A stretch of DNA of 25,377 nucleotides from the IMG/VR virus record IMGVR_UViG_3300037245_001138, positions 1 through 25,377 of that record, one strand, 5' to 3'. This stretch comes from a virus. Numbering within the stretch: position 1 is the stretch's first letter; each line of letters starts with the position of its first letter. The notes beneath the pieces were generated by a model that had not been told where the DNA came from, did no database searches, and worked only from the letters and a program-made list of their open reading frames with translations. Shown in pieces: positions 1 through 25,377 of the stretch. The position numbers were made by a program, and so were the translations under genes.

Positions 1-673
1 CTCGCACGACCTTCAGTCCGTTCTCGTCGAGATTTGGAACTTGCGTCGGTTTGATTGTCGGCTTACGGGTCAGGTCATAGAGTGTCGTTTCGGTGTCGTG
101 CCCGAGACCCCGTGACGCAAGGCGGTAGAGACTCACCTGGTGATCGATCCGCAACCGCTTCCATAGATCGGCATCCGGACCCAGGTCCTCACCAAGCAAC
201 TTGTTTTCCTTGTCGGCGAGTCGACCATCTTCCAGCCGCACGATACCGTCAATTTTCCCCGCTCGCCTCCAGTTCGGCGTGGTCCTGCCCGTCGCCGGGT
301 TGACCAGCGGCAAACAAAACGACTGCTCAACGGCCAGGTATTCGAGCGCATTGCCCCATCGCCAGTGATATCCTGCGAGAAGCTGGCGAATGGTTTCATG
401 TTCGTATTGCCAGTCCAGTAGATCGTATCCATCGGGCACCTCATCATAGGTAACCGCGACCGCCTGACATGCAAATTCCATGCGGGCAGACGTTACCGAT
501 GAGATGTTGCCGGTTAATGCTAACGACTCAAGGCCCTCGTGATACGCTGTACCCATACGCAGCGCCTTGGCATTGGTAGTGCGACGAATCTTCATTTCGT
601 AGCTCCACCAAGCTTTGCGTCGACAGGTCTTGAAGGAATCCTGTCGTGAGAATGTCATGAGTTGGTAACTCAT
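1..673 (-). CDS. PD-(D/E)XK (RecB/Cas4-like) nuclease, C-terminus cut by window edge
   Basis: I translated this frame directly from the ATG at 673-671 to the window edge; 224 codons are open without a stop. The family is inferred from typical RecB/AddB-like landmarks. An N-terminal FKTCRRKAWWSYE segment (about residues 14-26) resembles the 'FxxCPRkyyl' entry motif. MGTAYHEGLE (about 40-49) matches the 'xGxxxHexle' motif. GKIDGIVRLEDG supplies the metal-binding Asp, and ADKENK a likely ExK catalytic pair. DHQVSLYRLA is the usual helix with Gln and Tyr. Such nucleases in phages serve recombination or DNA degradation. The ATG overlaps the upstream stop as ATGA, with GGGAAGGGG in front as ribosome binding site. 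The 3' end lies outside the window. The class is fairly secure, the exact role is not. Confidence 0.82.
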   Translation of the reverse strand, partial: MSYQLMTFSRQDSFKTCRRKAWWSYEMKIRRTTNAKALRMGTAYHEGLESLALTGNISSVTSARMEFACQAVAVTYDEVPDGYDLLDWQYEHETIRQLLAGYHWRWGNALEYLAVEQSFCLPLVNPATGRTTPNWRRAGKIDGIVRLEDGRLADKENKLLGEDLGPDADLWKRLRIDHQVSLYRLASRGLGHDTETTLYDLTRKPTIKPTQVPNLDENGLKVVR

Positions 674-1002
674 GGTGATTTCCCCTTCCCTTCAGCCAGG
701 GCCATGTCACGGATGACGCCCTTGAGCTTCTCGGCTACCATGATGGATAGCTCGTGGACCACTGCAATGTTTGTCGCGTCGTTTCCACATATCACGTCGC
801 CGGGCTTGAATGACGCGCAGACTTTCACGCCCGTTTCCACACAGTCCGCGATTTTCTTGATTTGCTCAAGCCGTTCGACAAATGACCCACGCTCATCTCG
901 CGGTATCTCATCCGCCACTGGATCTCGCATCGCGGCATTGGTCATATCCAGCGCGGCGGCAGTGGCGTTCACTTGAGGGTCCGAACTATAGCTACTCATC
1001 AT
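670..1002 (-). CDS. small phage protein of unknown function (110 aa)
   Basis: I do not recognise this protein. It begins MMSSYSSDP with a ribosome binding site AAGGAAACGA just before the tandem ATG codons; the second ATG (999) is an equally possible start. The N-terminal half is Ala-rich and acidic. The middle (residues about 38-60) is charged and could be a helix. The C-terminal half (about 66-105) reads as a compact mixed alpha/beta segment ending in Lys/Gly residues. There is no signal peptide or membrane segment. Its stop overlaps the start of the nuclease gene by four bases (ATGA), so the two are probably translationally coupled, and a role with the nuclease is possible but only inferred from position. 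Confidence 0.72.
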   Translation of the reverse strand: MMSSYSSDPQVNATAAALDMTNAAMRDPVADEIPRDERGSFVERLEQIKKIADCVETGVKVCASFKPGDVICGNDATNIAVVHELSIMVAEKLKGVIRDMALAEGKGKSP

Positions 1003-1047
1003 TCGTTTCCTTATGAATAGGTTCCCTATCGGTTTTCCATGCGTCAG

Positions 1048-1230
1048 TTATGGGGTCTCTTCCTCGTCTTTTTTATTTTCAGTCATGATCCGTCTAATAA
1101 CCTCCTCAGCAACATCAGAGGTAACTGTCAGTTCCCCGCAAAGCCCACCGTTCTGCCAGACGCGAATGGTAGAATGATACGGGTTAATAGCGTGGACCTT
1201 CGCGGTCAGTCGCAATTGTTTCTTCCTCAT
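1048..1230 (-). CDS. small basic/acidic hypothetical protein (60 aa)
   Basis: A short protein with a basic N-terminus (MRKKQLRL), a central beta-like stretch (about residues 10-38) and a C-terminal helix followed by a Lys/Glu-rich tail (NKKDEEET). I do not recognise a family. The start ATG at 1230 overlaps the stop of the upstream gene by four bases, the same coupling used elsewhere in this operon, which is the main reason to accept it. No ribosome binding site distinct from the upstream coding sequence is needed. Confidence 0.62.
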   Translation of the reverse strand: MRKKQLRLTAKVHAINPYHSTIRVWQNGGLCGELTVTSDVAEEVIRRIMTENKKDEEETP

Positions 1231-1511
1231 TGATTCTCTTCCTCGTCACGTTTGGCCTTTTTGTCCGCGCAACGTCGGTGAATATGACAACCTGGGGCAA
1301 CCTCCTCTTCGTCATTGAAGATAGCACCCTTGCACTCCTCGCAGAATCCTTCTATGGCATAGGACACGGTACCCTCTTCGTTCCTGATCTCCACCTTGCA
1401 AGGGGTCGCATCTGGGTAGGCTTCCTGAAAAACACGAACAGCCCTGGTCCGATCAACATCCTCAAGCCACAGTGTTTTGGGAACTGTCCCGGCTACTTCA
1501 ATTTGTGACAT
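1227..1511 (-). CDS. zinc-ribbon-like hypothetical protein (94 aa)
   Basis: Residues 1-50 look like a small beta domain with a 'VRVFQEAYPDATP' helix region. Residues 57-81 contain C57-x2-C60 and then C75-H76-x-H78-x2-C81, a spacing that could bind one zinc ion. The tail is Lys/Glu-rich. The function is unknown; small zinc-binding proteins of this kind are common among phage early genes. The ATG at 1511 lies inside the last codons of the upstream gene (19-base overlap) and has AAGGGAAAATCA before it as ribosome binding site. It ends by a four-base overlap with the next gene. Confidence 0.68.
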   Translation of the reverse strand: MSQIEVAGTVPKTLWLEDVDRTRAVRVFQEAYPDATPCKVEIRNEEGTVSYAIEGFCEECKGAIFNDEEEVAPGCHIHRRCADKKAKRDEEENQ

Positions 1512-1735
1512 TGATTTTCCCTTTCGTCAAGTTCCTCTTCGATCTTACAGATCGGCTTCCCGGCTCGCATCTCGTCGTCGACTTGTATCTCGTCGATGAG
1601 GCGCTGCACCACGGCCCACTTCAACTTGTGCTCTTTCCGTCGTTCTCGCCAAGAGCGGAACACAACAAGGCAGCACAGCACGAACAGGCCGATCCAAAAC
1701 GCGGCGATCATCGTAATGGTAATGTTTTGGTACAT
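1493..1735 (-). CDS. single-pass membrane protein (80 aa)
   Basis: Residues about 5-26 form one hydrophobic segment (ITMIAAFWIGLFVLCCLVVF). A strongly basic stretch (RSWRERRKEHKLK) follows, then a charged, probably helical tail rich in Glu and Asp. By the positive-inside rule the tail should be cytoplasmic. The start at 1735 has an excellent ribosome binding site, AAGGAGGAGCGAC. It sits directly after a gene for another small membrane protein, so the pair might act together, for example in lysis or membrane association. No spanin or holin family is recognisable, and that idea is inference only. Confidence 0.72.
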   Translation of the reverse strand: MYQNITITMIAAFWIGLFVLCCLVVFRSWRERRKEHKLKWAVVQRLIDEIQVDDEMRAGKPICKIEEELDERENQCHKLK

Positions 1736-1770
1736 GTCGCTCCTCCTTGGCTAGTGTCGTTTTAACGCTG

Positions 1771-1944
1771 CTAATATCGCGACCAACGATACCAGCAGAA
1801 ATCAGCAACCCACCAGAGGAACATAAGGCCGAGAGACAGCCACAAAGTAAACCAAGTGAATCCACCAACAAGTCCGACAATACTCCCGACAAATGAAGCG
1901 GCGACATGCCAAATTGTTACACGAGACGCGATGGTTTTATACAT
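1771..1944 (-). CDS. very small, highly hydrophobic membrane protein (57 aa)
   Basis: The frame can be read further upstream, but the ATG at 1944 is chosen because it has a perfect ribosome binding site (CAGGAGGACCATCC). The protein MYKTIASRVTIWHV... is almost continuously hydrophobic from residue 11 to 47, consistent with two short membrane segments (about 14-30 and 32-50). It ends in an aromatic/basic tail (WYRWSRY). Size and layout would fit a small holin-like or membrane-modulating phage protein, but nothing identifies it. A terminator-like hairpin (1968-2018) lies immediately upstream, so expression may depend on read-through. Confidence 0.72.
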   Translation of the reverse strand: MYKTIASRVTIWHVAASFVGSIVGLVGGFTWFTLWLSLGLMFLWWVADFCWYRWSRY

Positions 1945-1967
1945 GGATGGTCCTCCTGTTCGGATTG

Positions 1968-2018
1968 AAAAACCCCCGGCGAACGCGGCCACTCTGCTAC
2001 CACGGCCGCGCCCCCGGG
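1968..2018 (-). terminator. intrinsic terminator/attenuator before the 57-aa membrane gene
   Basis: On the minus strand an inner stem CGCGGCC/GGCCGCG (2010-2004 with 1990-1984) sits inside an outer stem CCCGG/CCGGG (2018-2014 with 1979-1975). GG and TTTTT (1972-1968) follow. It closes transcription of the 88-residue gene. Only about 24 bases separate it from the next ATG and no promoter is visible in them, so it may work as a leaky attenuator. Confidence 0.6.
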
Positions 2019-2092
2019 CCATCCATCTGCACGTCTCCACGTACTCCTCATTCGCCGCGCGTCAGTTCCTCCGTGAGCGCGGCGAGCCTTCC

Positions 2093-2359
2093 TTACCGCG
2101 TCAGTGTCAGAGTCTCGTCATCGGCAAACTCTGTCACCATGATCCCCTTGGCCTCAAAATCCTTGAGTCGTTGGTACACCGCCCTGCTGGGGAACAACCA
2201 AACTACATGGTGGTATCCGCTAGTATTGAACCCACTTGGGTCCAGCTTTGTGACTGCAACGGCTCCGTGGTCATCCGGCGCCCAGTAGGTGTCGCCCGGG
2301 TCGGCGTCGGCAATCGAGCACATCTTCTGCTCGCAAAGGGTCGTCCTTCTGATTTTCAT
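2093..2359 (-). CDS. small hypothetical protein (88 aa)
   Basis: The start at ATG 2359 is favoured by a perfect ribosome binding site, AGGAGGAAGAT. The frame is open further upstream to an ATG at 2494, which would give a 133-residue form and lies only four bases from a promoter -10 box. The protein has a central segment with DDHGAVAVTKLDPSG and a C-terminal helix-strand unit (residues about 60-88: SRAVYQRLKDFEAKGI then a strand). The end resembles a small winged or alpha/beta fold. I do not recognise a family, and no membrane segment or metal cluster is visible. It is the first gene after the promoter at 2499-2527. Confidence 0.66.
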   Translation of the reverse strand: MKIRRTTLCEQKMCSIADADPGDTYWAPDDHGAVAVTKLDPSGFNTSGYHHVVWLFPSRAVYQRLKDFEAKGIMVTEFADDETLTLTR

Positions 2360-2461
2360 ATCTTCCTCCTGTTGGCATGGCGGGCCGGCGAAACTTCTGC
2401 CGATCGCCCATTGGACGGGAAACTTCACCGACCCGCCGAGTGGTTGCTCCCGTTTGAACTG

Positions 2462-2550
2462 TCCGGAATTTCCGGATGGTTGCGTGCTTGTCATGCCCTT
2501 TATATGCCGACTGCGGTAGTTCGTCAAGCCCCATCCCTGCTATTCCGGAA
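2462..2550 (-). promoter_or_regulatory. sigma70-like promoter flanked by TTCCGGAA-type palindromes
   Basis: Minus strand: -35 TTGACG (2527-2522), a 17-base spacer, and -10 TATAAA (2504-2499). Transcription should start near 2492. A perfect palindrome TTCCGGAA lies upstream at 2543-2550, and a 15-base near-perfect palindrome TCCGGAATTTCCGGA lies just downstream at 2462-2476. Two related symmetric sites bracketing a promoter suggest operators for one of the nearby HTH proteins; that link is inference. Confidence 0.55.
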
Positions 2551-2573
2551 AAATAATTAAAGAATCCGTCAGA

Positions 2574-2789
2574 TCATGCCGGGGAACGAACGCGGTGAGC
2601 GCCTTGGGCTGGCACGTCAAGCGAGAGAAACCGCTTGACTTCGGTCCGTGGAATCAGCCAGGGGCCATCATCCAATTTGTCGCCCTCAATGACGCCAGTG
2701 GCGATCAACTCACGTACCCAGCGTTCGGAAATACCCATCTTTGTGGCTGCCTGGGCTACGGATAAAAATGGAATTGCTTTTTTGCTCAT
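2574..2789 (-). CDS. excisionase-family (HTH_17/MerR-like) DNA-binding protein, apparently leaderless
   Basis: The 71-residue protein MSKKAIPFLSVAQAA... has the layout of small excisionase/HTH_17 proteins. A 'FLSVAQAATKMGISERWVRE' helix-turn-helix occupies about residues 8-27. A wing-like LIATGVIEGDKLDDGPWLIP follows, ending in 'RTEVKRFLS', the usual last helix. Such proteins bind DNA as excisionases, directionality factors or small regulators. The frame is open far upstream, but the ATG at 2789 is chosen because it begins the domain and sits six bases after the -10 box of a near-consensus promoter, so the mRNA probably starts at the ATG with no ribosome binding site. No integrase is seen in the window, so an excisionase role cannot be confirmed. 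Confidence 0.8.
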   Translation of the reverse strand: MSKKAIPFLSVAQAATKMGISERWVRELIATGVIEGDKLDDGPWLIPRTEVKRFLSLDVPAQGAHRVRSPA

Positions 2790-2792
2790 GGC

Positions 2793-2824
2793 GACAGTAT
2801 ACCGACGGCGGAAGTATCTGTCAA
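2793..2824 (-). promoter_or_regulatory. near-consensus sigma70 promoter with overlapping inverted repeat (operator)
   Basis: Minus strand: perfect -35 TTGACA (2824-2819), 17-base spacer, -10 TATACT (2801-2796). The ATG of the HTH gene follows after six bases (2789). An inverted repeat GACAG...CTGTC (2822-2818 and 2797-2793, 20 bases between) covers both boxes. Its arms extend imperfectly as GACAGATAC/GTATaCTGTC. This is the geometry expected for a dimeric repressor that blocks RNA polymerase. Confidence 0.68.
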
Positions 2825-2843
2825 CCGTGTGCAGTGAGCGCAT

Positions 2844-2869
2844 AAAAATGGCCGGTCCGAAAACCGGCC
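2844..2869 (-). terminator. intrinsic terminator
   Basis: Minus strand stem GGCCGGT (2869-2863), loop TTTCGG, ACCGGCC (2856-2850), then ATTTTT. A clean seven-pair GC-rich stem with a U tract. It lies between the upstream structured region and the promoter of the leaderless HTH gene, and would insulate that promoter. Confidence 0.75.
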
Positions 2870-2908
2870 TAACCCGCTTACCGACATGCGGGGTGGTAGT
2901 CATAAAAT

Positions 2909-2950
2909 AGCCCGGACCTGCGTGTTGCCACGTCGATTCAGATCCGGGCT
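2909..2950 (-). terminator. possible first terminator of the structured region
   Basis: Minus strand AGCCCGGA (2950-2943) pairs with TCCGGGCT (2916-2909) around a 26-base loop that itself can form a GCAA tetraloop hairpin. CTATTTTATG follows. The loop is long for a terminator, so a conditional terminator is as likely as a constitutive one. Confidence 0.4.
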
Positions 2951-2993
2951 CGGGTTCAATTCCCACACAGGTCTGAAGGCCTTATACACCCAC

Positions 2994-3021
2994 AGCATAG
3001 CAGCAACAGTCGGTCTGTCAA
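2994..3021 (-). promoter_or_regulatory. sigma70 promoter with extended -10, overlapping the XRE gene stop codon
   Basis: Minus strand: perfect -35 TTGACA (3021-3016), 16-base spacer, -10 TATGCT (2999-2994) preceded by TGC, an extended -10 (TGn). The -35 box contains the TGA stop of the XRE gene. Expected start is near 2987, at the beginning of the structured non-coding stretch. Confidence 0.55.
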
Positions 3022-3353
3022 GACAAGTCAACTAGGATAAACACCTTGCACCCGAGCCCCTTTGCCAGCTTCCGTAGCGTCGCTAGCTTCGGGCCGGCCG
3101 GGTGCCGATCGCGCTCCCAGTCTGCAATCTGCGTCTGGCCGACGCCACATGCCACCGCAAGCTGGAATTGAGTCATTCCAGCTCGGTCGCGGGCAGCAGC
3201 AATCCGGCCGCCTGGCGTGGTTGGTTTATTTCTCGTTTCCCCCAACCGCAAAGCCCGTCTAGCCAGGCGTCTCTTGGCTTGATGCTGTTGCGTCATCTCG
3301 GCTTTCTTCCGGGCGGCCTTGATGCGACCGCCCGGGGTTGTTGGTTTTTTCAT
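3018..3353 (-). CDS. XRE-family HTH transcriptional regulator with duplicated N-terminus
   Basis: The 111-residue protein has a Cro/C1-type HTH domain in its second half: GGRIAAARDRAGMTQFQLA (about 48-66), recognition region VGQTQIADWERDRHPAG (71-87) and LATLRKLAKGLGCKV (90-104). This is the arrangement of XRE repressors that bind operators in phage and plasmid switches. The first 40 residues hold an extra copy of the domain start: residues 2-22 match 42-62 at 16 of 21 positions, period 40, but lack the recognition helix. The ATG at 3353 is chosen because it overlaps the upstream stop (ATGA) and begins at the first repeat. The gene lies in the small regulatory block and may control the nearby promoters; this is inferred. 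Confidence 0.85.
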   Translation of the reverse strand: MKKPTTPGGRIKAARKKAEMTQQHQAKRRLARRALRLGETRNKPTTPGGRIAAARDRAGMTQFQLAVACGVGQTQIADWERDRHPAGPKLATLRKLAKGLGCKVFILVDLS

Positions 3354-3676
3354 GCGATTCCCCCGGCGTCTCGCCACTCGCCAAGTGTCTCGACCCAATC
3401 GTCCAACAGTGTGTCCGCTGTTTCGCGTACCTCGACCGATTCGAGCCATTGGGCAATGTGGTCGTCGAATTGCAGATCAGCCAATGTGCTCTCGTCGTCG
3501 TGTAACGTATATAGCCCCGACTGGATGTCCACAATACCGGTCGAGGTATCGAGTACTAGGCAAGGGTTCATTGGTTGGTAATTGTCCGGGCAATCCGGTG
3601 CGGCTTCGCGAATCTCACGCAGCCGTTTTGCCAGGAGTGTTCGGGCTGACTCACGATCGATTGTTACCTGTGTCAT
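3350..3676 (-). CDS. hypothetical acidic protein (108 aa)
   Basis: The start at ATG 3676 (MTQVTIDRESARTLLAKRLR...) is chosen over an upstream extension because it has GGGAG in the leader and a leader nearly identical to that of the previous gene. Residues 6-30 look like a helix, and a Pro/Asn turn (about 31-40) leads into NPCLVLDTSTGIVDIQSG, which reads like beta strands. The rest is acidic, with LQFDDHIAQWLESV and WVETLGEWRDAGG helices. I do not recognise the family. It overlaps the XRE regulator by four bases, so the two products are probably made together and might interact, for example as an antirepressor or toxin-antitoxin-like partner; nothing in the sequence proves it. Confidence 0.72.
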   Translation of the reverse strand: MTQVTIDRESARTLLAKRLREIREAAPDCPDNYQPMNPCLVLDTSTGIVDIQSGLYTLHDDESTLADLQFDDHIAQWLESVEVRETADTLLDDWVETLGEWRDAGGIA

Positions 3677-3711
3677 CGTCTCGTTCTCCCGTGTTAAGTG
3701 GTTTGAAAGAG

Positions 3712-3729
3712 CCCCCGGTTGCCCGGGGG
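3712..3729 (-). terminator. GNRA-capped hairpin after the 93-aa gene
   Basis: Minus strand CCCCCGG-GCAA-CCGGGGG (3729-3723, loop 3722-3719, 3718-3712) followed by CTCTTTCAAA. The seven-pair stem with a GCAA tetraloop is very stable, but the U tract is broken, so this is either a weak terminator or an mRNA-stabilising/attenuating hairpin between two genes that lack a promoter between them. Confidence 0.5.
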
Positions 3730-3734
3730 TGGAA

Positions 3735-4016
3735 TCAGTCAGCAACGATCCGCTCGACGCAACATTCCGTGGGGTCTGCGCCTTCGTCCCATGCTGCCAC
3801 CACGGCAGCGGCGACCTCAGGATTCACGTTTTCATCGACCTCGCCGTTGGCTATGGCATCACACACCCAACGCAAATGATCATTGGCCGAGCGGTGAGTC
3901 TCCGAGTTAGCTTCCTCGGCAAAGCAGATCATTCGTCCGGCATCATCCATTTTGATAGCGACCCATGACCCGCCCTCAGGACTGATTACGTACCACTGTG
4001 CTTCTTTTCGTTTCAT
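3735..4016 (-). CDS. hypothetical protein (93 aa)
   Basis: First gene of the leftmost block. It begins MKRKEAQWYVISPEGGSWVA and has a compact N-terminal beta-like part (residues 6-30). A helical acidic region follows, with HLRWVCDAIANGEVDE and NPEVAAAVVAAWDEG (about 47-79), and the end is CCVERIVAD. No family is recognised. The ATG at 4016 has the ribosome binding site GGGAG six bases upstream, in a leader (ACACGGGAGCGAGACG) that recurs before the next gene. A promoter at 4066-4094 would give a 5' untranslated region of about 40 bases. A GCAA-capped hairpin follows its stop. Confidence 0.72.
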   Translation of the reverse strand: MKRKEAQWYVISPEGGSWVAIKMDDAGRMICFAEEANSETHRSANDHLRWVCDAIANGEVDENVNPEVAAAVVAAWDEGADPTECCVERIVAD

Positions 4017-4065
4017 CGTCTCGCTCCCGTGTTTGTTTCCTTGTTAACTCCCAAACTCTATTTAG

Positions 4066-4094
4066 ACTATATCGTAAAATGACGAGGAAAACAA
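4066..4094 (-). promoter_or_regulatory. putative sigma70-like promoter for the leftmost gene block
   Basis: Minus strand: -35 TTGTTT (4094-4089), 17-base spacer, -10 TATAGT (4071-4066). The -10 is one base from consensus, the -35 is weak. The -35 lies in the loop of the 4073-4116 hairpin and the spacer contains its left arm, so terminator and promoter overlap. Start of transcription near 4059 would serve the 93-residue gene. Confidence 0.38.
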
Positions 4095-4116
4095 TAGCCA
4101 TCCTCGTTATTTTACG
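4073..4116 (-). terminator. long two-sided hairpin at the late/early block boundary
   Basis: CGTAAAATGACGAGGA (4073-4088) pairs with TCCTCGTTATTTTACG (4101-4116): fifteen Watson-Crick pairs and one G-T position, with a 12-base loop. A-rich bases on one side and T-rich bases on the other give a U-rich 3' arm on either strand, the form of a bidirectional intrinsic terminator. It lies after the last tail-side gene (stop at 4175). The rest of the gene-free stretch 4117-4174 shows only a run of seven G/C and no motif. Confidence 0.6.
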
Positions 4117-4174
4117 GGAATTCCGAAATACTTTCCGGGTAGCCAGATGGGGGGGAACTATTAAGAGATACTTA

Positions 4175-4519
4175 CTAGTTCGATTCCATGCGTTCGCACG
4201 GCGTCCAGCGTCCGAGCAATCGGCGGACAAGGAAGCGAACCGCCTTCGCCCGGCAGTCACCAGATACGTGGGATAGCTCCAGGCACGCCTGGTTGACCAG
4301 TGAGGGGCATCCGACGCAACAGTCGATTCGTCGGGCCGTTTCTTCCTGGGTGACGTTAGAGAGGCCACCAGAAGCCGCGAGCGATTCGAGGTACGCCCGG
4401 GGATCGATCGGGGCGTTGCTTCCGCAGTTGCGGCGAAGAGACTGCGTTACCGATTGTTCGTGGCCGCACCGTGAGCATTTCCAGGGTGGGCCGTCGGCGG
4501 TGTAGATGCAGTCGATCAT
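4175..4519 (-). CDS. zinc-ribbon-like cysteine-rich protein (114 aa)
   Basis: Residues 1-35 contain a typical zinc-ribbon start, W13KCSRCGH with C15-x2-C18, and C4 and C32 nearby. A second cluster follows after residue 66: C67, C68, C71, C79, C89 and C108, including RIDCCVGCPS. The N-terminus resembles small metal-binding proteins of phages that begin 'MIDC.Y.ADG..W.C..C', but no function is known to me. It overlaps the upstream gene by four bases (ATGA), so it belongs to the tail operon and is its last gene. A role in virion assembly or as a tail-tip accessory protein is only inferred from position. Confidence 0.75.
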   Translation of the reverse strand: MIDCIYTADGPPWKCSRCGHEQSVTQSLRRNCGSNAPIDPRAYLESLAASGGLSNVTQEETARRIDCCVGCPSLVNQACLELSHVSGDCRAKAVRFLVRRLLGRWTPCERMESN

Positions 4520-5061
4520 GCGACGAACGTAACCTCTGCCGTGGAAGAAGTGAACGGCGTATCATCGAAATCATCACTGACGAATGGCAAAACTTCGTCG
4601 CTAAGGTCTCGGCAGGCTACAGGTGACCCGATGGAGTGGCCCCATATCGTAGTTAGAAAAAACTCGTTGAGCGGGAAGGATAACCGGTAATTCAAATGCA
4701 CCTGCAAATTTCCGGCATCCTGAAGGTCTATAGATACGCTAATGAAATTGATCGTCGCTGGTCCGCCAAGATATGTGACTCCGCAAGTTGACATTGACAG
4801 ACTGTACGAACCAGAGCAGCCGGAAACTGAGTAGCTGTCGTTTAGCGAGGGAAGTAGAAGGTCGCAAGCAGTACTCCAGCCCGTGCTGATGCCTGCCAGT
4901 ACTATCGTGAAATCGCCGGACGTAGGGTCATCACTACAGGACGCACAGGGTAGTTCTTCCTCTTCACAACCCCCACATGGCCACCAGCCCATCGTAATCA
5001 ACGGCGGAACATAGAGCCCTGAAGCGAGCCGTTCCATCGGAGTACGTTTACCTCTAAGCAC
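4516..5061 (-). CDS. tail-region hypothetical protein with CxxC pairs (about 181 aa)
   Basis: The frame is open to 5145, inside the previous gene. The start chosen is GTG 5061, which has TTGGAG seven bases upstream and overlaps the previous gene by eight bases; ATG 5037 is the alternative. After a short helix comes WWPCGGC (CxxC at about 29-32), an acidic linker and PCASC (CxxC at about 39-42), a possible zinc knuckle. The remainder is Ser/Thr-rich and beta-like, as in many tail-tip or fibre proteins, with scattered extra cysteines. Function unknown. Position after two tail proteins and coupling to the next cysteine-rich gene suggest a virion tail component. Confidence 0.7.
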   Translation of the reverse strand: MLRGKRTPMERLASGLYVPPLITMGWWPCGGCEEEELPCASCSDDPTSGDFTIVLAGISTGWSTACDLLLPSLNDSYSVSGCSGSYSLSMSTCGVTYLGGPATINFISVSIDLQDAGNLQVHLNYRLSFPLNEFFLTTIWGHSIGSPVACRDLSDEVLPFVSDDFDDTPFTSSTAEVTFVA

Positions 5062-5713
5062 TTGGGCACTCCAACTGAATGATTCGATACTTGTCCGCCC
5101 GGTCGTCGTGCACGGCAAGGCCTTCTGCGTCAGTGATGCCTTCAAACATGTAGTTCGCGGAAATGCTCTTGTTGTACAGCTTTACCGCCGCGCCCGGGTC
5201 AGTTCCACCCCAGTAGTTGGTGACCGTCGCGTCGTCAGTGTCAGTGTCGGCGTCAGTCAAGGCCAGTGCCGCCGTCAGTGCAAATTCAATGTGCGTAGCC
5301 TGCGCGCTGGCTACCTCCTCGCCGATGTTCAATACAATGATACGATAGACTGAGAACTCGTCATCCCAAACCGCTATGCCAAAGTCGCCGGCGACGCCAG
5401 AAAAGAGGCGAGGGCCGCCTGATGTCGTCAGGTGGTTGGCTACGTCGACAGTTGTCTCCTGGGCTGGGCTGCCCCAATCGCCAATCACGTCAACGTCAAT
5501 GGCAAAGGTATCTGTTGTTTCCAGCGTCTCGGTTAACTCGAAACGAATGAACCCGACACCGACCTGAGATCGTGGCCTTGTATACGTGCCAGTCGAATCA
5601 GAGAACGTACCACGGCCGAGTTGACCGCCACTTGCTAGGCGGATCAATTCGTTCCACTGCGCAGCCGAAACCGGCTCGCCGGGCTTGACCTTGCGTAGGA
5701 GGTCTTGAATCAC
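5054..5713 (-). CDS. tail-associated protein, unknown family (219 aa)
   Basis: Residues 1-30 form a helical start, IQDLLRKVKPGEPVSAAQWN followed by ELIRLA, a pattern seen at the beginning of several phage tail-tip and accessory proteins. The rest (about 45-219) is beta-rich with many Thr, Asp and Val residues, including an Asp-rich stretch DADTDTDDATVT (about 157-168). The start is GTG 5713, and its first base is the last base of the upstream TAG (TAGTG), so it is coupled to that gene. No enzyme motif is visible. I infer a structural role at the tail tip or baseplate from composition and position only. Confidence 0.75.
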   Translation of the reverse strand: MIQDLLRKVKPGEPVSAAQWNELIRLASGGQLGRGTFSDSTGTYTRPRSQVGVGFIRFELTETLETTDTFAIDVDVIGDWGSPAQETTVDVANHLTTSGGPRLFSGVAGDFGIAVWDDEFSVYRIIVLNIGEEVASAQATHIEFALTAALALTDADTDTDDATVTNYWGGTDPGAAVKLYNKSISANYMFEGITDAEGLAVHDDRADKYRIIQLECPSA

Positions 5714-6489
5714 TACACGATCCCCACGAACGAGGCCGGAGGATAGTTTATATACTCACCAATCCCCGTCCGGTAGATCGGCTCATAGCCATGGTTTTTC
5801 GCGCGCCAGAACGTATTCCATCCCGGCGGATGAAACGTGAAGCGATACGTGATCGTCCAGAAAAAGTTACCGCTCGTGTTGATAGTGCGGCTCAAGGTCG
5901 GGGGATTAAAGAGCAAGGTCTCGGTATCGAACGTCAGCCCCAGCGTCTCGGCCGTAATGGGGGCATCATTGCAGCTACCTGGCAACGTCAAGACCGACGC
6001 CGGGATACCCGTTTGCTGGTACTTGGTTAGGACGTAATCCATGCCCTTCACCAACCGACCTGGCGCTTCCGCTTCCTTCAGTGTCTTGTCTTTATCTTTG
6101 ACCTCGGTGTCCCATTGGAACTCCTTGAAATTCAAGGTCAGGAACTCGGCAGTGGGCTCAAGGGACTCAGAAATCAGGTCCGCATCTTCTCCTTGGTTGA
6201 AACCGTAGGGGACCGTCAATAAAGCCGTGTCATACGAGGCGATCCTGCCACTACCCTCTTGCTTAGCAGCAAACGGTTTGATGCCAACGGTCAGGACGCG
6301 GGCCATCGTCGACGGCCGGGGATCGTACAACGCACCACGCCCGAAGTCGTCGTCGAGCAATTGCCCGGCCAGTGTGTGGCGATCGCTGTACAAACATCGC
6401 AAGGTACGGATCGCCGAGAACCCGAGTTCCCCTCCCCAGCTCTCAACCGGAGAGCCCTGGTCTTCGCTATGTTCTACGGTAACAGCCAT
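5713..6489 (-). CDS. tail protein following the tape measure (258 aa)
   Basis: It lies directly after the tape-measure gene, the place where distal-tail or tail-tip proteins are encoded in siphoviruses. The ribosome binding site AAGGGAGCCACT precedes ATG 6489. The sequence has a mixed beta character, a charged middle region KDKDKTLKEAEAPGRLVK (about 132-149), and an aromatic C-terminal part (about 205-250) with FFWTITYRFTFHPPGWNTFW. The last part, a strand followed by a PPGW turn, looks like a conserved core. I do not recognise a named family and call it a tail protein from context. Confidence 0.72.
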   Translation of the reverse strand: MAVTVEHSEDQGSPVESWGGELGFSAIRTLRCLYSDRHTLAGQLLDDDFGRGALYDPRPSTMARVLTVGIKPFAAKQEGSGRIASYDTALLTVPYGFNQGEDADLISESLEPTAEFLTLNFKEFQWDTEVKDKDKTLKEAEAPGRLVKGMDYVLTKYQQTGIPASVLTLPGSCNDAPITAETLGLTFDTETLLFNPPTLSRTINTSGNFFWTITYRFTFHPPGWNTFWRAKNHGYEPIYRTGIGEYINYPPASFVGIV

Positions 6490-6504
6490 AGTGGCTCCCT
6501 TTGC

Positions 6505-8091
6505 TTACGGTCCAAAGACGGCGATGACCTTCGGATCTCGACTTTCCTTTTCCGCTATAACAACCAGTTTGTCGATACCGGTCGCCATCTTTCCGGTAGC
6601 CGTTGCTATCTTCTCTCCCGACTTCGCCGCCCGTTCCTCCGGTGAACTGGCAGCCGCTTGCGAGATGCGACGCTGTAAACCTTGAAGGGATTCAAACGTG
6701 GCCTGGAAGCCGCCGGCCTCCTCTTTTTGCTTTTTAGCGAATAGGTCTTCTGGAACTACAGGCCTTGGAACTTCCGGCCTTACAAGGCCAGGAAACTCTT
6801 CCGTTCGTGGCGGAAGCACTGATGTAAATGCCTTCTCTCTGGCAATGCGTTCGGTTCTTCGTTTCCGTTCGTCGGCGGTATCTGCAAATCGTTTCCTGGT
6901 TCGCTCCTCTGCCTGCTCCGCAGCGGACCCAGCCAACCCGAAACCCAGGTCTTGAATGTCAAGTATGTCAGTACGGGCCGTTTTTTTGGCCTCATCTTCC
7001 GCTGCCTTTTTACGCTTCCTTGCATCTGCCTGTATTTTAATGCGTTTCGACACCGTCTTGCCGATAAGTTTCGCCTCAAATTCTTCCTGTATGATATCCG
7101 ACGCGATGGGCGGCAAGCCGCCGAGCTGGTCGCGGGGATCTTCGGCCCCTAGCAGGGTAACCTCAAGCGCCTTCTTGCCTGACTTCGCGGAATCGAAAAA
7201 CTTTGCCGACTGTAATTCTATAAACTTATACCCCAGACCCACCGTATGTAGAGTGTCCGCCAATATCCCCATAACGCCAGCAAGGCCACCAGTGCTATCT
7301 GATAAATCGTCCGTCGCATCCTTTGCGCCAGTAATCGCGTCGGTTAAATCCTTCGCGAGCAATTCGATATACGGCGCTATGTCGGCGGTAGCGGATGCGG
7401 CGAAATTGACAGTAGCCTTCGTTAAGTTGTCCATCGCGTCATCTGCGGCTTCCGCCCCGGCCGCCGCGTTGCGACCAAATACTCCTAGCCTCTGTGCTTC
7501 CTCCCCGGCTGCCAAGAGACCTTCCCTGCCAAGGGCCAGCGTGTTTACCAAAATAGCGGCACTTCGTCCGAAGATATCAAGGGTCGCTTGCAGTCGTTTG
7601 CCGCTAGTGTCCATCGTGCCCATGGCTTCAGCGATTGCCAGAAACGCTTTATGCGGGGACATGCGTGCGAGGTCAGCTGCCTGGAGCTCTAGATCGTTAA
7701 GCGCATCAGTGGCGATGCCAGCCCCGTCAGCCGCGTCGGCTATATTCTTGACCATCTTCTGGATAGCCATGTCCAGTTGCTCATTCGCCACGCCGGTCAA
7801 GTTGGCTGCATGCCGAAGTTCCTGAAGCCGTTCGATTTCGATGCCCATCGCGTCGCTTGCCTTAGCCGTCGCGTCCATCAATGCAAGTTGGCTCTTGACG
7901 ACAGCCACCCCGATCACCAGACCCATAGCGCCAGCAGCCAGTCCGACCTTCGCGAATTGCAATGCTATTTTCTTGAGCCTCGCAGCGCCACGCTTTGCAA
8001 ACCGCGTGATGCTGTTGCCGTACTTCTTCAAGCCGGCCATCGCCTTTTGCGCATTCAGCTTGAGGTCGAATTCTACGTTTGGATTAGTCAT
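6505..8091 (-). CDS. tape measure protein, short
   Basis: The 528-residue product has the usual tape-measure layout. The N-terminus is helical with LKLNAQKAMAGLKKYGNS, and a hydrophobic segment lies at about 44-66 (FAKVGLAAGAMGLVIGVAVV). Long Ala/Leu/Lys/Asp-rich helices follow with almost no Cys, and the last third is charged and coiled-coil-like (ARKRKKAAEDEAKKTARTD, then ERTRKRFADTADERKRR). It sets tail length and fills the tail tube before DNA ejection. At the commonly used 0.15 nm per residue the tail would be about 80 nm, shorter than that of lambda. It is overlapped by four bases by the completion gene upstream and sits after the chaperone pair, the canonical position. Confidence 0.9.
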   Translation of the reverse strand: MTNPNVEFDLKLNAQKAMAGLKKYGNSITRFAKRGAARLKKIALQFAKVGLAAGAMGLVIGVAVVKSQLALMDATAKASDAMGIEIERLQELRHAANLTGVANEQLDMAIQKMVKNIADAADGAGIATDALNDLELQAADLARMSPHKAFLAIAEAMGTMDTSGKRLQATLDIFGRSAAILVNTLALGREGLLAAGEEAQRLGVFGRNAAAGAEAADDAMDNLTKATVNFAASATADIAPYIELLAKDLTDAITGAKDATDDLSDSTGGLAGVMGILADTLHTVGLGYKFIELQSAKFFDSAKSGKKALEVTLLGAEDPRDQLGGLPPIASDIIQEEFEAKLIGKTVSKRIKIQADARKRKKAAEDEAKKTARTDILDIQDLGFGLAGSAAEQAEERTRKRFADTADERKRRTERIAREKAFTSVLPPRTEEFPGLVRPEVPRPVVPEDLFAKKQKEEAGGFQATFESLQGLQRRISQAAASSPEERAAKSGEKIATATGKMATGIDKLVVIAEKESRDPKVIAVFGP

Positions 8092-8648
8092 GCCGCACCA
8101 CCTCGCGTTGACCCGTCGATAGTTCTCTGAACGCCTCGTTCCATGTCTCGGCTCATTCCACCGAGAACGCTCGTCGGTAGCTTGGCTGGCATGATCTTGC
8201 GCACCGGCAGGTTGCCGGCCCCCGTGTGGTGAAACTCTGCAATGTCGGCAATCGTCGCTCTACTCTTGCCCTTCTTGTACCGAGTCGGGCCGCCGTACCC
8301 GACCTTGATACCGAAGGGAATGCCTTCTTGGATCGCTCCAGGCTTTCCAGTAAATCGAATATCCAAAGCACTCATCAACGTGTTGGTGTCCCGAAGTATC
8401 GCGAACGATCGGGCGCCGGTCGCGCCACGCCGTGCCCCTCGCCTTCGTTTCTTTGTCGACTCTGCCAGGCCTTTCCATCCGCCACGACTGTTCTTGACGA
8501 ACTGCTCTCTCGCATAGCCCCGATACCTTGCCGCCCATTGCTTCAAGGCGTCGCGGATCGGACCGCTACCGCCGGTTCGTAGATCGCGAGACACGGCACC
8601 CTGAAACCGTTTGAGTGGTGCGAGGTTCACCTTTACTTTTACCGTCAT
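8088..8648 (-). CDS. Mu gpG/HK97 gp10-like tail completion (virion morphogenesis) protein
   Basis: 186 residues. The basic first half has the pattern FVKNSRGGWKGLAESTKKRR. A motif with LRDTNTLMSAL (about 85-95) follows, then IADIAEFHHTGAGNLPVRKI (about 134-153). This 'L.dtG.L..sl ... a.iH..G......pR' layout is typical of the gpG/tail-completion family that joins head and tail. The position is unusual: such genes are normally before the tail-tube gene, but here it is between the frameshifted chaperone and the tape measure, and it overlaps the tape-measure gene by four bases. Ribosome binding is probably through TAGGCGATCAC in front of ATG 8648. Confidence 0.78.
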   Translation of the reverse strand: MTVKVKVNLAPLKRFQGAVSRDLRTGGSGPIRDALKQWAARYRGYAREQFVKNSRGGWKGLAESTKKRRRGARRGATGARSFAILRDTNTLMSALDIRFTGKPGAIQEGIPFGIKVGYGGPTRYKKGKSRATIADIAEFHHTGAGNLPVRKIMPAKLPTSVLGGMSRDMERGVQRTIDGSTRGGAA

Positions 8649-8659
8649 GTGATCGCCTA

Positions 8660-9327
8660 TCAGGTCATAGCGGCTTGCATTTCCGCGAGCGAGTTGTAAA
8701 CGATCGTCGGCTTACCGGTTCGTGGATTGACGCCACGCCGTTGACCCATCGTCGCGGCGTGGGTCAGGTACATGATCTGTTGGGTGGGTGTCATGTCGGA
8801 TACCTGTTGCGGTGAAAAGCCAAACTGCTCTGCCAGCTGACAGAAAATCATGCCGTCGTCCGGCGTCGTCCCTTCTTTCTGTCCCGCCTCCGTTGCTTCC
8901 AAGTTTTCTTTTTTTTTACGGTCGGTGAATTGTTCGCAATGTCAAAAGCCATAAGCGACTCGTCTATCGCGCTATCATCTTTGAGCAGTAGCACCTCGAT
9001 TCTCCTGGGCGTTACGCGAGGATGATTACGCTTGACTGATTGCCAGATGACACGCGCCAGTCCATCCGGCGTGGCCATGACAGAGGCACATAGGTCAGAC
9101 AGCAGGCACACGCCTGCCGTGGCCAGCACGGCCGCCCCGATCGTCTCTCGGCGTTGGTCCGCCGTCGCATCGTCCGGCAGCGACTCGCGGGCCGCGCGCA
9201 CCATTCGTGCTCGCAGCCAGTTATCCAGTTCGCTGATATCGCCAGCCGAAAGCGGCGACAATAGGTATTCCGCGTTACCCATGTCGAACGGCACCGGTGC
9301 GGCTGTTGCTTCTGCTTGAGTTGTCAT
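8660..9327 (-). CDS. tail assembly chaperone GT fusion made by -1 frameshift
   Basis: The second chaperone reading frame (8908-8660) has no good start of its own; its only early candidate is a TTG. It lies exactly in the -1 frame of the upstream chaperone gene. The minus strand there reads GTAAAAAAAAAGAAAAC (8919-8903), so the zero-frame codons GTA AAA AAA AAG contain the canonical slippery heptamer A AAA AAG (8914-8908). Slipping there gives about 140 residues of the first protein followed by about 82 residues starting ENLEATEAGQ and ending at 8660, roughly 222 residues in total. This reproduces the lambda G/GT arrangement, where the fusion helps load the tape measure and the tube. Confidence 0.85.
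8848..9327 (-). CDS. tail assembly chaperone, G-type (unshifted product, 159 aa)
   Basis: Zero-frame product. The N-terminal part (MTTQAEATAAPVPFDMGNAE) leads into a helical region with LSAGDISELDNWLRARMV and ETIGAAVLATAGVCLLSDL, the alpha-helical pattern of lambda-G-type chaperones. The last 19 residues after the slip site are strongly basic (RRRDRKKGRRR). It is needed to coat the tape measure during tail assembly and is normally absent from the mature virion. Position between tail tube and tape measure agrees. The ATG at 9327 follows the tube gene stop with a weak GTGAGACC ribosome site. Confidence 0.82.
   Translation of the reverse strand: MTTQAEATAAPVPFDMGNAEYLLSPLSAGDISELDNWLRARMVRAARESLPDDATADQRRETIGAAVLATAGVCLLSDLCASVMATPDGLARVIWQSVKRNHPRVTPRRIEVLLLKDDSAIDESLMAFDIANNSPTVKKKKTWKQRRRDRKKGRRRTTA
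8903..8919 (-). promoter_or_regulatory. programmed -1 frameshift (slippery) site
   Basis: Nine consecutive A residues followed by G on the minus strand (8917-8908), containing A AAA AAG in the correct frame. The two frames it joins are 0 and -1, as in lambda-type tail chaperones. I could not identify a downstream stimulatory stem with certainty. Confidence 0.82.
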
Positions 9328-9339
9328 GGTCTCACTGGG

Positions 9340-10179
9340 TTATGCGGGCGGCCAGAAATCAGAGGTTGCCGGATTTACGATTGCGCCTATAGTGTCCGTC
9401 GAGTCAATATTCTCGATGACGTTCAAAGACGCGTTGAGTGTCGCCCCAACCATGGCAGCAGTCTCAATGTCGATGTTGATATCCGAGATGTCGCCGAATA
9501 TACCCCAGCGGATTTCCCAAAATAGCGACGCGCTGACATGAAAACGTATGGCAGCGATGCTGTTCTTGAGAGGCAGGTTAGCCGCATCACCATCTTCAAT
9601 AAGGACTGCATACGACATCGTTGCGTCGATGTTGCCTTGGTTCCGTTTGGTCTGACCAGCCGTGCTGCTGGTTACATAGGGCGTGTTGGCTGCCGTCAGG
9701 GTTAGCGTCCAGTTGAGGACGTCTGTTTCGTCGGCGAAGGCGGGCGTATCGGTCTTCGAGAAGTCCAACGCCACCTTGCAACCGATAGCACTCGGAGGAA
9801 TCAAGGGCGTGGCATCCGTCGCAACTCCACCGCTTAAATCAAGGACACCGTTGGCAGAGAAGTTAACGACGTGCGAAAGAATCCCACCCGCCGCGATGTC
9901 ACATGTGATAACGACCGAGTCGACTATTGCGACGCCTTCGACGCCAAGTGTCCCGTCAGTCGATCCGGTGAACGTGAAACCGTCCCCCGGCATATTGGCC
10001 GGCGTGTGACCGTAGGCGTCGTAGGCACCCGACCAATCGACATTGCCAGGCAACCGCCCCGTGCCGCATTGCGTATTGCTTGCCACGTAGGCCTGCGTAT
10101 CGGCGGTCTCCGAGATATTCCAATTACGGACGATCGCAGCACCGTCCACGGCACCCGCTTTACCAGAAAGCAAACTCAT
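9340..10179 (-). CDS. major tail (tube) protein
   Basis: 279 residues, beginning MSLLSGKAGAVDGAAIVRNW. The sequence is beta-rich, low in Cys and Lys, with Gly/Thr/Asp-rich turns and the repeated long strands typical of tube proteins. Features include INIDIETAAMVGATL near the C-terminus and FSANGVLDLSGG (about 107-118). The tail-tube role is inferred from the layout: it stands between the tail terminator-like gene and the chaperone pair, like lambda gpV. The ribosome binding site AAAGGTGTTTCC precedes ATG 10179. No extra C-terminal Ig domain is obvious. Confidence 0.8.
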   Translation of the reverse strand: MSLLSGKAGAVDGAAIVRNWNISETADTQAYVASNTQCGTGRLPGNVDWSGAYDAYGHTPANMPGDGFTFTGSTDGTLGVEGVAIVDSVVITCDIAAGGILSHVVNFSANGVLDLSGGVATDATPLIPPSAIGCKVALDFSKTDTPAFADETDVLNWTLTLTAANTPYVTSSTAGQTKRNQGNIDATMSYAVLIEDGDAANLPLKNSIAAIRFHVSASLFWEIRWGIFGDISDINIDIETAAMVGATLNASLNVIENIDSTDTIGAIVNPATSDFWPPA

Positions 10180-10189
10180 GGAAACACCT

Positions 10190-10702
10190 TTATTCTATGG
10201 GGCTGATGGCGGCCTTACCGAACGACATTCGCACGGATACGGGCCACACGACCGACCAGCCCTTTATGCCTCGATTTACGTCAACGTCAGACGTGCCGAT
10301 ACTCGCCGTTCCTATTTCCGCATTTACGATAAACGACTCGCCGTCCCACTCCAACGACCGTAGCCGTGCGCTAAGCTCCTCTTGCGACAATGCACGAATG
10401 ATTTCCCACATGACGGGAAATAACACCGCGTCAATCCGCTGATCGCCAGTTGCAATACCCACCTCGTAAACGGCAGTCACAAAGGAAGTGGAACTCGTCG
10501 CGTTCAGGTCAAGCGGCGTACTGGCAACGACGATCCGCACTTCGGGTAGGTCCGCATCGGATACCTGCTCTTTGAGTGGGTCGCGATTCCTGCCCGTGAA
10601 CTTTACGCGGTTGCCTTCCCTGACTAGGTCACGAAAGCCCCGGTGGGCCTCCAGGGTATCCCACAGGCTGTCGTAGACCAGACTCAGCGGATCACGTATC
10701 AC
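10190..10702 (-). CDS. tail terminator / head-tail joining protein (gpU/gpZ-like position)
   Basis: The start is taken as GTG 10702, which has GGAAGG seven bases upstream; an upstream TTG at 10723 lies in the tail of the terminator and is less likely. The 170-residue protein has an N-terminal helix (SLVYDSLWDTLEAH), a strand pattern LPEVRIVVASTPLDL and SFVTAVYEVGIATG, a long helix LFPVMWEIIRALSQEEL and C-terminal strands ending in WPVSVRMSFG. This alpha/beta layout is that of the tail-terminator or minor tail proteins found just before the tail-tube gene. The family match is moderate; no signature motif is decisive. Confidence 0.75.
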   Translation of the reverse strand: MIRDPLSLVYDSLWDTLEAHRGFRDLVREGNRVKFTGRNRDPLKEQVSDADLPEVRIVVASTPLDLNATSSTSFVTAVYEVGIATGDQRIDAVLFPVMWEIIRALSQEELSARLRSLEWDGESFIVNAEIGTASIGTSDVDVNRGIKGWSVVWPVSVRMSFGKAAISPIE

Positions 10703-10721
10703 GTAGCCACCTTCCGTTATC

Positions 10722-10756
10722 AAAAGCGGCCCGACCCCTTACGGAGGGCGGGCCGC
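10722..10756 (-). terminator. intrinsic terminator after the major capsid gene
   Basis: Minus strand GCGGCCCG (10756-10749) pairs with CGGGCCGC (10733-10726) and TTTT (10725-10722) follows; inner CC/GG pairs extend the stem. It lies between the capsid stop (10788) and the next start (10702) with no promoter visible after it, so it probably reduces, rather than stops, transcription into the tail genes. Confidence 0.8.
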
Positions 10757-10787
10757 CTCGGGAGACCAGCGAGAGCAACTCACCTAC

Positions 10788-11894
10788 TTACCCCGTAATG
10801 GGAACCGCCGCGATAAAGATGGCTTTCGGAACTTTCAGCACAGGCAAGAACGTGTCACCCATGTAGTGCTTAATGCCCGGGGGATCGGTGGTCAATTCTG
10901 CGTAGCTGAATGGACCAAACATCTCTTGCAGGTTGTTGAGCATTGCTGATGCGTCTGACCCAATGGCCAGATCGGTCGGCACGAGGTAGCTGCCTTCGAT
11001 CGTATCGATCCACTCGGGAGACGGATCGGGGGTAAACGTGACCGCGTTAGCAGCAAACCAATCGGTAGCAGTACCGTCAGCCAGCTCAAAGAACGCTTGC
11101 GACACGGGATGCCAAGTCAGGCCGAACAGACCGTCGGGGATCTCGTTGGAGTTGAATTTCTCCTCCGATAGCCGAGTGCTGCCAGCCATGGCGTCGATGG
11201 CAATGGTGTTTGTGCGGATGTACGACGCGACTTCCGATCCGTAGAATGCATGTTTGATTGCGTAACCCGTGAACTTGCGGGCCGCCACCTGGAGGTTTTG
11301 GATTTGCAGTCCGATATCGGTTGCCGCCGTCTTCCAGTTCGCATCGAGGATCGGCGATCCTCCATCAACGGACAGGGTTCCCTTGTTGCCAGCCGGGACG
11401 CCGAAGTCGATGGTATAAGCCGCGCCACTGGAACTTGCCAGCAGCGAGCCATCGGCCTTGACGTAGATCGCTCCCTTTGAGAGCAGGCTGTACATTGCCG
11501 ACATTCTCAAATTCGCGCCCTCGCTGCCGAATTGGGCCACCTGACGCGCAACGGTCTGTTGCCCTTTCATTTGCTTGGCAGCGTCACCTTCCGATCGCAA
11601 ATTCACCAGGGTTGCAGCGCTGTGAGTCTGATGCTGGAACGAGTGAAGTAAGTTCACCGGTTGCGAACTGATGCCTTGCAAGTTCCGCTTCACGGATGGC
11701 GCACCGTAGTGGACGATTCGGGCCGACTGCCGAGTGGTCGACACCTTGTCGTATTTAGCCGTGTTGCCCGTCACTGACTCAGTGCTTGCCAAGAATCCAG
11801 GCGGGATCAGATCGGCGGGAACACCACCGATCACCTCTCGCGTCAAGCCGGTCAGGTTTTCACTGTCCAGCACGTTTTGAATTGTAGTTGCCAT
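10788..11894 (-). CDS. major capsid protein, lambda gpE-like (HK97 fold)
   Basis: 368 residues. N-terminal MATTIQNVLDSENLTGLT is followed by the E-type arrangement. An early strand region has VSTTRQSARIVHYGAPS, and a long helix QQTVARQVAQFGSEG (about 111-125) continues to YSLLSKGAIYVKADG, comparable to the lambda E 'SAVLKGKY' stretch. A middle domain has YAIKHAFYGSEVASYIRTN (about 213-231), and the C-terminus holds the FLPVLKVPKAIFIAAVPITG strand pair that ends many E proteins. It assembles the icosahedral shell. It follows the scaffold and decoration genes, the same order as lambda Nu3-D-E, and is followed by a terminator. Confidence 0.87.
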   Translation of the reverse strand: MATTIQNVLDSENLTGLTREVIGGVPADLIPPGFLASTESVTGNTAKYDKVSTTRQSARIVHYGAPSVKRNLQGISSQPVNLLHSFQHQTHSAATLVNLRSEGDAAKQMKGQQTVARQVAQFGSEGANLRMSAMYSLLSKGAIYVKADGSLLASSSGAAYTIDFGVPAGNKGTLSVDGGSPILDANWKTAATDIGLQIQNLQVAARKFTGYAIKHAFYGSEVASYIRTNTIAIDAMAGSTRLSEEKFNSNEIPDGLFGLTWHPVSQAFFELADGTATDWFAANAVTFTPDPSPEWIDTIEGSYLVPTDLAIGSDASAMLNNLQEMFGPFSYAELTTDPPGIKHYMGDTFLPVLKVPKAIFIAAVPITG

Positions 11895-11966
11895 GATCTA
11901 TTCTCGATTTTTCGTAGGGTTTGAAAGTGTGAACGGAACTCACTCAACAGGCTATTCGGCCGTGGC

Positions 11967-13382
11967 TCAAAAGTCGTCGTCGAAGGTGTAGCCGATTCCG
12001 GTTGCGCGCAGTGCGGACTTGACCCAGGCAATCAGGGATGTATCGGTCGGGTAGAGCACAATACCAGCCGTGGCCACCTCCGCTCCGATGACCAGCCTGG
12101 CGTCTTGTACGTCGATTTCGCTGCCAGCATCATTGGTCACCTTGATGCCATCCTCGATACCCTGAATGCCGATGATCGTTTCCGATCCGTCGACAGGCTG
12201 GATGAACGAACCGGCCGCAAAGTCATTTTCAGAGGCCGTAACGCCTGCCGTGGTCATCACAACGCCCACTGTGCTCGCACCCGTTAGCGCGGCCGTGTCA
12301 ACGTGGACCTCTTCCTGTGCGAGTTCGGTGGAACCGGTTCCGCTCCACGTCAGAACCATGACCAGTGAGGCCGTATCCGCGATATTACTTGCAACTACGA
12401 CATTGGCGCCGAGCAAGTCGTCCAGGGCTGCCTGGAGGGAGGTGTCCATCGTCGCTTCGGTCGCGCTCCATGCGATAGTGTCGGTCCACTTGATCTCGCC
12501 GGCCGGGTCGGCAACGTCGCGGAAACCGAGCTTGAGCGTTCCGCCGGACGACGTACCACCGACCGTGATGGTCTGGACCGTATCAGCAGCGGCACCAACG
12601 GCCGTGACCGTGATGGTCCCGGCAACCGGGATGCCCCGCGTGGTTTCCGTGCCAGTGATCGTTGTGACGCCGGTCAGCGAATCGGGGTCGACCGAGCACA
12701 TCGGGAAGTCGGTTTTCAGGTAACCTGTTCCACTGGCTGTCAACACCAGGTCAATCGGGCCAGAAGAGAACGGAACTGCGGATCCTGCGGACGATGCGAC
12801 CCACCCGGCAACGGCACCGAGGGCTAGCGTGATTGCAGTCTGACACTCCGCCAGGGTATCGTCATAGGCAATCGACGCCGTGCGAACGGTGGTCCCGTCG
12901 GGCTTCTGTAGGAGGATCGTGTAGGAGCCGGCACTCGAAGCTGCGTCAGCGACAAAGGTTTGAACCTCATCGCCACCCGTCCCGGAGCCAACAGCGCTGT
13001 AGGTGATCGTCTCGGTTCGGACGATTCCATTGGCAGCAGGCGGCCCCGTCAGTTTGAACGTGCCACTCGACCCGAGCCGTCGGGCGATTTCCGTCGCCTC
13101 GGGGGTGAGCAGTACGTTCATCTGCGTGGCAGCACCGTCATAGTCGTCGCCGAGTGTTCCGATCACGCTCGGGGCATAGCGTCCGCCGGTTGTTATCTTG
13201 CCCAGCAGCAACCCGCCGCGAAGGACGTCGACATACCCGGTGTTTCCGGGGTCTCTCGATTCGCTGGCGTCGATGACCACACCACCCGGCTTGAGAACCA
13301 GGTTGTCGGCCGTGGTCAGGAAGTTGCGAAATGCACTAACGGTTTCGTTGCCCGGACCGGGCAATCCGTTTGGATTTGTCAT
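11967..13382 (-). CDS. head decoration-type protein with tandem beta-domain repeat (471 aa)
   Basis: Residues about 25-130 look like a capsid decoration module, with VDVLRGGLLLGKITTGGRYA (51-70), a LLTPEATEIARRLGSSG helix-turn region and FKLTGPP. Two copies of a roughly 112-residue beta domain follow (139-249 and 268-380). Each begins VQT followed by SS-G, has a central IA-T helix region and LVLTxSGTG or VLTWSGTG, and ends LTG-T-V-TT-G. The C-terminal 90 residues (about 381-471) form a further domain ending in YTFDDDF. Position between scaffold and capsid gene corresponds to lambda D. Lambda D itself is only about 110 residues, so this is a much enlarged version, perhaps displaying surface domains. 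ATG 13382 has GCGGAG upstream. Confidence 0.75.
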   Translation of the reverse strand: MTNPNGLPGPGNETVSAFRNFLTTADNLVLKPGGVVIDASESRDPGNTGYVDVLRGGLLLGKITTGGRYAPSVIGTLGDDYDGAATQMNVLLTPEATEIARRLGSSGTFKLTGPPAANGIVRTETITYSAVGSGTGGDEVQTFVADAASSAGSYTILLQKPDGTTVRTASIAYDDTLAECQTAITLALGAVAGWVASSAGSAVPFSSGPIDLVLTASGTGYLKTDFPMCSVDPDSLTGVTTITGTETTRGIPVAGTITVTAVGAAADTVQTITVGGTSSGGTLKLGFRDVADPAGEIKWTDTIAWSATEATMDTSLQAALDDLLGANVVVASNIADTASLVMVLTWSGTGSTELAQEEVHVDTAALTGASTVGVVMTTAGVTASENDFAAGSFIQPVDGSETIIGIQGIEDGIKVTNDAGSEIDVQDARLVIGAEVATAGIVLYPTDTSLIAWVKSALRATGIGYTFDDDF

Positions 13383-13432
13383 AATCTAACTCCGCGTGTA
13401 TGTTGAAAGTTGTCTGATGAACGAAGGGTCAG

Positions 13433-13984
13433 CTATACAGCAACCTTGATGCCCGCCATGGCCCGCATGGTCTTCGTGACCGTTTCCTTGGCAGCCTTGT
13501 CCTTCTCGGGGTCGGGCTGTTGCGATAATTGGAGGTCGACCAGCTGCTTGCCTGTCTGCTCGCCGAGCTTCACGGGGTCATTCTTCGCAAGCACCTCGAC
13601 GAGGCCGTTGATAATGTTCAGACCCTGGCCGCTCGACAGGCTGAGCTTCAAGGCCCCGCTGTCGGTTCCGATAAACAGTTCTTGGAGTCCGTCGCGAACG
13701 GCCGGCGTAATCTTTCCCGACTCCACGAGGCCATCGAACTTGAGCTTGCAGTTTTCGTGTGCCAGCGTAAGCGTGACGGGATCGGGGTCGGCCGGCTTCT
13801 TGCCAGCGTCGGCCAGTTGCTTTTGCAGGGCGTCAACCTTAGCCACGAGCGTCACGCCACTGGCTTCCAGTTCGCTCCGCTTCTTGGTCATGTCGCCGAC
13901 GGCCGAAAGGATCAGGTCTGGGGCGTTGTCTTCGGTCACCTCTTGCGTGATGCCGAGCGCCTTGGTCACTTTGTCAAGTTTCAT
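13433..13984 (-). CDS. nested head scaffold protein, in-frame start inside the protease gene (183 aa)
   Basis: An ATG at 13984 in the same frame as the protease is preceded by AGGAAG nine bases upstream, stronger than the site in front of the full gene. The product starts MKLDKVTKALGIT and is typical of scaffolds: low in aromatic residues, rich in Lys, Asp, Leu and Ala. It has a coiled-coil-like stretch TKKRSELEASGVTLV followed by AKVDALQKQLADAGKK, and ends in an alpha-helical basic tail (KETVTKTMRAMAGIK). Lambda Nu3 (inside C) and Mu Z (inside I) are made in the same way. The protein would template the procapsid and be removed before DNA packaging. Confidence 0.75.
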   Translation of the reverse strand: MKLDKVTKALGITQEVTEDNAPDLILSAVGDMTKKRSELEASGVTLVAKVDALQKQLADAGKKPADPDPVTLTLAHENCKLKFDGLVESGKITPAVRDGLQELFIGTDSGALKLSLSSGQGLNIINGLVEVLAKNDPVKLGEQTGKQLVDLQLSQQPDPEKDKAAKETVTKTMRAMAGIKVAV

Positions 13985-14536
13985 GTTTGGTTTCTTCCTT
14001 ATTGACAGGGTAAGAACCGGTACATTTACCGGCGTTTGCTTATGGGACGCGGCGATCGGCACGAAGTCCGACAACCCGGGAATGACCGGATCGGTACAGA
14101 GGGCCACATGTCGAATGGGCCGACGGTAGGTATTGCCCTTGCCGTCTGTCCACTCACCCGGCGAATAGATCGATACGTCCGACGTGCCAGCCAGTGCGAT
14201 GCCCGCTTCCCCTACCAGGTCGATAATACCCACCAGAGCGTCACCTTCCACGTAGGTATCTACCAGCCAACCTCGGTTGTCTTCCGGGTCGTTGCTGTGT
14301 CCGGCCGGAACGGGAACCTTAATACCAGCTTCCTGCATATCCGAGAACGTGGCCGCCCAATGCGAAAGGGCATCGCCGGTAACCTCGAATTCCACGCCGT
14401 CGGATGCCGTGCGGTATTCACCCACACGAATCAACTCCTTGCGGAATCGCCGGACGGGCTGCCCGCCCGATTGGCGCAGCGCACCGACAGCCTGGGGCTT
14501 GTCGGTCGGCGTTGAAAGAATGAATGCTTGGCTCAT
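13433..14536 (-). CDS. Mu gpI-like prohead protease fused to scaffold (367 aa)
   Basis: The ATG at 14536 begins MSQAFILSTPTDKPQ; a TTG at 14548 in frame is possible but less likely. The first 165 residues have the Mu gpI-type layout: a histidine after VPVPAG (residue 80), then GWLVDTYVEGDALVGIIDLV, then SDVSIYSPGEWTDGKG (about 119-134), then IRHVALCTDPVIPG (about 141-154), where His and Ser are candidate catalytic residues. From residue 185 the sequence becomes the scaffold. The protease should cut scaffold and capsid N-termini during maturation. The site in front of this ATG is weak, and an imperfect hairpin (14553-14574) lies just upstream, so expression is probably lower than that of the nested product. 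Confidence 0.8.
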   Translation of the reverse strand: MSQAFILSTPTDKPQAVGALRQSGGQPVRRFRKELIRVGEYRTASDGVEFEVTGDALSHWAATFSDMQEAGIKVPVPAGHSNDPEDNRGWLVDTYVEGDALVGIIDLVGEAGIALAGTSDVSIYSPGEWTDGKGNTYRRPIRHVALCTDPVIPGLSDFVPIAASHKQTPVNVPVLTLSIRKKPNMKLDKVTKALGITQEVTEDNAPDLILSAVGDMTKKRSELEASGVTLVAKVDALQKQLADAGKKPADPDPVTLTLAHENCKLKFDGLVESGKITPAVRDGLQELFIGTDSGALKLSLSSGQGLNIINGLVEVLAKNDPVKLGEQTGKQLVDLQLSQQPDPEKDKAAKETVTKTMRAMAGIKVAV

Positions 14537-14552
14537 AACGCCAAGCAATCTA

Positions 14553-14574
14553 GGTGCTACAGAAAAGTGGCACC
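14553..14574 (-). promoter_or_regulatory. imperfect hairpin before the protease gene
   Basis: GGTGCTAC (14553-14560) faces GTGGCACC (14567-14574) around AGAAAA. On the minus strand seven of eight pairs form. It lies just upstream of a gene with a poor ribosome site and just downstream of a small HTH gene. It could be a translation-modulating hairpin or an HTH operator; evidence is thin. Confidence 0.3.
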
Positions 14575-14577
14575 AGA

Positions 14578-14784
14578 TCAGGACGTGGGTTTCTGCGCGC
14601 CCTGTTGTGCGTTGTTGGGCGTTGTCGTGCCGCCATGACTCAATGAGAGGTCATCGGGATCAACACGCCACTGCTGCCCGAACTTGCGACCGTTGATTTC
14701 ACCACTGCGCAGCAATCGCCGCACTGTCTCCTCGGACAGTCCAAGCCGACGCGCTACGGCATGTGGTGAAATCAGTTTTGCCAT
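14578..14784 (-). CDS. excisionase-family (HTH_17) DNA-binding protein inside the head module (68 aa)
   Basis: The frame extends upstream, but ATG 14784 is preferred because GAGGAAGG lies upstream and the domain begins there. Residues about 4-40 match the small HTH_17/MerR-like fold, SPHAVARRLGLSEETVRR with LLRSGEINGRKFGQQWRVDP, the same layout as the HTH gene at 2574-2789. The C-terminus is Thr/Gln/Asn-rich and probably disordered. Its place between the MuF and protease genes is unusual: it may regulate, be a moron-like insertion, or be a virion-associated DNA-binding protein. The start follows the stop of the 56-residue gene by one base, so the two are coupled. Confidence 0.82.
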   Translation of the reverse strand: MAKLISPHAVARRLGLSEETVRRLLRSGEINGRKFGQQWRVDPDDLSLSHGGTTTPNNAQQGAQKPTS

Positions 14785-14785
14785 T

Positions 14786-14956
14786 CTAGCCTTCCTCATG
14801 GTCGTCATTGTCAACGCCGTCAAGTGCTTCTGCGACCAAGGAGTGCTTTACAATCTCAAGAACGCCTATGGCCCCGGCGTAGGTCAGATCAAATTCACTA
14901 CGGAAATACTCCACAGTTCGTCGAACTTCCATCTCGAACTTACCAATGCTGTCCAT
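14786..14956 (-). CDS. small acidic protein coupled to the HTH gene (56 aa)
   Basis: This short gene was found by reading the gap between two larger genes. ATG 14956 has CAGGATCAAAC upstream and the frame is open for 56 codons to TAG 14788-14786. Its product is MDSIGKFEMEVRRTVEYF, then a middle helix with YAGAIGVLEIVKHSLVAEA, then an acidic end (DNDDHEEG). The last codons provide the GAGGAAGG ribosome site of the next gene. It is probably helical and soluble. No family is recognised; an accessory partner for the following HTH protein is possible but unproven. Confidence 0.66.
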   Translation of the reverse strand: MDSIGKFEMEVRRTVEYFRSEFDLTYAGAIGVLEIVKHSLVAEALDGVDNDDHEEG

Positions 14957-14971
14957 GTTTGATCCTGTCTA

Positions 14972-15898
14972 TTACAACGGCAATGCGAACACTTCCCCAG
15001 GATTAAACCGGAAGCCCTTGTCCACCTCTGGCTTGACTTCTTTGCCGTCGACCTCAACCACCGCCGGCACCTTGACAATCTTCCGTGGCTCGAATATCTC
15101 TATGACTGCACACCTGCATGCCCAGCCATTCGGCGGCCAATGCGTGATCCAAAACGGATCAGACTTCGGCAACGTCACGCCGTCAAAACCGACATGCTCA
15201 TCTCTTACGCGATCGTCGCCCACGGTGACGTACTTGAATCCCCAGAGTATATCCTGGATGACCGGATCTTGACTCGCCTGGAATCTCGCGGCACTATAAG
15301 CCTGTTGCGTCTGGGTGCGGAAGATCGCTTCAAGCGTAAAGCTGTTGTTCGGTGTCATGCCTGCTTTCGCGAATGCCTCCCGTAAGGATGCCTTGCCTTC
15401 CCGTACATGGGCACCGACTCGAATGGACTCAGCAACGGACTCTTGTAGCTTCCGCTCGATGGCATCGGTTGCTTTTTTCACCACACGTATTGCCGCCGCT
15501 TCGTACTGGACTTCAAGTTTTATCAGTGTCTTTGGCGTCAATGCAAGCCTGGTTTCCAGGGTCTCTATTGCCTTATCGTAAACACCCGGGCCGTTCGACA
15601 GCGATAGAGGTCGCCCCTTCGGTCGCGTCAGCCGTGAGCGATTACGACCGGCCAGGTACGCGGCCACCATGCCCTGACGGACGACGGGCGCCATGGCTAG
15701 TAGCTCGCGCCGCAATGCCTCAATGGCCTTCGGGATGTTTCCGGCCGATCGCAACACGGCACGCTGCACACGGTTGCCGATTTTTATGGACTCCGCTACG
15801 CCGATACGTTGGAGCCGCGCGCGGTCCCGGTCCTGCAACTCGGCCCTCCGTCGCTCGTCCGCAGTCACCGGCCCAGCCGATTTCTTCAGTGCCATCAT
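14972..15898 (-). CDS. phage head morphogenesis protein (MuF / SPP1 gp7 family)
   Basis: 308 residues. The N-terminal two thirds are helical and basic. The MuF core begins at about residue 190 with IFRTQTQQAYSAAR (192-205), followed by VTVGDDRVRDEHVGFDG (225-240) and the end motif WPPNGWACRCAV (254-265). The D-D-R-x-R-x-x-H and W-P-P-N-x-x-C-x-C signatures are diagnostic. MuF proteins are minor head proteins that bind the portal and may enter the host. No C-terminal toxin or peptidase extension is seen: the protein ends about 45 residues after the core. ATGATG overlaps the portal stop (ATGA), with AAGGGGATGA as ribosome site. Confidence 0.9.
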   Translation of the reverse strand: MMALKKSAGPVTADERRRAELQDRDRARLQRIGVAESIKIGNRVQRAVLRSAGNIPKAIEALRRELLAMAPVVRQGMVAAYLAGRNRSRLTRPKGRPLSLSNGPGVYDKAIETLETRLALTPKTLIKLEVQYEAAAIRVVKKATDAIERKLQESVAESIRVGAHVREGKASLREAFAKAGMTPNNSFTLEAIFRTQTQQAYSAARFQASQDPVIQDILWGFKYVTVGDDRVRDEHVGFDGVTLPKSDPFWITHWPPNGWACRCAVIEIFEPRKIVKVPAVVEVDGKEVKPEVDKGFRFNPGEVFALPL

Positions 15899-17241
15899 TC
15901 ATCCCCTTCGCCGACGGCTTGAAATACTCCACGCGCAATCTCCGCGTCGGGGTCGTTTGCATCAACGCCCTCGACGGGAACGACTTCCGGTTCGTCGGGA
16001 CGGTCGCCCTCATCCAAAGAGGGCACGCCCAACGCATCTCGCAGAGCTTCGGTATCAAGCGCCCCGAATTCCTCCAGGAACCCAGACGGATCGGTCAGAA
16101 CATGTTTGTAAACTTCTCGCAAGAACGCCCTCTTGGTGTCCTGGATTGGCGCGGCAACAAGACGAACGGTACCCCGTGCCTCGTCACCCCAGTTGATCGC
16201 CAGCAGTTGATCGACGGCGTACCAGTTGGTGGTGCGAGTTACCTGCTCGTGCAGAAGCTCGGCATTGGTTAGGGCCAGGTCGCCGTGCTCGCCGGCCTCA
16301 GCTAACGTACCGTGCTTCCCTTCCAGCACGGCTCGTTCTGGCAGGATCAATCCCCGAATCAAGTTCACGTCGAGATATTGCAATCGATCGATGAACGTCG
16401 GCTGCTGTCCTCCACCGTCGCTAAGGATCTCGATCACCCAAGCCGGCTCGTCTTTACTAAGGTCTGACACGTAAGCGGCAACCGTGCGAGGTATGGCAAT
16501 ACCGCCCGACGATTCCAGTGAGGCGAGAATGGTGTTCGCTATCTCGGAGTTGTCGACTTCCTGCCCAGTGATATCCTCACTGACTCCCTTGGGGAAATGT
16601 ACAACGAAATGCGAGCCCGCCACCTTTCTGTCGTAGCGAACCGCGCCGTCATTCGCTTGCTTCCAATCCCACCACGTTTCGCGGATGTTTTCCAGTAGTG
16701 GCTGCCCACCCCAGTTGGTCCCCTCGACGCCGAATGAGTAAAGGAGGCAATACTCCACGGCCAGGGCTTCACCGCCCTGCCGGAACCCCTCGAAGGCCCC
16801 TGTCTGATCGTCGACCTGAATCTTCGTGTGATCTTGTATCAATGGTTTGATCTTCCGCAAACCAACACGACCCTCGGTGGTCGCCTCGAACACTTTCTCA
16901 AACGGCTGAAAGCCGAAGTCCACGTAACCATGCAGTAGCGCGGGCTGCAAGAGCGGTTGCCGTTTTTCCATAAACTGTTCGTCTATGAACTCCCGGGCGT
17001 CCGACGGCGCGTCCTCATCCGCTTCAATCACCCACTCGGCCGCAAGGATAGGTGTCACCGCCAGCATGCGACCGATCGCAACAGTCGGATGTTTCCGAAT
17101 CTGCCGATACGTGGCAATGATTGCCGGTCCCGGTACGCCGGCCGCATGACCGAAACGAACGCGCGGGGACTGGGCCCCGGTTTGCTCTTTGTGAATGGTG
17201 GGTGTTGGTAGTGACTGAGATGGTGCCTTAGGTAAAGGCAT
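15895..17241 (-). CDS. portal protein, Mu gp29-like (DUF935 family)
   Basis: 448 residues. The Mu gp29-type landmarks are present: an N-terminal disordered part, ATYRQIRKHPTVAIGRMLAV (about 44-63), AEWVIEADEDAPSDAREFID and then LLHGYVDFGFQPFEKVF (about 103-119). Further on are FVVHFPKGVSEDITG, YLDVNLIRGLILPERAVLEG and YAVDQLLAINWG (about 341-352), the usual core of DUF935 portals. The protein forms the dodecameric ring through which DNA enters and leaves the capsid. The C-terminus is acidic. It follows the large terminase and has a strong ribosome binding site (CAGGAGTCTGTT) before ATG 17241. Confidence 0.9.
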   Translation of the reverse strand: MPLPKAPSQSLPTPTIHKEQTGAQSPRVRFGHAAGVPGPAIIATYRQIRKHPTVAIGRMLAVTPILAAEWVIEADEDAPSDAREFIDEQFMEKRQPLLQPALLHGYVDFGFQPFEKVFEATTEGRVGLRKIKPLIQDHTKIQVDDQTGAFEGFRQGGEALAVEYCLLYSFGVEGTNWGGQPLLENIRETWWDWKQANDGAVRYDRKVAGSHFVVHFPKGVSEDITGQEVDNSEIANTILASLESSGGIAIPRTVAAYVSDLSKDEPAWVIEILSDGGGQQPTFIDRLQYLDVNLIRGLILPERAVLEGKHGTLAEAGEHGDLALTNAELLHEQVTRTTNWYAVDQLLAINWGDEARGTVRLVAAPIQDTKRAFLREVYKHVLTDPSGFLEEFGALDTEALRDALGVPSLDEGDRPDEPEVVPVEGVDANDPDAEIARGVFQAVGEGDE

Positions 17242-17254
17242 AACAGACTCCTGG

Positions 17255-18586
17255 TTATTGGTAAACGTAGGGTGCAGTCTGGTGCTGCCGGACGATCACC
17301 GTTTGCGGTTCGGTATGAAGTGGAATTCGGATCGGGAATAACTGGTGAACGGGATAGCCCATGGCGTCGGTAATATGGCCCAGGTCGCCGGTATCGGCCG
17401 GATCCCGGGTTCCTGGTTTGTAGTGCCGAGACTCCAAGTCGTCAATAAGCCTCGCGCACCGAGGATCTACAAAGAGCCTCCGATCTCCGGCAGCATTGCA
17501 GAGCATCACGTTACAAGCCGCGATCCGATCGACCACGGGGGGGTTGCTCTTCAGGTAGTGAGTCGTGCGGCCGCTGGCAATGAAAGCCGGGTGACCTTCG
17601 ATCAATAGCCTGTCAGTCTTCGCGGCTGACGTTTTGCGGGCCTTCCCCGAGGCGTCGCCGTAGAACTCCCACCCTGACGGGTGATCGCCGTAGCGACCAG
17701 CCAGGGCGTCCAGGGCTGCCTGTGTATTCGTGTCGCGGAGCCACAGTTCGTCGAACCACTCGATTCGGTTCTTCCAACGGTGGCCGAGAACCCACGCCAT
17801 GGGGTCAACATTGAAGTCGGAACCGACGACAATTGCCTTGTCTCGGTGGTACGAACATGGCCGCACGTTGTAGGCCCGGTCGAACGAGTGGAACAACTGG
17901 CCGCCGGCTGTCTCCCACTGGGCCTCGAACTGTTCGCGATAATCCTTCGGGTCCATTGACGCCTTGGCGGCCGCGAGCGCCTCCGGTGGCAGGATGTCGG
18001 AAGACGGCCAGGTAAAGCCCATGGCTTCAGGGATCCGGCCTGCTACGGCCTGCTCATAGAACCGCTTGAACTCCTTGGCCCCCGGGCCTTGTCGCTTGGG
18101 AACGCCGATCCGCCAACACCAGCCGTTACGATGCGTCAAGGCGGGGCGCATCGTCTTGTCAAATACGCGGGGCTTAATGTCGCAGCTTTCGTCCAATACG
18201 CATCCATCCCACTGAAGGCCTTCGATACGTGCCGGCTTATCAAGTCCCATTACCCATAATTCACTACCGAAGATCGTCTTGATGCATAAGTCCGTAAGGG
18301 ATATGTCAGACTTTTTGGCAATCCACTCCTCAGGCACGAGACTCAACAGATCATCCCACGCCAATAGTTTTGCCTGCGCTCGAGTCGGGGCCGCATAGAA
18401 ATACTTAGGCGTGCGCCACGGCTTGCTGACAGGGAGGAACCGGACTAGCCGCCGCTTCGCCAGTTCCGTCTTTCCGGAACCACGGCCAGCAGCAACGGCC
18501 ACGAACCGAGCCCGACATGCCCACAGCTCGGCCTGGCCGGCGTGTGGTCGGAATTGCGTCCAGGCTTCGGTCAGTTCCGCCATCAT
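17255..18586 (-). CDS. terL: terminase large subunit (packaging ATPase/nuclease)
   Basis: 443 residues with both TerL domains. Walker A is AAGRGSGKT (32-40) and Walker B is DGCVLDES (127-134), the last Glu being catalytic. A C-motif-like region follows around GWCWRIGVPK. The RNase-H-type nuclease domain has GSDFNVDP (Asp257), YGDASG (Asp311) and HITDAMGY (Asp407), the usual acidic triad. The enzyme cuts concatemeric DNA and pumps it into the procapsid through the portal. It begins ATGATG with GGGAAGAAACC upstream and overlaps the previous gene by four bases. Length is normal, so the gene is intact. Confidence 0.95.
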   Translation of the reverse strand: MMAELTEAWTQFRPHAGQAELWACRARFVAVAAGRGSGKTELAKRRLVRFLPVSKPWRTPKYFYAAPTRAQAKLLAWDDLLSLVPEEWIAKKSDISLTDLCIKTIFGSELWVMGLDKPARIEGLQWDGCVLDESCDIKPRVFDKTMRPALTHRNGWCWRIGVPKRQGPGAKEFKRFYEQAVAGRIPEAMGFTWPSSDILPPEALAAAKASMDPKDYREQFEAQWETAGGQLFHSFDRAYNVRPCSYHRDKAIVVGSDFNVDPMAWVLGHRWKNRIEWFDELWLRDTNTQAALDALAGRYGDHPSGWEFYGDASGKARKTSAAKTDRLLIEGHPAFIASGRTTHYLKSNPPVVDRIAACNVMLCNAAGDRRLFVDPRCARLIDDLESRHYKPGTRDPADTGDLGHITDAMGYPVHQLFPIRIPLHTEPQTVIVRQHQTAPYVYQ

Positions 18587-19056
18587 GGTTTCTTCCCGTT
18601 CCCGTTGTGTTTACCGTTACCGCTATGTTTCCCGTTGCTTGGCGGCGCAACTCCAGGCGGCAAGATAGTCAAATCCATCGCGATTGCCTGCTCGGCGGCT
18701 ATTTGGATAACGGTCTTCGTGGGCGAGCTGCCTGATTCTGCAAGCAAGGAGAGCCGCTCGCGTTCCATAACAAGACGCTCCCAGTCAGTGTTTGCCCTCA
18801 TGAGTGCAGTCATGGCGTTCACGGCGCTAACCACAATGCGCGGTCTATGTAGGGGTACCGTTTCTCCCTTGTCGTTTTCCGTGGTGTCACAGATAAGGCC
18901 CTCGACCTTGTTGACAATATCGGATCGCGCCGCCACCTCAACGGGAAACTGCGCCATCAGTTGCAGGTCTCGCCTGATGTGCTTGGGGTCCGACAGCAGC
19001 CCGTCCTCTTCGGGCTGGTCTTCTGGGTGTTCTTCAGGTGGCTGTGTGTCATCCAT
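18583..19056 (-). CDS. possible terminase small subunit (157 aa)
   Basis: Immediately upstream of terL and overlapping it by four bases, the position of small terminase genes. The N-terminus is acidic and disordered (DDTQPPEEHPEDQPEEDG). A helical core from about residue 22 follows: DPKHIRRDLQLMAQF, PVEVAARSDIVNKVEGLI and RIVVSAVNAMTALMRANT (about 73-90). The C-terminus is a Gly/Asn/Lys-rich tail with three near-copies of NGKHSG. I see no canonical HTH, so the identity rests on context. It overlaps the upstream gene by eight bases. Confidence 0.6.
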   Translation of the reverse strand: MDDTQPPEEHPEDQPEEDGLLSDPKHIRRDLQLMAQFPVEVAARSDIVNKVEGLICDTTENDKGETVPLHRPRIVVSAVNAMTALMRANTDWERLVMERERLSLLAESGSSPTKTVIQIAAEQAIAMDLTILPPGVAPPSNGKHSGNGKHNGNGKKP

Positions 19057-19348
19057 CTAGCTTCTGGTTTCGTGGTATTTCTGGTTTCGTGGTATCCACG
19101 CCAAAGTATAGGTGTTCAATCTTTACTACAGAATCAAACTCAAGTGTCATGGACACACCTGCTGTCTCTACCGTCTGATCGTCTGGGATACCGAGCCTCG
19201 CAGCAAATGCACGATACTCGGGGCACTTGAAAATCGCCTCTGAAGAATGCACCGACACATCCTCCACGATGCCAAGTTTTCTCGCAAGCGCGTGGTATTC
19301 GGGCCACTCGAAAACTGATTGCGATACTATTACCCTGTGATCGTGCAT
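19049..19348 (-). CDS. hypothetical protein with an internal tandem repeat (99 aa)
   Basis: No known family. Residues 9-30 and 35-57 are two copies of a 22-23 residue unit, VFEWPEYHALARKLGI and IFKCPEYRAFAARLGI at their cores. Each is probably a strand followed by a helix, with the shared 'PEY-A-A-LGI' signature. The rest (58-99) is beta-like with a polar end. The copies differ strongly in codons, so the duplication is old. ATG 19348 follows the previous stop after two bases, with GGATGGGGTAATC in front. It is in an operon with virion genes and the possible small terminase. Confidence 0.7.
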   Translation of the reverse strand: MHDHRVIVSQSVFEWPEYHALARKLGIVEDVSVHSSEAIFKCPEYRAFAARLGIPDDQTVETAGVSMTLEFDSVVKIEHLYFGVDTTKPEIPRNQKLDG

Positions 19349-19350
19349 GA

Positions 19351-19851
19351 TTACCCCATCCAGATTTCAATCTTCCAGGTATCACCGATCGTTCCGGTAA
19401 GGTCCAGGTTTTTCACGGTCGCCGATATGGGGGCCTTCTCGTCCTGGAAGATCGCCATTTCTTCGCCGTCGTTATCGATGTCAAGTTCATTGCCAGCTCC
19501 GAATAACACGTAGCCGTTGCTGGCACCCGTGGCAATCGTCAGGCCCCCGACGTTGTCCGTGTCGCCCTTGATACGATATCCCCGAACCGTCAAGCCGTCG
19601 CCGTCTATGTTGTCCTGAAGCCCTGGCAAATCCGTCAGGTCTATCGTCTCGGTACCTGATGCCAGAACCCGAACGTCTTGTGATATACGAGTGACAGGCG
19701 TGTCACTGTCGGGATTATAAATCACCCCAGCCGGCTCGTCGAAGTTCGCCGCCGTGACCTCTTGGTTGCCAGTGCCGATAGTGGTCTGAGTCGCTTTGAC
19801 CCGCGTCAATAATTCGAGTCGCGTAATTACCGATTCCTTGGGGTTCGCCAT
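19351..19851 (-). CDS. probable virion structural protein (166 aa)
   Basis: A short N-terminal helical region (ESVITRLELLTRVKATQTT) is followed by a beta-rich domain with many Asp, Thr and Gly residues. These include SGTETIDLTDLPGLQDNIDG (about 65-84), a 'VRGYRIKGDTDN' strand and VLFGAGNELDIDNDGEE (about 114-130). The last strands, TVKNLDLTGTIGDTWKIEIW, end the protein. The pattern resembles small head or tail accessory proteins in planctomycete-type phages, but no named family is secure. The ribosome binding site is ACGGAG before ATG 19851. Confidence 0.7.
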   Translation of the reverse strand: MANPKESVITRLELLTRVKATQTTIGTGNQEVTAANFDEPAGVIYNPDSDTPVTRISQDVRVLASGTETIDLTDLPGLQDNIDGDGLTVRGYRIKGDTDNVGGLTIATGASNGYVLFGAGNELDIDNDGEEMAIFQDEKAPISATVKNLDLTGTIGDTWKIEIWMG

Positions 19852-19875
19852 GAGTAGACTCCGTGTCGAGTGTGA

Positions 19876-20133
19876 TTATTTGCGGTGACGCTTCGGCGGC
19901 CCAATGGTCGGGAGGGACTCACCATCGACCTGGACGTCTTTGGATACCACGGGCACCTCTGGCATTGCTTCAGGCTCGAATAACGGCTCGGCCGGAACGG
20001 CGTGATTGATGATCCCAATCAATCCCTTCACTATCTTTTGAGTTTCCTGTGCGTTGAACATGGCGCCCCGGCCGCAGTTCCGCTTGACTAGCACCCTCGC
20101 GTCTTCGAGTGTCTTGGTTTGTTCATTCGTCAT
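19876..20133 (-). CDS. small hypothetical protein (85 aa)
   Basis: Residues 1-45 are helical (TLEDARVLVKRNCGRGAMFN, then TQKIVKGLIGIINHAV). A Pro/Glu/Val-rich linker (VPAEPLFEPEAMPEVPVV) and a basic end (KRHRK) follow. It has no membrane segment. The layout, a short helical head with a Pro-rich tail, would fit an accessory or connector protein, but nothing identifies it. ATG 20133 has CAGGATAAGACAG upstream and follows the connector-like gene by five bases. Confidence 0.65.
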   Translation of the reverse strand: MTNEQTKTLEDARVLVKRNCGRGAMFNAQETQKIVKGLIGIINHAVPAEPLFEPEAMPEVPVVSKDVQVDGESLPTIGPPKRHRK

Positions 20134-20138
20134 CTGTC

Positions 20139-20987
20139 TTATCCTGGAACAATGAAAGGTGAATCTACCCCCGAACGTGACGTAGTCGGGGCGTCAATAG
20201 TGCGAGTATTCGCGCGAAGATCGCTGAGTATACGGAGTGCCATGTCTTTGTGAGCGGATAGCCGATGAATTGGCCGCCCCGTCGCGTCGTCGAAGTCCTC
20301 GATACCACGCGACTCGTACAGCCACACGCCTGCTAGGGCGGCTGCTAGATTGACAATGGTCGTCGGTGGCACAGCGAATGGAAGCACGTAGGGGCCCTTC
20401 CGCAAGCTGTCATCTATCTCAGCCGTGGCAACCACGATAGACCGGGACACTCGCGTAAAGCCAAGCTGCGGGTCTTCCGTGTTTTCCATGTCGGCCCACT
20501 TGGATATGTTATCGCGCCCGAACATCGACTCCATATCCATCCGTGTACAGTACCCGATACCTGAATAGGCTTCCGGGTCCGAGACCCCAGCCGATCCGCT
20601 GTACGTATTGAGAACCTCAATGATCCACACCAGCATAATCTTGTTAGACGACGCGGTGGGCGTGATCTTCACCTCAACCCGGTAGACTTTCGTTCCGCCG
20701 GCAATGGCAGCGCCAGGCAGCAACGAAGCGTCTGGCGTCCATGAGAAGTTGTAGCCCGTACTGTCCTCAGTCCACAAGTCGCCAGTCTGGAGCGTGTCGA
20801 ATACCACATCACCCGCCGCCAAGCTGCCTGGTGCGGTCGACGTTTCGGGGTCGTCCAGATCGGCCACCGTGTAAGCTATGGAACTGACGTCCGCCTGTTG
20901 CAGGTAGCCACCATCATAGGCTCGAACGCGAGACAACAGGGGCACGCTTTCGCCTTCGAGGATCTCAACTTTTCCGATTATCGCCAT
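20139..20987 (-). CDS. fusion of beta domain and Mu gp36-like (DUF1320) head-tail connector
   Basis: Residues 1-128 form a beta-rich Ig/fibre-like domain (LEGESVPLLSRVRAYDGG, FSWTPDASLLPG, VYRVEVKITP). Residues about 145-260 match the DUF1320/gp36 pattern: YCTRMDMESMFGRDNISKWA, then SIVVATAEIDDSLRKGPYVL (about 183-202), PFAVPPTTIVNLAAALAGVW and LYESRG. That domain is known from head-tail connectors that dock on the portal. The gene is not in the usual place after the capsid gene but upstream of the terminase, next to fibre genes, and carries an extra N-terminal domain. A start at ATG 20987 with AGGAAACGACC is convincing. Confidence 0.78.
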   Translation of the reverse strand: MAIIGKVEILEGESVPLLSRVRAYDGGYLQQADVSSIAYTVADLDDPETSTAPGSLAAGDVVFDTLQTGDLWTEDSTGYNFSWTPDASLLPGAAIAGGTKVYRVEVKITPTASSNKIMLVWIIEVLNTYSGSAGVSDPEAYSGIGYCTRMDMESMFGRDNISKWADMENTEDPQLGFTRVSRSIVVATAEIDDSLRKGPYVLPFAVPPTTIVNLAAALAGVWLYESRGIEDFDDATGRPIHRLSAHKDMALRILSDLRANTRTIDAPTTSRSGVDSPFIVPG

Positions 20988-20996
20988 GGTCGTTTC

Positions 20997-21380
20997 CTAT
21001 CTGATCGCTTCCACGCCAACGCGCGAGCTATTCATCATCACCTGGGGCCCTGGCCGACGGGTGCCACTCATCACTTCGGAGCCCGTTTGCTGTCGATCAC
21101 TCATTGCGACTACGACGAACGTGCGAACCCGCAAGACGCCACCCGGTCGCCTATGCCGCCTACTCTGCTGCACGAACATAGGCTGCAATAGCCGAGCCAC
21201 TCTGGGCGATGGGTTCGCGGGCTCATCCGGCTCTACTGGTGCGGCTATCTCATTACCACCGTATGCGTTGCCGGAAGCGACTCGCCATGCCTGATCCTTC
21301 GCCCCGGGCAGCTTGGTCCGCAACCATGGCCGCCCAACGCCGACCACATTCATCCGCTTTTCTTGGGTATCCAGAGCCAT
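20997..21380 (-). CDS. short phage protein with DTQ-KRM N-terminus (127 aa)
   Basis: Residues 1-45 (MALDTQEKRMNVVGVGRPWL, then a GNAYGGNEI) follow the 'DTQ.KRM....P' pattern of short proteins often found among phage structural genes. The middle is Pro-rich, and the C-terminal half is basic with QQSRRHRRPGG and ends VVVAMSDRQQTGSEV and onward. Function unknown; such proteins may act in head or tail joining, but that is inference. The stop lies ten bases before the next start, and its TAG overlaps the next gene's ribosome site. The C-terminal half has no recognisable similarity. Confidence 0.68.
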   Translation of the reverse strand: MALDTQEKRMNVVGVGRPWLRTKLPGAKDQAWRVASGNAYGGNEIAAPVEPDEPANPSPRVARLLQPMFVQQSRRHRRPGGVLRVRTFVVVAMSDRQQTGSEVMSGTRRPGPQVMMNSSRVGVEAIR

Positions 21381-21395
21381 GTTCGTTGTTCCGAT

Positions 21396-22139
21396 TCATG
21401 CGGTCGAGAATAGCGGCATACGCGATTCTTCCGCGTCCAAGCGGTCATTTGCGATCTGGAAGAACTTCTCGTCTTTCTCGATGCCGATGAACTTCCGCCA
21501 GGTGTTCCTGCAAGCAACTCCCGTCGTTCCCGATCCCATACAGAAATCTAGCACCGTGTCGCCTTCTTTCGTGTAGGTGCGAATCAGATACTCCATCAAC
21601 GCTACTGGCTTCTGGGTTGGGTGTAGTCCTGAACCAACGCTCTTGAATTCCAAGAGGGTTCGCGGGTAGTCCGTAACTTCCTGCACATAAGGTAGACAAT
21701 GGACAGCACCATAGTTATCGCTTTGTGTGCCTGTGCGTACAACCGTATTGTATGCTATTGTTCCTTGCGGATTGTAAGTTGGCTGGGTCTCGTAGAATAT
21801 TAGAACGTCTTCAGTGTTTCCCATGGGCATGCGTTTTGCATTCAACCGACCCGCCGGCTTCGATTTCTTCCATACCCACGCATACCTGAGCCATGGCAGT
21901 CCGGAGGCCCCGAGTATTGTTGTAAACGGCTGAGCAGCAGTGAGAACTATAGGAGTAGTCGGCTTCTTCAACCGCTCCAAACATGCCCACATCTCCGGTA
22001 AGGGTATCACGCTATCCCACTTGCAAGCAGTTATTCCGTAAGGTGGATCGGCCAGCACTAGGTCAATGCTCCCAGGCTCAAGTGTCGGCATGACCTCAAG
22101 ACAATCACCTCGATATAAACGAACGCTGTCTTTGTCCAT
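21396..22139 (-). CDS. beta-class DNA methyltransferase (N6-adenine or N4-cytosine)
   Basis: 247 residues. Catalytic motif IV DPPYG is near the N-terminus (31-35), and the SAM-binding motif I DFCMGSGTTG is at 198-207. HPTQKP (173-178) is the motif typical of this class, and the order IV before I defines the beta class. The motif DPPY favours N6-adenine, although N4-cytosine enzymes with DPPY exist. No target-recognition domain is separable by eye and no restriction endonuclease is next to it, so it is probably an orphan that masks sites from host restriction or marks phage DNA. It stands between fibre genes and a connector gene, likely as a moron. Confidence 0.92.
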   Translation of the reverse strand: MDKDSVRLYRGDCLEVMPTLEPGSIDLVLADPPYGITACKWDSVIPLPEMWACLERLKKPTTPIVLTAAQPFTTILGASGLPWLRYAWVWKKSKPAGRLNAKRMPMGNTEDVLIFYETQPTYNPQGTIAYNTVVRTGTQSDNYGAVHCLPYVQEVTDYPRTLLEFKSVGSGLHPTQKPVALMEYLIRTYTKEGDTVLDFCMGSGTTGVACRNTWRKFIGIEKDEKFFQIANDRLDAEESRMPLFSTA

Positions 22140-22146
22140 TCACTCT

Positions 22147-22809
22147 CTACCTTGCGTCGTCACGGCCGATGATCTGCTCGAATGTCCTCTCACTGCCATT
22201 GATCGTCGCCTTGACGACCGCAATAGCCGCTTCGCCCAGTGTCATACGGTTCCCATCAGTCGACTCGTCATACTTCAAAGTTCCAGTCGATGCTACCGGG
22301 TCCATTGTAACTTCGCCAATCAAGTCTAAACCGTCCGCCCGCTTAACCACCTGAATGGTGGGCGACGTGATCCCCGAAGTCACGGCCTCACCGTTTCGAT
22401 ACCACTTAACGGTATACTCGTCCTGGCTGTTGTTCGTATCTACGGTCAGCATCACGTCGGCATGATAGAGGTCGGCTTGCGACACGATCCCCGTACCCGA
22501 CCAGTTCACCGTCTGAGTGCCGATAATTAACTGCCCGGGTGTCGGTGAGGCGCCGATGAAGAACTCAACAGCATATTCCCCGGCCGCCGTAATCCCTGTT
22601 GGGAACGTGCCGACGTAAATACCCGTGCCCGTAGTGTCTGACGTGTCTTGCTCCGTGCAGGTCACCATTCCCGTTGCCCACGCCGCATCTGAAATCGTCG
22701 ACGTTGCTACCATCGCGGAACCATTCCACCGAGTAGCGCGATCTTCACCCCAGACGATGGCCTTGACCGCCAGGCCGGACGTCGTGTGTAGATTCAGTTC
22801 ATTTCCCAT
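22147..22809 (-). CDS. tail-fibre-associated two-domain protein (220 aa)
   Basis: The N-terminal half (MGNELNLHTTSGLAVKAIVW, WNGSAMVATSTISDAAWAT, GIYVGTFPTGITAAGEYAVE) matches the fibre module with 'VWNGSAFVA ... GIYVGSFP ... AGEYAVE'. The second half (DVMLTVDTNNSQDEYTVKWY, TSPTIQVVKRADGLDLIGEV, GEAAIAVVKATINGSERTFE) is another known phage module with 'DEYTV.WY.NG'. Both are beta domains of host-recognition structures. The stop of the upstream gene is only a few bases away and the start has only a weak ribosome site, so coupling to the SGNH gene is likely. Confidence 0.72.
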   Translation of the reverse strand: MGNELNLHTTSGLAVKAIVWGEDRATRWNGSAMVATSTISDAAWATGMVTCTEQDTSDTTGTGIYVGTFPTGITAAGEYAVEFFIGASPTPGQLIIGTQTVNWSGTGIVSQADLYHADVMLTVDTNNSQDEYTVKWYRNGEAVTSGITSPTIQVVKRADGLDLIGEVTMDPVASTGTLKYDESTDGNRMTLGEAAIAVVKATINGSERTFEQIIGRDDAR

Positions 22810-22814
22810 GGGAC

Positions 22815-24302
22815 TTACTCGTGGTATTTAATGAACGCATAGACGCTATCAGCAATCTGCCAGTAGCCTGTGTTTTCGGGATGAACACCATTGGTCTGCT
22901 TGATGTAGGTGTCGGTATTTCGCGCGTTGAACGCCGTCGCCGCTGCCTTCATGTTGTTATTGATGTCCAGCCCAAGGTGTATCGGCACTACGTAAACACC
23001 CCTGCTCCGCATCGTGTCGTTGTCATACGTCGCGATGAGTCGTTCTTGGAGGAGTTGGTTGTTTCGACGATACCGATCGTGGCTTTGTGAGGTCCCGTAA
23101 CTGCTACCGAAACTGTCTTGTGACGTGGACGGAGGAATCGTTATTCCGATTCCAACGCGAACGCCACTGACGTCCCCCCTTACTGTAGTTGCTGCCGGAG
23201 AGGCCGATGTGTCGATCATGCTTTCGATATCGGCCTCGATCGAGTCCAGGACCGTGGCGACTTCTGAATCCGACGCTGCACCGAAAACGTCGTTTATCCC
23301 CAGAAAGAAAAGCACCCAATCGTCAGCCGTCATCATCGTGAACGAATTATCGATCAGGTACTGCCCGAAGTCCCATGTACCACTACCGGAAATCACCGGT
23401 TCGCTTGCCGGGTCTGTTAGATGTTCGTTGTACGTCCAACCGCTCACGGACTCATGATCCGCCGACCTTGACCCACTATCGGAATCGTTCTCTGTCGTAT
23501 TCCTGGTGCCTCGAAGCGTAGCCGTCATGGCGTCGCCATCGAAGAGGTTCATAAACTCGGCCATCCAGTTGTCGGTCGAGTCTCCGAACACGATGATATT
23601 CCGCGATTCGCCGGTTCCCGCCGTGCTTTTGGCAAGAGCCACAGTGGTACTTGCGGCGCTTGTCAATGTTGTTTCCCCGGCAGTAAATGCCAAGCCTAAC
23701 GCAATCGTTGTCGTGTCACCGGATGGGATGTCGCTGTCCTCTGGGGCAAACACCCAGCCACGTTCGTCCTGTGCTCCACTGCTTGGATTGGTGCTTAGGT
23801 TGAATTCGATAATGTCTTCTGCTCTGGACCGAACGCAATTCGCGAAGTAGAGGTTGCACTCTTGACCGGCAACGGCATAGACGAAATCGGGGATGGCATG
23901 CGTTACGTCAACGGGCACCAGGACAAAATCCTCGAGGAAGAGATTGCGGTCGGTGTCGAGACGCACCACCACGTCATCGGCAGTTACGTCCGATGAGTCC
24001 TCTGTGTTATTTGCCAGAAGGACCAAGTCACCTCGACCGAAGCTGGTGGTCCTGATGTGTCCAATGCCCGTTTTGGCAGTTCCCACAACACTGGAAAATC
24101 CGATCCCGGTCAACGCTCCAACAGCCTGCCCACCGTTAACCAAAAATTGAATGCCATCGGTTTTGTTGCTGACGTGTGATCGTCCCACGCCGTCAGCTTC
24201 CTGTAGAATATACCCATCCGCCGTGGTAATGATACTGATACTGGTAAGATCCAGATCACCATCGGCGTTGAGTTGAATTCCGATTGGTATTCCGCTCGGC
24301 AT
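22815..24302 (-). CDS. tail fibre/tailspike-like protein with SGNH (GDSL) hydrolase domain (495 aa)
   Basis: Residues 1-230 are a beta-rich stem. From about 234 an SGNH domain follows: block I FGDS (catalytic Ser242), block II VSGWTY (Gly288), block III LGIND (Asn337) and block V NGVHPENTGY (catalytic His474). The Asp three residues before the catalytic His is replaced by Asn471. SGNH hydrolases remove acetyl or acyl groups from surface polysaccharides, here probably from the host envelope during adsorption. The ATG at 24302 follows the previous stop by a few bases, with GGGG in front. The enzyme fold is secure, the substrate is not. Confidence 0.85.
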   Translation of the reverse strand: MPSGIPIGIQLNADGDLDLTSISIITTADGYILQEADGVGRSHVSNKTDGIQFLVNGGQAVGALTGIGFSSVVGTAKTGIGHIRTTSFGRGDLVLLANNTEDSSDVTADDVVVRLDTDRNLFLEDFVLVPVDVTHAIPDFVYAVAGQECNLYFANCVRSRAEDIIEFNLSTNPSSGAQDERGWVFAPEDSDIPSGDTTTIALGLAFTAGETTLTSAASTTVALAKSTAGTGESRNIIVFGDSTDNWMAEFMNLFDGDAMTATLRGTRNTTENDSDSGSRSADHESVSGWTYNEHLTDPASEPVISGSGTWDFGQYLIDNSFTMMTADDWVLFFLGINDVFGAASDSEVATVLDSIEADIESMIDTSASPAATTVRGDVSGVRVGIGITIPPSTSQDSFGSSYGTSQSHDRYRRNNQLLQERLIATYDNDTMRSRGVYVVPIHLGLDINNNMKAAATAFNARNTDTYIKQTNGVHPENTGYWQIADSVYAFIKYHE

Positions 24303-24307
24303 GGTAT

Positions 24308-25377
24308 TTACCCCGACTCCGCATTGGCTTCGTTGTAGTCATCACCGTCATCCGTCAGATCCTTTTCGAAGATCACATCACCCGCCGCGTTGCGTACCTT
24401 GAGCGTGTTTGGCGTGACGCTCGTATTCACCTCGGTATTATTCCGCAGTGCCATGTACATCGCCATTACCGCTGCCCGTATCGACGGGGTCACTGGCGGC
24501 TGGCCAACCGCTAACTCGGCAATCGCCGTGTCGAGGGCCGCGTCGACTTGGCTCTTGTCTGTCACCATCGGCAGCATTCGATAGGCAGTCGTTGCGTCTG
24601 GAGTGACGACCCAGGTTTCTACGGTCGCTGTCCGAGAAGATCCATCATACGATAGGATAGGCGTCGATTGGTCCTGCCCAAGACCACTGACCAACTGCAA
24701 CGTCTGTCCATCGTAAATACCATCCTCCGTTGAAGCAAGTGCATTGAGTTGCGCAGTTGTGCTTGTTGCCGCCATCAGGCGACCTTCATTGGTCGTGGGC
24801 GATCCATTGACGGCTGTAATGGTGAATTCGCTTGTGTTATCCGGCTCAACTTTCCAATCTCTATCAAGAATGCCTGTTCGCGATGCACCGAAGTATTCTA
24901 AGATATGGCGAATTTGCCCAACGCCTAAGCCGGATGTGATGACAATTGCAGAGGGATCATAGGAGCCATCCTGGTCACTTGCACCGCTATCCAAAACAAC
25001 CGTATTGGCCGTTGAAGAGACGACATCGCCAGAATACACCACTATAGAATCGGCGGTCTCCCTTAGCTGCTTACCAGTAGAGCCTGACACGTCGTGGTTG
25101 GCCTTGCTGTTGACTCGGTCGAGTATAGCCTTGGCGATTTCAACCATCCCCGTCGCCGTCGAGGCTATGGCGTCGAGGCCAGTGGCAGCCAAGCTCACCA
25201 GTCCGGTATCTGTCACGTCAAGCGTTCGGCCAGGCACCGTTGCCGACAAGTGGTCTGTGTTATTTTGAATGATAGAAGTTGTGCCGTTGTCTTGAATGTC
25301 GCCGCTTGCGTTGTTTCCTAATACGTTGTGATGGGCCTGTGCGTCGGTTGAACTTGCTCCGATATTGATTCCCCAAC
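24308..25377 (-). CDS. tail fibre protein with tandem repeat domain, 5' end outside window
   Basis: The frame is open through the right edge, so the TTG at 25249 is not a credible start; at least 356 residues are visible. Two copies of a widespread fibre module are seen, one around SGDVVSST...FTITA and the other around LMAATSTTAQ...YRMLP (about 70 residues each). They share 'S-T-A-T ... DG-YD ... SGLG-GQ ... GASRT ... W-V-PD-TS'. The C-terminal part (from IAELAVGQPPVTPSIRAAVM to the end) is a second known module ending in FEKDLTDDGDDYNEA. It acts in host binding. The next gene starts six bases downstream of its stop. Confidence 0.8.
   Translation of the reverse strand, partial: WGINIGASSTDAQAHHNVLGNNASGDIQDNGTTSIIQNNTDHLSATVPGRTLDVTDTGLVSLAATGLDAIASTATGMVEIAKAILDRVNSKANHDVSGSTGKQLRETADSIVVYSGDVVSSTANTVVLDSGASDQDGSYDPSAIVITSGLGVGQIRHILEYFGASRTGILDRDWKVEPDNTSEFTITAVNGSPTTNEGRLMAATSTTAQLNALASTEDGIYDGQTLQLVSGLGQDQSTPILSYDGSSRTATVETWVVTPDATTAYRMLPMVTDKSQVDAALDTAIAELAVGQPPVTPSIRAAVMAMYMALRNNTEVNTSVTPNTLKVRNAAGDVIFEKDLTDDGDDYNEANAESG

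Follow-up and report, generated by a model that had tools for sequence, protein, structure and literature searches.

The window analysed here is a 25.4-kb virus record (25,377 nucleotides), and the stretch of interest lies on its minus strand, where the gene for an XRE-type regulator (3353-3018) is followed, after a gap of 228 bp, by the gene for an HTH_17 protein (2789-2574). Reading in the direction of these genes, the gap contains a promoter-like site (3021-2994), two terminator-like hairpins that we call T1 (2950-2909) and T2 (2869-2850), and a second promoter-like site (2824-2796). The initial annotation had placed a candidate RNA between two regulatory genes, and both neighbors have Pfam matches, the HTH_17 protein a PHROGs match as well. 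The nearest relative found for the window is the virus record G022 (IMGVR_UViG_3300009788_002550), which is collinear with it. The features are as follows.

3018-3353, minus strand: XRE/Cro-type regulator, 111 amino acids (PF01381, E = 4.7e-13)
3046-3059, minus strand: XRE coding stretch GGGCUCGGGUGCAA, complementary at 13 of 14 positions to candidate RNA segment 2959-2946, UUGAACCCGAGCCC
2994-3021, minus strand: sigma70-like promoter by sequence match, TTGACA-16-TATGCT, with TG before the -10
2904-2987, minus strand: candidate noncoding RNA of about 84 nt with predicted start and end (minimum free energy -33.1 kcal/mol, z = -3.3)
2937-2977, minus strand: H1, a possible early hairpin of UUCAGA (2977-2972) with UCUGAA (2942-2937), which excludes T1
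2915-2973, plus strand: tRNA-like stretch with 6 of 7 acceptor pairs and a T-loop, TTCAATT, closed by three G-C pairs
2909-2950, minus strand: T1, a 12-bp helix (2950-2939 with 2920-2909) plus a GCAA-capped 4-bp hairpin, then AUUUUAUG
2842-2869, minus strand: T2, GGCCGGUU-UUCG-GACCGGCC followed by AUUUUUAU, with a CCCGC/GCGGG hairpin just upstream; found in G022 too
2796-2824, minus strand: near-consensus HTH_17 promoter, TTGACA-17-TATACT, from the whole-window scan
2574-2789, minus strand: HTH_17 protein, 71 amino acids, excisionase-like (PF12728, E = 4.4e-8; PHROGs excisionase phrog_1840, E = 1.2e-5)

The upstream promoter is just as first described, with a TTGACA -35 element (3021-3016), a 16-nt spacer and a TG-extended TATGCT -10 element (2999-2994), and its -35 element overlaps the XRE stop codon (3020-3018). 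Under an E. coli-like promoter model, a scan of the whole 25-kb window found two promoter-like sites with a score of at least 11 when 0.13 would be expected from shuffles. Both lie within the XRE/HTH_17 gap and both are in gene orientation. As a sequence match that is rare against shuffles, the first of them qualifies as a putative promoter of the candidate RNA's own.

The minimum-energy fold of the candidate RNA is the 12-bp T1 helix with its GCAA-capped hairpin; folded as an 87-nt RNA, it reaches a z-score of -3.3, and 0 of 200 shuffled sequences are as stable. The T1 hairpin itself (-26.0 kcal/mol) comes third in strength among the minus-strand hairpins with a U-tail in our scan of the window, although a shuffled window yields about 3.4 U-tailed hairpins at or below -20, both strands counted. 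T1 qualifies as a predicted intrinsic terminator, with a short U-tract (AUUUUAU). Earlier in transcription, H1 may form, as it is the minimum-energy fold of partial transcripts of 52 to 60 nt (-13.3) and is replaced by T1 by 76-80 nt when this one sequence is folded. A reading frame (2966-2574, minus strand) runs without a stop across T1 and T2 into HTH_17, probably by chance: a clear ribosome site is missing, and the HTH domain does not need the extra codons to be complete.

Comparison with G022 separates the two hairpins. The T2 hairpin with its tail, ATTTTTAT, is an ordinary terminator-like element, and it recurs after the homologous XRE gene of G022 (23007-23052, 87% identity), again with the CCCGC/GCGGG hairpin upstream; the top stem pair, U-G in the window, is U-A in G022, so that pairing is preserved. 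A pattern search for T2 returned 12 matches, with G022 as the sole homologue among them. The stretch from the promoter to T1 has no counterpart behind the XRE gene of G022, and here the window is longer by roughly 80 bases, which in a comparison of two genomes may be a gain or a loss. T2 follows the XRE gene in both genomes and is therefore most likely the XRE operon's older terminator; since the promoter-T1 stretch is missing from G022, the candidate RNA gene would correspond to the extra piece of about 80 bp in the window phage. Of the original proposal of one RNA with two terminators, both hairpins exist, but they do not appear to form a single unit, as T2 is common to the two genomes and the extra piece contains T1 alone.

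With a good promoter and, behind it, a strong stop for transcription, the stretch may give rise to a short RNA of some 84 nt. Our preferred reading, which we hold tentatively, is a promoter-terminator unit that makes such an RNA from the 3' region of the XRE gene in a phage of a probable Planctomycetota host. The promoter match, T1, T2 and the absence of the stretch from G022 are seen in the sequences themselves; transcription, which we infer, would start near 2987 from the sigma70-like promoter at the XRE stop codon and end after T1 near 2904. Read-through past T1 would end at T2, giving about 145 nt, and RNAs from the XRE operon, too, would stop at one of the two hairpins; the added piece would thus sit ahead of the older operon terminator. 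Backed by promoter and terminator statistics, a small RNA gene is plausible as a single-sequence candidate. Points against it are that the collections searched yielded no homologue, that the T1 U-tract is short and that the promoter model is an E. coli-like one while the host is suggested by terminase relatives alone. The arrangement resembles that of bacterial small RNAs from 3' regions with an internal promoter, where a coding gene has a promoter in its last part and is followed by a terminator, as XRE is here. Should it be transcribed, phages of Planctomycetota would have a candidate regulatory RNA, of a kind on which our one literature search turned up little.

Tandem terminators are frequent behind operons, and T1 and T2 might be no more than such a pair for the XRE operon, with a weak or silent promoter-like site and no functional separate RNA. 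This explanation, which we consider possible if rather unlikely, draws on the occurrence of T2 in G022 and on the frequency of comparable hairpins in shuffled windows, and it is countered by a promoter match that is rare for the window.

What the proposed RNA might do is the least certain step of the preferred reading. Its strongest ungapped helix with any other minus-strand place in the window is with the 3' coding end of XRE (-27.3), an energy that 27 of 300 shuffled RNAs (9%) match within the operon; across the window, repeats like this 13/14 complement within 120 nt number 0.8 in shuffles. T1 is still preferred over the XRE pairing in a longer transcript (-60.0 versus -55.5), and no target stood out by total duplex energy. 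We regard the pairing as suggestive only, and it is doubtful that the RNA binds the 3' end of XRE mRNA through UUGAACCCGAGCCC and reduces synthesis of the regulator, as lambda OOP does with cII. Acting in trans, the pairing would resemble OOP on cII (PMC5869508); in cis, it would compete with T1. Roles in lysogeny are established for phage small RNAs, OOP included (PMC12197685; PMC5869508), and the candidate shares with OOP (pO-oop-tO) its short length, its position in a phage regulatory region, an apparent promoter and intrinsic terminator of its own and a regulator mRNA whose 3' end it may pair with (PMC5869508). However, OOP is transcribed opposite to cII with an overlap of 52 bases, whereas the candidate lies on the same strand as XRE, is not antisense to the regulator's 3' end and offers a 14-nt complement with one mismatch.

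The P4 CI RNA and the C4 antisense RNAs of P1 and P7 are small phage immunity RNAs that lie on the strand of their operon and have complementary stretches within it. The candidate is likewise small, on the operon's strand and complementary to a stretch of the operon, but unlike these RNAs it matches no Rfam family. The search thus agreed with the first impression that no known family is represented, and no covariance model, C4 antisense RNA included, matched at its gathering score. Below threshold, the CCCGC/GCGGG hairpin with T2 scored about 17-18 bits against SorX/SorY and anti-hemB, where gathering scores are 46.6-111, a likeness that amounts to a generic two-hairpin outline. We also considered the RNA as a mimic of CRISPR repeats and rejected this, because a search for a host CRISPR repeat like GTGTGGGAATTGAAC gave scattered matches, at most two per genome per strand, and no arrays.

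On the plus strand, the tRNA-like stretch raises the question of whether 2915-2973 is what remains of a tRNA-Glu gene or of a phage attachment-site core, in which case the ten-pair repeat noted in the initial annotation would derive from an acceptor stem. The T-loop fits the consensus, and the stretch resembles the 3' end of planctomycete tRNA-Glu: bases 2951-2973 agree with one such gene at 21 of 23 positions, with a local alignment score of 41 compared with 31 for the best of 2,000 shuffles, and tRNA-Glu genes (isotypes by ARAGORN) come close to this 3' end, including the unusual T-stem in one genome (G412). Among the weak Rfam matches, the tRNA-like mascRNA had the most bits, at full length (19.5 bits, E = 0.12), and the adjacent HTH_17 protein is excisionase-like. 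Against this, the matching tRNA-Glu was picked after a search of 382 genomes and T-loops are universal; a reversed-acceptor control hit 4 of 164 genomes, compared with about 9 of the same genomes for the real acceptor; and a comparable T-arm and acceptor domain turns up in 3% of shuffled windows. ARAGORN detects no cloverleaf, the T-arm and acceptor alone being present and the upstream half lacking a tRNA fold, and none of the scanned window proteins could be recognised as an integrase. We therefore judge a relic improbable. A further idea, that host tRNA-Glu is the target during infection or lysogeny of a minus-strand RNA complementary to about 24 nt of its 3' half, seems very far-fetched. 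Several planctomycete tRNA-Glu(TTC) genes (L157-L162) have T-stems with one or two outer pairs apparently mismatched (TCGGG or TAGGG opposite CCCAC).

Folding of the one sequence shows that mutually exclusive helices exist in the candidate RNA, and a switch is possible on paper, with three segments capable of alternative pairings. Such a switch could belong to a leader in which the 3021 promoter drives HTH_17 through two conditional terminators, T1 being controlled by H1 or the ten-pair helix. The promoter does share the strand of HTH_17, whose start lies about 198 nt further downstream, and H1 precedes T1 in partial transcripts, but HTH_17 has a near-consensus promoter of its own, T2 would require a second switch and there is no Rfam match, all of which make an attenuated leader quite improbable.

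The remaining claim, a functional H-type pseudoknot in B-A-B'-A' order, is highly unlikely. Both helices can be drawn, as the ten-pair repeat (2973-2964 with 2924-2915, one U-G) and the eight-pair repeat (2950-2943 with 2916-2909) are present, but B' and A' share bases 2915-2916, and A extends into the longer T1 helix, which the initial annotation did not describe. Repeat B is little more than chance, with 61 inverted repeats of its type seen in the window compared with 49.6 expected in shuffles, or 0.29 per 150 nt. The ten-pair and T1 helices compete because both use one 3' strand, and a nested fold that keeps the ten-pair helix falls short of the T1 fold by 2.6 kcal/mol at best (-30.5 versus -33.1). 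A pseudoknot of both would have about -26 before any loop penalty and would, by this crude sum, be roughly at least 7 kcal/mol less stable. The useful outcome is twofold: there is no further need for the pseudoknot, and T2 seems to be part of the older XRE operon.

No homologue of the candidate RNA turned up in searches that covered phages, plasmids and viral contigs as well as about 390 planctomycete genomes: blastn against phages and plasmids gave nothing meaningful, a DNA search of 392 planctomycete genomes gave no match at 0.001, and the exact pattern of the tRNA-like part had no match in viral contigs. A single-sequence covariance model returned one match in 294 genomes (E = 0.0018 per genome, with about 0.5 expected), a terminator behind a sulfatase-like gene that we treat as chance.

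By terminase, relatives of the window at 72% are G022 and a second genome, G019. The best bacterial terminase matches include Pirellulales and Phycisphaerae metagenome-assembled genomes (MAGs) and also one alphaproteobacterial MAG, so a planctomycete host, suggested by terminase relatives alone, is probable and not proved. The window also encodes a phage DNA methylase (21396-22139, minus strand; PF01555, E = 1.1e-27). XRE is the last gene of an operon, and upstream of that operon lies a dyad, CGTAAAATAACGAGGA...TCCTCGTCATTTTACG (4073-4116, minus strand), which is mostly kept in G022 and is likely its operator-promoter. At the other end of the gap, the HTH_17 start codon at 2789 coincides with the transcription start predicted from the 2824-2796 promoter. 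This leaderless layout, with the start at the ATG, is predicted for the downstream regulator both in the window (2824-2789, minus strand) and in G022 (about 23063-23093), where the downstream gene itself differs, being a second XRE gene in place of HTH_17.
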